Below the pieces are notes generated by a model, which ran no database searches, was not told where the DNA came from, and saw only the letters and a list, made by a program, of their open reading frames with translations. Source: a virus. Taken from it: a stretch of 48,585 nt of DNA. The position numbers and the translations under genes are program-made. Location of the stretch: the IMG/VR virus record IMGVR_UViG_3300021959_000003, positions 1-48,585 of that record. The stretch is one strand, 5' to 3'. This document shows positions 1 to 48,585 of this stretch, one piece after another; positions within the stretch are counted from its first letter, which is position 1; every line of letters begins with the position of its first letter.

Positions 1-127
1 ATGCTGTCGAAAAAAGAATTGTCTGGATAAATTCCGCGAGTCAAAAAGTCTAATTGAGCTTGAGAAAGGCGCGGCATAGCTTCTGCCGCACTCATTCTAT
101 TTTTTTGCCAGTTGTCTAATTCCTCTA
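1..127. repeat. Terminal direct repeat, left copy (assembly overlap)
   Basis: These bases are identical to the last 127 bases of the window. An exact 127-base overlap is what a short-read assembler using k=127 leaves on a circular contig, so it most likely marks circular closure and not a biological terminal repeat. A reading frame runs cleanly through the join, which supports closure. The true virion ends cannot be placed from this. Confidence 0.9.
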
Positions 128-173
128 AACTTACAGGGAGATCGACGGTTTTTACTACATTTCTGTGCGTCAT
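1..173 (-). CDS. Small early protein spanning the contig junction (N-terminal part)
   Basis: A leftward ATG at 173 opens a frame that leaves the window at position 1 and continues at 48458 in the circular genome, ending in TGA at 48439-48437. The joined product has 64 residues, starts MTHRNVVKTVDLPVSLEELD and ends FFDSIEVKEDV. It shows no motif I recognise. It lies in the leftward early unit between the zinc-ribbon gene (186-413) and the helix-hairpin-helix gene, whose ATG overlaps its stop. That overlap suggests translational coupling. Only the linear cut makes it look incomplete. Confidence 0.7.
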   Translation of the reverse strand, partial: MTHRNVVKTVDLPVSLEELDNWQKNRMSAAEAMPRLSQAQLDFLTRGIYPDNSFFDS

Positions 174-185
174 AGTAAATTTCAC

Positions 186-413
186 TTACTCCTCCTCTGG
201 AAATAAACTATCCCAACAGGGTGGGCAAAAGTAAGGCAATTCACTACCCCACGCTATTATTATTTCTCTTTGGTCGGCACTCAAATCAGGCCAAACATTT
301 TGCACCAAAGCATTTCTATTGGTAACATAGTATTTTAAATCTTCACTAAGTACAATAACTTGATTATGTTCCGTGCATTTATTACAATATTTACCAACAG
401 ATATTAAAGACAT
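186..413 (-). CDS. Small zinc-ribbon-like protein
   Basis: The product has 75 residues with two Cys-x2-Cys pairs, CNKC (residues 10-13) near the start and CPPC (63-66) near the end. This is a typical layout for a small zinc-binding fold. The ATG at 413 is chosen because GGAGGT lies just upstream; an in-frame ATG 18 bases earlier is part of a repeated leader and lacks its own binding site. The gene follows a strong terminator in the leftward early unit. A nucleic-acid-binding or host-takeover role is possible but unsupported. No family was recognised. Confidence 0.75.
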   Translation of the reverse strand: MSLISVGKYCNKCTEHNQVIVLSEDLKYYVTNRNALVQNVWPDLSADQREIIIAWGSELPYFCPPCWDSLFPEEE

Positions 414-435
414 AAACACCTCCAAGTGCAATGAA
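408..435 (-). repeat. Repeated early-gene leader with ribosome binding site (copy 1)
   Basis: The 28 bases containing the start codon and GGAGGT of the 75-residue gene recur at 724-751 with one difference. On the leftward strand the shared part reads TTCATTGCACTTGGAGGTG before the ATG. Identical leaders on unrelated proteins suggest a copied translation-initiation module. Confidence 0.85.
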
Positions 436-439
436 GTTT

Positions 440-460
440 AAAAACCCCGCCGAAGCGGGG
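440..460 (-). terminator. Intrinsic terminator between early genes
   Basis: On the leftward strand CCCCGC, loop TTCG and GCGGGG (460-445) are followed by five T. It separates the 84-residue gene from the 75-residue gene. Read-through, antitermination or a further promoter is needed for downstream expression. Confidence 0.85.
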
Positions 461-474
461 CTAAGAACCTGAAA

Positions 475-729
475 TTACTTTTTAACCGTAATCATTTTCT
501 TAAATTGAGCAGGCACTCGCTTGGCTTTAAAGAATTTTTGCGCTTCGCCATGAGTCATTTGAGTGCTTGCCTCGTTATAAAACTTGTACAAGATTGCTTT
601 GAACATTCTTGTCGCCATATAAGTATTGTTGGGGTTGTGAAGTTTTGCAAAGTGATACGCCACACCATTAAACTGACGGTAAGAAGCGGGACGGTTAGCA
701 TCAATCGTTGAATAATCTACAGCAGACAT
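475..729 (-). CDS. Early protein, short paralogue of the 135-residue early protein
   Basis: The product has 84 residues and is clearly homologous to the N-terminal 80 residues of the gene at 1199-1606. Shared blocks are RMFKAILY-[KR]-FY, MTHG and QKFFKA[KR][KR]VP. It lacks the Lys-rich linker and coiled coil of the longer copy. The ATG at 729 has GGAGGT 7 bases upstream, within the duplicated leader. The protein is small and basic, with conserved aromatic residues suggesting a helical fold. No known family is recognised; an early host-takeover or regulatory role is a guess. Confidence 0.8.
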   Translation of the reverse strand: MSAVDYSTIDANRPASYRQFNGVAYHFAKLHNPNNTYMATRMFKAILYKFYNEASTQMTHGEAQKFFKAKRVPAQFKKMITVKK

Positions 730-751
730 AAGCACCTCCAAGTGCAATGAA
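724..751 (-). repeat. Repeated early-gene leader with ribosome binding site (copy 2)
   Basis: This is the second copy of the leader found at 408-435, covering the start codon, GGAGGT and 12 further upstream bases. The proteins behind the two copies are not homologous. Confidence 0.85.
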
Positions 752-797
752 ATTTTGGTTGGTTGCAAAGAGCAGAGCACTGGCTGGCAGTCCTCTA

Positions 798-856
798 AGG
801 GCTTCTAAGTTTTAAAACCCTCACTACCGTGAGGGGTTTTAAAACTAAGAATCCCT
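798..856. terminator. Long hairpin with terminator-like core (copy A)
   Basis: The arms at 798-824 and 829-856 pair over about 25 bp with one bulge and two mismatches. The core, CCCTCAC-loop-GTGAGGGG followed by TTTT, reads as an intrinsic terminator on either strand, but the T run is itself paired in a longer stem. The right arm overlaps the last codons of the 92-residue gene (stop TAG at 847-845). The hairpin at 1657-1718 is a diverged duplicate with compensatory base-pair changes. Confidence 0.75.
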
Positions 857-1123
857 AAGCGGTTCGACGCCATCAATAATTTTTATATATTCTTTTACTT
901 CATTTTCAGTCAGCCAGCCAATAACATCATCTTTGGCATGAGGAAAAACTGTTCTTGTTCGCCAATTATATTTGGAATCCATTACAGCAATTTCCCAAAG
1001 GCCGAACTCATTACCATAACTAAAACAATGTTTTACAATAGACAGTTGAAGCCCATTAGAAAACTTTACAGTTTTGTGGACTCCACCAAAGCTACTTGGG
1101 GTTTTTTTCATTGTCCAAGACAT
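845..1123 (-). CDS. Hypothetical early protein, 92 residues
   Basis: The protein starts MSWTMKKTPSSFGGVHKTVK and contains a run of aromatic and hydrophobic residues (LWEIAVMDSKYNW), consistent with a small beta-rich domain. AGGAG lies 7 bases before the ATG at 1123. It sits between two terminator-like hairpins in the leftward early unit; its stop codon lies inside the right arm of the 798-856 hairpin. No family is recognised. Coding status rests on the ribosome binding site, protein-like composition and lack of a competing frame. Confidence 0.8.
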   Translation of the reverse strand: MSWTMKKTPSSFGGVHKTVKFSNGLQLSIVKHCFSYGNEFGLWEIAVMDSKYNWRTRTVFPHAKDDVIGWLTENEVKEYIKIIDGVEPLRDS

Positions 1124-1150
1124 AACAAACTCCTTTGAGGATTTGTAAAT

Positions 1151-1175
1151 AAAAAAAACCCCCGCAAAGCGGGGG
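1151..1175 (-). terminator. Strong intrinsic terminator after the first early gene
   Basis: On the leftward strand a 7-bp G+C stem (CCCCCGC, loop TTT, GCGGGGG; 1175-1159) is followed by eight T. It is the strongest-looking terminator in the window. It lies directly downstream of the first early gene, so all other leftward genes depend on read-through, antitermination or undetected promoters. Confidence 0.9.
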
Positions 1176-1181
1176 TCTTTG

Positions 1182-1220
1182 AAGTCTTTAAAGAACTCTT
1201 ACGAGTTCTTTACAAGACTT
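1182..1220. repeat. Palindrome across the stop codon of the first early gene
   Basis: A perfect 9-bp stem, AAAGAACTC (1190-1198) with GAGTTCTTT (1203-1211), has loop TTAC containing the stop codon. A further 7-bp outer stem pairs 1182-1188 with 1214-1220. Confidence 0.8.
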
Positions 1221-1606
1221 TTAACGACAGCCGACAACTCGGAGAGTTGAGCCTGTTGCGCTGAGATAATCTTCATGAGATCTTCGATCTCAGAAGATTT
1301 TGCGTCGGCTGAAGCCTTCGGCTTCGGCGAAGACTTCTTCGAAGTCTTTGCAGGCTTTTTGGCAGAAATCATATCCGTAAAGTTCTTAGGAACTTTACGG
1401 GCCTTGAAGAATTTCTGGACATCGCCGTGAGTCATCCTTGTATCAGATTCTGTATAGAATCTGTACAAGATCGCCTTGAACATTCTGGTGTTGTTGTAAA
1501 GATTCGTAGAATCTTTATCGTGCAACTGAGCGAGGCGATACGCAACAGCGTTGAACTGCTTTGCAGTTGCGAGGCGGTTTGAATCAATTTCTGCGAAATT
1601 GGACAT
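1199..1606 (-). CDS. First early protein: basic domain plus C-terminal coiled coil
   Basis: The 135-residue product is the gene nearest the leftward promoter. Residues 1-80 are homologous to the 84-residue protein at 475-729 (RMFKAILYRFY, MTHG, QKFFKARKVP). Residues 82-105 form a Lys/Pro/Ser-rich linker and about 106-135 an amphipathic coiled coil (IEDLMKIISAQQAQLSELSA), suggesting oligomerisation. The ATG at 1606 has GGAGAT 6 bases upstream; that site lies inside a small hairpin (1610-1624). The coding sequence is packed with palindromes that the paralogue lacks. Position, charge and coiled coil would suit an RNA- or polymerase-binding regulator, but this is inference only. Confidence 0.8.
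   Translation of the reverse strand: MSNFAEIDSNRLATAKQFNAVAYRLAQLHDKDSTNLYNNTRMFKAILYRFYTESDTRMTHGDVQKFFKARKVPKNFTDMISAKKPAKTSKKSSPKPKASADAKSSEIEDLMKIISAQQAQLSELSAVVKSLVKNS
1268..1299. repeat. Intragenic palindrome
   Basis: The arms 1268-1282 and 1286-1299 pair over 14 bp with one bulged base (1275) and a 3-base loop. It lies wholly inside the coding sequence of the first early gene. Confidence 0.75.
1308..1351. repeat. Two adjacent intragenic palindromes
   Basis: GAAGCC (1311-1316) pairs with GGCTTC (1320-1325) around loop TTC. Directly after it, 1327-1337 pairs with 1341-1351 over 11 bp including one G-T pair, again with loop TTC. Confidence 0.75.
1375..1400. repeat. Perfect 11-bp intragenic palindrome
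   Basis: CCGTAAAGTTC (1375-1385) and GAACTTTACGG (1390-1400) pair perfectly around a 4-base loop inside the first early gene. Confidence 0.85.
1437..1469. repeat. 14-bp intragenic palindrome with one bulge
   Basis: The arms 1437-1451 and 1456-1469 pair over 14 bp with a single bulged T at 1443 and loop GTAT. The paralogue at 475-729 keeps only the outer CTTGTACAAG core. Confidence 0.8.
1493..1526. repeat. Intragenic palindrome
   Basis: TAAAGATTC (1497-1505) pairs perfectly with GAATCTTTA (1509-1517) around a 3-base loop. GTTG at 1493 and CAAC at 1523 add an outer 4-bp clamp. Confidence 0.8.
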
Positions 1607-1609
1607 AAT

Positions 1610-1624
1610 CAAATCTCCGATTTG
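1610..1624 (-). promoter_or_regulatory. Small hairpin holding the ribosome binding site of the first early gene
   Basis: In the leftward transcript CAAATC and GATTTG pair perfectly around GGA. The GGAGAT ribosome binding site (1618-1613) is therefore half in the loop and half in the stem, which could modulate translation. The stem is only 6 bp, so the effect may be small. Confidence 0.5.
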
Positions 1625-1656
1625 TGAGTTGTCGTCATCGTCGAGGCGGCCTTTTA

Positions 1657-1718
1657 AGACCTTCTAAGCCTTAAAAACCCCTCACTTCATGAGGGGGTTT
1701 TTAAGGCTAAGAAGGTCT
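1657..1718. terminator. Long hairpin with terminator-like core in the early leader (copy B)
   Basis: The arms 1657-1684 and 1690-1718 pair over about 27 bp with one mismatch and one extra G around a 5-base loop. The core (CCCCTCA, loop, TGAGGGG, then five T) reads as a terminator in both directions. It lies between the leftward promoter and the first early gene, so it could act as an attenuator. It is a duplicate of the hairpin at 798-856; at several stem positions both partners have changed together. Confidence 0.75.
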
Positions 1719-1734
1719 AAGCGATCTGCCTCAT

Positions 1735-1756
1735 TTAAAAACCTTAAGGTTTTTAA
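1735..1756. repeat. Perfect 22-bp palindrome
   Basis: TTAAAAACCTT is followed directly by its reverse complement AAGGTTTTTAA with no spacer. It is one of six consecutive dyads at 1735-1982. Confidence 0.9.
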
Positions 1757-1772
1757 TACGCGCGTGTGCGAT

Positions 1773-1803
1773 ATCTTTATAATTTTATGAAAATTATAAA
1801 GAT
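1773..1803. repeat. Perfect 14-bp A+T-rich hairpin
   Basis: ATCTTTATAATTTT (1773-1786) pairs with AAAATTATAAAGAT (1790-1803) around loop ATG. The stem is almost pure A+T, so it could also act as an easily melted DNA element. Confidence 0.9.
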
Positions 1804-1809
1804 TTTTAT

Positions 1810-1845
1810 AAATCTGTAAAAATCTCTAAAGATTTTTACAGATTT
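1810..1845. repeat. Perfect 15-bp hairpin
   Basis: AAATCTGTAAAAATC (1810-1824) pairs with GATTTTTACAGATTT (1831-1845) around loop TCTAAA. Its 18-base centre is identical to the centre of the hairpin at 1914-1947. Confidence 0.9.
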
Positions 1846-1856
1846 CTGGAGGCGTA

Positions 1857-1904
1857 AACCAAAAAGCCTTCAAAGATTAACTAATCTTTGAAGGCTTTTT
1901 GGTT
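1857..1904. terminator. Perfect 22-bp hairpin, bidirectional terminator shape
   Basis: The arms 1857-1878 and 1883-1904 are perfect reverse complements with a 4-base loop. The inner stem GCCTTCAAAGATT is followed by a run of T on either strand, the form of an intrinsic terminator. It lies inside the early leader, about 215-260 nt after the inferred start of leftward transcription. Confidence 0.8.
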
Positions 1905-1913
1905 CCAACGGAA

Positions 1914-1947
1914 GAAACTCTAAAATCTCTAAAGATTTTAGAGTTTC
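1914..1947. repeat. Perfect 14-bp hairpin
   Basis: GAAACTCTAAAATC (1914-1927) pairs with GATTTTAGAGTTTC (1934-1947) around TCTAAA. The loop and inner stem are shared with the hairpin at 1810-1845, suggesting a common origin. Confidence 0.9.
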
Positions 1948-1956
1948 TTTAGAATC

Positions 1957-1982
1957 TGCATAGCCCTTTAGAGGGCTATGCA
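1957..1982. repeat. Perfect 11-bp hairpin
   Basis: TGCATAGCCCT (1957-1967) pairs with AGGGCTATGCA (1972-1982) around loop TTAG. It is the promoter-proximal member of the six-hairpin array and has no T run. Confidence 0.9.
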
Positions 1983-1987
1983 GGAGG

Positions 1988-2004
1988 CCACCCCCCACCC
2001 CACC
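1988..2004 (-). other. G-run tract, possible G-quadruplex in leader
   Basis: The leftward strand reads GGTGGGGTGGGGGGTGG. Four separate G runs of at least two could form a two-tier quadruplex in the leader RNA or single-stranded DNA. A three-tier structure is not obvious. Confidence 0.4.
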
Positions 2005-2124
2005 TATATATACTCATTCACGCACAACTTAGAAAGTTTTGAATGTCAACCAGTTTGTGCCCCCACTCCAAAGACTTCAAAGGGGGTGGCTAGATGATAT
2101 ATGACCCGCTGGGCCATATAATCT

Positions 2125-2153
2125 ATTATAGCCTTAAATTTTAATTTTGTCAA
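2125..2153 (-). promoter_or_regulatory. Consensus sigma70 promoter, leftward (early)
   Basis: TTGACA (2153-2148) and TATAAT (2130-2125) match the bacterial housekeeping consensus at all twelve positions with the optimal 17-base spacer. The start point should fall near 2118, about 510 nt before the first early start codon. With no phage RNA polymerase gene seen, this is the natural entry point for host polymerase into the early unit. Confidence 0.9.
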
Positions 2154-2168
2154 GACTATTGTGACAAA
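2146..2168. promoter_or_regulatory. Dyad between the divergent promoters, candidate operator
   Basis: TTTGTCA (2146-2152) and TGACAAA (2162-2168) form a 7-bp inverted repeat with a 9-base spacer. It overlaps the -35 box of the leftward promoter and ends 7 bases before the rightward -35 box. A dimeric regulator bound here could switch between the two units. The inverted repeat is partly a by-product of the -35 sequence, so the operator role is inference. Confidence 0.45.
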
Positions 2169-2175
2169 TTACCAC

Positions 2176-2204
2176 TTGACATATATGTAAATCAGGTATA
2201 TAAT
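2176..2204 (+). promoter_or_regulatory. Consensus sigma70 promoter, rightward (structural genes)
   Basis: TTGACA (2176-2181), a 17-base spacer and TATAAT (2199-2204) match the consensus exactly. The start point should lie at about 2210-2212, and the small terminase ATG begins at 2213, so the transcript would have essentially no 5' leader. Confidence 0.9.
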
Positions 2205-2212
2205 ATATAGTT

Positions 2213-2608
2213 ATGAATAAACAATTAACTATAAAACAACAATCGTTTCTTGACCATCTTATGTCTTGCAACGGTGATGCTAAAAAAGCCGCAGAGCTTG
2301 CGGGGTACGCTGAAGGCTCATATACTGCCGTAGTTAAAGCACTTAAATCAGAGATTATTGAACTAGCAGAAAGTATATTGGCCCAGAGTGCCCCTAAAGC
2401 CGCTCTGAAGCTCGTTGAGGTCATGGACAGTGATAACCCCATACCTCAAGCTAACGTCCGTCTACAGGCCGCTCAGACCGTCCTAGACCGTGTTGGGCTA
2501 TCAAAGACAGACAAACTAGACGTAAATGTTCAAGGATCGAACGGCTTATTTATCTTGCCAGCCAAACAGGAAGTTATTATTGAAGGCGATTATGAAGAGG
2601 CGCAATAG
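2213..2608 (+). CDS. terS: Terminase small subunit
   Basis: The 131-residue protein recognises phage DNA for packaging and recruits the large terminase. Residues 4-50 carry the typical small-terminase helix-turn-helix (LTIKQQSFLDHL, then AAELAGY and a serine/threonine-rich recognition region). A central helical segment probably oligomerises, and an acidic tail follows. This is the first rightward gene, immediately before the large terminase. No ribosome binding site precedes the ATG; the promoter -10 box ends 8 bases upstream, implying leaderless translation. A later ATG would cut away the conserved helix-turn-helix, so the first is preferred. Confidence 0.8.
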   Translation: MNKQLTIKQQSFLDHLMSCNGDAKKAAELAGYAEGSYTAVVKALKSEIIELAESILAQSAPKAALKLVEVMDSDNPIPQANVRLQAAQTVLDRVGLSKTDKLDVNVQGSNGLFILPAKQEVIIEGDYEEAQ

Positions 2609-2819
2609 TAGTACAATACCGTTTGGCTATAAGCTAGATGAAGAAAACAAAGAGTATTTAGAGGAAGTCCCTGAAGAATTAAAAGCTCTTAATAAAATCG
2701 TTCCGCTCGTAAAAAATAAAGTTTTATCTTTACGCGAAGGAGCCATGTGGCTAGAGCACCACACAGGGCGTAGTATTTCGCATATGGGCCTGAAAAAGAT
2801 TGCAGACCGATATGAATGA
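2592..2819 (+). CDS. Small helix-turn-helix protein between terminase subunits
   Basis: The 75-residue protein begins MKRRNSSTIPFGYKLDEENK and has a C-terminal segment (SLREGAMWLEHHTGRSISHMG) resembling the helix-turn-helix of serine recombinases, without any catalytic domain. Similar small proteins occur between small and large terminase genes in marine podoviruses, as I recall. The ATG at 2592 follows GAAGG and overlaps the end of terS; its 3' end overlaps the large terminase start. It may assist DNA recognition during packaging. Confidence 0.75.
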   Translation: MKRRNSSTIPFGYKLDEENKEYLEEVPEELKALNKIVPLVKNKVLSLREGAMWLEHHTGRSISHMGLKKIADRYE

Positions 2820-4491
2820 TTGGGATTTAAATCCTGACAATTATGTTCAGGATGAGAATGGGGAGTTTATTCTTAAAAAGGATGGAACTCCTCGCAAGAA
2901 AACGGGCAGGCCTAAAGGGTCTTCAGGGCGTGGATACAACTTTCACTCTGAAACAAAGGCTAAAATACAGGCCCGTAAAACCGTAAAGAAAAAAGAAAAA
3001 CGGTTAGCGCAGGTACGCACCAAGCTTGAAAACTATAAACGGTCACTTGACACCTCTAAAAAAACCCTACAAAAACTAGAGGGAAATGAGGCAAAAGCCG
3101 AAGGTAAAATAACTACAGAAACGGATAGTTTGCCCAAAGCGTTAAGGACTGTCGCAGAAGAGAATGTCATCTTTAGGCCCAACGATGGCCCACAAACTGA
3201 CTTTCTTGCCGCTTCTGAGACTGATGTTTTGTATGGTGGTGCGGCTGGTGGAGGCAAGAGCTATGCGATGTTGGTTGACCCACTACGCTTTGCTCATCGG
3301 GCCGCGCATAGGGCTTTGATCCTGCGGCGCTCTATGCCAGAGTTACGCGAGCTAATTGATAAGTCTCGTGAACTCTACCCGAAAGCCTTTCCCGGTTGTA
3401 AGTATAAAGAAGTAGAAAAGCTTTGGAACTTTCCATCTGGAGCTAAAATAGAATTTGGATTCTTGGAGAGAGATGCAGATGTTTATCGCTACCAAGGTCA
3501 AGCCTATAGTTGGATTGGGTTTGATGAGATTACGCACCAAGCTACTGAGTTTTCTTGGAACTACTTGGCTTCTCGACTGCGTACAACAGACCCAGAGATT
3601 GTACCTTATATGCGGTGTACCGCTAACCCCGGTGGTGTTGGGGCGCATTGGGTAAAGAAAAGATACATTGATCCTTCACCGCCCTATGAAAGCTTTAAGG
3701 GGGCAGACGGACTAACAAGAAAGTTTATACCAGCTAGGTTGGTTGATAATCCTTTTCTAGCTTCTGATGGGCGGTACGAACAAATGCTGAAAGCATTGCC
3801 GCCGACCCAAAGAAGGCAACTTCTAGAGGGTGATTGGGAGGTTGCAGAAGGCGCGGCCTTCACAGAATTTGATAAAAATGTTCATATTATTGAGCCTTTT
3901 GACATTCCTATACATTGGGAAAGAATAAAAGGTATTGACTATGGATATGCGTCAGAATCAGCGTGTGTTTGGGGTGCAATAGATAGGGACGATAACACGT
4001 TAATAATATACAGAGAACTGTATCGCAAAGGTCTATTAGGCACTGATCTAGCACACATAATTACTGAAATGGAACTAAATGATCCATTAAGTGTTCCGGG
4101 CGTATTAGATACAGCGTGTTGGAACAGAACGGGGCAAACAGGCCCAACAGTAGGTGAAACGCTTGTTAAAGCTGGACATAAGCTAAGACGAGCAGATAAA
4201 AACAGAGTTGCTGGTAAAATACAAATCCATGAATACTTGAAGTTACAGCAAAGCGGAAGGCCCAAACTACAAATATTTAATACTTGCCCTAACCTGATAC
4301 GCGAACTTCAAAGTATTCCTCTGGATAAAAGCAACCCTGAAGATGTCGATACCAAAGCATCTGACCATGCGTATGATGCTTTGCGTTATCTTATTATGTC
4401 TAGACCAAGAATTAACGACACTTATAATCAAATACGAGAGTTTCACAGAGAAACTATATATCAACCAGCAGACGGAACATTTGGATACTAA
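2812..4491 (+). CDS. terL: Terminase large subunit (packaging ATPase/nuclease)
   Basis: The 559-residue motor pumps DNA into the capsid and cuts it. The ATPase domain shows Walker A GGAAGGGKS (about residue 143) and Walker B WIGFDE (about 234). The RNase-H-like nuclease shows GIDYGYA (about 374), LDTACW and a late HAYDALRY (about 519). The N-terminus is Lys-rich with a predicted coiled coil. The ATG at 2812 is preferred over an upstream TTG and overlaps the preceding stop as ATGAATGA. The nearest lineage cannot be fixed by eye. Confidence 0.95.
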   Translation: MNDWDLNPDNYVQDENGEFILKKDGTPRKKTGRPKGSSGRGYNFHSETKAKIQARKTVKKKEKRLAQVRTKLENYKRSLDTSKKTLQKLEGNEAKAEGKITTETDSLPKALRTVAEENVIFRPNDGPQTDFLAASETDVLYGGAAGGGKSYAMLVDPLRFAHRAAHRALILRRSMPELRELIDKSRELYPKAFPGCKYKEVEKLWNFPSGAKIEFGFLERDADVYRYQGQAYSWIGFDEITHQATEFSWNYLASRLRTTDPEIVPYMRCTANPGGVGAHWVKKRYIDPSPPYESFKGADGLTRKFIPARLVDNPFLASDGRYEQMLKALPPTQRRQLLEGDWEVAEGAAFTEFDKNVHIIEPFDIPIHWERIKGIDYGYASESACVWGAIDRDDNTLIIYRELYRKGLLGTDLAHIITEMELNDPLSVPGVLDTACWNRTGQTGPTVGETLVKAGHKLRRADKNRVAGKIQIHEYLKLQQSGRPKLQIFNTCPNLIRELQSIPLDKSNPEDVDTKASDHAYDALRYLIMSRPRINDTYNQIREFHRETIYQPADGTFGY

Positions 4492-4601
4492 TGAAGCATA
4501 AAATTTGGCGTCCCCTGAATACTTGGGGAATTTATACATTAGGTATTGTTTCTGGTTGGACATTGATATATACTATTCTACGTTTAACACCAATAGGATA
4601 A
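4491..4601 (+). CDS. Micro membrane protein between terminase and portal
   Basis: The 36-residue product has a basic, Trp-containing N-terminus and one hydrophobic segment (GIYTLGIVSGWTLIYTILRL) long enough to cross a membrane. The ATG overlaps the terL stop as TAATG, and the stop lies 2 bases before the portal ATG, so the gap between the two large genes is fully used. Tight packing supports a real gene. No function is recognised. Confidence 0.65.
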   Translation: MKHKIWRPLNTWGIYTLGIVSGWTLIYTILRLTPIG

Positions 4602-4603
4602 TC

Positions 4604-6784
4604 ATGTCTGAATTTGAAAATACACTAGTTGATAATGCCGACAATCTTTATTTTGAAGAGGCTGAAAATGAGGACGGGCTTGTACTTGATGCTAATTCTC
4701 AAATTAAATCAAATTTAGCGGGTCTTATTGAGGCACGGTATGCTGACGCTCAAATGGCGCGGGATGCTGATGAAAACCGTTGGATTACGGCCTATCATAA
4801 TTTTAGGGGGCTATACCCTAAAAATGTACGTTTCCGTGAATCTGAAAAATCTCGTGTCTTTATTAAAGTTACAAAAACTAAAGTGCTTGCGGCCTTTGGT
4901 CAGCTTGTTGATGTTATTTTTGGTACGGGTAAGTTTCCAATTGGTGTAGCGCCAACAGTATTACCAGAGGGTATTGCTGAATATATGCACCTTAGTGCAG
5001 AAGGCGCACCCGGAATTGAAACGGCAATTGCGCCTGTCCCGCCAAAAGAACAGCCAGAAGAAGAAGAACCGACAAGTGGTGTAGGTTTTAAGGGCGACGG
5101 TAAAGTATTAAAGCCCGGAGCCAGAATGTCGGCAGGACAAGGTATTTTTGAAAACTTTGAAACTGCTGATAATATTTCATTTGAACAAGGCCCATCACCT
5201 ATTCCAGAAGCCCCAGAAATTTCTCCTGCAAAAGATGCGGCTAGAAATATGGAGAAGCTTATTCATGATCAAATTGATGAGTCAAACGGTTCAACGGAAC
5301 TTCGCAATGCAATGTTTGAATCTACTTTGTTTGGTACGGGTATTGTAAAAGGCCCGTTCAATTACAATAAGACGCTTCATCGTTGGGTTGAAGAGGAAGG
5401 GGAGCGGGTTTATGATCCAGTTTCTATTAGAGTGCCTCGTATTGAGTTTGTTAGCGTTTGGGACTTTTTTCCTGATCCTAATGCTACTTCCATTGATGAG
5501 TGTGAATACGTTGTTCATCGACACAAGTTAAACAAGTCCCAGCTTAGGGCACTGCGTAAGATGCCATATTTTGACGAAGAAGCCCTTCGTGAGTGTATGA
5601 TGCTTGGCCCAAACTACACAGAAAAAGACTATGAATATGAATTAAAAGATGATCAGCGAATGTCTGATATGGGTTCTAGTCGTTTTGAAGTATTAGAATA
5701 CTGGGGGCTTATGGATGCAGAGTATGCTAAAGAAATTGGCATGGAGCTTCCTGAAGGAGTAGACGCTCTTGATGAAATACAGATTAATGCTTGGATTTGT
5801 AATGGTCTTGTACTCAGGGCTGTTGTTAATCCCTTTACGCCTTATCGTATTCCCTACAACGCCTTCCCCTATGAGCGTAATCCATACTCGTTCTTTGGTA
5901 TTGGCGTAGCAGAAAACATGAATGACAGCCAGCAAATTATGAATGGTCATGCAAGAATGGCTATTGATAATTTGGCACTAAGCGGCTCTCTTGTTTTTGA
6001 TGTAGATGAAACGATGCTTGTTGGCGGTCAAAGCATGGAAGTTTATCCCGGTAAAGTTTTTAAACGTCAGTCTGGTATGCCGGGACAAGCAATTTATGGT
6101 TTGAAGTTTCCGAACACATCACAAGAAAATATGATGATGTTTGATAAGTTTCGACAGCTTGCAGACGAACAAACAGGTATTCCTAGTTATTCTCATGGTA
6201 TGACAGGCGTACAAAGTATGACGCGAACAGCTTCTGGTATGTCAATGCTTTTAGGAGCCGCGTCATTAAATATTAAAACAGTTGTTAAAAACCTAGACGA
6301 TTTTCTGTTAAAGCCTTTAGGAAAAGCATACTTCCAATGGAATATGCAATTCTTTGAAGGTGCTTTAAAAACTGAAGGTGATTTAGAAATTAGAGCTATG
6401 GGTACAAATAGCCTAATGCAAAAGGAAGTAAGAAGTCAACGATTGACAATGTTTCTTCAGACTGCTCAAAATCCTGCTATTGCTCCGTTTGTTAAAATGT
6501 CTAAACTTATTAGCGAGCTTGCATACAGCTTGGATCTTGATCCTGATGAAATACTTAATGATCCCGAAGAAGCGGCTATTGCCGCACAGATTATAGGAAT
6601 GCAAAGTAATGCTGGACAAGCAATTGGCGAACAAGCTGGCCCCCTTGGTGAACAACCCGGAATTATGGGAGCCGCTGAAGGAGCACCTGAAGAACCTACG
6701 GATGTCGGAGTTACAGGCACTGGCGGTGGCAACATCGGAACAGGAGATGTTCCGCAAGCAGGGGAGAGCGAGTTCTCTGGCTAA
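4604..6784 (+). CDS. Portal protein
   Basis: The 726-residue protein forms the dodecameric DNA-entry ring at one capsid vertex. Its length, its position right after terL and its composition fit the podovirus portal family. Supporting stretches include IPYNAFPYERNPYSFFGIGV, then NDSQQIMNGHARMAIDN and a late MTGVQSMTRTASGM. A long acidic insert spans about residues 150-230. The ATG at 4604 follows AGGA; an in-frame upstream ATG would add a stretch that is the shadow of the 36-residue gene. The last 58 residues are Gly/Ala/Glu-rich and overlap another gene in a different frame. Confidence 0.9.
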   Translation: MSEFENTLVDNADNLYFEEAENEDGLVLDANSQIKSNLAGLIEARYADAQMARDADENRWITAYHNFRGLYPKNVRFRESEKSRVFIKVTKTKVLAAFGQLVDVIFGTGKFPIGVAPTVLPEGIAEYMHLSAEGAPGIETAIAPVPPKEQPEEEEPTSGVGFKGDGKVLKPGARMSAGQGIFENFETADNISFEQGPSPIPEAPEISPAKDAARNMEKLIHDQIDESNGSTELRNAMFESTLFGTGIVKGPFNYNKTLHRWVEEEGERVYDPVSIRVPRIEFVSVWDFFPDPNATSIDECEYVVHRHKLNKSQLRALRKMPYFDEEALRECMMLGPNYTEKDYEYELKDDQRMSDMGSSRFEVLEYWGLMDAEYAKEIGMELPEGVDALDEIQINAWICNGLVLRAVVNPFTPYRIPYNAFPYERNPYSFFGIGVAENMNDSQQIMNGHARMAIDNLALSGSLVFDVDETMLVGGQSMEVYPGKVFKRQSGMPGQAIYGLKFPNTSQENMMMFDKFRQLADEQTGIPSYSHGMTGVQSMTRTASGMSMLLGAASLNIKTVVKNLDDFLLKPLGKAYFQWNMQFFEGALKTEGDLEIRAMGTNSLMQKEVRSQRLTMFLQTAQNPAIAPFVKMSKLISELAYSLDLDPDEILNDPEEAAIAAQIIGMQSNAGQAIGEQAGPLGEQPGIMGAAEGAPEEPTDVGVTGTGGGNIGTGDVPQAGESEFSG

Positions 6785-6833
6785 CTTGCTGACATTACAA
6801 GAACAAGTCAATCAAAGACGAAAGGAAGATTAA
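6609..6833 (+). CDS. Small helical protein overprinting the portal C-terminus
   Basis: The 74-residue protein reads like a folded helical domain, with LAPLVNNPELWEPLKEHL, then SEQEMFRKQGRASSLANLL and a charged end. I recall very similar small proteins after the portal gene in other podoviruses. It overlaps the portal reading frame by 176 bases in another phase. There the portal encodes only a low-complexity tail, whereas this frame looks constrained. AGGA lies 11 bases before the ATG. It probably acts in head assembly, but no role is established here. Confidence 0.75.
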   Translation: MLDKQLANKLAPLVNNPELWEPLKEHLKNLRMSELQALAVATSEQEMFRKQGRASSLANLLTLQEQVNQRRKED

Positions 6834-6834
6834 G

Positions 6835-7953
6835 ATGCGCGGATTCGATTTTCATGGATTAGAGTTAAACGAGGGAGTTTTTAAAGGACTCACTCTTAAT
6901 AGCCCAATAAATGCACAAACATTAGTTGACTATGCACGAGGCATTCCGTTAGATCCAAATCAACAAAACACTGTAAAGGATTGGGAAGAGAAAAAACCCG
7001 TAGAGCTTAAAGATGCCGCAAACAAAATCACTAATGTTGCCCCCGGAAGAAAAACAGAAGACGAAGACGAAATCGAAGACGAAGATGATACTACTCGTAA
7101 AGGAAAAAATAAAGGTGGTTTAAATACCTACGGCGTAGACTTTAATTCAGGCACTCTATATGCGATTACAAAAAATAATCCTGTTATGGTCGGGGCTATT
7201 GTAAATTCAGCCGTTGGATCAGAAGTTACCCAAGAACAACAAGAATTTTTAGATTCTCCTGCGGCAAAAGCGGCACGTACAGCAAAAATAATTAAACAAA
7301 CACAAGAAAAAATTAAGGAAGCAAAAGAAGCGCAAGAACGTGCAGGGAAGGCTGTAGGATCTTTAATGGTTCCTCCAGAAATGGAGCTTGCTATTTCTAC
7401 AGCGCCTAAAGATACCTATGACAATATCAGCTCTAAAGAAGAAAAAGAAGAAGCTGATAATATGCTTCCAGACGATGATATGGAAGAAGAATATGTAGAT
7501 TACGTTGCAGAAGAAATTCTTTCTGAAGACGAACAAGAATATTTATTTAAGGCTTTAGATGAAGATGAACGTCTTGAAGAAATCTTAAATAAAGTAATGA
7601 TAAGTGCAACAGAATTTGCTGGTTCCGGTAAAGTTGAAGGGCCGGGAACTGGCATATCAGATTCGATACCAGCAAGGTTATCGGACGGTGAATTTGTTTT
7701 CACCAAAAAAGCCGTTGATCAAATTGGCGCTGACAAACTCCAACAAATGATGGATGATGCAGAACGTGAATATGACAACGGACGCGAAGGTAAGGCACTT
7801 GGAGGCATGGCATCAGACAATATGTATAATCAACCTGAAGCTAATTTAATGGGAGATTATACTTTGCCTAAACAAGCTGACGCTCAACAACAACAAGATG
7901 TTAGCCGTCAGATGATGTATGCGAGTAGAGTACCTAGCCTACTTGACCAATAA
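6835..7953 (+). CDS. Putative virion structural protein near portal
   Basis: The 372-residue protein contains long acidic and coiled-coil stretches (residues 75-90 and 140-250) and a distinct motif near residue 270, GTGISDSIPARLSDGEFVFT. That motif recurs in phage structural proteins, where it looks like a capsid- or tape-related module. AGGA precedes the ATG, and the gene lies between portal and scaffold. A head-completion or internal protein is likely. No enzymatic motif is seen. Confidence 0.75.
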   Translation: MRGFDFHGLELNEGVFKGLTLNSPINAQTLVDYARGIPLDPNQQNTVKDWEEKKPVELKDAANKITNVAPGRKTEDEDEIEDEDDTTRKGKNKGGLNTYGVDFNSGTLYAITKNNPVMVGAIVNSAVGSEVTQEQQEFLDSPAAKAARTAKIIKQTQEKIKEAKEAQERAGKAVGSLMVPPEMELAISTAPKDTYDNISSKEEKEEADNMLPDDDMEEEYVDYVAEEILSEDEQEYLFKALDEDERLEEILNKVMISATEFAGSGKVEGPGTGISDSIPARLSDGEFVFTKKAVDQIGADKLQQMMDDAEREYDNGREGKALGGMASDNMYNQPEANLMGDYTLPKQADAQQQQDVSRQMMYASRVPSLLDQ

Positions 7954-8086
7954 GGCTACCTAGAACACTCTAGCCCCTTATTATTTTATAACCTTGAGGC
8001 CACCTTGTAGTATCAAGACCCTGTGTTACTAAGCGCAATAACACAGCTACCTTGAAAGACAACAAGCCCCATAAAGGAGAAGTGAC
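7954..8086 (+). promoter_or_regulatory. 133-base gap with hairpin before the scaffold gene
   Basis: This is the longest gap in the rightward unit. CTGTGTTA (8021-8028) pairs with TAACACAG (8039-8046) around a 10-base loop. GGAG before 8087 serves the scaffold gene. No convincing sigma70 promoter is visible. The hairpin may stabilise a processed scaffold-capsid mRNA. Confidence 0.5.
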
Positions 8087-8914
8087 ATGAACGAAGAAGA
8101 AACGCAAGCGAATCCGTACAACCAAAAGAAAGCTTGGCACACGCCTGATGGCCCACCAACGCAAAGTGCAGATTCATTGTTTTTTGAAGAAGAGTTAGAG
8201 GCTACTTCCACTAATGATGGAACCCCTCAAAAACCAAGCTCTATTCGTACCAATTATAAAAAAAGGTATGACGATCTAAAAAAACATTACGATCAAAAGA
8301 TTGCTGAATTTAAACAACGCGAAGGAGAACTTCAAGCTGAAGCATCTGCTCGTGTACCGCAATATAGCCCTCCGAAAACTGTCGAAGATCTTGAGCGTTT
8401 TAAATCAGAATATCCTGATCTATATGATACTGTAGAAACAGTTGCTCATATGCGTAGTGCAGAACAACTGACAGCACTTCAGCAAAAACTAGCGGCAATT
8501 GAAAATCGTGAACTAGAGATTAGTAAGCGAGATGCCGAAGCAAGATTGCGAAGCCGCCATCCTGACTTTGAAGATATTCGGGGTGATGAACAGTTTCATG
8601 AATGGGCGAAAGTTCAACCAGAAGAAATTCAACGGTGGATTTATAGAAACCCAGATAATGTAGATTTAGCAAGTCGTGCCATAGATCTTTATAAGATGGA
8701 AAACAATATTGCGATCAATAAGCAATCTTCTCGTAGGTCACAACCTTCAAAGTCCAATGCGGCTGATATGGTATCAACTAAAACAACAAGTGTTGAACCT
8801 AAATCTGCAAAAATTTGGACGCAACGGGAAATTGCCGCTTTGTCCTTGGATGACTATGATCGTTTTGAAGAAGAAATTGATTTAGCCATCCGCGAAGGAC
8901 GAGTAGCAAAATAA
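8087..8914 (+). CDS. Capsid scaffolding protein
   Basis: The 275-residue protein is highly charged, Gln/Glu/Lys-rich and mostly helical, with a coiled-coil centre (about residues 55-155) and a short charged C-terminal helix. Such proteins guide procapsid assembly and leave before DNA entry. The position directly upstream of the major capsid gene is the classical scaffold position. GGAG precedes the ATG by 7 bases. Recognition rests on position and composition, since scaffold sequences diverge quickly. Confidence 0.8.
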   Translation: MNEEETQANPYNQKKAWHTPDGPPTQSADSLFFEEELEATSTNDGTPQKPSSIRTNYKKRYDDLKKHYDQKIAEFKQREGELQAEASARVPQYSPPKTVEDLERFKSEYPDLYDTVETVAHMRSAEQLTALQQKLAAIENRELEISKRDAEARLRSRHPDFEDIRGDEQFHEWAKVQPEEIQRWIYRNPDNVDLASRAIDLYKMENNIAINKQSSRRSQPSKSNAADMVSTKTTSVEPKSAKIWTQREIAALSLDDYDRFEEEIDLAIREGRVAK

Positions 8915-8943
8915 CTATTTGTCTTTTTTAGGAGTCTATAATC

Positions 8944-9930
8944 ATGGCTTATAACGTAAGTGATCAATATTTTGAGCCAGCAACTGATACCGATGCTAAC
9001 TTTGCAAACTCGGTTGCGGGTCAAACTAACTCATTCTTCCTTCCTGCTGTCTATTCTAAGAAGGTTCTTAACTTCTTCCGAAAGTCATCAGTATGTGAAG
9101 CTGTAACTAACACCGACTACGCTGGTGAAATTGCATCTTTTGGTGATAGCGTTAAAATCATCAAAGAGCCGACCATCACTGTTTATCAGTATGAGCGTGG
9201 TCAAGACGTAACGCAAACTAAGCTGACTGACCAAGAGCTTACTCTTGTTGTTGATCGTGCAAACGGCTTCAAGTTCATTGTAGATGATATTGAAACCAAA
9301 ATGTCTCATGTCAACTTCAAAGAAGTAGCATCTTCTTCAGCCGCTTACGCTCTGCGTGACGCATTTGACGAAGGCGTATTTGCAATTATGCAAGCTGGTC
9401 TGTCTTCATCTGCTCCTGACCACACTCTTGGTGCTGACTCAGGCACTGCTTTGGGTGCTGGTGTATATGATGGCGCTGGTTCAATTGACCTTGGCGTTTC
9501 TGGTGAGACTGATCCTCTGGACGTACTTGCTCGTATGGCTCGTTTGCTTGACGACCAAAACGCACCTGAAGAAGGCCGTTGGGTTGTAGCTTCTCCTGAC
9601 TTCTATGAGCAACTCTCTCAGAGCGGTTCTAAGCTGTTGTCAGTAGACTACAATGCTGGTCAAGGCTCTATTCGTAACGGTCTGGTAAGTTCTGGCAAAC
9701 TGCGTGGATTCTCCATGTACAAGTCAAACAATATGCCTTCTGTATCTAGCGCCACCGGCTTTATGCTGGCTGGTCATATGAGTGCCGTAGCCACTGCACA
9801 ATCTATCACTAGCACTGAGGTACTTCGTGACCAAAACAGCTTTGGTGATATTGTTCGTGGTCTGCACGTTTGGGGTGCTAAAGTTCTGCGTCCTGAAGCG
9901 TTGATCGGTGCTTACTACCTTATCGACTAA
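8944..9930 (+). CDS. Major capsid protein
   Basis: The 328-residue protein builds the icosahedral shell and should adopt the HK97 fold. Supporting features are its length, position after the scaffold, strong ribosome binding site (AGGAG), optimised codon use compared with its neighbours, and sequence style. The N-terminal region includes FFLPAVYSKKVLNFFRKSSV and the C-terminus GLHVWGAKVLRPEALIGAYY. It is followed at once by a terminator hairpin, as expected for the most abundant virion protein. Confidence 0.92.
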   Translation: MAYNVSDQYFEPATDTDANFANSVAGQTNSFFLPAVYSKKVLNFFRKSSVCEAVTNTDYAGEIASFGDSVKIIKEPTITVYQYERGQDVTQTKLTDQELTLVVDRANGFKFIVDDIETKMSHVNFKEVASSSAAYALRDAFDEGVFAIMQAGLSSSAPDHTLGADSGTALGAGVYDGAGSIDLGVSGETDPLDVLARMARLLDDQNAPEEGRWVVASPDFYEQLSQSGSKLLSVDYNAGQGSIRNGLVSSGKLRGFSMYKSNNMPSVSSATGFMLAGHMSAVATAQSITSTEVLRDQNSFGDIVRGLHVWGAKVLRPEALIGAYYLID

Positions 9931-9941
9931 TAATAGTCTAC

Positions 9942-9969
9942 AGGAGGGTGAAATATCCCTCCTTTCTTT
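9942..9969 (+). terminator. Terminator after the major capsid gene
   Basis: AGGAGGG (9942-9948) pairs with CCCTCCT (9957-9963) around an 8-base loop, followed by a T-rich stretch (TTCTTT). It probably acts as a partial terminator or 3' stabiliser, since tail genes follow. Confidence 0.7.
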
Positions 9970-9978
9970 GGGGGTTTT

Positions 9979-10131
9979 ATGCCTTTAGTTTCAACACCAT
10001 CTAAACCTATTCGTATGAAGTTAAAAGAAAACCAAAGAGGTCGCTATCGAAAGATAGACCATCAAAAGTATTCTGATAACTACGATAAGATATTTGGTAA
10101 GAATAAAGATAAAACCCCTAAAACTAATTAA
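9979..10131 (+). CDS. Small basic protein after capsid
   Basis: The 50-residue product is rich in Lys, Arg and Tyr, with MKLKENQRGRYRKIDHQKYS in the middle and YDKIFGKNK near the end. It fills the gap between the capsid terminator and the next gene. The ribosome binding site is weak (GGGGG). A minor virion or nucleic-acid-binding protein is plausible. No family is recognised with confidence. Confidence 0.65.
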   Translation: MPLVSTPSKPIRMKLKENQRGRYRKIDHQKYSDNYDKIFGKNKDKTPKTN

Positions 10132-10148
10132 ATTAAAGGATTATTATT

Positions 10149-10637
10149 ATGCGAAAAAAATATCAAAAGGCAGGCGCTGTTATGCCTAAAAAATTGACCT
10201 CACTATCAAAGTCGGCTGTAATGCCGAACGCGGGTGATACGCCTAAAATTGAGAAAACTAAAACGTCTATTCCTATGCCTGAAAAAGCGCCTACTAAACC
10301 AGCACCAAAGGCTACAGGTAAGATTACGCCAAGGCGCAATGTGCGTCCAGCACCGCGTCCTTCTGGTCCTGCGCGGCCTGCACCGCGCCCTGCGCGACCT
10401 AGAGGTGGTAGTAAGGGAATTTCTGCTTCAGTTCCAATGATAAATGCTGTAGCAGAAGCAGATTCTTTCCCTACTACTCGGACAAGAAGCACTGCTGGCC
10501 CTCGGCCTAAAGCTACTACCGCTCCCCGGTTTCGTAACGCTCTACCCGTGAGAATGAGAAATCGCGCTCGTCGTGCTGAAGGCGGTGTAGTACATTATAG
10601 TAGCATTTTTGAAATGGAAAAGAAATCAGGTAACTGA
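10149..10637 (+). CDS. Pro/Ala/Arg-rich basic protein, probable minor virion protein
   Basis: The 162-residue protein is low in complexity and very basic, with repeated proline-arginine blocks at about residues 55-85. A short non-repetitive end contains GGVVHYSSIFEME. Such proteins may bind packaged DNA or decorate the head. AAGGA precedes the ATG. It sits between capsid and tail adaptor genes. Function is inferred from composition only. Confidence 0.75.
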   Translation: MRKKYQKAGAVMPKKLTSLSKSAVMPNAGDTPKIEKTKTSIPMPEKAPTKPAPKATGKITPRRNVRPAPRPSGPARPAPRPARPRGGSKGISASVPMINAVAEADSFPTTRTRSTAGPRPKATTAPRFRNALPVRMRNRARRAEGGVVHYSSIFEMEKKSGN

Positions 10638-10638
10638 T

Positions 10639-10782
10639 ATGAAAGTACAAGCCCCTAAAGGTTATCATTGGATGAAAAGTGGTACTAACTATAAACTAAT
10701 GAAAGACCCTAAAGATGGCTACAGGCCACATAAAGGGGCTTCTAAATCTGCTAATTTTCCAATTCAAAAGGTTCATAAATAA
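10639..10782 (+). CDS. Small conserved-looking structural-region protein
   Basis: The 47-residue product contains APKGYHWMKSGTNYKLMKDP and a later PHKGASKSANF. I recall this arrangement in short proteins near the tail-adaptor genes of marine phages. The ATG lies 1 base after the previous stop (TGATATG), and the next gene begins 2 bases after its stop. Its function is unknown. Confidence 0.7.
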   Translation: MKVQAPKGYHWMKSGTNYKLMKDPKDGYRPHKGASKSANFPIQKVHK

Positions 10783-10784
10783 AA

Positions 10785-11555
10785 ATGGCTACTAATTTCT
10801 TACAACTTACAAATGAACTTTTACGCGAAATGAACGAGGTTGCTTTGACCTCTAGTAATTTTGCTTCGGCTATTGGGGTTCAAGCACATATTAAAGACTG
10901 CATTAATCGTGCATATCTTGATATTGTGCTTGAAGAACCCCAATGGCCTTTTTTGTCTGTAGCTACTAGTGGGTCTACAGATCCAATGTACGGTAATACA
11001 TATATTGAAACTACCGCCAATACTCGTTGGTATGAGTTAAAGCCTGCCAGCGATTCTATTTTAAATGATTATGGCTACATTGATTGGGATAATTTTTATC
11101 TTACTACAGTTGGTGTTTCAGGAGAAACAGCACCTTATGTAGCGCGTAATCTTCGCTTTACTACTATTGAAGAGTGGAAAGATTTTTTTAGGGTGCGTGA
11201 GAACGCAGACGATGCTGAAGATGCTAATGGTGGCGAACCTCGTCGGGTTATACGCAGTCCTGATGGACGTATGTTAGGCCTTAGTCCTATTCCAGATAAA
11301 GTGTATCGTGTATGGTTTTATGCTTATAATCAACCTACCCAACTCTCTGCATACTCAGACGCAATAGTTTTTCCAGATGTTTATAAGCCTGTTTTGTTAG
11401 CAAGGGCTAGATATTTTGCACATCAGTTTAAAGAAAATATTCAACCAGCGGCACTGGCGCTAGAAGAATATCGTCGTGGTTTAAAAATGATGAAGGCTAA
11501 TCTTATGGTTCCAGAACCGTTTTACATGAAAGATGATCGCGTGAGGTTTGTTTAA
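10785..11555 (+). CDS. Tail adaptor (T7 gp11-like tubular protein A)
   Basis: The 256-residue protein should form the ring joining portal to tail nozzle. Its size, position before a roughly 530-residue nozzle protein, and features such as an N-terminal helical region (ELLREMNEVALTSSNF) and a late MPEP-like region (MVPEPFYMKDDRVRFV) match the tubular protein A family. It overlaps the next gene by the TAATG junction. It implies a short, non-contractile tail. Confidence 0.8.
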   Translation: MATNFLQLTNELLREMNEVALTSSNFASAIGVQAHIKDCINRAYLDIVLEEPQWPFLSVATSGSTDPMYGNTYIETTANTRWYELKPASDSILNDYGYIDWDNFYLTTVGVSGETAPYVARNLRFTTIEEWKDFFRVRENADDAEDANGGEPRRVIRSPDGRMLGLSPIPDKVYRVWFYAYNQPTQLSAYSDAIVFPDVYKPVLLARARYFAHQFKENIQPAALALEEYRRGLKMMKANLMVPEPFYMKDDRVRFV

Positions 11556-13153
11556 TGTCTCAGGCATTTGGCTTTTCGTCAAAAGGAGGGTTAAACACAA
11601 ACCTAAACTCTTTAGAGCTTTTAGGTAATCCCGGTTTTGCCACAACGCTAATTAATTTTGAAGTAGATACAGATGGTGGGTATCGCCGCATAAATGGTTT
11701 TACACCTTATGGTGGGGCTTCTGCTACAAGACCAGAAGCTTCAACTCCTATTCTTGGTCTTTTTCCATATGGACTGGGCGTAGTGGCTGTTGTAGGTTCT
11801 TCTATTTATTATACTGAAGATGGAATAAGTTGGACACAAATAAATTATGACACGGGCCATGCTGGTGTAACAGAGGCCAACCTAAGCTCTCAAACAGAAT
11901 TAGATCGTCCCAACCAAGAACAAGCACAATTTGTTTTAACTAGAGCGCCGACAGGCCATACTACAAGTGAGTATGGTGCTTTGACAATTGCAACGGGTGC
12001 AGACAAAGTAGCGCATTTTCATATTGATGGTACAGGCGCAGGAAGACTTTTTGTTTATGAAGAAATTAGTACGCCTGCGGCTGGACGTTATATTGAAAGT
12101 CACGATAAACATTTAATTGTTATAGATACTGAAAACGCACCAAGCACAGTTTATTGGTCGGCTACAAACGATGATAGAGCATTTACAGGTACAGGTTCTG
12201 GTGCGGCTTCTATTTCAGACAAAATAACAGGCATAAAAAGCTTTCGTGATTCTCTTTATATTTTTTGTCAAAATACAATTCATCGTTTAGATGATATTAA
12301 TGGTACGCCGGTAATTGTACAAATTACAAATAACATTGGCTGTTTAAGCGCCTATAGCATTCAAGAAATTGGCGGCGACCTTTTGTTTTTAAGCCCGGAC
12401 GGTATCCGTACTGTTGCGGGTACTGCAAGAATCGGGGACGTTGAATTAAGTTCTGTTTCACGACAAATACAAAGTATTGTTGGAGATTTAGGAAACGCTA
12501 TTAATTCTTATACTATTAGTAGCTGTGTTGTTCGTAATAAATCTCAATATCGTTTATTTTATTCTGGGCCTGCACAAAGCCCCTCAGATGCCAGAGGAAT
12601 AATTGGAACTTTTACAGGTCAAAATTTTGAATGGTCTGAAACAAAAGGAATACAAGCTTTTGGCTTAACTTCATACTTAGATATAAATGGCATTGAAAAA
12701 ATATATCATGGTGATAAAGATGGTTATATCTATAATCATGATACTGGAAATAGTTTTTTAAAAGAAGGTTCAGAACAAAATATACTAGCAACTTATGAAA
12801 CTTCAGATCTTGACTTTGGTGACATTGGAACTAAAAAAACTTTAAAATATGTTAGACTTTCAATTTCTCCTGAAGGAGCTGTTGAGCCTGTATTAAGAGT
12901 TAGATACGATTATAAATCTACAACAATACCACAACCAAATGATTATACTATAACAGGCATTCCTCTTCCAGCAATTTTTGGAAGTTCTGTTTTTGGTACG
13001 GCAACATTTGGAGGTACTAATGATCCAATGGTTAGGCAAACAGTAGAAGGATCTGGACACACCGTAAGTTTCCGCATAAGAACTGATAACAAAGTTTTAC
13101 CTTATGCAATAAATGGTTTTTATATAGATTATATGCCATCAGGTAGGAGATAA
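11555..13153 (+). CDS. Tail nozzle / stabilisation protein
   Basis: The 532-residue protein likely forms the tail nozzle, comparable to P22 gp10 or T7 gp12. It is beta-rich, with blocks typical of this family: GGLNTNLNSLELLGNPGFAT at the start, a glycine-rich propeller-like body, SPDGIRTVAGTARIGD at about residue 280, and a late PLPAIFGSSVFGTATFGG. It sits between adaptor and fibre genes. Assignment is by position and sequence style. Confidence 0.8.
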   Translation: MSQAFGFSSKGGLNTNLNSLELLGNPGFATTLINFEVDTDGGYRRINGFTPYGGASATRPEASTPILGLFPYGLGVVAVVGSSIYYTEDGISWTQINYDTGHAGVTEANLSSQTELDRPNQEQAQFVLTRAPTGHTTSEYGALTIATGADKVAHFHIDGTGAGRLFVYEEISTPAAGRYIESHDKHLIVIDTENAPSTVYWSATNDDRAFTGTGSGAASISDKITGIKSFRDSLYIFCQNTIHRLDDINGTPVIVQITNNIGCLSAYSIQEIGGDLLFLSPDGIRTVAGTARIGDVELSSVSRQIQSIVGDLGNAINSYTISSCVVRNKSQYRLFYSGPAQSPSDARGIIGTFTGQNFEWSETKGIQAFGLTSYLDINGIEKIYHGDKDGYIYNHDTGNSFLKEGSEQNILATYETSDLDFGDIGTKKTLKYVRLSISPEGAVEPVLRVRYDYKSTTIPQPNDYTITGIPLPAIFGSSVFGTATFGGTNDPMVRQTVEGSGHTVSFRIRTDNKVLPYAINGFYIDYMPSGRR

Positions 13154-13155
13154 TA

Positions 13156-16071
13156 ATGGCTCAAAACTATACACGACAAAGTTCATTTGCAGATGGCGAT
13201 ACAATTACTGCGGCATTATTTAATGATGAATATAATCAGCTTGTAAATACGTTTGCTTACTCTAGTACAAGTGCGGCCTCTACGGGCCATAGACACGATG
13301 GCACTGCTGGAGAAGGTGGAAATATTCCGCAAATAGGCGATTTAGATTTTAATAACAAAATTGTTGTTGATGATACTAACAATCGGTGGGGCTTTTTTGT
13401 TGAAGTTTCTAGTGCCGCTGTAGAACAAATTCGCATTCAAGATGGTGCTATTGTTCCTGTAACAGATAATGATATTGATCTTGGAAGTGCTTCATTAGAA
13501 TTTAAAAATCTTTATATTGATGGCACTGCTACTATTGATGATCTAACTGTAGATGCTTCTGCCGTTATTGGAAGCACATTAAATGTTTCGGGCACTACAA
13601 CTCTTTCGGGAGATGTAACACTTGGAGATGCGTCAACAGATACTCTTGTTATTAATGCTCTTGTTAATTCTAATTTTGTTCCCGAAACAGATAGTCTTTG
13701 GAATCTTGGTAGCATTTCGCTTTATTGGGCAAATGCTTATATTGATGCTATTACTACCACAGGAGACATAACAGTTGGTGGCAATATTACTGTTACAGGA
13801 AATGCCACAATAAATGGAAATCTTACTTTTGGTAATTCTGATACTGACTCTATTACAATTACTGCTGACATTGCTTCAAACTTAACGCCTAATACTGACG
13901 ATACTTATGATATTGGAAGCTCTACAAAAGAGTGGCGAAATCTTTATATTGACGGTACAGCTAACATTGATAGCCTTGTAGCTGATACTGCTGATATTAA
14001 TGCAGGCACAATTGATAATACTGTTATTGGTGGCACAACAGCCGTTGCAGGCTCATTCACAACAGCAACAGCAACAACTGGAAATATTACAAATGTTAAT
14101 GCGACAACGGTTGATACAACTAATATTGAAGTTACAAACATCAAAGCAAAAGACGGTACTTCAGCAGGCTCTATTGCAGATTCTACTGGTATTGTCACTA
14201 TTGCTAGTTCTGTTTTAACGACTACTGATATTAATGGCGGCACGATAGATGCTACAGCAATTGGTAGCTCAACAGCCTCTACAGGAGCCTTTACAAGTAT
14301 TACAGCGTCTACTACGCTGGGAGTTACAGGAGAATCAACTCTTGCCAGCGCAACAGTTAGCGACCTTACTTCAGGTAGGGTGGTTCTTGTAGGAACTGCT
14401 GGCTCTATAGAAGATAGCGGTAATTTAACTTTTGATGGCTCAACACTAACAGTAGTTGGGACAGCAGATGTTGATACTCTTATTATTGGTACTTCTACTG
14501 GTGTTACTGCGGTCGATACAGACCTTAGTAGTGTCTCAGCCTCTGATGATACACTTGCTTCTGCAAAGGCTATAAAAACCTACATAGATTCTCAAGTAAC
14601 TGCACAAGACCTAGACTTCCAAGGGGATGCGGGCGGTGCACTAAGCATTGACTTAGATTCTGAAACACTAACAATTGCTGGCGGTGCGGGTATTGATACA
14701 ACTGGCGCGACTAATACGCTGACGGTTGCTATTGATTCTACAGTTACTACGCTTACGGGTACGCAAACGCTTACAAACAAAACTTTAACATCTCCTGTAC
14801 TTAATACAGGCGTATCAGGAACCGCTGTTCTTGATGATGATACGTTTGCTACAGCAAGTGATACGACCTTAGCAACTTCAGAATCTATTAAGGCTTATGT
14901 AGATTCTCAGGGCAGTAGTACATTAGACTCACTTACAGACACTAACATTACTGCACCCGCAGACGCCTCTTTGTTATTTTATGACACGGATACAGCAAAG
15001 TGGATTGATAATGTTGTATCTGGCGATATAACAATTGCTGATACTGGCGTAGCGGCTATTAGCTCTGGGGTTATTGTTAATGACGACGTTAATGCCAGTG
15101 CCGCTATAAGCGTTTCTAAGACTGCTTTGGTTGATGGTACGGGTCTTACCCTTACTGGCGATACTTTGTCTGTAGACGCTTCTCAGACGCAAATAACGGC
15201 AGTGGGCACAATTGGTACAGGAACTTGGCAAGGCACAGCGATTGCAAATGCTTATGTTGATAATGATCTTACAATCTCTGGAGGCACTGTAGACAATACG
15301 GTTATTGGTGGCACTACAGCCGCCGCAGGCACGTTTACTAATTTAACGGCCTCTGGCACTGTGAGTTTTCCAGATAACAGTATTTCTGGCGACGATATAG
15401 ACGGCGGCACTATCTCTAACTTTGCCTCTACAGGCATCGACGATAACGCCACCAGCACTGCAATTACGATTGATTCTAGCCAAGAGGTTGGAATTGGCGT
15501 AACAGCACCCCAAGCTCTTTTTCATGCAAGAAAAAGTACCGCAGTTGCGGCTGAGTTAGAAGTCGGTAGATTTGAAACATACCTTAATAGTGGAACAAAC
15601 GGGCAACAGATTTTAAAAATACTAGAAAACAATCTCGTTAGTGGTAGTGGTGGTCAATATTCTCGGCTTGAGTCTGTATTTATTAATAGTGTCGGGTCTA
15701 CGCTAGACGCAGGCTTTGAGTTTGGTGGCAACTCTGCTGGTAGCTATATGACCATTGACTCCAGCGGCACGGTGCAATTTCAAAACGCCATTGAAGAACA
15801 GCAATACAGCTTAACAGGAACAGCGATTGACCCGTCTAACGGTACAATCCAGTACAAGACGCTAGGTGCAAACACGACGTTTACGGAGTCTTTGGCTAAC
15901 GGCGAGTATGTCACGCTGATGATTGACGATGGGGCTGGCTACACGATTACATGGCCTACAACTACATGGGTTGGCGGCTCTGCTCCTACGCTAGCGACAA
16001 CGGGTTATAACGTGATTGAGCTATGGCACGTTAATGGCACTTTGTACGGCGCATTTGTAGGCGCGGCGTAA
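13156..16071 (+). CDS. Long tail fibre with internal repeats
   Basis: The 971-residue fibre is Thr/Ser/Asp/Ile-rich and predicted to be trimeric beta-helical. Three repeats of about 30 residues begin near 100, 175 and 244 (pattern TDxxxxLGSxxxxxxNxYID). A second family occurs near 282, 360 and 708 (GTIDNTVIGGTT-like). Two SIKAYVDSQ-like blocks follow DDTLA/TTLA. The last 80 residues (for example GEYVTLMIDDGAGYTITWP) form a C-terminal domain common to marine phage fibres. It binds the host surface. Repeats at DNA level make it prone to recombination. AGGAG precedes the ATG. Confidence 0.88.
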   Translation: MAQNYTRQSSFADGDTITAALFNDEYNQLVNTFAYSSTSAASTGHRHDGTAGEGGNIPQIGDLDFNNKIVVDDTNNRWGFFVEVSSAAVEQIRIQDGAIVPVTDNDIDLGSASLEFKNLYIDGTATIDDLTVDASAVIGSTLNVSGTTTLSGDVTLGDASTDTLVINALVNSNFVPETDSLWNLGSISLYWANAYIDAITTTGDITVGGNITVTGNATINGNLTFGNSDTDSITITADIASNLTPNTDDTYDIGSSTKEWRNLYIDGTANIDSLVADTADINAGTIDNTVIGGTTAVAGSFTTATATTGNITNVNATTVDTTNIEVTNIKAKDGTSAGSIADSTGIVTIASSVLTTTDINGGTIDATAIGSSTASTGAFTSITASTTLGVTGESTLASATVSDLTSGRVVLVGTAGSIEDSGNLTFDGSTLTVVGTADVDTLIIGTSTGVTAVDTDLSSVSASDDTLASAKAIKTYIDSQVTAQDLDFQGDAGGALSIDLDSETLTIAGGAGIDTTGATNTLTVAIDSTVTTLTGTQTLTNKTLTSPVLNTGVSGTAVLDDDTFATASDTTLATSESIKAYVDSQGSSTLDSLTDTNITAPADASLLFYDTDTAKWIDNVVSGDITIADTGVAAISSGVIVNDDVNASAAISVSKTALVDGTGLTLTGDTLSVDASQTQITAVGTIGTGTWQGTAIANAYVDNDLTISGGTVDNTVIGGTTAAAGTFTNLTASGTVSFPDNSISGDDIDGGTISNFASTGIDDNATSTAITIDSSQEVGIGVTAPQALFHARKSTAVAAELEVGRFETYLNSGTNGQQILKILENNLVSGSGGQYSRLESVFINSVGSTLDAGFEFGGNSAGSYMTIDSSGTVQFQNAIEEQQYSLTGTAIDPSNGTIQYKTLGANTTFTESLANGEYVTLMIDDGAGYTITWPTTTWVGGSAPTLATTGYNVIELWHVNGTLYGAFVGAA

Positions 16072-16730
16072 TGCTTAGAAATAAAATGATAAGGGCGGCG
16101 ATACCAAAGGGTAGCCCTATTAGCTTTGTAGACGCTACACAGGGGACAGGGGCTTCTGGAAGCACCGGAACCATCACAGTGTCTACCGACGATCTTGCGT
16201 TGCTTTTTTCACACGGGAAAATTGCAGACGATCTTAACGTTTATTCCTACGGCGGCACATCAAGTCTGGGATCGCTAACCAGCGTCATTGCTCAAGGCGC
16301 TACAACGGGAGCAAGCGGAAACGACTACCTAAACATAGCCTCCAGCGTCCCAGTGAGTAGCGGCGGCACATTGAACATGACGGAGCAAGGCGGCAGAGAG
16401 GCGGGATATGGCATTTTGGCTGTTGATGGCGGCGCAAATACGTCGGTTGATGCGGCAACTAGCGGTAGCATATCGGTGTCCTCCGTAACAACAGACGATG
16501 TGATCGTTATTTACGAAACAACTCAATCTTTTGGCGGGGCGGCAGTGCCTAGCACCCCGTCGGGCTATACATCAGCTTTCAGCCATTCTTTTACTACAGG
16601 CAAAGGCGGCGGGACGCAGTATTGGGCCTGTAGGGTAAGCTACAAAACTGGCGCATCTGGAACAGTAGCACATACGGTGACTACTGCTGGGAGCTACAAC
16701 GGTGGAGCAATAATAAGGATTTACAACTAA
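16071..16730 (+). CDS. Gly/Ser-rich receptor-binding or fibre-tip protein
   Basis: The 219-residue protein is beta-rich and full of Gly, Ser and Thr, with GASGSTGTITVSTDDLALLF near the start and AGSYNGGAIIRIYN at the end. It overlaps the fibre stop (TAATG) and precedes a chaperone-like gene. Its G+C content looks higher than that of the surrounding genes, suggesting exchange. It could be the adhesive tip that decides host range. Confidence 0.7.
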   Translation: MLRNKMIRAAIPKGSPISFVDATQGTGASGSTGTITVSTDDLALLFSHGKIADDLNVYSYGGTSSLGSLTSVIAQGATTGASGNDYLNIASSVPVSSGGTLNMTEQGGREAGYGILAVDGGANTSVDAATSGSISVSSVTTDDVIVIYETTQSFGGAAVPSTPSGYTSAFSHSFTTGKGGGTQYWACRVSYKTGASGTVAHTVTTAGSYNGGAIIRIYN

Positions 16731-17233
16731 TGACGTATTTTGAATTTCCATACTGCAAGGTCGTTGATGGCGTGGCTACTGCCTGCACCATTGACCAAGT
16801 AAAAAAAGACAACCCAAACGTATCGTTTCCTGCTGTTGTGTCCAACGAAACGCTTGCGGATTACGGCTTTTACCCGCTAAACCACGACTCACAAACGGCG
16901 TTTGACGTTGTAGAGCGCGGCCCTATTGAGGAGCGCAACGGCGAGTGGTGGCAAACGTACACGGGCAGGGACAAGACGCCAGAAGAAAAGCGTACCACTA
17001 TGGTTGTTACGATGCGGCAGGCTAGATTGGCCTTGCTTGCTCAAGGCTATCTGCCGCAGGTACAGGATGCGCTTGCGCTGATTCCAGAACCAGACAAGTC
17101 AAAAGTGCAAATTGAATGGGAGTATGCGTCTACGGTAGAGCGAAACTCCGTTTGGATTGCTGTGATGACCCCTGCGCTTGGTTTAGATGATGAGGCAATG
17201 GACGATCTGTTTGAATTAGCCGCGACATTGTAA
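16730..17233 (+). CDS. Tail fibre assembly-like protein
   Basis: The 167-residue protein ends with a module known from tail-fibre accessory proteins: MRQARLALLAQG, then IEWEYASTVERNSVWI and LDDEAMDDLFELAATL. The N-terminal half contains a WWQTYTGRDKTPEEK-like stretch often seen before this module. It probably helps fold or attach the fibre. It overlaps the previous stop as TAATG, indicating coupled translation with the tip protein. Confidence 0.75.
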   Translation: MTYFEFPYCKVVDGVATACTIDQVKKDNPNVSFPAVVSNETLADYGFYPLNHDSQTAFDVVERGPIEERNGEWWQTYTGRDKTPEEKRTTMVVTMRQARLALLAQGYLPQVQDALALIPEPDKSKVQIEWEYASTVERNSVWIAVMTPALGLDDEAMDDLFELAATL

Positions 17234-17244
17234 GGCGGCATACA

Positions 17245-17514
17245 GTGGTAGAAGAACATAGGCTAGATCGCATTGAACAAAAATTAGATAGATTATCTGA
17301 AACTGTTGCACAAATTGCTCGCGTTGAAGAACAACTGTTGTCTGTATTTAAAAGACTAGACAGGCATGAAAAAAGACTAGACGAGCAAGAAGATGATATA
17401 CAAGAAATAACAGAAGAGTTGATAGTTTATTCTAAAGCTGTTAAAATGTCAGAAAGGTTGTTTTGGATAATTATATCTTTAACAGCTACAACGATGGTTT
17501 ATTTTGTTAGATAA
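17245..17514 (+). CDS. Coiled-coil membrane protein, XhlA/Rz-like
   Basis: The 89-residue protein has a long heptad-patterned coiled coil (RLDRIEQKLDRLSETV onward) and one C-terminal transmembrane segment (LFWIIISLTATTMVYFV). This matches the shape of hemolysin XhlA-type phage proteins in lysis cassettes. The start is GTG at 17245, with AAGG upstream. It opens the lysis-like cluster. Confidence 0.75.
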   Translation: MVEEHRLDRIEQKLDRLSETVAQIARVEEQLLSVFKRLDRHEKRLDEQEDDIQEITEELIVYSKAVKMSERLFWIIISLTATTMVYFVR

Positions 17515-17525
17515 ATGGAGTTACT

Positions 17526-17789
17526 ATGAATAAGTTTGTACGATATATGGTTCATGTTGGTGATGCAACAAGTCAGCTTATTAATACAGCTATCTTGTTG
17601 TCTGATAATCCAAATGAGTCTATTTCGGGCAGAGCATATCGGTTAAATGATCAACCGGGATGGAAGCAAGCAGAACAAGTTATTAATTTTGTTTTTCAAG
17701 GATGGAACGAAGCACACTGTAAGCAAGCATTTTTAAATGATATTGCTCGCGCTAAACAGTTGTTGGGGCACAAGGAGAAGGCAGAATGA
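17526..17789 (+). CDS. Conserved-looking lysis-region protein
   Basis: The 87-residue protein reads MNKFVRYMVHVGDATSQLIN, with DNPNESISGRAYR and a Trp/His/Cys-containing C-terminal half. I recall similar short proteins next to holin or endolysin genes in many phages, with no agreed function. GGAG precedes the ATG. Its stop overlaps the lipoprotein ATG (ATGA), which suggests joint translation. Confidence 0.75.
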   Translation: MNKFVRYMVHVGDATSQLINTAILLSDNPNESISGRAYRLNDQPGWKQAEQVINFVFQGWNEAHCKQAFLNDIARAKQLLGHKEKAE

Positions 17790-18550
17790 AAAGTTTTATT
17801 ATTGTTGTAAGTCTATTATTTTTAACGGCGTGTGCGTCTAATTCTACACAATACTACGAAGCTGTTCAAAAGGCCGCTGAAGCCAATGCAAAGGCTTCTC
17901 AGGCTAAGTTTGATGCACTGGCTACTATAGCCTCTAGTGGTGACGGACAGGCCGCTAGTGCCGCTGTAATGGCTCTGGCGCTATCTAGCACTCCTATGGC
18001 TCAACCAATCCCACAACAGTCTGAAGCACTTCAGTGGGCCTCAATTCTTGCAAGCCCCGTAACTTCTTTAGGCATGATGTGGATGCAAGCTGACTCAGCT
18101 AAAACTATGGCTCGTTATAGTAGTCAAGTTGATCTTGCGCGTGTGCAGGCTACTTCTGCGGATAATCAAGCTCTTTATGGAGCCTTTGTAAATGCTAATG
18201 CTATTACAGGTGATGTGGCTAATATAGGGCTGACACAAATGGGGACTGCTTTGGGTAATGTAGACTATACTCCATTTATTGATGGTATGGTTACATTAGG
18301 CACAACGGGGATGGGAAGCCTAGTAGATTTAGGTACGGCAGGATTTGATGCTAATACAGCTATTGCTACTACAGGCATGAATAATCTTGTGGGGCTTGGC
18401 GATATTGCTATTGGTGCTGTTGAAACCGTAGGCATTCAAGGCATGACAAATCTTTATGCTACTAACCAAGCTTGGTTAGATTATGCAACAGCTAACTCTT
18501 GTACAATCACAACCGATGCTGATGGCAAGTTAGTAGTAACTTGTAATTAA
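17786..18550 (+). CDS. Phage-encoded lipoprotein
   Basis: The 254-residue protein has a signal peptide with lipobox LTAC (Cys about residue 16), so it should be lipidated and anchored in a membrane. The mature part is Ala/Gly/Thr-rich, with repeated short segments such as ITTGMNNLVGLG-like units. In a lysis cluster it could be an outer-membrane-spanning spanin subunit, although it is much longer than typical Rz1. A superinfection-exclusion lipoprotein is an alternative. Confidence 0.75.
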   Translation: MKSFIIVVSLLFLTACASNSTQYYEAVQKAAEANAKASQAKFDALATIASSGDGQAASAAVMALALSSTPMAQPIPQQSEALQWASILASPVTSLGMMWMQADSAKTMARYSSQVDLARVQATSADNQALYGAFVNANAITGDVANIGLTQMGTALGNVDYTPFIDGMVTLGTTGMGSLVDLGTAGFDANTAIATTGMNNLVGLGDIAIGAVETVGIQGMTNLYATNQAWLDYATANSCTITTDADGKLVVTCN

Positions 18551-18551
18551 A

Positions 18552-18935
18552 ATGTGGCAAACACTTATTGCACCAATTGCAAATTTAATAGGGGGCTACT
18601 TAAATAATAAACATGAACAGGCCCAAGCAAAACACCAAGCTAAATTACAGGTTATCCAGAACGACGCTGATTGGGAAACCAAGATGGCTGAAGCCTCTAA
18701 TAATAGCTGGAAAGACGAGTTTTGGACTATTGTTTTGGCAATTCCTTTGTTTGCTGTTGGTTGGGGTGTCGTTGTTGATGATCTGCATATTGTGGATCGG
18801 GTACATAACAGCTTTAGTGCTTTGGCTACTTTACCTGAGTGGTATCAATATTTACTCTTCCTTGCAGTAAGTGCTTCTTTTGGTATTCGTGGTGCTGATA
18901 AATTAATGCAGTTGAGAAAAAAGAATGACACCTGA
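18552..18935 (+). CDS. Holin, 3TM type
   Basis: The 127-residue protein has an amphipathic N-terminus, a charged helix and two clear membrane segments (FWTIVLAIPLFAVGWGVVV and YQYLLFLAVSASFGI); a third is possible at residues 3-15. The WKDEFW motif and the late SFGIRGADK fit the 3TM holin family described from gene-transfer agents (PF11351 as I recall). It would form the inner-membrane holes that release the endolysin. It overlaps the next gene. Confidence 0.75.
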   Translation: MWQTLIAPIANLIGGYLNNKHEQAQAKHQAKLQVIQNDADWETKMAEASNNSWKDEFWTIVLAIPLFAVGWGVVVDDLHIVDRVHNSFSALATLPEWYQYLLFLAVSASFGIRGADKLMQLRKKNDT

Positions 18936-19125
18936 ACAGTTAGATGATTGGCGTATTGCTCCAAGAATTTTAATAATTACAATGACCTTTATGACCTATA
19001 GAGTTGTAGAATGGTTTATGGCTTTACCTGATCCTAGTACAGAACAAGCGGCTCTTGTGTCTGTAATGACAGGAGCTTTAACGGGAGCTTTTGGTTTATT
19101 TTTAGGTAGAAGCGAAAAGCGTTGA
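18925..19125 (+). CDS. Small membrane protein of the lysis cassette
   Basis: The 66-residue product has two hydrophobic segments (ILIITMTFMTYRVVEWFM and VMTGALTGAFGLFLG) joined by a short loop rich in Pro/Ser/Glu. This two-helix layout suits a second holin or antiholin. The ATG lies inside the end of the 3TM holin gene, and its stop overlaps the endolysin TTG. Compact overlap supports a functional lysis operon. Confidence 0.75.
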   Translation: MTPEQLDDWRIAPRILIITMTFMTYRVVEWFMALPDPSTEQAALVSVMTGALTGAFGLFLGRSEKR

Positions 19126-19481
19126 AGTATTTTACAGAAAAAGAATTAGCTTGTCAACACTGTGGCAAGTATAAATTTGATGAAGAATTTTTAAAGGTTT
19201 TAAATAACATTAGACATGAATGTGGTTTTCCTTTTGTTATTAGCTCTGGGTATAGATGTATTGAACACCCTATAGAGGCTTCTAAAGCTCGTGCAGGCGC
19301 ACATACTACAGGCTGTGCAGTTGATATAGCTGTAACTGGGGATAAAGCTTTAAAGGTTCTTGAAGTAGCCATAAAGCATGGCATAAAAAGAATAGGAATA
19401 AATCAAAAAGGTAACGGACGTTTTATACACTTAGATATGGCAGAAGATGCTTTTCCTTCTCCTGCTATCTGGTCGTACTGA
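19122..19481 (+). CDS. Endolysin, M15-family peptidase
   Basis: The 119-residue enzyme should cut peptide cross-links of peptidoglycan. Zinc ligands of the M15A/VanY-type fold are visible: His61 and Asp68 in GAHTTGCAVDIA and His103 in FIHLDM. SSGYRC lies before them. An extra CQHCG pair is at residues 11-15. Translation starts at TTG, overlapping the previous stop (TTGA). It lacks a signal peptide, so it depends on the holin. Confidence 0.9.
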   Translation: MKYFTEKELACQHCGKYKFDEEFLKVLNNIRHECGFPFVISSGYRCIEHPIEASKARAGAHTTGCAVDIAVTGDKALKVLEVAIKHGIKRIGINQKGNGRFIHLDMAEDAFPSPAIWSY

Positions 19482-19492
19482 GGAAAATATAA

Positions 19493-22400
19493 ATGGCTCA
19501 ACGAAAAAAGAAAAATCGTAGGAAAGCGTATACTGCTCGTGGCATTCGTAGGCCTGCTCGCGTACAAGCCGCCATTGGTGGCATACCTAATGTACGCTTA
19601 GATGAGAATGGCAAACCGTATGTTGTAGGGCCAGATGGAGACAAAATTTTTATCCCTGACAGTGCAACTCGCGGTGGGACTCCTACAAATACTCAAACAC
19701 CTGTAGACCCTGCTAAAGATCCAGCAAGATATGATCCTGCATCAAATATTAAAACAACCACAGTTCAACGGCCTGTTATAGAAAAAGCCGAAATTATTCC
19801 TTATGAAGCGTCTGCTGTTAGGGATGTTGATTTAGAAAAAGTAATGGCTCCAAAAGAAGCGCCCAGAGTAGGCATTGAAGGTAAACAAGAAATAGATAGA
19901 CGTTATGAAAATAAACCTTTGGAAGATGATGCTCCAAAAGAAGCGCCCAGAGTAGGCATTGAAGGCGAGCAAGAAGTAGAGCGCCGTTATGCAGAGGAAG
20001 CTACTGCTCAAGTAAGTAAGCCTACAGCACAGGCAGTATCTCGCACAGGAGAAGCTGTAAGTCGTAGTCAGCCTACAAATAGAGCGAACCTTCAAAATAA
20101 TACTGCTACCAAAATGAATAGTGTACGAGGAATGTATACTAATCAACGTGGAGCAACAGAAACGCCTACCGCTCCTCCCCCGCCCACTGAAGGCCCAGTA
20201 ACAATGCAGGGGCAAACTGCTGTTGGTGAAGTAACTACAGCAGAAGCGCCAGAGGCCATTGACGCCCAAAGCTATGAAGCAACAACTATTTCAGATGATG
20301 TAACTTTAGCTGAAGCACAGCAAGGTGAACTGAGTCCTGAAGCTATTGCTCAAGTAGAAGAAGGAACTCTTACTGAAAGAGCGCAAGCGGCTGAAAGAGA
20401 TTTAGAAGCTGAACAAGCCGCTTTAGGAACTGCCGCTGAATATGAACTATCATTAGAAGCTTTTGTTGACCCCGTAACTGGAGAAGTTGCTCAAGTTTCA
20501 GCAACACCTGAAGCGGAAGCAAAAAGCCGTGAGGCACTTACTGGAACTCCTGCAACTGATGGCAAGGCCGCAAAGATTATTGGTGTGGTTGGATATGAAG
20601 CCGCACAGATGCGAACAGTAAAAGGCACAGCGGCTAAAGGTGCGGCGGCACAAATGATTGCTCAAGTTGGTGAGCTTCCTGAAGATCTTTCAGCAACTAT
20701 TGTTGAAGATCCTCAGTCTGTAGAAGCTCAAATTGATGATGAGCCTGTTGAAATTCGTGCGGCTGTCGCGGCCCTACCAACAGAAGCTTTGGTTTCTTCA
20801 CAAATGGAAACGCTTTTGGCGGGTCTTGAAGACGGAACAGTTCCTGTTTGGGCAAGGCCAGCAGTAGATGCTATGAATCAACGTATGGCACAAAGAGGTT
20901 TAGAAGTTTCTACAATTGGTAGAGATGCTTTATTTAATGCAATTATTCAAAGCGCAATGCCTATTGCTCAATCTAATGCACAGGCACTACAACAAAGATC
21001 TGCTCAAAACCTGACTAATGAACAGCAGGCTTTAATTCAGTCAGTAAATATTAATGCACAACGCAGATTGCAAAATACTGCTAATCAGCAAACGTCTGCA
21101 TCTCAAACGGCTCAGATGGCCCAGCAGATGTCTGCAATGCAAAGTCAGTTTGCTCAAGATGCAATGATTACTTCTGCGGCACAGCAACAACAAATGCGCC
21201 TAATGAACTTGCAGAACCAACAACAGTCTGCTGTTCAAAATGTTCAAAACCAACAGGCTATGAATGCTCAAAATCTTGGTAATGATCAACAGATGGAATT
21301 GGCAAATCTTCAGTATGAGTTTAATACTAATGCCGCCAATATGTCTGCTGAGAATCAAAAGCGTATGCAAGAGATGCAAGTTGCCGCTGACTTCTTGGCG
21401 CGTAACGCTGGCTTTAAACAGCAGATGGAACTTGCAAATTTAAGCAATGATCAGCAAATGAGGCTTGCAAATCTGAGTGCTTTGAACCAAGCATCTTCAG
21501 AAAATTTAAGTGCGGCACAGCAGACAGAACTTGCTAATCTAAATTCTCGTATGCAAACAAATTTGCTTTCAGCACAAATTGCATCACAGATGAACTTGGC
21601 GCAATTAAATGCTGATCAACAAAGGGCTGTCCAAAACGCTTCTATGGTTGCTAATATGGATATGTCTAAGTTTAATGCAGAGCAACAAGTACAACTTGCA
21701 AATAGTAAGTTTATGCAAACAATGGAGCTAACAGGCTTTAATGCTAAACAACAAACGGCTATGCAAAATGCTACCGCCTTAGCTTCTCTTGATCTTGCAA
21801 ATCTTGATACTCGAACACGACTTGCGGCTCAGAATGCACAAGCGTTTTTGCAGATGGATATGGCTAATTTAAGTAATGCACAACAAGCGGCAATACTAAA
21901 TGCCCAGATGACTCAGCAATCTTTGTTGTCTGATCAGTCAATGCAAAATGCCGCAAAGCAGTTTAATGCTCAAAGCCAAATGCAAATAGATCAATTTAAT
22001 ACTCAAATTGCAACACAGATTGAGCAGTTTAATGCTAGTCAAAAGAATACTATGTCTCAGTTTAATGCGTCAGAAATCAATAGACTCACGGCTGTAGATA
22101 AAGATGTGGCTGGTCGAATTAAAACTGCTGAAATTGGTGCGGCGGCACAGGTGTCAGCGGCAAGTATTGGTGCAAGCGCACAGGTATCGGCGGCACGAAT
22201 TAGAGCGGAGTCAGCGGCTAGTATGCAAAACGCCGCTTTGCAGGCACAACGCGAAGAGTTTAATGCAAACATGGCCTATCAAATTGAACAATCCGCTGTT
22301 GCATATGAGCGTCAAACAAACTTAATGAATACAGCGGCTGAAAATGAAATGAACAAATTAAATGTTCAACAAAACTTTCAACTTACAGCTATGGAATATG

Positions 22401-22579
22401 AGTCTAATTTGTTAGGTGCGCGAGATGAGGCGGCTTATTTAAGACAATCTTATGAAAATGATAAGTCACTAAAAACTCAACTATATGTTGCCGCTATAAG
22501 TAATGAAACAGCGGCTGGTAAGGACTCTGGTTCTAATTTAAGTATGATGCAAAGTTTTATTGACGGTTTAGGTATTTAA
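19493..22579 (+). CDS. Large Gln/Asn/Ala-rich internal virion protein
   Basis: The 1028-residue protein has a basic N-terminus, an acidic disordered-looking part (about 60-340) and a long helical repeat region (about 480-950). That region has an 11- to 20-residue rhythm of motifs such as QQMELANL and FNAQ. Residues 119-130 repeat at 147-158 (APKEAPRVGIEG), mirrored by a 35-base DNA repeat. It starts the block of large proteins that, as in T7-like phages, may be ejected into the host. GAGG precedes the ATG. Confidence 0.75.
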   Translation: MAQRKKKNRRKAYTARGIRRPARVQAAIGGIPNVRLDENGKPYVVGPDGDKIFIPDSATRGGTPTNTQTPVDPAKDPARYDPASNIKTTTVQRPVIEKAEIIPYEASAVRDVDLEKVMAPKEAPRVGIEGKQEIDRRYENKPLEDDAPKEAPRVGIEGEQEVERRYAEEATAQVSKPTAQAVSRTGEAVSRSQPTNRANLQNNTATKMNSVRGMYTNQRGATETPTAPPPPTEGPVTMQGQTAVGEVTTAEAPEAIDAQSYEATTISDDVTLAEAQQGELSPEAIAQVEEGTLTERAQAAERDLEAEQAALGTAAEYELSLEAFVDPVTGEVAQVSATPEAEAKSREALTGTPATDGKAAKIIGVVGYEAAQMRTVKGTAAKGAAAQMIAQVGELPEDLSATIVEDPQSVEAQIDDEPVEIRAAVAALPTEALVSSQMETLLAGLEDGTVPVWARPAVDAMNQRMAQRGLEVSTIGRDALFNAIIQSAMPIAQSNAQALQQRSAQNLTNEQQALIQSVNINAQRRLQNTANQQTSASQTAQMAQQMSAMQSQFAQDAMITSAAQQQQMRLMNLQNQQQSAVQNVQNQQAMNAQNLGNDQQMELANLQYEFNTNAANMSAENQKRMQEMQVAADFLARNAGFKQQMELANLSNDQQMRLANLSALNQASSENLSAAQQTELANLNSRMQTNLLSAQIASQMNLAQLNADQQRAVQNASMVANMDMSKFNAEQQVQLANSKFMQTMELTGFNAKQQTAMQNATALASLDLANLDTRTRLAAQNAQAFLQMDMANLSNAQQAAILNAQMTQQSLLSDQSMQNAAKQFNAQSQMQIDQFNTQIATQIEQFNASQKNTMSQFNASEINRLTAVDKDVAGRIKTAEIGAAAQVSAASIGASAQVSAARIRAESAASMQNAALQAQREEFNANMAYQIEQSAVAYERQTNLMNTAAENEMNKLNVQQNFQLTAMEYESNLLGARDEAAYLRQSYENDKSLKTQLYVAAISNETAAGKDSGSNLSMMQSFIDGLGI
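19847..19881 (+). repeat. 35-base direct repeat inside the 1028-residue gene (copy 1)
   Basis: These 35 bases recur exactly at 19931-19965, 84 bases away and in frame. They encode APKEAPRVGIEG. Zero divergence indicates a recent in-frame duplication or strong conservation. Confidence 0.9.
19931..19965 (+). repeat. 35-base direct repeat inside the 1028-residue gene (copy 2)
   Basis: Second copy of the repeat at 19847-19881. The flanks also resemble each other at protein level (EIDRRYE and EVERRYA). Confidence 0.9.
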
Positions 22580-22589
22580 GGAGGCTATT

Positions 22590-23786
22590 GTGGGCTTTTT
22601 CTCAAAAATTGCAAAGGGCATAAAAAAGGTCTTCAAAAAAATTGGAAGTGCTGTAAAAAGTGTTTTTAAAAAAGTTGGTAAGTTTATGGGTAAGATTGGC
22701 ATTGTAGGGCAACTTGGCCTTATGTTAATTGCACCTTATGCAATGCCAATGTTAGGATCACTAGCAACCAGTATGATGGGGACATCTTTAGGAGGTATTG
22801 GTGGTGCGATTGTTAAAGGCGCTGGGCAGTTTTTAAATGCCGCTGTTAAGGTCGGGACTCGTGTAGGCCAAGCATTTAAATCTGTAAGTGAAGCAGTAAC
22901 AGGTACAGTTAAAAATGTTGTGGGTGCTACCCTTGAGAAAGCTGGACTTGGAAATGTTGTAAAAGGTATCTCAGGCTGGGATGTATCAGGCATGAACTTT
23001 AAAGATGCTTTTGCAAAATCAGGAGAGCTTTGGAGTAATGCAGGAGATAGCCTTTCACAAGTCTTTTCTAAATCTACATTTGATACTAGTATGAATAAGT
23101 TTGGAATTGAAAAAAGTCTTGCGGAAGGAATTGAAAGAACAGGAGCTTTAGAATATAAACCAGATCAAGTGTCTAGTACAGTTCAAGGCGTTGATTTAGA
23201 AACAATGCAATTATCTACAGATGCTGTAGGTGTAGGAATTGATGGGTCATATGAAAATATGATTACTAACTATAAAGCACCTTCCTTATTAGAACCGCCT
23301 GTTTCTTCGGGTACAATTTTAGAAACTTCTATGCAAAGTGTTGGTAAAAATTATAAAGCTAATAGTTTCTTACCGGGCGAATGGGAACTTGCACGAGGAA
23401 CGCACACAGTTGCTGAAGCTACAGCATGGGAAAAAGCAAAGGGCGTTGCGGCTAAAGCAGGCATTCCAACAACCCTTACGGGCGTTGCTGAGTATATGGC
23501 GGCAAAAGACGTTGAGTATGATTGGCCTACAACAAAAGGCGTAGATATGGTAGATTATGGAGCTTTACAAACTTCTCCCATCTATCCTGCTTCTGGTGGT
23601 CTTCAATATGCTAATATGCTTCAGCCAGAATATAGTGCTCCAAGCCTTGTAGATGCTATTGCAAATGGAGATTATCAGTCTCTTTATACTAATAGCAAGG
23701 GGCAGGGCGGTTTTTATTATGGGTTTCCTGCACTAGCCGCGACAATGGCCCAAAACGCACAGGAGATGTTGTACGAATATGAATGA
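22590..23786 (+). CDS. Membrane-active internal virion protein
   Basis: The 398-residue protein begins with a Lys/Phe-rich amphipathic stretch (MGFFSKIAKGIKKVFKKIGS), followed by hydrophobic and Gly-rich segments (GIVGQLGLMLIAPYAMPMLG) over residues 38-110. Such a start suggests membrane insertion during genome delivery. Translation starts at GTG with AAGGAGG upstream. The 3' end overlaps the next gene. The N-terminus is a style seen in marine podoviruses. Confidence 0.75.
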   Translation: MGFFSKIAKGIKKVFKKIGSAVKSVFKKVGKFMGKIGIVGQLGLMLIAPYAMPMLGSLATSMMGTSLGGIGGAIVKGAGQFLNAAVKVGTRVGQAFKSVSEAVTGTVKNVVGATLEKAGLGNVVKGISGWDVSGMNFKDAFAKSGELWSNAGDSLSQVFSKSTFDTSMNKFGIEKSLAEGIERTGALEYKPDQVSSTVQGVDLETMQLSTDAVGVGIDGSYENMITNYKAPSLLEPPVSSGTILETSMQSVGKNYKANSFLPGEWELARGTHTVAEATAWEKAKGVAAKAGIPTTLTGVAEYMAAKDVEYDWPTTKGVDMVDYGALQTSPIYPASGGLQYANMLQPEYSAPSLVDAIANGDYQSLYTNSKGQGGFYYGFPALAATMAQNAQEMLYEYE

Positions 23787-24390
23787 AGATATTTTAAAAA
23801 TTAATCTTGAAAAGCGTTTTCCTATTCCGGGGACTGCTTTAACAACAGATCCTGATAATCCTATGCCTCATGATAGGCCTCCTGAATATACAAATCTTCA
23901 TAAGGCTATTGAGTTTATTTTTGCTAGGACAATTCAAAAAGAAAACTATGTTCAATTAATACAGGTATTGGCTAACGGTTTTCCTCTAATGGAGATTGTT
24001 CAAACTACTTTGTTTACTGGTTTTTATAATGGTAAATGGAATTATAGTTTAATGCTTTTGCTTATTGAGCCTGTTACTTATATTTATTTAGCTCTTGCAG
24101 AACGTGCTGGTATTGACCCTGTATTTTTTAGAACTGATGTAGAGGATGATCTTGAAGAAGAAGAAGTCTTAGGTGTTTCTTTTGATGTAGAAAAAATAGA
24201 AAGAATGCAAGATGATATTGAGCAAGATAAAAAACCTCATCCTGCTATTACAGATCAAATGGTAGCTCAAATTAATAATCTTCCTTCAGAACAACTACAA
24301 AGTATTCTTAATAAACCCGCTGTAACAGAAGAGCAAGCCGAACAACAAAATCCAGAAGAAAGTCTTCTTGGTCAAAAAGGTAATATGTGA
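23779..24390 (+). CDS. Structural-region protein, 203 residues
   Basis: The protein has a globular first part (about 30-120, including RPPEYTNLHKAIEFIFARTI) and an acidic Glu/Gln-rich tail with DVEDDLEEEEVLG. It overlaps both neighbours by a few bases, so it belongs to the same translational chain as the internal proteins. It may be a minor virion component or chaperone for the ejection proteins. No family is recognised. Confidence 0.7.
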   Translation: MNEDILKINLEKRFPIPGTALTTDPDNPMPHDRPPEYTNLHKAIEFIFARTIQKENYVQLIQVLANGFPLMEIVQTTLFTGFYNGKWNYSLMLLLIEPVTYIYLALAERAGIDPVFFRTDVEDDLEEEEVLGVSFDVEKIERMQDDIEQDKKPHPAITDQMVAQINNLPSEQLQSILNKPAVTEEQAEQQNPEESLLGQKGNM

Positions 24391-25946
24391 TGGTAGATTT
24401 TAGTAATATATCTGATCCTAATAAATCTGTTGAAAGCGTGGGTGCATCTTTATTAGCACAAGCGCAACAAAACACTAGAAATAGGCAACGGCGACGTAAT
24501 CCTAGCACTAGTGATATGTTAAAAAATGTAGGCGCACAGCTTGCAGGCTATTTTGTGGGTGAGCATTTCCGTCATAAAATGGATAATGATTTGGCAGAAC
24601 ATCTAAATAGTGAAAGCGAGCTACAGCGTAGGGCACTTGTAAAGTCTTCTGTTGATGATGCTAATACTGTTATAGATATGAATAGAGCGGCTTTAAAACA
24701 CGCAGGCGGTTTAAAGGGTTATCTTCAAGAGCAACGTACTCAATCAAATTTAGCTTATTTACAACAGCATTATGCTGGTAAGCCTATTAGTTCGACGGCT
24801 ATGCAGGCTCTTGCTGTTAATGAAGCAAAGGAAGGATTAGATGAGGCGGTAGGGGCTTTTAACAAGCGCGTTGCTCTCGCACAAAAACTACAAAGCGAAA
24901 CAGCAGGCGACCCTCTTGCATATACAAAAGCGGTTAGAGAGGCTTCTGGGGCTGATGAAGGACTGCTTATCCGAGGTGTTAAAAGAATGTTTTCTCATCT
25001 TCGGGATACAGATAACAAAGATATAGATAATGCTATTTATAGAAGTGAAACTACGTCACGCATTTACAAGGCGTCTGAAGAATATAGAAACGCTTTTGAT
25101 AATTTGTATTTACAAACGGCGAGTGCAGAAGCGGCTTCTAATATTACCAGTGCTTTAAAAAAGACAGGTGAGCTACCGCTTGCATCTTTTGATCCTAAAC
25201 CTGTTTCGATGACAACTATAGATGAGTTTGGTGAAACGCGCACAGAAACATGGATGCAGATGTTTACTGCTACAGGAACAACGGCAGGCTATGTTAATTC
25301 TCAAGGGCGTTATATTTCTGCCGAAACTTGGAAAGCTACAAAAACAGATAACAATAATCAAGGCAGTCGTTTACCACAGAAACGTGCTTTGCAAGTTTTT
25401 GCAGATGCAAGCGAATCCGTAAATAAATCTGTATTTGGCGAGCTAAGGAGGGTGGTGGATGCTAAATTACCAAACGATGCTACTTCCGACCAGCGCAATT
25501 TTCAACAGGCTGTTATTGGGGAACAACTTTATTTAACTAATAAATCTTTAAATATGTTGTTTGGAGATACCGCAGGAAGCAATAGAACTATGGATATTGC
25601 TGTTCGTTCACAAATACTAGATCGTAATGCGTTTGAGGGGCGACCAACATTATTAGCAGGGAACTTAAAAGAAAACGCTCTTGTTACTTGGCGAGCGACT
25701 ATAGAAAGTTTTGATGATTATGATGATGTTCCTCCTACAATGCGACAAGCGATGGAAGCAAACATAACAAAAATGTTTACACAGCAGATCCCCAATATGA
25801 GTAAGGCGCGAGTTAGAGAACTTTATGAATTTGCTGATACAGGTAATCTTTTTGGCAGTGGCACATCTTATAGATTACAGGATGCAACAACCGGACAAAA
25901 AATGACAATTGTAGATGCGCTAGAAATTATTCTTAAATCTAATTAA
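24390..25946 (+). CDS. Internal virion protein, 518 residues
   Basis: The protein is largely helical and rich in Ala, Gln and Arg, with an N-terminal Gly/hydrophobic stretch (MLKNVGAQLAGYFVGEHF). Order and size correspond to T7-like internal core proteins. The ATG at 24390 (TGATG overlap with the previous stop) is preferred over GTG at 24387. No lytic transglycosylase motif is apparent. Confidence 0.7.
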   Translation: MVDFSNISDPNKSVESVGASLLAQAQQNTRNRQRRRNPSTSDMLKNVGAQLAGYFVGEHFRHKMDNDLAEHLNSESELQRRALVKSSVDDANTVIDMNRAALKHAGGLKGYLQEQRTQSNLAYLQQHYAGKPISSTAMQALAVNEAKEGLDEAVGAFNKRVALAQKLQSETAGDPLAYTKAVREASGADEGLLIRGVKRMFSHLRDTDNKDIDNAIYRSETTSRIYKASEEYRNAFDNLYLQTASAEAASNITSALKKTGELPLASFDPKPVSMTTIDEFGETRTETWMQMFTATGTTAGYVNSQGRYISAETWKATKTDNNNQGSRLPQKRALQVFADASESVNKSVFGELRRVVDAKLPNDATSDQRNFQQAVIGEQLYLTNKSLNMLFGDTAGSNRTMDIAVRSQILDRNAFEGRPTLLAGNLKENALVTWRATIESFDDYDDVPPTMRQAMEANITKMFTQQIPNMSKARVRELYEFADTGNLFGSGTSYRLQDATTGQKMTIVDALEIILKSN

Positions 25947-25960
25947 TAAGTGAATTATTT

Positions 25961-28900
25961 ATGTCAGATAAATATGATTATTACACTGAGTTGCGTAAAT
26001 CATTAGACCCAGAAACACAAGCAAATAAATTAAAAGTTCCTCAGTTTACATCAAGTTCTTTATATACCGTCACAGATTTTCGTGAAGACCCAAAAGTTGT
26101 AGAGGCTTTTGAACGAGTAACTGATTATTTAGCTACTACAAATATTGGTTTTGATGCGGCAACAAATCCTGAAGAAGATGATGATCCCGTTGAGTTTTTG
26201 CGGGACGACTTTACAAGGGTAGAAACTGCTGTATCTAAAGCTATGGCATTTAAAGATGCGCCAGAAAGTGTAAAACAAGACTATCAATTTTTGCGTTCAC
26301 AATTTGAAAATGCTGAAGTTACTGGTTTTGGTGAGGGCTTAAATGCTTTTTTAGATTATGGCAATGATGCTATTTTTAATTATGGTAATGCCGCAACGCT
26401 TGGGCTTGCCGCAATAACAGGGGCGGCTTCCTTTGGTGGCGGTACTGTTGCTACTGTTGGCGCTCGTGCAGGAGCTTCTAGGGCCGCGTCAGCCGCAATG
26501 AATCAAGTATTAAAAATTGCAAACCCTACTAAAGTAGGATACTTTGCTGGGCAAGGAGCAGTCGTAGGGGGAGCCGCTTCAGCAGGCGAACAAAAACTTC
26601 AAATAGCAATTGGAGAAAGAGAAACTTATTCTCCGTCTGAAATAGCTATTAGCTCTGCTGTTGGTGCTGGCATAGGTGCTGGACTAGGCGCTGGAATGGC
26701 GGGTATTGGCTCTACTATAAATAAATTTAGAACACGACGACAAATTGAAGATGCTGATATTGATGTAGAGCTTGGAGATTCTACTGGCCCACAACAATTA
26801 CAATTAGAGTTAAATCAAAAATCGCAAGAGGCGGTTCCTTTAACACCTGATGAGGTTTCTCAAGAAATAGATGCAGAAGAAGAATTTCGTTTAGGAATGT
26901 TAGAGCTTTTAAATGGAACTATAAACGATTTAGAAATTGTTGCAGGCTCCCCAGAAGAACAGTTTAAAGCAGGCCTAAATGAGCTTTTAGGTGGTGTATC
27001 ATCAGACCTTACGGATCTTGTTGGTGGACTAGCTACAAAAGTTAGTGCGGCGGGGGATGAGTTACGCCCAGAAAGTTTTGCAGATTGGGTAGAAATTGAA
27101 GAACTTGTAGAGCGTATTGGCGGTGGACAGCAAACGTATAATGTTATTGTTGATGCCGCGCTTGCCGCCGCCCGTAAAGAAACCCCAGCGCAGGCACAAA
27201 GTAATTTTTTAAATACCCTTCATAAATATACTAGTCGTTTTACATCTAATGTCTCTTTTGGAAAAGCGGCAGGCTTTCTTGCGCCTTATACAAAATCTTC
27301 TCCTACAGCAAAACTTCTTATGGAAAAGATTAATACTGAATTTGGATTAACTACGACTCCGGGCCAAAAACTTATTGAAGAGGATTATGCTGGCTCCGCT
27401 AGAAACTTTACTGGTCGTTTTTATGAAATGTTTACAGAAGCCGTGTTACCTATCTCAACCAAAAAGTTTAATACACGGCTATCAGAGACTGTGAACAATG
27501 CTCTGTCTTTAGCTCTTAGAGGACAGGCTTCTCAAGGAGAAGAATATTCAGGCGCTGTTAATGTTGCCGCAGGCCAAATAAGAAAAGCTTATAGAGTTGC
27601 TGGTCGTTTATTAGAACGCGAAGGTTTTATTAAAATGGTTCCAGACTATGTTCCTCGTCAGTGGAAAAGATCTGCTATTGAACAAAATCGTCCTGAGTTT
27701 GAAAGGCTTCTAGTACAGGTTGGTGAAGCTAAGGATGCTAGACAAGCAAAAAGTATTGTTACTAATATGCTTGAGTTAAAAAACCAACTTGGTGGCGGTT
27801 CTAAAAATTATTTCTTTTCAGCCAATCGTAAATTTGAAAATATTACAGATGATGCTTTGTTTGAAAAGTTTTTAAACAATGATGTTAAATCTACTTTTTA
27901 TAATTATATGGATGTGGCTGGAAGAGCCTTGGCTAAAAAGAAAGTATTTGGTATTCGTGATTTTGGATTAAATAATAAAAAAGGTTTTAAGACAAAGTGG
28001 ATTGAACAAATTTCAAAAGAGGTTGAAGCGGCTACTGGGCAAGGGCTTTCCCGTGCTGAAAAATTAAGAATACAAAACTTGTATCAAACAATTACTTCTG
28101 AGAGAATTGATGAAAATGATATTCGCATTAAAAGCTGGGGACATCAAGGCTATGAACTTGCTACTCGTTTTGCTCAACTACCCTTTGCTACAATTTCTAG
28201 TCTGACAGAAATCTTTTTAAACTTAGGCGTTGCTGGTGGCGTTAAAACTGCTAAGGGTATTGCCGCCGCACATAAGATAGGCCTTGGTAAACTTACTGAT
28301 GATTGGAATGCTTTAGCAGAAACAATGAATGCTTCATTTTTAAAAATAACAAAAGACAGTCATCAACAGCTTCAAGACAAGTTTGGGCTAACACCCGCTG
28401 AAGCGTGGAAAGAAATGCAGAGCGTTGGTTTGTTAATGGAGCAAGAGCTTGCTTCTATGGCAGACCGTTTAGCAGGGGAAGAGCTTACTACTGAGTGGAT
28501 GCAAAAAGCAAGCAATAAGTTTTTTAGAGGCATCATGCTAGATCAGTGGACTAAAATGGTTCAGAATGTTTCTTTCCAAACCGGCAAGGTTATGATTCGG
28601 GATCATTTAGAAGACATTGTTAATCATGGCACTGCACCAATTACTCGTAGAATGCAAGCTAAGTTAGACGATCTTGCAGAGCTTGGTATTGATGTAGGAA
28701 AAGGAAAACAATGGCTGGAACAAGGCGGTGATAAAAACTCAGATTTTTATCGTGATGTTGTTGAAGGGGCCGCAAGATACGCCAATCAAATTATTCTACA
28801 GCCCGACAGGGCTTCTGGTTTAAAGCCCCGTTTCCAATATACTCCTACAGGAAGTGTATTGTTTAATTTGATGGGTTATCCTACAGCCTTTACAAATAAT

Positions 28901-29521
28901 ATTCTAAAGCGTGGTGGCAAGCGCCTTTTAAGGGACAAAGATATTGCCGCACAAAAGCTTGTGCCTGCCGCATTAGTTATGACGGCGGCGGCAGGATTTA
29001 CAAACTATGCGCGTAACCGTGGTGAAGGCTATGATGATAAGTCAGCCGAACAGGTCATGTATGAGGCGGTGGCTCGCTGGGGAGGCAACGGTTTGCCATT
29101 AGATAATGTTATGCGTATAAGAGATAACGTAGAATATGATGGTCTTATAGGTATCCCTGCGTCTTTTCTTGGCCCGATTTATGGCGAAGTTGTAGATGTT
29201 GCTGGATATAAGAAACCTATTTCTGCTTTAGGTAAAAAGGTTCCGTTTTATGGTGCAGGGAAAACTGTACTTGGTGAAGAGGCAATGACAGAATATCGTC
29301 GTACTTTGAGTGAAGCAGACAAAGCCGCTGTTGAAGCTATTCTTGGCGAAAAATCACGAACCGCTTTTAAAAAGGGCGGGGAGGTTGATGTGCCACAAGC
29401 CCCTGAAGAGCCTGATGAGCGCATAGATAAAATGACAGGCCGGCCTTATAATGAACAAGCAGGAACAGCTTTTCAAGATGAAGAAGACTTTCCACGAAGT
29501 CTTTTAGCGAGGAATGTGTAA
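25961..29521 (+). CDS. Very large internal/ejection protein with hydrophobic domain
   Basis: The 1186-residue protein has an acidic helical N-terminus, a Gly/Ala-rich hydrophobic region (about 125-250, with AVGAGIGAGLGAGMAGIG) that could enter membranes, and a long helical body. The C-terminal part contains YPTAFTNNILKRGGKRLLRD. This architecture matches T7 gp16-type ejection proteins, but no transglycosylase residues are obvious. The ribosome binding site is weak. It overlaps the next gene by TAATG. Confidence 0.75.
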   Translation: MSDKYDYYTELRKSLDPETQANKLKVPQFTSSSLYTVTDFREDPKVVEAFERVTDYLATTNIGFDAATNPEEDDDPVEFLRDDFTRVETAVSKAMAFKDAPESVKQDYQFLRSQFENAEVTGFGEGLNAFLDYGNDAIFNYGNAATLGLAAITGAASFGGGTVATVGARAGASRAASAAMNQVLKIANPTKVGYFAGQGAVVGGAASAGEQKLQIAIGERETYSPSEIAISSAVGAGIGAGLGAGMAGIGSTINKFRTRRQIEDADIDVELGDSTGPQQLQLELNQKSQEAVPLTPDEVSQEIDAEEEFRLGMLELLNGTINDLEIVAGSPEEQFKAGLNELLGGVSSDLTDLVGGLATKVSAAGDELRPESFADWVEIEELVERIGGGQQTYNVIVDAALAAARKETPAQAQSNFLNTLHKYTSRFTSNVSFGKAAGFLAPYTKSSPTAKLLMEKINTEFGLTTTPGQKLIEEDYAGSARNFTGRFYEMFTEAVLPISTKKFNTRLSETVNNALSLALRGQASQGEEYSGAVNVAAGQIRKAYRVAGRLLEREGFIKMVPDYVPRQWKRSAIEQNRPEFERLLVQVGEAKDARQAKSIVTNMLELKNQLGGGSKNYFFSANRKFENITDDALFEKFLNNDVKSTFYNYMDVAGRALAKKKVFGIRDFGLNNKKGFKTKWIEQISKEVEAATGQGLSRAEKLRIQNLYQTITSERIDENDIRIKSWGHQGYELATRFAQLPFATISSLTEIFLNLGVAGGVKTAKGIAAAHKIGLGKLTDDWNALAETMNASFLKITKDSHQQLQDKFGLTPAEAWKEMQSVGLLMEQELASMADRLAGEELTTEWMQKASNKFFRGIMLDQWTKMVQNVSFQTGKVMIRDHLEDIVNHGTAPITRRMQAKLDDLAELGIDVGKGKQWLEQGGDKNSDFYRDVVEGAARYANQIILQPDRASGLKPRFQYTPTGSVLFNLMGYPTAFTNNILKRGGKRLLRDKDIAAQKLVPAALVMTAAAGFTNYARNRGEGYDDKSAEQVMYEAVARWGGNGLPLDNVMRIRDNVEYDGLIGIPASFLGPIYGEVVDVAGYKKPISALGKKVPFYGAGKTVLGEEAMTEYRRTLSEADKAAVEAILGEKSRTAFKKGGEVDVPQAPEEPDERIDKMTGRPYNEQAGTAFQDEEDFPRSLLARNV

Positions 29522-32172
29522 TGGCTTTAGGTGGACTAACAAAACTTATAACTAAGTCTATTTTAGATGCAACAGAAAATATTTTTGATGAGACGGCAAT
29601 TGCTAATAGAATTAATAAAACTGTTTCAGAATTAGAAGAATCTGAAATTGATACGGCCTCTACACAAGTACAAGACTTTATTCAAAAATATACAGCAGAC
29701 TATGCTGTTGGTGGCAGGCTTTCAGATGAAACAATAGAGCTTAGTAAATCTATAGATCCTGATCATGCTATTGCAAATAAAATAGAATATGCTATTGACT
29801 TAGATTTAGAGGGTGTGACAACGGGCGTTTATAAAAGCCAATATAATGATTTAGATGAGGCGGCTCCGCTAGATAAAGAAGTAGACTCTGGTATTTATAA
29901 TTATTTAAATGGTCGTTTAAACAAACATCAACTAAGTAATCTTTTGAGTGAAAATGGCAGGAACAAAATATTAACGCGAACTGTTGCATCTTTAAAGGAT
30001 TTAGAAGAGTGGAATAACTTAAAAGATTCGATGCCTAATTTTGATGATCTTAGAACTCAGGCTGAAAAAATGCCAGCGCCCATAGAAAATAGGGAAGTGG
30101 CGCTTGCTAATTTTTTAGAAAATAGTGTAGAAAAAAATCCAATTTATAGGGGTGTTACTTCCACTCAAGATTCAGAATGGGACGCTCGTTTTTGGATGAC
30201 AAGTGAAATAGGGCCGCACGTTGGTACATTGGGGCAGGCTTCTTATTTTGCATTAAAAGGACTTTTAGGTACAGGCCTTCTTGCTGATCATGTAGGTATG
30301 AATGCTAGACTAATGCAAGATCAATTTTCTAAACAAACAGGTAAGTTTATAGACGAAGAAAATTTTAATGTTCTTTATAACTTGGCTGTAAAAATTGATA
30401 AGCAATTAAAAACATACTTAGATGATTTACCTCTAGACCCTAATGATGTTAAAGCCTATACAAAGCTTGCGATAGAAAATGAAAATCAACTCCATGAGCT
30501 AGATATAGAAGCTATAAAGAAATTTAAAGATTCTGTTGGGGGGCACTATGGAGGCAAAAATTTTGTAACTGGTAGAGAACTAGATAATGGCTTTGAAGAA
30601 ATTGTAGCTGATATAGCCATAAATGAGTTAGGCATAGAAAGCATAAGTAATTCAGAAATTAAACAACTTTCAGAGTTAATTTCTGGAATGCGTGGTTGGG
30701 GTGGAAATCCACGACCATCAACAATACAGAAGGGATATATTAACGTACAAAAGCCTTTACGTTTAAGTGGGGACGGCGTATGGAATATAGAATCTGTACT
30801 TAAAGAAGATTCAAAAGGCTTGTTAGACGAAGAAAATATGGGCCTCCAAAAAATATTAGATGCTGTTTCAGAACAAACAGGAAAAACAGTAAAAGAAATT
30901 ATCAATTCTAAAGACTATAAAAATCTTATTCAAAAAGTACAAATGGTGGAAGATAGAATTGGAATTGAAATTTCAGATATTGTTGAATTTGAAAACCAAC
31001 AAACCCTTGCATTAGAAGTTGCTGGTATTCATCAAGAATTTAAAAAGTTTTTAGAGTCTTATGGCTTTGATAGTATTCAATACATTAACCAGTTTGAGCC
31101 TTCATTCACTGGAGAAAGCGCCTATTCTTATATTCTTTTTAAACCTGAACAGTGGAAGTCTGCTTTTGCGCGTAGGTTTGATACTACAGATAAAAGATTT
31201 GGTGCGAACACTGGGGGTGTAATTGGATTTTTTAAAAATCTGATGAGTGATCAAGAAGAAGTTATGCAAGAAGATGCCCGTCGTGTAATAAGAAGCGGAG
31301 ATACTCTTGCTGGAATTGCAAAAGAAACTGGCGTGAGCGTAGAAGATCTACAAAGATTTAATAAAATTCAAGACGTAAATAAAATTCAAGCTGGTCAATC
31401 ATTGAGGACTAAAGAGCCAGTAGAAAAAAATCAAGTTCTTTCTAATCTTGGTAGTTTTATAAATCCTTTTAGCGGTGATAAAACAGCAGAGGATTATGAC
31501 ACTGGAGTTGTTAATGAGCTTAGAAAGGCCGCACAAAATGCAATTTCTGCTGGTCGAATGAACATTGATTACGAAGATTATAAAGGCGCTGATGTACGAG
31601 GACAAGCCTCTAGTCCTGAAAAAAGAAAGGAACAGAGCTTTATTAGACGTATGATAACGGGTGATATAAGCCCGACAGAAGAAGCCGCTTTTTCTGTTGG
31701 AGGCGCTACACTAGAGATCGAAGACGGTAAGCTTTATGCTACAGATGTTTATGACTTTTCAGAAATACCTCAAGATAAAGTAAAAGATACTTATAGTGCA
31801 TTGCGTTATGCGGCTGGCAAGCTTCCCGGTAATGAATTTAAAAGTAAAATTTATTTAGGGGAAGCAAGTGAGTTCGGCCTGCGAGAAGGTCGCGCTAAAG
31901 GCGGTAAGGTTGACAAAAAGAATATGGCCTGCAACAAGCCTCAACGCACACCAAGCCATCCGAAAAAGTCTCATGTTGTCAAAGCTTGCGAAGGCGATAA
32001 AGAAAAGATAATCCGCTTTGGTGAGCAGGGTGCTGAGACTGCGGGTAAGCCCAAAGCAGGCGAGTCAGCGCGTATGAAAGCCAAGCGCAAGAGTTTTAAA
32101 GCGCGTCATAGACGCAACATTAATAAAGGAAAAATGTCTGCGGCTTACTGGGCTGATCGTGAAAAATGGTAA
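29521..32172 (+). CDS. Multidomain virion protein: ART-like fold, LysM, basic C-terminal module
   Basis: The 883-residue protein shows three parts. Residues about 205-555 hold motifs that recall ADP-ribosyltransferase-like domains of phage polyvalent proteins: NPIYRGV (206-212), SEIGPHVGTLGQA (228-240), and later GFDSIQYIN with SYILFKPEQWKS. Residues about 588-630 are a LysM repeat (VIRSGDTLAGIAKETGVSVE), which binds peptidoglycan. Residues about 800-883 are a basic module (ACNKPQRTPSHPKKSHVV, then SFKARHRRNINKGKMSAAYW) that I recall as a separate small protein in other phages. It is probably ejected, but enzymatic activity is unproven. Confidence 0.7.
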   Translation: MALGGLTKLITKSILDATENIFDETAIANRINKTVSELEESEIDTASTQVQDFIQKYTADYAVGGRLSDETIELSKSIDPDHAIANKIEYAIDLDLEGVTTGVYKSQYNDLDEAAPLDKEVDSGIYNYLNGRLNKHQLSNLLSENGRNKILTRTVASLKDLEEWNNLKDSMPNFDDLRTQAEKMPAPIENREVALANFLENSVEKNPIYRGVTSTQDSEWDARFWMTSEIGPHVGTLGQASYFALKGLLGTGLLADHVGMNARLMQDQFSKQTGKFIDEENFNVLYNLAVKIDKQLKTYLDDLPLDPNDVKAYTKLAIENENQLHELDIEAIKKFKDSVGGHYGGKNFVTGRELDNGFEEIVADIAINELGIESISNSEIKQLSELISGMRGWGGNPRPSTIQKGYINVQKPLRLSGDGVWNIESVLKEDSKGLLDEENMGLQKILDAVSEQTGKTVKEIINSKDYKNLIQKVQMVEDRIGIEISDIVEFENQQTLALEVAGIHQEFKKFLESYGFDSIQYINQFEPSFTGESAYSYILFKPEQWKSAFARRFDTTDKRFGANTGGVIGFFKNLMSDQEEVMQEDARRVIRSGDTLAGIAKETGVSVEDLQRFNKIQDVNKIQAGQSLRTKEPVEKNQVLSNLGSFINPFSGDKTAEDYDTGVVNELRKAAQNAISAGRMNIDYEDYKGADVRGQASSPEKRKEQSFIRRMITGDISPTEEAAFSVGGATLEIEDGKLYATDVYDFSEIPQDKVKDTYSALRYAAGKLPGNEFKSKIYLGEASEFGLREGRAKGGKVDKKNMACNKPQRTPSHPKKSHVVKACEGDKEKIIRFGEQGAETAGKPKAGESARMKAKRKSFKARHRRNINKGKMSAAYWADREKW

Positions 32173-32432
32173 CGCTTCATAGGGTTATATGGCGTGACGC
32201 CGCTGGAGGCTCAAACATGGGCTGGCGTCCTTTACTGGCTTTAACAGAACAAGAAACCGCCACAGTAATTTCTTGTGGCGCTATCATCTATGAGGACGAT
32301 GAAAAAATAATTATATGTCCACATATGATTATTGAAAACGATGAAATATCAGAAGGCGATGCAGAGCTTGCGATACCAAAGTCTTGGATAATTTCTAATT
32401 TAAAAATGACTGTATTCCCAGAAGGAGATTGA
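32166..32432 (+). CDS. Small hypothetical protein, 88 residues
   Basis: The product contains WRDAAGGSNMGWRPL near the start and ELAIPKSWI near the end, a pattern I recall from small phage proteins near the end of structural regions. The ATG lies inside the end of the preceding gene. It is probably a soluble beta-rich protein. Its function is unknown. Confidence 0.75.
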   Translation: MVTLHRVIWRDAAGGSNMGWRPLLALTEQETATVISCGAIIYEDDEKIIICPHMIIENDEISEGDAELAIPKSWIISNLKMTVFPEGD

Positions 32433-32433
32433 A

Positions 32434-32781
32434 GTGAGTAAAAAAATTAACTTCAAAGATGTTAAAGCTTTAGCCGGTGTATTGCCTGCTATATTGGCTC
32501 CCGGCCCCACGGCGATTGCAAATATCGCTTCTCAGGCGCTTACTGGAAAAAGTATTGCAGAAAATATTTCTAATGCTGTACAGGGAAAGGGCATACCACC
32601 ACCGAATACAACAAAAAATGAAACTAATAAAAAGAAAAAGAAAAACGGCGCTGTTGGTATTGCCTATGATCCAGCACAGCTAGGGCCAAAGAATATGCGG
32701 GTCGGTAATTATTCTAAGGGCGGTCTAGTTAGCTATAAAAATATTAGTCATATGCACACTAAAATGTGTGGACATAAGTAA
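32434..32781 (+). CDS. Small protein with hydrophobic N-terminus, 115 residues
   Basis: A hydrophobic Pro/Ala/Leu-rich segment (VLPAILAPGPTAIANIASQA) is followed by a Lys-rich middle and a His/Met/Cys-containing end (SHMHTKMCGHK). The end might bind metal. Translation starts at GTG with GGAG upstream. The gene belongs to a run of small genes closing the rightward unit. No family is recognised. Confidence 0.7.
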   Translation: MSKKINFKDVKALAGVLPAILAPGPTAIANIASQALTGKSIAENISNAVQGKGIPPPNTTKNETNKKKKKNGAVGIAYDPAQLGPKNMRVGNYSKGGLVSYKNISHMHTKMCGHK

Positions 32782-32782
32782 G

Positions 32783-33082
32783 ATGCCAATCAAAAAGGTT
32801 GGTGGCGGCTATAAGTGGGGAAGCCAAGGAAAGGTTTACAAGCGGCGAGAAGATGCTGAGAAGCAAGCCGCCGCCGCATATGCCGCAGGCTATAGACAGT
32901 CCCACAAAAAAGGAAGCACTGTAAATTCAGCAGGCAACTATACCAAGCCCTCTTTACGCAAAAGACTTTTTGAGCAAATTAAAGCTGGGACAAGGGGTGG
33001 TAAAGCTGGGCAGTGGTCTGCGCGTAAGGCTCAATTGCTCGCGCTAGAATATAAGAAGGCCGGTGGTGGTTATAAAGCTTAA
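32783..33082 (+). CDS. Small basic protein, 99 residues
   Basis: The protein reads MPIKKVGGGYKWGSQGKVYK, with an Ala-rich helix and many Lys/Arg, ending in GGGYKA. It is a type frequent in phage late regions, possibly a minor head protein binding DNA. The ATG at 32783 lies 1 base after the preceding stop; an upstream in-frame GTG would add 5 residues. No clear ribosome binding site is seen, so coupled translation is likely. Confidence 0.75.
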   Translation: MPIKKVGGGYKWGSQGKVYKRREDAEKQAAAAYAAGYRQSHKKGSTVNSAGNYTKPSLRKRLFEQIKAGTRGGKAGQWSARKAQLLALEYKKAGGGYKA

Positions 33083-33089
33083 AAAATCT

Positions 33090-33293
33090 TCAAAGAAAAA
33101 AGCAGGTTTTTATATTGCTTTGTTTTCTATTCTTGATCCACAAGTAAAAGAACAGCAAGATAAGAAAGGGTTGAAGAAAAACAAAAAGAAAAATATTGGC
33201 GAGGTTGTAGCCCATTCCTGTTAAGTCTCCAAACCAAGCAATAGCTAAGACACACCAATCAAAAAACTCATTAACATAAGGTAAATTACTCAT
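33090..33293 (-). CDS. Small membrane protein on the opposite strand
   Basis: The 67-residue product reads MSNLPYVNEFFDWCVLAIAW, then a second hydrophobic helix (NIFLFVFLQPFLILLFFYLW) and a basic end. This pattern resembles small phage and bacterial membrane proteins I recall. It lies leftward between two rightward genes, in a gap without any rightward frame. Its ATG and that of the next rightward gene share the tetranucleotide CATG. The ribosome binding site is weak (AAGAG close by). A late lysis or exclusion role is possible. Confidence 0.6.
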   Translation of the reverse strand: MSNLPYVNEFFDWCVLAIAWFGDLTGMGYNLANIFLFVFLQPFLILLFFYLWIKNRKQSNIKTCFFL

Positions 33294-33594
33294 GGCTCTT
33301 AAAAAACCTCAACAGTCTTTAAACAAGTGGACAAAAGAAGAGTGGGGTACAAAGTCTGGTAAGCCTTCTACGCAAGGCCCAAAAGCTACGGGCGAAAGAT
33401 ACCTTCCCAAGAAATCGAGAGAGTCGTTGACAGTCGCTGAATATGCGGCTACTTCTAGAAAGAAAAGAGAAGATACAAAAAAAGGCAAGCAGTTCTCCAA
33501 ACAACCACGGAATATTGCTCAAAAAACTGCTCGCCATAGGGCCAATAGGGGTGGCTTCCTTGCCACCGCAATGCCTACTGGCAAACCCTGTTAA
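33292..33594 (+). CDS. DUF5872-like basic protein
   Basis: The 100-residue protein contains LNKWTKEEWGTKSGKPSTQG, then GERYLPKKSRESLTVAEYAA and a Lys/Arg-rich C-terminus. This matches the family I know as DUF5872, found in phages and large viruses, of unknown function. It is the last rightward gene and overlaps the 3' end of the converging leftward gene by 20 bases. Confidence 0.85.
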   Translation: MALKKPQQSLNKWTKEEWGTKSGKPSTQGPKATGERYLPKKSRESLTVAEYAATSRKKREDTKKGKQFSKQPRNIAQKTARHRANRGGFLATAMPTGKPC

Positions 33595-33799
33595 TCGCAT
33601 CAATCTCTGCTTCAATTTTTGAGTGGATGTTATCAGTAATTTCTTTAAAAGATCTGATAGCTGTCCGAACAAGCAATTGATTTTCTTGTTGACGAAAGAC
33701 TTTTGCGATGTCTTTGTCTGGAAGCTCAGTGTGTTCGGTAACTAATAGACCTTCAGAATCTACCAATACACGAAAGCCAACTATAGTTCCTTCTTTCAT
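33575..33799 (-). CDS. Small hypothetical protein at the end of the leftward unit
   Basis: The 74-residue protein starts MKEGTIVGFRVLVDSEGLLV and continues as a charged helix. AAGGAG lies 6 bases before the ATG, a strong signal supporting coding. It follows the reductase by 11 bases and is the last gene of the leftward unit. No family is recognised. Confidence 0.8.
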   Translation of the reverse strand: MKEGTIVGFRVLVDSEGLLVTEHTELPDKDIAKVFRQQENQLLVRTAIRSFKEITDNIHSKIEAEIDAINRVCQ

Positions 33800-33810
33800 A
33801 CCACTCCTTA

Positions 33811-35676
33811 TTATAATTCACACGAGTTCCCCACGCAAGCTAATGTTTGCGATCCTTCTGTCATATCTGACTCTTCATTTATATCCCAATTAATTTCTGT
33901 TGGGAATCCTTTGCTTAATTCTTTAAACTTAGCCTCGCTAATAGGCTCATATGGTGCTTGCTGATAAGTGTGATCTGAGTAGGGCAAAAAACTAATCCCC
34001 GAAATCTTATCAAACTTATTGTACAGCCACTGTCCTACTTTTAGAAACTCATCGTCACGGTAGTAGCAAGTCATAGACGGCTTGTGCTCACACCAATAAT
34101 CTTGATATATCTCCCACAATTCTAGCTGTTCCATAGCGCCCATATCTGAGGCCGTCACAGCGCCTTTAGGAGAGGCGATAGGGAAGCTGAATACCCTTGT
34201 ACTGGGGGACATTATATCATCTTCTACAGGGACTCCTGCGGCCTCTAGGACTGTACAAAGAGGGTCACGAGAGTCTGCACGGACTCGTCTAATATACTGA
34301 CTGCTGTAGCGAGGGTGAATACCACTAGCAGAATCAACCAACTGACTAACAGTACCTGAAGGCTTAACAGCAGTGATTGCAGTAGAAGGGTTGATACCAA
34401 GCTTTTTAGCCCAAGCTTTATTTGTATCAATGGCTTCTTTTCGCATTTCATTAAGCCACTGTTTAAGTACATCTTTGTCTCCTCTTCCTGATAAAAGATG
34501 ATGATCCATAATTCCTGTAAGGCTAACACCAAGCAAAGCTTCTTCTTCTGTATTCTTTTTCCATATAGTTCTTAGATACCTAAAGTCTGTGAGGGTTGCC
34601 TGTAAAGTTCCAAGGATAGTCGCAAGACGTACTTTTCGTTTGAGATCTGAGAGGAGATCATCTGGCCTGACAACAACTTCTGACAAGTTGCAGAATTGAT
34701 AGGGTCTGAGGATGATTTCACTGCATGGATTAGTTCCAAAATCAAAGGTAGCATCTCGTCGCCCGTTTTTTTCAGCTTGTTTTTGACTTGCCACTCGGCT
34801 AAAGACACCGCGTTCACCTGATCTAGACTCATATAAACTTACCCATTCATTTAAAAAACCTTCAAAGTCTGGTTTTTCTGTATAACAAGCAGAGTTATTT
34901 GATAGTCCACGCTGGGGATTATCAAGCCACCACTGCCCTGACTTACATCGTCGGATACGATCATCCGTAAGATTAGAGAGACTGATGAGCGCAGAGCGCC
35001 TTACCCCTCCCACGACGATACAGGAAGCAATCTTACAGCAAAGATCGTGGCATTCAATGGACGTAAGTTTTCGTCCAGCCGCTCCCTGAAAGATTTCAAC
35101 TGTGAATTGGAAAAGTTCAAGCAAAGGTTCTGGGCCACTTGCTCGACCTCCAAAAGTTTTAAGCGCGGAACCTGAAGGTCTAACTCTGCTAACGTCCCAT
35201 TGGGGAATCTGACCTGAATACAACAATGAAACCAGCTCCCGATACGATTTCGCCCATCCGATCTTCGAATCCGCAACATTAATAACTGTGTCTGTTTCAT
35301 GGAAGCTCTCTGCAACCTCTGGTAGTTTAGAAATATACTGCCGCTCAACACTAAACCCTACACCTGTACCGCACATAAGAACATACATCATCTCATCAAA
35401 GGCTTTGGGATGGTCTATGGGTAAGTAACTACAATTAAAGCCAGCTACGTTGTCGCGGTCTAGCGCAGGGCCAGCAGTCATTAACGCCCTCATGCTGGGC
35501 ATAACTTCTAGCTCATGAATAGCTTTAAAGATTTCTTTGCGTTCTTTATCACTAAGCTTATCTTCCCAATAATCTAAGTAACGATTAATTGTTTCGGGCC
35601 ACGTTTCTCGCCGTTGTTCATTTGGTAGGTAACGTGCGTATCGACTTTTGTGGATATACTGTTGATAGGCGTCCAA
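33811..35676 (-). CDS. nrdJ: Class II (adenosylcobalamin-dependent) ribonucleotide reductase
   Basis: The enzyme reduces ribonucleotides to deoxyribonucleotides for phage DNA synthesis. Visible hallmarks are Cys82 in FNCSY, the active-site trio Asn316, Cys318 and Glu320 in NPCSEI, and the C-terminal redox pair in CVGNSCEL (Cys614, Cys619). The length (621) and lack of an iron-protein partner fit monomeric class II enzymes using vitamin B12. TTG at 35676 is chosen as start: GGAG lies 8 bases upstream and the protein then begins at the conserved YQQYIHKSRYARYL. An ATG at 35748 would add 24 residues lying inside the DUF1289 gene. Confidence 0.93.
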   Translation of the reverse strand: MDAYQQYIHKSRYARYLPNEQRRETWPETINRYLDYWEDKLSDKERKEIFKAIHELEVMPSMRALMTAGPALDRDNVAGFNCSYLPIDHPKAFDEMMYVLMCGTGVGFSVERQYISKLPEVAESFHETDTVINVADSKIGWAKSYRELVSLLYSGQIPQWDVSRVRPSGSALKTFGGRASGPEPLLELFQFTVEIFQGAAGRKLTSIECHDLCCKIASCIVVGGVRRSALISLSNLTDDRIRRCKSGQWWLDNPQRGLSNNSACYTEKPDFEGFLNEWVSLYESRSGERGVFSRVASQKQAEKNGRRDATFDFGTNPCSEIILRPYQFCNLSEVVVRPDDLLSDLKRKVRLATILGTLQATLTDFRYLRTIWKKNTEEEALLGVSLTGIMDHHLLSGRGDKDVLKQWLNEMRKEAIDTNKAWAKKLGINPSTAITAVKPSGTVSQLVDSASGIHPRYSSQYIRRVRADSRDPLCTVLEAAGVPVEDDIMSPSTRVFSFPIASPKGAVTASDMGAMEQLELWEIYQDYWCEHKPSMTCYYRDDEFLKVGQWLYNKFDKISGISFLPYSDHTYQQAPYEPISEAKFKELSKGFPTEINWDINEESDMTEGSQTLACVGNSCEL

Positions 35677-35797
35677 TGATCTTACTCCTTTCTTCCGTTG
35701 TGTATTTAGACCAGTTATTAATTTCTTCAAGGGTGCGACCACACCCATAACAAACTCCTTTTTTTAGTTCGCAAACTTTTATACATGGGGATTTCAT
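35618..35797 (-). CDS. DUF1289 small cysteine protein overlapping the reductase
   Basis: The 59-residue protein reads MKSPCIKVCELKKGVCYGCG, followed by RTLEEINNWSKYTTEERSKI. This is the signature of DUF1289: four Cys in a C-x3-C, C-x2-C arrangement, then RT(x)EEI and a Trp. The family is widespread in proteobacteria, with unknown, perhaps metal-related, function. Its ATG overlaps the stop of the upstream gene (ATGA), and its 3' end overlaps the reductase start by 59 bases in another frame. Confidence 0.85.
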   Translation of the reverse strand: MKSPCIKVCELKKGVCYGCGRTLEEINNWSKYTTEERSKIIGRLSTVYPQKSIRTLPTK

Positions 35798-35949
35798 TCA
35801 GCCTCATCTATTAAATTTAAATCATTAATATTAAGCTTGTACTTGTTTCTTTTTTTTATGGGCCGCATTTTATCTAGCTCGCCGTTTTCATGCTTGCGTC
35901 TTTTATGGCGACTAAATTTTTCTAGGCGCTCACGCTTTCTATCATTCAT
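35794..35949 (-). CDS. Small highly basic protein, 51 residues
   Basis: The first half is almost all charged (MNDRKRERLEKFSRHKRRKH), the second half acidic and hydrophobic. It overlaps the endonuclease gene by 8 bases and the DUF1289 gene by 4. GGAAG lies 7 bases before the ATG. A nucleic-acid-binding role is plausible by charge only. Confidence 0.65.
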   Translation of the reverse strand: MNDRKRERLEKFSRHKRRKHENGELDKMRPIKKRNKYKLNINDLNLIDEAE

Positions 35950-36421
35950 CATCTTCCAAGCTTCCCCGCTTTGTTACATCAATCCAGCTTTCAGGGATAC
36001 TGTCTTCAGAATACCACTGAAAACCTTTTGAAGATGCCCATTCACAGTGAGATCTTTTTGTCCCATCTTTTCTGCGCTTTGCCTGTGGCATTGGTGCTTG
36101 TGGATCAGCAAATAAAAAGACTAGCTCTACATTTTCTGGTAAAGCTTTTGCAATCCAAACATACTTATTGTATTCGCTATGATCCCAGAAGCGCCCCTTT
36201 GCCTCTAGATAAATTGTCTTACCATCTATCTCCTTAATAAAATCAGGATGATAGGTATGCTCGACAACATAATCAATAGTCTCTGAGTGCAGTGACCACT
36301 CATTAAGAATACCAGAGTGCAACTCATATTCCCAATTAGAATCATAGCCGCTGATAGGACTTGTTTCCTGTGGCCTTTTCACCCGCTGTTTGCGAAAGCC
36401 TTTTCTTATTTTTGGTTTCAA
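35942..36421 (-). CDS. T7 gp3-like endonuclease I (junction resolvase)
   Basis: The 159-residue enzyme should resolve branched DNA and help break down host DNA. Catalytic residues of the family are visible: Glu31 in SNWE, Asp60 in HPDFI, and Glu73 and Lys75 in LEAKGRF. The N-terminus is very basic, as in T7. Later GTKRSHCEWASSKGFQWY also fits. The start is TTG at 36421, overlapping the previous stop, with AGGA upstream. Confidence 0.9.
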   Translation of the reverse strand: MKPKIRKGFRKQRVKRPQETSPISGYDSNWEYELHSGILNEWSLHSETIDYVVEHTYHPDFIKEIDGKTIYLEAKGRFWDHSEYNKYVWIAKALPENVELVFLFADPQAPMPQAKRRKDGTKRSHCEWASSKGFQWYSEDSIPESWIDVTKRGSLEDDE

Positions 36422-36564
36422 TGAATAGTCCTATCTTTTTTTTCAAAATGAGTTAAGAGTGCTTCGTACAAAGTATACAGCATATCTTCGTGTGCGCCAC
36501 TATTTTTTACAATATCGGAAGCACAGATACAAATTAATATTTCTAGATGGGTGTACTCACTCAC
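36418..36564 (-). CDS. Micro-gene, 48 residues
   Basis: A GTG at 36564 overlaps the upstream stop as GTGA and opens a frame that ends overlapping the endonuclease TTG. The product begins (M)SEYTHLEILICICASDIVKN and is a plausible small helical protein with three acidic/aromatic clusters. Four-base overlaps at both ends support a real gene in a tightly packed operon. No function is known. Confidence 0.55.
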   Translation of the reverse strand: MSEYTHLEILICICASDIVKNSGAHEDMLYTLYEALLTHFEKKDRTIH

Positions 36565-36830
36565 TTTAAATCTGACATTGAATAAGTTTCAATGGGCCTT
36601 GTTGGATTTGCTTTTTTCAAACGCTTCAACTTTCTTTTTATCCAGCGTGGGCTGAACACAGAATTACAAAGCGTAAACTTATTATAGTAGTAGGCGTTGT
36701 TTGGCACATATTGTTTATAGTTCTTGCGTACAATTTTAGCGGCCTCTGATTCGGGGACAACGCTTTTTATCCACTCAAGAAAAATATCAATTACTTGGCT
36801 GTTTATTTTTTTAGATTGCTTCCTGTTCAT
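36561..36830 (-). CDS. Small basic hypothetical protein, 89 residues
   Basis: The protein starts MNRKQSKKINSQVIDIFLEW, contains PNNAYYYNKFTLCNSVFSPR and ends in a Lys/Arg-rich helix. I recall related small proteins with a PKWI-like element in phage replication regions; here it is SPRWIKRKLK. It overlaps the exonuclease gene by 20 bases. Its function is unknown; DNA binding is possible. Confidence 0.75.
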   Translation of the reverse strand: MNRKQSKKINSQVIDIFLEWIKSVVPESEAAKIVRKNYKQYVPNNAYYYNKFTLCNSVFSPRWIKRKLKRLKKANPTRPIETYSMSDLK

Positions 36831-37689
36831 TTGCCTTAGTTACCTCTTCTACTCTAGGTGCGCTTTCAACGTGAGTGAAATACGAAAGTCCATAGGAATA
36901 CTTAAATACTCTCAAGCCTTGTCCGTTGTTCGCATCTTTATAACAATCAAATTTGTAGGGACAATAAGAGCAGTTTTTGTTTAGCTTCATATTACCTTTC
37001 TTTCCTTCAGGCACAGACTCATAACATCTGGCTGGAGGAGTGGCTAAGGAGAGAGCTTTACGAATAGTTTTTATTTGATTGTTTATATCAGGTTTATCAA
37101 GTTCTTCTGGGCGGTATAAACAAAGATCGCCGCCTTCTTTGTTGATAACAAGAAAGCCCCCGCCAGAAGTTTTCTCTGCCTCTTCATAGCCAGCAAGTTG
37201 AGAAAGATAACCAAAGGGATCATCTTCCCGTAAGCGCCCCTCACGAAACTTTGTGAAGGCTATACGCGATGCGGTCTTAACATCGACAACCTCACCATCA
37301 ATCTTACAGTCTATATGGCCTTTGATTCCTTTAACATCAACTTCTTTTTGTTCGTCAGTAACCTTGTGACCTGTCGCCCTGACCAACATAAGAACAATTT
37401 CTTCTAGTATATGTCCATAAAGAAACTTAATCTGTGTGGCTGGTGACGGAGCAGAGGCGCTGACGGGTAGTTTATTTTCATACCATAGCTGGCGTAGCGG
37501 CCTGCCAATGTTAGACATTCTTAGGGAAAAATTAGAGTCTCTTTCTGATGGATTAGCCCATGACAAAATGGAAGATTTAATACGCTCAACTGTTAGGTCT
37601 AGGTCTTCTTCTTTTAAATCTAAGTGCTGGCCTTGGGACAGCCCACTAAGCTTAGAATAAATATCTTCGACAACTGTTTCTACACTCAT
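36811..37689 (-). CDS. Cas4/RecB-type PD-(D/E)XK exonuclease
   Basis: The 292-residue protein carries the nuclease core GHIDCKIDGEVVDVKTA (Asp and Asp-x-Lys) preceded by a helix with GHILEEI. A C-terminal cluster, CYE plus CSYCPYKFDC, would bind an iron-sulphur cluster as in Cas4 and AddB enzymes. It probably processes DNA ends in phage recombination or degrades host DNA. ATG at 37689 overlaps the upstream stop as ATGA and is preferred over an earlier in-frame ATG. In many T7-like phages an exonuclease sits in this position. Confidence 0.85.
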   Translation of the reverse strand: MSVETVVEDIYSKLSGLSQGQHLDLKEEDLDLTVERIKSSILSWANPSERDSNFSLRMSNIGRPLRQLWYENKLPVSASAPSPATQIKFLYGHILEEIVLMLVRATGHKVTDEQKEVDVKGIKGHIDCKIDGEVVDVKTASRIAFTKFREGRLREDDPFGYLSQLAGYEEAEKTSGGGFLVINKEGGDLCLYRPEELDKPDINNQIKTIRKALSLATPPARCYESVPEGKKGNMKLNKNCSYCPYKFDCYKDANNGQGLRVFKYSYGLSYFTHVESAPRVEEVTKANEQEAI

Positions 37690-37973
37690 TTTCTGTGCCT
37701 CACAAAACGACACTTTCGCGTCTTTGAATTGTAATGTAAATATTTTACACCAAGTTCTTTCTGTAATGAAGTCTTAGATGACAGCCTGCCGTCTTTATAA
37801 GACTTAACATCTATTAAAGTGATCTCTCCCTCTGGACTCATAGCCACAATATCTACTGGCCCTGTACACCCACAGTTCTTGAACACATGATAGCCATTGT
37901 CCCACAACCATGTAACGGCATAGTGTTCTGCTAAATCACCGACTCTGTTAGGCTCGTGAGTCACGGTCTTCAT
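37686..37973 (-). CDS. Small PD-(D/E)XK nuclease, resolvase-like
   Basis: The 95-residue protein reads NRVGDLAEHYAVTWLWDNGY, then GPVDIVAMSPEGEITLIDVK. Glu in AEH, Asp in PVD and Asp-x-Lys in IDVKS form the catalytic set of the Holliday-junction-resolvase-like / YraN-like nucleases. It is short but appears complete. It sits between two other nuclease genes and DNA polymerase, suggesting a role in recombination or repair. Confidence 0.8.
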   Translation of the reverse strand: MKTVTHEPNRVGDLAEHYAVTWLWDNGYHVFKNCGCTGPVDIVAMSPEGEITLIDVKSYKDGRLSSKTSLQKELGVKYLHYNSKTRKCRFVRHRK

Positions 37974-38319
37974 CTAATTCTACCCTCTCTTTAGATATCC
38001 ACTTACCTTCAGTCCAATAGACACATCGCTTACCATTTATTATTCTATGTGTCTCAGGCCCATAATCATAAGCGTCAAATAGTTCTTTCATAAAGGTATT
38101 GGGCATAGCATCAAAGAACTCTGGATCTTCTTCATTATATGTTTTATCAGTTTCAGAATCATACATAGTCATATATGTACCATCATATTCTATCCACTCG
38201 TCACTTTCTTCTATTTTAGAGCAGTGTTCAAAACTTCCTGATGCGATTTCATCGGGTACATAAACACCATCGCAAGCATACATATTTCCCCATAGGGTAA
38301 ATTTCTTAGTGCGTTTCAC
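37948..38319 (-). CDS. Acidic hypothetical protein, 123 residues
   Basis: The protein is acidic and rich in Tyr, with YDGTYMTMYDSETDKTYNEE in the middle and RCVYWTEGKWISK near the end. The start is GTG, overlapping the polymerase stop by 14 bases, with GGAG 12-13 bases upstream. No family is recognised. Acidic DNA-mimic or inhibitor proteins have such composition, but nothing specific supports that. Confidence 0.75.
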   Translation of the reverse strand: MKRTKKFTLWGNMYACDGVYVPDEIASGSFEHCSKIEESDEWIEYDGTYMTMYDSETDKTYNEEDPEFFDAMPNTFMKELFDAYDYGPETHRIINGKRCVYWTEGKWISKERVELDEDRDSRA

Positions 38320-40060
38320 TCCAATTATCTCCTATTTTGTACTCGCCATCAAGAGGGCAAAATAATTCTAGCTCCTCTCCCGCTTTTATAATTGCTTCTA
38401 CACCAAGCTGACCAAGTGTATCAGCTTGAGATTCTTTTACTTCTATTTGCCATTCGTCATGAACATTACAAACAAAGTGGGCATCCAACATATTTAACTC
38501 AATGCTTTGTTGTAAGTTTATCATAGCTTGTTTCATAACAATAGCACCGGCACTTTGTAACAATGTGTTTAGGGCTGAGTGTTCTGAGCGAATGTAAAGC
38601 TTACGCCCATCTAAACCTTTGATAAATCCTTTTGCAGATGCTCTGGCAACTGAGTCTTTAAGATGTTTAAATGCAGGGAGATTATCGAAGAAATGCTGTC
38701 TAAGTTTTGCACCAGCCTTTTTATCTCCTCCGACCACTGAGCCAAGCTTTGCATCTCCTGCTCCGTATAAGAGGGCATATATAAATGTCTTTGCCTGATT
38801 TCTTGATTCAAGTCCTGCAAGCTTTTGATTAGTTGAGTGTATGTCTCCGTGGAGAAGTTCATTTTTAAAGTCCTCATCTTTCATGTAGTGTGCCAGCATT
38901 CGTAATTCTAAACCACTGGCATCAATACCCACAAGCTTATATCCTTCAGGGACAACCCAACAGCTTCTACACTCTTTGCCATAAGGCGAAACAACACTGG
39001 GTACTTGAGCCATGTTAGGGCTGTTGTGTGTCATGCGTCCAGTAACAGTACCATTAGGATTAACGTAACCACGCACACGATCATCTTCTTGTGCTTGCTC
39101 CAGCCAAGAATTAACTTGAGCAATACGCTTCTGTAGCAAAAGATATTCTGCAATTAATATTGCTTCAGGAATATCTTTGATTTTAGAAAGAGTAGATTCG
39201 TCTACAATCGGCTGTCCTGTTGGAGTAAACTTATTAGGCTTCCAGCCAAAGTCAACTAGGTATTCACCAATCTGTTTACGAGATCCAAGATTAAAAGGAA
39301 CTTCTTCGATGCGCGTTGTCTTACGGTGAATTGCAATATCTTCATATTCTTTTTCAGTAAGTCTGCTTTTCTTTGATGACCCTTCGATCAGCGCCATTTT
39401 AGATAGCGCACCTGTCTTTGTAAACTGTGCAAGCAATACTGTTTTTAATTGTTTTGGCCTGAAGGTTTTCTGTACTTCTTTCTCTACTTCTACTAAGCGG
39501 CTTGTTAAATCTGCGACAAGAATAGAAGCATACTTAACATCTAACAAAAAACCATGTTGCCTTTGATCTGCAATTATTTGTAGTGCTTGATGTTCTATCT
39601 CTACGCTTTGGCGACTAAAACCACGAGACTCTAGTTTTAAATTATTAAACAACTTGGAATTAAGAACCGCGTCGTTGCGACAATAGTTCAACATCTCAGG
39701 AGTATAATAACCAAACTCATCGTGATCTATTTTTCTCATGCCGATGCGGTAGCCCCAAGACTCAAGGCTATGTCCACCCTCTCGTGTAGGATTGAACAGG
39801 CGAGAAAGAACCAAGGTATCTACGATGCGTCTACCACTGGTTAAGTCTATGTTGTGTATTTTCTTTATTGCTGGAAGATCATAACCGATAATGTTATGAC
39901 CAATTAGTTTTTCAGCAGTAGCAAGATAGGCCAGCCCAGCAACAATGTCAGAAGGGCCAAATGTTTTTGTCTCTCCTGAGTCTGGATCGACAGCCGCAAT
40001 ACACCATATCTTAGTTGGCTCTAAACTATCTGCTTCTATATCGAACACAATACTTTTCAT
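38306..40060 (-). CDS. DNA polymerase, family A (T7-like)
   Basis: The 584-residue replicative enzyme has a 3'-5' exonuclease (Asp7 and Glu9 in FDIEAD, IGHN at 53, Tyr126/Asp130 in YCRND) and a polymerase domain (motif A Asp380 in GIDASG; motif B Arg420, Lys424, Tyr428, Tyr432; motif C His534-Asp535 in HDEW). The residue equivalent to E. coli Pol I 762 is Tyr428, as in T7. No 5'-3' exonuclease is present. ATGA overlap with the helicase stop couples translation. Confidence 0.95.
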   Translation of the reverse strand: MKSIVFDIEADSLEPTKIWCIAAVDPDSGETKTFGPSDIVAGLAYLATAEKLIGHNIIGYDLPAIKKIHNIDLTSGRRIVDTLVLSRLFNPTREGGHSLESWGYRIGMRKIDHDEFGYYTPEMLNYCRNDAVLNSKLFNNLKLESRGFSRQSVEIEHQALQIIADQRQHGFLLDVKYASILVADLTSRLVEVEKEVQKTFRPKQLKTVLLAQFTKTGALSKMALIEGSSKKSRLTEKEYEDIAIHRKTTRIEEVPFNLGSRKQIGEYLVDFGWKPNKFTPTGQPIVDESTLSKIKDIPEAILIAEYLLLQKRIAQVNSWLEQAQEDDRVRGYVNPNGTVTGRMTHNSPNMAQVPSVVSPYGKECRSCWVVPEGYKLVGIDASGLELRMLAHYMKDEDFKNELLHGDIHSTNQKLAGLESRNQAKTFIYALLYGAGDAKLGSVVGGDKKAGAKLRQHFFDNLPAFKHLKDSVARASAKGFIKGLDGRKLYIRSEHSALNTLLQSAGAIVMKQAMINLQQSIELNMLDAHFVCNVHDEWQIEVKESQADTLGQLGVEAIIKAGEELELFCPLDGEYKIGDNWSETH

Positions 40061-41718
40061 AGTTCAATCTCGTCTTGTTCTTCTACTTCCATCGTGACTT
40101 CGCTGAGTCTACCACTATCCTTGTCGTAAAACAAATGCGTAGCCAATCCGACATCGCCAGTATATCTTGACTTCAATACCCTGACTCGTGTGGTACTTGC
40201 TTCAATAGGATCTTCTGCTTGCTGATTACGCTCAAGAGAAATCACACAGTCAGATAACTGTGCAATACTTTGTGAGCCGCGCAGATGATTAAGCCCTGTT
40301 TCAATACCGTTTTCGTGACCGCGATTACCGTCGATCCTTCTAAGATGTGATACGAGAATAAGACCTACGCCTGTTTCTTCTACCAAAGTTCTAAAGTTGT
40401 GCATAATAGCATCAATATTACGACGCTCATCGCCATCAGTAGTCATAGATAAAAGCATATGAAGGTGATCAAACACAATCCACTTGCACTCAAGGCCCAT
40501 CGCCATAAAGCGTAACTTACTAAAAACACTGTCAACGTCATTCATGCCAAGATGAGCATGAACAAAGACTCTGTTTTTATTGTGACCATCGTACAAAATA
40601 TTAAAGAAATTGTCGAGTTCTTCTTCACTAAACTCAGCACGAACACTATCAATATGTAACCTAGCATTGGCCTCAATAGATAAAACACCATCTACTGTAC
40701 GCCGCCAATCTTCTTCAAGAGCAATAATACCCACACGATCATTTGTATTAGTGATGAGCCAGTGCTCTAGTTCTCGTGTTACGCTAGATTTACCAAGGCC
40801 CGTACCGCCAGTAAGCGTAATCAACTCGCCTTGTCGCAAGCCATCTAGCTTTGCGTTAAGTCCACTCCAAGGGTAAGGTATAGATTCTTTACGCTCTCGC
40901 TTCTTGTAGTTCTCACGCTCTTCAGAAACATTGAGAATACCAGAAGGTGTATAAAGTTTAGAGGCCCACCAAGAAGTTACATAAGCTTTGTGTTGTCCAA
41001 GCCTAAGCATTTCGTTGGCGTCTTTAAACTCAGAGGGGAGCGTTAGTATCTTAGCCTTTCCGGGCTTGATTATACGAGCCACTTTTTTGGCGGCTTCTCG
41101 CCCTGCCTTGTCATTATCAAAGTTGATTACGACAGTATCAAAAGATTCTAAGAACTCTAGGTTTTCTTGTACATCTTTTACTGCACCGGAAGCACCGTTC
41201 TTTATAGAAACTACAGGCCACTTACTACCGAGCAATTCGTATGCCGCCATAGCATCGCACTCGCCTTCAGTAAGAGTAATAAACTTACCTCCAGCTTGTG
41301 CTACCTGTTGTCCAAAAAGACCTGTACCTTTTGGAGAGCCTACCCAAGTAAACTTTTTATCAGCGCCACGAATTTTTGTAGCGACTTCTTCATTGTTTAT
41401 AAAGGCGGGATAATGGTGTTGAATAATTTGTCCCCTATCATCTACTACTGAACGAACACCATACTTCTTGACAGTATCTAAAGAAATTGATCTGTCGGTA
41501 AGAGCGCGATAAACGCTTTGTGTTTGGTTGCGGGGAGCATTATCACTTGCACGTTTGTAACTAGAGAAGTCTGCCACGTTTCCTCCCATTGCAGATTCAT
41601 AGTCCCGAAAAAATGTATCACAACTAAAACATTTTGCAGAGCCATCTGAATTTATGGAGACAGGATCACTGCCTCCACAATTCGGACAGGGCTTGTGGTA
41701 CTCCACAAAATCCCCCAT
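40057..41718 (-). CDS. Primase-helicase (T7 gp4-like)
   Basis: The 553-residue fusion primes and unwinds DNA. The zinc domain has CPNC (11-14) and CFSC (30-33). The TOPRIM-type primase core shows LTEGECDAMAA and INFDNDKAG. The RecA-like helicase has Walker A GGTGLGKSS (about 303) and a Walker B-like WIVFDHLHML, then LILVSHLRR. GAGG precedes the ATG. With polymerase and the DNA-binding protein it makes a minimal T7-type replisome. Confidence 0.95.
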   Translation of the reverse strand: MGDFVEYHKPCPNCGGSDPVSINSDGSAKCFSCDTFFRDYESAMGGNVADFSSYKRASDNAPRNQTQSVYRALTDRSISLDTVKKYGVRSVVDDRGQIIQHHYPAFINNEEVATKIRGADKKFTWVGSPKGTGLFGQQVAQAGGKFITLTEGECDAMAAYELLGSKWPVVSIKNGASGAVKDVQENLEFLESFDTVVINFDNDKAGREAAKKVARIIKPGKAKILTLPSEFKDANEMLRLGQHKAYVTSWWASKLYTPSGILNVSEERENYKKRERKESIPYPWSGLNAKLDGLRQGELITLTGGTGLGKSSVTRELEHWLITNTNDRVGIIALEEDWRRTVDGVLSIEANARLHIDSVRAEFSEEELDNFFNILYDGHNKNRVFVHAHLGMNDVDSVFSKLRFMAMGLECKWIVFDHLHMLLSMTTDGDERRNIDAIMHNFRTLVEETGVGLILVSHLRRIDGNRGHENGIETGLNHLRGSQSIAQLSDCVISLERNQQAEDPIEASTTRVRVLKSRYTGDVGLATHLFYDKDSGRLSEVTMEVEEQDEIEL

Positions 41719-41721
41719 TGA

Positions 41722-41940
41722 TTAATCCTCCGATTCATCGTCCTCAATAATAGCTTCGTCTGATAAAAACTCTTGCATCTTTTGGTGCAGGGCGACGCCT
41801 GCCGCTTGAGCAATTGTGAGATCAGACTGTAGAGAATCTAAACGATTCTGTACCGTAGCTAATAAACTAAATGTTGCTTGTGCTTCTTCAGATAAAAGCT
41901 CAACATTGTAAGTCTTACCTGAATTAAGATAAGTCCACAT
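41722..41940 (-). CDS. Small coiled-coil protein, DUF6447-like
   Basis: The 72-residue protein begins with a beta-hairpin (YLNSGKTYNVELLSEEAQ), continues as a heptad-patterned helix and ends in a very acidic tail. The layout resembles DUF6447 phage proteins as I recall. It overlaps the DNA-binding protein stop as TAATG and lies 3 bases before the helicase. It may be an accessory factor of the replisome. Confidence 0.7.
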   Translation of the reverse strand: MWTYLNSGKTYNVELLSEEAQATFSLLATVQNRLDSLQSDLTIAQAAGVALHQKMQEFLSDEAIIEDDESED

Positions 41941-42368
41941 TACAATTCATCTCCATCTTCACCATCCATAATATCAAACTCAGCACCATCTGGGCTGGCA
42001 TATTCTACAAGGTCAAGAACTTGCATTGCTTGAAAGTCAAGTCCTTTGTACAACGTACCATTCCAAGTAGTCTCCCACTCTTTGTACTGCACACGAACCT
42101 TTGACCCATTACCAACTGCCGCATTGAGCGGTTGCTTGTTACGATCTAACAGCTTAGGTGCTGGACGAACCATACCATTTGGGCCGTTCACTTTACGCTT
42201 GATTAGAAGTGCTGGGCCTTCTTCCATATCCTTTATAGTGAAGCCGCGAGAACGAAATTCATTTGCAACTTCATCGTCCACAACAAGGTTCACAGTATAC
42301 ACGGGAGTGTACGTTGTGTTAGGTGTGGTGACAGATGCCCAATATGCAACGCCTTCTACAAGTGCCAT
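41940..42368 (-). CDS. Single-stranded DNA-binding protein (gp2.5-like)
   Basis: The 142-residue protein is beta-rich (for example YTPVYTVNLVVDDEVANEF) and ends in an acidic tail (DIMDGEDGDEL), the mark of phage single-stranded DNA-binding proteins that recruit polymerase and helicase. AGGAG precedes the ATG, and the replication genes follow directly. OB-fold assignment is by pattern, not alignment. Confidence 0.75.
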   Translation of the reverse strand: MALVEGVAYWASVTTPNTTYTPVYTVNLVVDDEVANEFRSRGFTIKDMEEGPALLIKRKVNGPNGMVRPAPKLLDRNKQPLNAAVGNGSKVRVQYKEWETTWNGTLYKGLDFQAMQVLDLVEYASPDGAEFDIMDGEDGDEL

Positions 42369-42379
42369 AATTAAATCTC

Positions 42380-42589
42380 CTACGATTTATTAAACAAAAA
42401 TTCAAGGTACAGCGGGATGCTGTTATAAACAAACTCTTCAGTAAGTTGTTTCTGTTCTTTCTGGCTTCTCTGCCTAACCCAACTCACCATGTTTTCAAAA
42501 CATCTTTTGTCGGGAATCTTTGTGCCGAGCGTTAAAACAAATGCTTTGCACAAAGAATCTTCGATCAAAAGACAATCCTCTTTACTCAT
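42380..42589 (-). CDS. Small hypothetical protein, 69 residues
   Basis: The protein is helical (MSKEDCLLIEDSLCKAFVLT, then WVRQRSQKEQKQLTEEFV) with AGGAGG before its ATG. It lies between a small acidic protein and the DNA-binding protein in the replication operon. No family is recognised. Confidence 0.75.
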   Translation of the reverse strand: MSKEDCLLIEDSLCKAFVLTLGTKIPDKRCFENMVSWVRQRSQKEQKQLTEEFVYNSIPLYLEFLFNKS

Positions 42590-42597
42590 CGAACCTC

Positions 42598-42837
42598 CTA
42601 TTCATAGCTACCTGTTAAAACTGTAAGCTTTACAAGATCTAAAAGCATATTGAATTTTTCCATGTCAATATCTGAAACAACTTTTAAATCTTCGCCAGTA
42701 TCAACAATCAAAATAAAAGGGTGTCGTAATTCTTCATCAGTGTTTTCAGACTTTTGAAGTTTATCAAGCCCTTCAGTTACTTTTTGATTTAAAGATTTTT
42801 TCTTATCGTTTCTAAAATTACCTTCAATAATTTTCAA
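42598..42837 (-). CDS. Small hypothetical protein, 79 residues
   Basis: The start is TTG, overlapping the MazG stop, with AGGAGG 6 bases upstream; no nearer ATG exists. The protein has a charged N-terminal half and a beta-rich HPFILIVDTGEDLKVVSDID segment. It is probably soluble. No family is recognised. Confidence 0.75.
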   Translation of the reverse strand: MKIIEGNFRNDKKKSLNQKVTEGLDKLQKSENTDEELRHPFILIVDTGEDLKVVSDIDMEKFNMLLDLVKLTVLTGSYE

Positions 42838-43145
42838 CGATTTCCTCCTGAACCTTTTATTACCCCACGTTCTGCACGACTATGGAGTTTAGAGAGATTA
42901 TACTCCGCGACAGTAGACAAGTCAACCCCTTGATCTTTCAATAGCATGGCTAGATTCCATAAGACATCGCCAGCCTCAGAAATAATTTGATCTTTGCTGA
43001 TCTGTTTATCGTCGCCGCGTAGCATCGGCTTAATAAATAAGTCTGCAAGTTCTGAAGACTCTACCATTAAAGATGCAATAGGATAAAAGTTATCTTTGTA
43101 TTGTGCCGTTTTAGAAGCGGCTATTTGATATTCATCAAAGTTCAT
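42834..43145 (-). CDS. mazG: MazG-like nucleotide pyrophosphohydrolase
   Basis: The 103-residue protein has the all-alpha NTP pyrophosphatase motif: Glu29 and Glu32 in ESSE, then Glu57 and Asp60 in EAGD. The enzyme cleaves nucleoside triphosphates, and phage versions were proposed to lower (p)ppGpp or clean the nucleotide pool. It overlaps an HD-domain hydrolase gene. GAGGGT precedes the ATG. Confidence 0.85.
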   Translation of the reverse strand: MNFDEYQIAASKTAQYKDNFYPIASLMVESSELADLFIKPMLRGDDKQISKDQIISEAGDVLWNLAMLLKDQGVDLSTVAEYNLSKLHSRAERGVIKGSGGNR

Positions 43146-43638
43146 AACATACCCTCTTGTATTTATCTGTATCTTTTGATATAATCATATTGTCTTTTTC
43201 AGTAAATAACTCCTTACCTTTTTGTGTGAATAAATATTTTGGATCAACTTTAAATGTTATACGTCCAATGTCTGAACGATCAGCATCGAAACACGCTTTT
43301 TCAAACAGTGTGTACTTATTATTGTCCCAAGGTTTAGCAATAGTGTGCAAACTACAGGCCGACTGTAACATCCAGCGTTCTGCACGACACAGATCAATTA
43401 AATCTTTTATAGACTCAATATATTCAGCGGCCCTTGGCCCGTGGTCAGGATCATAATCTTCATTTTCTCTACAAGAATCATGAAGATACGCAAAGTATTT
43501 AAACAATTTTGGATTTAAATTATAATGTTCAGCAAGCTCAAGCCCCGCCGCCATAACATTTGCATAATGCCTTCTGCCATGTAACGGAGAATAATAAAAT
43601 TGATTATCTATTTGTAAACGCTCAAGAAGTTTTTTCAT
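43135..43638 (-). CDS. HD-domain phosphohydrolase
   Basis: The 167-residue protein shows metal ligands of the HD superfamily: His20/His24 in HGRRH, His53-Asp54 in YLHDS, His98 and Asp118/Asp120 in ACFDADR. The likely substrate is a nucleotide, since the neighbours are MazG and DUF3310. Its ATG overlaps the DUF3310 stop. Whether it acts on dNMPs, alarmones or another phosphate ester cannot be told. Confidence 0.8.
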   Translation of the reverse strand: MKKLLERLQIDNQFYYSPLHGRRHYANVMAAGLELAEHYNLNPKLFKYFAYLHDSCRENEDYDPDHGPRAAEYIESIKDLIDLCRAERWMLQSACSLHTIAKPWDNNKYTLFEKACFDADRSDIGRITFKVDPKYLFTQKGKELFTEKDNMIISKDTDKYKRVCYEL

Positions 43639-43940
43639 TTTTGTGTCTCGTCAATAAGCCAATCAAGATAGACACGCGCCTTCCTAAGATCTTCTACGCC
43701 ATTTTTATAACGAAACCTATGAAGATATTTATGGACGTTACCCGCGCAATAGTCACCAAAACCCTCGCCCAATTGCTGTTTAATATAATCAATGGCTTCA
43801 ATGCCGCCTTTGTTATAGTGCTCTGGTTTTGTCACTGGATTTATAGCGTGTTTATCTTGAGGATGATAAAGCTTTCCATAAACTGTTGTAGATTTTCGTA
43901 CATTGTCCCATTGTTCGGGAGTTACATCATCAATACTCAT
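43635..43940 (-). CDS. DUF3310 protein
   Basis: The 101-residue protein carries the complete DUF3310 signature: PEHYNKGGIEAIDYIKQQLG, then CAGNVHKYLHRFRYKNGVED and LRKARVYLDWLI. The family is common in phages, sometimes annotated as nucleotide kinase without firm proof. GAGG precedes the ATG. It forms a trio with the HD hydrolase and MazG. Confidence 0.92.
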   Translation of the reverse strand: MSIDDVTPEQWDNVRKSTTVYGKLYHPQDKHAINPVTKPEHYNKGGIEAIDYIKQQLGEGFGDYCAGNVHKYLHRFRYKNGVEDLRKARVYLDWLIDETQK

Positions 43941-43942
43941 TG

Positions 43943-44170
43943 CTACCTCACAATTTTAACTTCGGCTTCTGTTTCAATAACAACGCGAGCGCCACAAGAA
44001 AGAATGGGCTTGCCGTTCCCACTATATTTTAACACACTATTTCCAAGTATCTCAACCTCGTGACAATAGATGTTTGAGCGCCCACGCTTGATAGTTATAA
44101 CTGGCTCATCAGTATCGTGAAGTTTGTTAGATCTTATCTTGTGTTGATTTACATGAATATAAGTTTTCAT
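43943..44170 (-). CDS. Conserved-looking small beta-rich protein
   Basis: The 75-residue protein reads MKTYIHVNQHKIRSNKLHDT, then PVITIKRGRSNIYC and PILSCGARVVIETEAEV. I recall this family as widely distributed in phages and without known function. GGAGAG precedes the ATG. It ends 3 bases before DUF3310. Confidence 0.8.
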   Translation of the reverse strand: MKTYIHVNQHKIRSNKLHDTDEPVITIKRGRSNIYCHEVEILGNSVLKYSGNGKPILSCGARVVIETEAEVKIVR

Positions 44171-44179
44171 TTTGCTCTC

Positions 44180-44281
44180 CTAGTGTCCGTGACTTATAGC
44201 TATATAAAACAAAATCACTATTAAAAAAGCCATCCAATGCTCATCTATTTTATTCAGGAACCAATAAAGTTTTTTCAACAT
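44180..44281 (-). CDS. Micro membrane protein, 33 residues
   Basis: The product MLKKLYWFLNKIDEHWMAFL continues with one hydrophobic helix (IVILFYIAI) and ends SHGH. TTGGAGG lies 5 bases before the ATG, a strong signal that supports coding despite the size. It overlaps the end of the preceding gene by 32 bases. A role in membrane takeover or superinfection exclusion is possible but unsupported. Confidence 0.65.
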   Translation of the reverse strand: MLKKLYWFLNKIDEHWMAFLIVILFYIAISHGH

Positions 44282-44771
44282 AATGCCTCCAAAGTTTTTC
44301 AATAGGCTCTAACTGATCTGCATTAAGTACATAGCGTTCTCCATATCCAAAGTCTTTTTTGTATGCCCGTTCAAAAAAAGTTTTCCTACCAATACAGCCG
44401 TGTAGTTTTAATATATTGCTATCTTCTGTTGCACCATAAAGCACTGCAACTTTTGCGGCAAAAGATTTTTCAGAGTCAAAGATTAATGGGCCATCAGTAC
44501 GAGAACTGCATTTTACATCAACAGATATATCGCCCAACCAGAAATCAATACCGCCATCAGATAAAACATTTACAACGGGTAGTGGTAAATTAAACAGCCT
44601 CGCAAATAAAAACTCTGCTTTAAATGCAAGGATGTTATTTTCTGTACGGGTTTTCATACCTTTAGCATCTTTCATTCTTGGGACAATCCCCTGCATTTCA
44701 CAAAGCTTTACTGTGTCCTGCCCCATAAGAATAGAATCATGATGATCTTTTGCACTTAATTTAAAATTCAT
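44250..44771 (-). CDS. Putative PD-(D/E)XK-like nuclease
   Basis: The 173-residue protein contains NVLSDGGIDFWLGDISVDVK and a preceding helix with AEFLFARLF. Asp in GID and Asp-x-Lys in VDVKCS form a nuclease-like core similar to restriction-endonuclease folds. ATG at 44771 has AAGGAGG upstream; an earlier start would lie within the neighbouring gene. It may degrade host DNA or act in repair. Confidence 0.6.
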   Translation of the reverse strand: MNFKLSAKDHHDSILMGQDTVKLCEMQGIVPRMKDAKGMKTRTENNILAFKAEFLFARLFNLPLPVVNVLSDGGIDFWLGDISVDVKCSSRTDGPLIFDSEKSFAAKVAVLYGATEDSNILKLHGCIGRKTFFERAYKKDFGYGERYVLNADQLEPIEKLWRHYVEKTLLVPE

Positions 44772-45271
44772 TTGCCCTCCTTCCCATACCACTTCATCGG
44801 GATACCTCTTGCGGCCCAATCATCTGCCTTGTATTTATAATATATTTGATAGGCCAGTACAGCATCATTACGCTTACATTCATCTGGCATACACTGTGGT
44901 GGGTCTGTATGCGGCCCTATTTTTTGGATGAGGATGTTGTTAAACAGTGGGTCAAGACCAACGGGAAGCGTTTCTAGTGCCTTACCATGCTCTGTAATAG
45001 TTTTGTGTACTTTTTTGAATCGCCGTGCATACTCTCGCCCTAGCTCCATCATATGCTGATGTGCCCATCTGTAGTGCTTAGGATGAGAGCGAACCCACAC
45101 AGCACTGGGATGGTTTTTATGTGTCGCTTTGTATGCTACTTGATTACCGTCAATTTCTATGTGTGCTGTTGACAGTAGCTGTGCTGTTTCTAAAATCATT
45201 TTAACTACATGGCGGTCGCACTGTAATTTAGCGGCAACCCACGGGTCTTTATCTAGATAAAAGATATTCAT
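44768..45271 (-). CDS. Conserved phage protein of unknown function
   Basis: The 167-residue protein starts MNIFYLDKDPWVAAKLQCDR, then HVVKMILETAQLLSTAH and HKNHPSAVWVRSHPKHYRWA, with a later PPQCMPDECK. I recall this family from many phages, sometimes labelled as a pyrimidine-dimer glycosylase, but I see no firm basis for that name. Many conserved His, Asp and Trp suggest an enzyme. The ATG at 45271 has GAGG upstream. Its stop overlaps the next ATG. Confidence 0.85.
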   Translation of the reverse strand: MNIFYLDKDPWVAAKLQCDRHVVKMILETAQLLSTAHIEIDGNQVAYKATHKNHPSAVWVRSHPKHYRWAHQHMMELGREYARRFKKVHKTITEHGKALETLPVGLDPLFNNILIQKIGPHTDPPQCMPDECKRNDAVLAYQIYYKYKADDWAARGIPMKWYGKEGK

Positions 45272-45452
45272 TCTCAACCTCTTGTATACAGTCAGACCAT
45301 TGTTTAACATCATAGTAGTTAGCCACCCACTCCCAACCACACTCACCTAGAACATCGTCAGCACATTCAGCCGCCGCAGTCCAATCTCCAAAGTCTCCTA
45401 GTTTTACTAGCTTGCCTTCAGTTAGAGCAAAGTAGTTTCTATAAATACTCAT
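45249..45452 (-). CDS. Small acidic protein, 67 residues
   Basis: The protein reads MSIYRNYFALTEGKLVKLGD, then AECADDVLGECGWEWVANYY. GGAG lies 6 bases before the ATG at 45452. It belongs to the micro-gene belt at 44.2-46.7 kb, where genes overlap or touch. No family is recognised. Confidence 0.75.
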   Translation of the reverse strand: MSIYRNYFALTEGKLVKLGDFGDWTAAAECADDVLGECGWEWVANYYDVKQWSDCIQEVENEYLLSR

Positions 45453-45453
45453 A

Positions 45454-45696
45454 TCAATCTCCATGATCCGTCCAGTGATAGTCAGCCTCTGCTATGTAAT
45501 CACTAATAAGATCAAACATATAATTACTATTGACCCAAGTAGTGATGTCCACTCCATGCGATTTAACTGAAACAATTTCAATTAATTTCTCCTCATCACC
45601 GTGATTTATAAATTCTATCTGAACATCCGTTGTCATCCAATCACAATCAAGCTCTGCTTCCATGACTTGATTGCCATACATACTAGCTGTCCCCAT
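45454..45696 (-). CDS. Small acidic beta-rich protein, 80 residues
   Basis: The protein has strands such as QVMEAELDCDWMTTDVQIEF and ends EADYHWTDHGD. ATG at 45696 is chosen for AGGAG 8 bases upstream, over an earlier in-frame TTG. It overlaps its upstream neighbour by 14 bases. No family is recognised. Confidence 0.75.
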   Translation of the reverse strand: MGTASMYGNQVMEAELDCDWMTTDVQIEFINHGDEEKLIEIVSVKSHGVDITTWVNSNYMFDLISDYIAEADYHWTDHGD

Positions 45697-45901
45697 GAAA
45701 CATCTCCTGATATTCAATCATAATTTCAATTATATTGATGGCTTCTGTTTGTGCTTGCGCTTTACCTTCAAAGTATCCGACAATATTTGCATCCTCACCA
45801 AACATTCTTTTATACTTTCTAGCGCCCACCAGAGAGTCAGCTTTAGCACTTCTAATATGTTTTCGCCAGTGGTGCATTAGTTCTATAGTATTCATAACCA
45901 T
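45683..45901 (-). CDS. Small helical protein, 72 residues
   Basis: The product reads MVMNTIELMHHWRKHIRSAK and is helical with alternating charge. TAGGAG lies 6 bases before the first ATG. Its position in the micro-gene belt and a good ribosome binding site support coding. No family is recognised. Confidence 0.75.
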   Translation of the reverse strand: MVMNTIELMHHWRKHIRSAKADSLVGARKYKRMFGEDANIVGYFEGKAQAQTEAINIIEIMIEYQEMFHGDS

Positions 45902-45910
45902 AATATTCTC

Positions 45911-46093
45911 CTAAGAATGTGTGTATCCATCAGGCTCTATTGCTAACCACATACCATTCCATTGTACACAGACAGCACCATCGCCTCCAATAATACTTTG
46001 GACTGAGCGGCGTAACTTCAAATAACTTTTACCTTCATTCCAATAAATCCATTTATAATGAAGGGATTTTTGCTGGGGCTTAGTTAGTTGCAT
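45911..46093 (-). CDS. Small basic protein, 60 residues
   Basis: The protein starts MQLTKPQQKSLHYKWIYWNE and continues with SYLKLRRSVQSIIGGDGAVC, then WNGMWLAIEPDG. The QxLTxxQxxxLxxxW-like start resembles small phage proteins I recall. ATG at 46093 has GGAGAT 4 bases upstream. It overlaps the preceding gene end by 14 bases. Confidence 0.75.
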   Translation of the reverse strand: MQLTKPQQKSLHYKWIYWNEGKSYLKLRRSVQSIIGGDGAVCVQWNGMWLAIEPDGYTHS

Positions 46094-46232
46094 CGTTATC
46101 TCCACTCCTCACGCTAAAATCTAGGCAGTTATTTTCAATAAGATTTTCTAAATAATTTAATACTTCTGGTAACGTAATCACGCCTAGATTTTCATCAACT
46201 TCCATTTCCAATTCAATAGTTACAAGGGCCAT
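46080..46232 (-). CDS. Micro-gene, 50 residues, acidic
   Basis: The product reads MALVTIELEMEVDENLGVIT, then LPEVLNYLENLIENN. AGGAG lies 7 bases before the ATG at 46232. The frame fills the gap between two annotated small genes and overlaps the following start by 14 bases, the same style as its neighbours. It is acidic, with a helix after one strand. No family is recognised. Confidence 0.65.
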   Translation of the reverse strand: MALVTIELEMEVDENLGVITLPEVLNYLENLIENNCLDFSVRSGDNDATN

Positions 46233-46241
46233 AACAATCTC

Positions 46242-46460
46242 CTAAAATAAATACAGCGCATAGCTATTACATTTCTTTAGCTCACCATTCAATCCAATAT
46301 AGATTGGTAAGGAGCTACCCATATTGATCTGCATTTCTTTTTTACTTTTAGCCACAATATATTCAATGCCATCAATGGCTTTGAAATCTTTAAGGCGTTT
46401 AACGTGCCGCCAAATAACCATACCGCCACTGTTGTTTTTGTAAGGAGTTACATAGTACAT
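46242..46460 (-). CDS. Small hypothetical protein, 72 residues
   Basis: The protein starts MYYVTPYKNNSGGMVIWRHV and is beta-rich with several Lys. AGAGGAAAG precedes the ATG at 46460; the frame stays open further upstream but lacks a binding site there. It lies 1 base after the neighbouring gene. No family is recognised. Confidence 0.75.
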   Translation of the reverse strand: MYYVTPYKNNSGGMVIWRHVKRLKDFKAIDGIEYIVAKSKKEMQINMGSSLPIYIGLNGELKKCNSYALYLF

Positions 46461-46461
46461 A

Positions 46462-46668
46462 TTACTTTCCTCTGTGGTTGTTGATCCATTCTTCAACGGT
46501 GTCACCAGACTTGGCGGCATCGTCCCAGAATTTATTTAAATCTTTTACAGACCATTTGCTTTGTTCTTTGTGTAAGCAATCAAGAATAAAAGAACAGTAG
46601 TCCTCGTCATTCATTGCTGACCGGACTAGTCTGTGAGTGTTGATCATTTTTTCTTGTCGCTGTTTCAT
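46462..46668 (-). CDS. Small helical protein, 68 residues
   Basis: The protein reads MKQRQEKMINTHRLVRSAMN, then CLHKEQSKWSVKDLNKFWDD. GGAGAT lies 3 bases before the ATG at 46668, and the gene follows a terminator hairpin. Upstream in-frame codons lie inside that terminator and are excluded. No family is recognised. Confidence 0.75.
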   Translation of the reverse strand: MKQRQEKMINTHRLVRSAMNDEDYCSFILDCLHKEQSKWSVKDLNKFWDDAAKSGDTVEEWINNHRGK

Positions 46669-46681
46669 TACATCTCCAAAC

Positions 46682-46702
46682 AAAAAGCGCCCCGAAGGGC
46701 GC
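46682..46702 (-). terminator. Intrinsic terminator within the leftward unit
   Basis: On the leftward strand GCGCCC, loop TTCG and GGGCGC (46702-46687) are followed by five T. It separates the DUF932 pair from the micro-gene belt and is the sixth terminator-like hairpin met by polymerase from the early promoter. Confidence 0.85.
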
Positions 46703-46709
46703 ATTAGTT

Positions 46710-46883
46710 TTAGTAGTATCCTTCACGGACTTTGTGAAGGACGTTAAAGATCTCTGACTCAGAAAAATGTAACTCTTTTAACTCTTGCGCTAGTCCACTG
46801 TAATCTGGGTTAGGCTTGAGATAAATATAAAACTGAACAAGAGATTCGACATCAACATGGTCAGGCCGCAATACGGAATACAT
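46710..46883 (-). CDS. Small hypothetical protein, 57 residues
   Basis: The protein probably starts MYSVLRPDHVDVESLVQFYI and ends with a charged helix (LHKVREGYY). The ATG at 46883 overlaps the end of the DUF932 gene by 23 bases; no strong ribosome binding site is present, so the start is uncertain. It is followed by a terminator. No family is recognised. Confidence 0.65.
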   Translation of the reverse strand: MYSVLRPDHVDVESLVQFYIYLKPNPDYSGLAQELKELHFSESEIFNVLHKVREGYY

Positions 46884-47811
46884 CAGAGTTGACAACCTTG
46901 CGAACAACATCCTGACGTTTGTGACTAACTGAAGCAATATTAGCTTCTGTTCTTTTGCTTGGTGCTGGAGCATGGGTAGACCAATCTGTTAAAGTATTAT
47001 ATAAAGCCCATTGGTTACGGCCCTGTTTGTCAGAGTATTGTGACCATGCTTTAGCGAGATAAGTTAAAGCACTATTAAACCTTGGTAGGCTATCAAATAC
47101 TGCTGACCATGATACACCGCTTTCGTTGACTGCGGCCCGTACAAGATCTAAACAACCAGCGGCTTCAGCAAGAGTAAACATTACTTGCTTTTCTGTTACT
47201 GGAGTTTTATACATCTCAGCCCAGCGATCCCGCTCTTTGTCAAATACTTCTAAGCACTTGACAATTGTTCGTGATGCTCGGTCAATGTCTAAGTTCTTTG
47301 TATGCCTAGCTTTAAACAAGGCGGCGGCATCCCCTAAAAATACTTGACCATTAAAACAAGCTGACTGATGAGCGCCAGCCGACATAATAAAAGAGAATGT
47401 ACTGTTGAGCGATGTTACACCAAGCAAAGTTAGGCAAGCGGTGTCACCATCTGGTGTTGTGTACATATGGCTTGGCAATCTATATTTTACAAAAGTTGCC
47501 GCACCATTGTGGCTTGTTTCAATTTTTTCTACAATACCATCAGTATCTAAATCACTTCTCATAATGATGGCACGTTGAGCATCAATTAATTCTTTAGGTG
47601 CAACAGGTTTATAGCTTTCACCATGCACACCAAGCTCCTCATAAGTATCTGTTCGGACAACAGAAACCTTTTTAGAAGGATACCACTGTTGAGTTTGATC
47701 ATTAAAATAAACTAAAGGGACTGACGCCACATCAAAGTCAGCAGAGCCATAGCCCTTATCAAAAACAGACGGTTGAAACTCACGATTAAAAATTGAAACT
47801 ACATTTTCCAT
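46861..47811 (-). CDS. DUF932 protein
   Basis: The 316-residue protein resembles DUF932, a family frequent on phages and plasmids and of unknown function. Recognisable stretches are YEELGVHGESYKPVAPKELI, then LLGVTSLNSTFSFIMSAGAH and a C-terminal NQWALYNTLTDWSTH. GGAGAG precedes the ATG at 47811. It is the largest gene near the early promoter, apart from replication genes, so it may act in host takeover or DNA metabolism. Confidence 0.85.
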   Translation of the reverse strand: MENVVSIFNREFQPSVFDKGYGSADFDVASVPLVYFNDQTQQWYPSKKVSVVRTDTYEELGVHGESYKPVAPKELIDAQRAIIMRSDLDTDGIVEKIETSHNGAATFVKYRLPSHMYTTPDGDTACLTLLGVTSLNSTFSFIMSAGAHQSACFNGQVFLGDAAALFKARHTKNLDIDRASRTIVKCLEVFDKERDRWAEMYKTPVTEKQVMFTLAEAAGCLDLVRAAVNESGVSWSAVFDSLPRFNSALTYLAKAWSQYSDKQGRNQWALYNTLTDWSTHAPAPSKRTEANIASVSHKRQDVVRKVVNSDVFRIAA

Positions 47812-47829
47812 TTTAACTCTCCGTTTGGA

Positions 47830-48444
47830 TTAAAAGTTTACCGCATCTTGAAGATAACTATAATGTACTTTAGATACATGAAAGCCATCTTCAAATTTCT
47901 TAGACTTAGTAGCAATAAAATTACACCAAGTGTTCCAAAGATTTTTAGTTCCAATGTTATGACATATAGAAATATAATTCATAACACGTTTGTTTTTTAT
48001 ATCCTTAGACTTTAAAGACTTAGATAATTTTAAATCTTTCATGGGGATATTGTACATTTTCAGATTGTGGATGTCAATACAGCCTACCAAGCCTGCTGTA
48101 AGCTGACAAACAAAGCCAGCCTTAGCCATCCCTAAACCATCAACTTGTAAAAATACATTCATTAGTGACAAGGCTTTATCATCATCAGACTTTTTAGAAT
48201 TTAAAACTGCAAGGTACTGCGAATAAATAAATTCTTTACGAGACACCAAAGACTGATAAGTTTTTTTCTTGTTACCCCAAATAAATCTGGAATCAATCCC
48301 ATGTAATTTTACATCTTTTAATTGCTCACCAACAGCATACCACGGCTGTTGAATACTTAGCACCACCATTAAAATAACGTCAGCAAGATTATCACCAGAT
48401 AACCTAGAGTAATCTTGGACGGCTTTTGCATGAATATCATACAT
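47830..48444 (-). CDS. Helix-hairpin-helix DNA-binding protein
   Basis: The 204-residue protein contains a helix-hairpin-helix-like element (VDGLGMAKAGFVCQLTAG) followed by CIDIHNLKMYNI. This resembles DNA-glycosylase-like phage proteins I recall, but without a visible catalytic Lys/Asp signature or iron-sulphur cysteines. ATG at 48444 overlaps the stop of the junction-spanning gene (ATGTATGA) and is preferred over TTG at 48459. A DNA repair or DNA-binding role is likely. Confidence 0.7.
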   Translation of the reverse strand: MYDIHAKAVQDYSRLSGDNLADVILMVVLSIQQPWYAVGEQLKDVKLHGIDSRFIWGNKKKTYQSLVSRKEFIYSQYLAVLNSKKSDDDKALSLMNVFLQVDGLGMAKAGFVCQLTAGLVGCIDIHNLKMYNIPMKDLKLSKSLKSKDIKNKRVMNYISICHNIGTKNLWNTWCNFIATKSKKFEDGFHVSKVHYSYLQDAVNF

Positions 48445-48585
48445 CTTCTTTGACCTCAATGCTGTCGAAAAAAGAATTGTCTGGATAAATTCCGCGAGTC
48501 AAAAAGTCTAATTGAGCTTGAGAAAGGCGCGGCATAGCTTCTGCCGCACTCATTCTATTTTTTTGCCAGTTGTCTAATTCCTCTA
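48437..48585 (-). CDS. Small early protein spanning the contig junction (C-terminal part)
   Basis: This is the 3' portion of the 64-residue gene whose start lies at 173 in the left copy of the repeat. The frame enters from the right edge and stops with TGA at 48439-48437. Within the duplicated 127 bases it repeats codons already covered at positions 1-127. Confidence 0.7.
   Translation of the reverse strand, partial: EELDNWQKNRMSAAEAMPRLSQAQLDFLTRGIYPDNSFFDSIEVKEDV
48459..48585. repeat. Terminal direct repeat, right copy (assembly overlap)
   Basis: Exact copy of bases 1-127. Remove one copy to obtain the circular unit. Confidence 0.9.

Follow-up and report, generated by a model that had tools for sequence, protein, structure and literature searches.

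The window, the whole stretch of DNA analyzed here, is an entire IMG/VR virus record of 48,585 bases from a T7-like marine phage. Genes for the small and large terminase subunits and the portal lie on the positive strand from 2.2 kb, and the negative strand carries genes for PolA, a gp4-like primase-helicase, ribonucleotide reductase, a Cas4-domain exonuclease, an endonuclease, and a gp2.5-like single-stranded DNA-binding protein (SSB). The closest isolates are pelagiphages HTVC115P, HTVC103P, and HTVC104P (TerL, 64 to 67%; PolA, 47 to 49%), followed by HMO-2011-type phages of Roseobacter and SAR116 hosts (TerL, 42 to 50%). Positive-strand genes run rightward, starting at 2.2 kb; negative-strand genes run leftward from 1.6 kb, across the ends of the record, and on from 48.5 to 33.8 kb. 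Thus, the DNA between 1.6 and 2.2 kb is a divergent control region.

Two perfect sigma-70 promoters stand back to back within this region, one directed leftward (positions 2125 to 2153, negative strand; TTGACA-17-TATAAT, 12/12) and one directed rightward, ahead of terS (2176 to 2204, positive strand; 12/12). Cumulative GC skew makes one turn at the control region and another at 33.8 kb. A conserved block at 1986 to 2017 consists of GGCCA, a run of C or G, and TATATATACTCAT; the middle run is rich in either C or G, depending on the relative, and parts of the block are common to isolates HTVC103P and HTVC115P. Two near-palindromic octamers separated by one helical turn form a conserved, operator-like pair at 2066 to 2082, which reads CTCCAAAG-A-CTTCAAAG here and CTTCAAAGAGCTTTAAAG in relatives. 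A DNA similarity search against known phages returned no match for positions 400 to 2200.

The first leftward gene (1199 to 1606, negative strand) encodes a 135-amino-acid protein with a helical domain and a coiled coil. The protein had no match in PHROG, none in Pfam above the cut-off, and no convincing sequence or fold match in the PDB that would place it in a known family, so the gene offers no clue to the hairpins described below. A search for relatives with this protein as the query likewise found nothing. The gene is a paralogue of the one at 475 to 729. The two belong to a tandem duplication (475 to 862 and 1199 to 1718) and are 57% identical, and related terminator-like palindromes lie upstream of both. 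In relatives, the outer paralogue is 77 to 90% conserved, whereas the inner, hairpin-bearing copy is only 38 to 57% conserved. A strong intrinsic terminator (1154 to 1180, negative strand) ends the first leftward unit.

A chain of about 18 hairpins extends over the leader and the coding sequence of this first leftward (early) gene. The initial annotation had drawn attention to densely packed dyads between 1182 and 1982, spanning both a gene and a noncoding leader at the phage control region. We confirmed the density, the span, and the placement, which is the divergent region with the leader of the early operon. Ten of the 11 perfect hairpins of the 48.6-kb window (arms of at least 9 bp, loop of at most 10) fall between 1189 and 1983. 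The segment from 1182 to 1983 contains 16 perfect dyads with arms of at least 7 and loops of 0 to 6, against a mean of 0.54 and a maximum of 4 in 200 dinucleotide shuffles. With arms of at least 9, 10 dyads were observed, as opposed to a shuffled mean of 0.06. At arm lengths of 6 to 8 bp, at least 8 further hairpins are found in the gene and at its start, nearly all with 3-nt loops.

Folding agreed with these counts. Folded as a single strand, the 795-nt zone had z scores of −19.8 (DNA) and −17.8 (RNA), hugely different from dinucleotide-shuffled controls. In most 200-nt windows of the zone, the RNA folding z score was about −5 to −15, the weakest values (−1.8 to −3) occurring near 1500 to 1600; outside the zone, it was mostly between 0 and −4. 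The view that nothing similar exists elsewhere in the window held for the chain but not for single terminator-like palindromes, such as the one at 792 to 862.

Counting from the promoter, the leader contains a 12-bp hairpin with the loop TTAG (1956 to 1983), a 17-bp hairpin with the loop CTAA (1912 to 1949), a 23-bp hairpin with the spacer AC (1857 to 1904), a 16-bp hairpin with the loop CTAA (1810 to 1845), a 14-bp hairpin with the loop ATG (1773 to 1803), and an 11-bp palindrome without a spacer (1735 to 1756). The hairpins that had been listed individually were all found in place, the first two being slightly longer than annotated. Between the array and the gene lies a long, imperfect palindrome that contains internal tracts of A and T (1657 to 1718), a relative of that at 792 to 862 and terminator-like on both strands. 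The hairpin CAAATC-tcc-GATTTG (1610 to 1624) surrounds the gene start. Within the gene, stems of 7 bp (loop TGC; 1585 to 1601), 6 bp (TTT; 1554 to 1568), 9 bp (GTA; 1497 to 1517), 8 bp (GTAT; 1444 to 1463), 11 bp (TTAG; 1375 to 1400), 8 bp (TTC; 1330 to 1348), 6 bp (TTC; 1311 to 1325), 7 bp (TTC; 1276 to 1292), and 6 bp (GGA; 1235 to 1249) follow, and a 10-bp hairpin with the loop TTAC (1189 to 1212) sits at the stop codon.

The chain thus starts at 1983, roughly 135 nt past the presumed start of leftward transcription, and ends at 1189 with the stop codon of the first gene, directly followed by the terminator at 1180 to 1154. The paralogous gene (475 to 780) has no such hairpins. On these grounds, the chain fills one transcription unit. 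A T-run directly 3′ of the stem, as in intrinsic terminators, is present at 1154 to 1180 and 1678 to 1696 and absent from the array hairpins. The arms mostly differ, as had been noted; some hairpins share the short words CTCTAAAG, AAGACTTC, and TCTTTGAAGG, and the chain is therefore not an array of copies of one sequence of the REP or CRISPR kind. The loops of 3 to 4 nt are closed by 5′-pyrimidine/3′-purine pairs. No Rfam family scored above the cut-off, either at the gathering score or at an E value of 1. We judged an assembly or amplification artifact unlikely, because such arrays recur across many separate metagenomes with the reading frame intact.

To map the chain in relatives, we searched IMG/VR with TerL and the promoter motif, which yielded some 300 loci, and counted perfect hairpins (arms of at least 7, loops of 3 to 4) in the homologous 400-nt leader. 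Twenty-four of 51 distinct leaders had 3 to 7 such hairpins, and the rest had 0 to 2. Elsewhere in the same loci, none of 1,937 400-nt windows held more than 2. A wider set of 120 distinct leaders comprised 58 with 3 to 7 hairpins and 62 with 0 to 2, a few of the 62 perhaps being unrelated motif matches. Fold z scores of the leaders agreed with the counts, ranging from −10 to −20 in the best to about 0 in chain-free ones, e.g., L125. Isolates HTVC115P, HTVC103P, and HMO-2011 (the last read from 30 kb on) have no chain at the homologous site. Across the lineage, the chain has a wide, patchy, and roughly bimodal distribution. Since about half of the relatives are without it, including one member of a near-identical pair (L133 and L028), it is dispensable in some backgrounds.

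The relatives nearest in structure (L096, L097, L104, L118, L120, L132, L133, L106, and L136; here, clade A) have leader hairpins whose spacing from the promoter approximates that in the window but whose sequences differ. In an alignment of clade A, 99.3% of the cells of the named pairs were paired. Two-sided changes occurred in 10 of 62 pairs (27 cells, which come from related sequences and are not independent events), as opposed to 0 or 1 pairs when the 3′ partner was slid by 1 to 3 columns. Covarying base pairs, a mark of structured cis-regulatory RNA, are therefore present, and conservation of the stems in relatives, on which the initial annotation had staked its proposal, was found as shared positions with compensatory changes, though about half of the leaders are chain-free. 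The last leader hairpin of L136 is shortened centrally and yet perfect (CCTAGCCCTTTAAGGGCTAGG versus CCTAGCCCTTCAAAGCTTTGAAGGGCTAGG), consistent with slippage in a folded strand.

The stems changed more slowly than their surroundings. For three leader hairpins in one clade, divergence between relatives was 9% in stems, 17% in linkers, and 35% in loops, compared with 26% at third codon positions of the neighboring gene, and 22 of 100 stem columns were variable versus 15 of 27 linker columns (P = 0.0015). The fast-changing first gene had suggested that the entire zone was locally hypermutated; this idea was rejected for the stems, as they change least. Loop length, by contrast with loop sequence, does not vary freely: 93% of 191 distinct hairpins have loops of 3 to 4 nt, when spacers of up to 6 are included and those of 0 to 2 nt are counted as 3- to 4-nt loops. 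A tetraloop consensus serving as a recognition signal was rejected, since the loops vary and invert.

Tolerance of G-U pairs on the transcribed strand, expected of a structured RNA, was not observed; wobble pairs are almost absent. Mismatches at stem ends comprised 42 G-T and 29 A-C, and inner ones 3 G-T and 2 A-C; the mismatch type compatible with pairing in this RNA was not favored. Just past the stem in relatives, 71 of 127 first unpaired positions were transition-type mismatches (G-T or A-C), where composition predicts about one-third. Stem ends seem to fray by transitions. Taken together, the slower stems, the free loops and arms, and the constant positions argue for selection on local folding. 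We infer that a need for local folding of the strand underlies the retention of the hairpins by selection, and that shape matters rather than sequence.

Homologous codons of the first gene carry hairpins of different sequence in the window, in clade A, and in L099/L037 (examples are CAGATTCT..AGAATCTG, CAGATTCC..GGAATCTG, and AGTATTCG..CGAATACT). Compared with the chain-free sister L125, amino acid identity was 50% in the window's hairpin codons and 81% in the other codons (P = 0.005), a contrast not seen in every other pair compared, where both members had hairpins or were more distant. Judging from these alignments, the in-gene hairpins overwrite codons at an amino acid cost. GNA triloops were considered as a strand signal and rejected, with 11 on each strand of the gene.

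The way in which the arms change points to a mutational mechanism. Among 128 distinct leader hairpins, 1,468 Watson-Crick pairs were accompanied by only 5 inner wobble-type mismatches. Thus, the two arms change together with hardly any intermediates. Loops also invert on equal arms: among 10 triloop pairs with no identical position, 5 are exact reverse complements, where 1 in 27 is expected (P = 1.5 × 10^−5). L104 and L127 share 99.7% identity over 4.5 kb, and the sole difference in their leader arrays is a flipped loop (TTC to GAA). Joint change of arms and inversion of the spacer on unchanged arms, the two marks of template switching, are both present.

Arm homogenization and spacer inversion are recognized products of polymerase switching between inverted repeats, which Ripley first proposed in bacteriophages (PMC8604942), and template switching can create and maintain RNA hairpins (PMC8794818). 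Two-sided change without intermediates, combined with loop inversion, is the published signature of this process (PMC8604942, PMC8794818). That arm complementarity in the chain is renewed by template switching during replication is, as a reading of the sequences, well supported by this signature. Quasipalindrome-correction mutations of the Ripley model resemble the chain in their perfect short-spacer repeats, co-changing arms, inverting spacers, and amino acid replacements in coding repeats (PMC8604942, PMC8794818). Those cases, however, are single scattered events, whereas here some 18 repeats stand in a row and are kept in place over a phage lineage.

The chain also moves between genomes. 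Rightward of the array's right border, where the block at 1986 to 2017 lies, L133 (with the chain) and L028 (chain-free) are 98.2% identical over 2.5 kb; left of it, they are unrelated as far as the data reach. Similarity breaks at −142 from the promoter motif (about 1985 in the window), beside the GGCCA/C-run block. Because the pair is near-identical on one side and unrelated on the other, the array belongs to an exchanged early-region cassette that is swapped at this border. This bears on the recombination site proposed in the initial annotation, but nothing marks the hairpins themselves as the crossover sequence. In L104 and L127, a module of about 60 bp is repeated between early genes at about −1.3, −1.8, and −3.4 kb from the promoter motif, in copies about 90% identical.

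We propose, with a probability of roughly 40%, that the chain is a cis-element conserved for its shape, repaired by template switching, and kept for its folding, most likely as early RNA. The folding molecule would be the early leftward transcript, an assignment less sure than folding as such. Leader and mRNA would form a row of rods with little open single strand, and the scarcity of open stretches could shield the transcript, which would be long and partly untranslated, against cleavage of the RNase E type, loading of Rho, and base pairing to other RNAs. The rods might also set the output of the first gene. RNA is favored because the zone coincides with a single transcription unit and extends through the mRNA. 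Among the roles first suggested, a structured RNA is somewhat likelier than a single-strand DNA origin, the single transcription unit speaking for RNA and the lack of G-U tolerance on the mRNA strand against it, although fast template switching would erase wobble pairs whichever molecule is selected.

It is also conceivable, though somewhat unlikely, that the hairpins act as single-stranded DNA at a replication origin in the control region, as initiation sites, by steering primase and SSB, or as cruciforms. The strand opened by leftward synthesis or transcription would span 2.0 to 1.2 kb, and template switching would be expected there, as the DNA would often be single stranded. The GC-skew turns at the control region and at 33.8 kb fit an origin, but the turn follows gene direction as well. 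An A+T-rich TATATATA block adjoins the array, the phage encodes a T7-type polymerase, a primase-helicase, and a gp2.5-like SSB, and the short loops with their pyrimidine/purine closing pairs also suit folded DNA. Pairing is exclusively of the Watson-Crick type and symmetric between strands, with both wobble types equally rare, as DNA requires; as argued above, however, wobble would vanish for any selected molecule. Against an origin, the chain ends with one gene, a limit that no origin would respect, and chain-free relatives replicate.

We consider it rather improbable that the chain is a by-product of mutation that brings the phage no benefit. Strong early transcription and frequent replication would then create a template-switch hotspot that perfects chance inverted repeats and maintains them in that state, in keeping with the influence of transcription level and fork direction on template switching (PMC8604942). 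The direct signatures of template switching, the codons overwritten at an amino acid cost, and the patchy presence of the chain are all consistent with such an origin. Homogenization alone, however, is not expected to make stems change more slowly than linkers and loops, which was nevertheless observed; moreover, loop length is held at 3 to 4 nt, positions persist across long divergence, and a long perfect palindrome usually carries a cost.

It is highly improbable that the array is a site of packaging, recombination, or termination. In favor of such a site, the array lies 230 bp upstream of terS, a nearness that is the sole support for the packaging site initially suggested; exchange breaks at the border between L133 and L028; and the palindrome at 1657 to 1718 and the hairpin at 1154 to 1180 have terminator form. 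Against it, the leader hairpins lack termination-type T-runs on either side (a stack of terminators was therefore rejected), relatives have scattered contig ends, packaging and recombination also take place in chain-free relatives, and a sequence-specific enzyme would need common arm sequences, which the arms do not share.

Known hairpin systems resemble the preferred reading, a shape-conserved element folding in early RNA, in part. Structured phage leader RNAs include the put sites of HK022 and the RNase III sites of T7 early RNA. Like the chain, these hairpins belong to leaders of early phage transcripts, but they have conserved sequences or a few imperfect stems, whereas the arms and loops of the chain are unconserved and the chain enters a gene. 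Hairpin-based DNA initiation sites are represented by the virion RNA polymerase promoters of N4, Frpo of the F plasmid, and mitochondrial OriL. They share short-loop hairpins near early promoters or origins with the chain; each system, however, has one to few sites of fixed sequence, as opposed to many variable ones. The longest open reading frame in the window, which encodes 1,186 amino acids, is no N4-size polymerase gene, and with unconserved arms the hairpins do not qualify as N4-type promoters. REP/BIME elements, CRISPR, and the palindrome clusters of organelles are also clusters of hairpins, but they consist of copies of one sequence, whereas each hairpin of the chain has its own arms and position.

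A search of the open literature found no description of such a hairpin array. The mutational process is known; we did not find described a chain of about 18 hairpins that covers a leader and a gene and is kept in shape across a phage lineage. Tentatively, the chain may represent an undescribed class of cis-element in which only folding into perfect rods is conserved, in leader and coding sequence alike, with template switching as a built-in repair, and which is exchanged as a cassette among marine phages.

As a record of template switching, the chain is natural, dense, and polymorphic: numerous hairpins are available from numerous related genomes, and loop flips are visible between nearly identical phages. 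The chain enters a coding gene, where the protein yields to the fold, and raises the question of whether folding by itself can be selected when no sequence is recognized. Pairs with and without the chain, such as L133 and L028, provide a ready-made comparison. As these phages are related to an abundant marine group (HMO-2011-type phages and pelagiphages), the element may be common in the sea.
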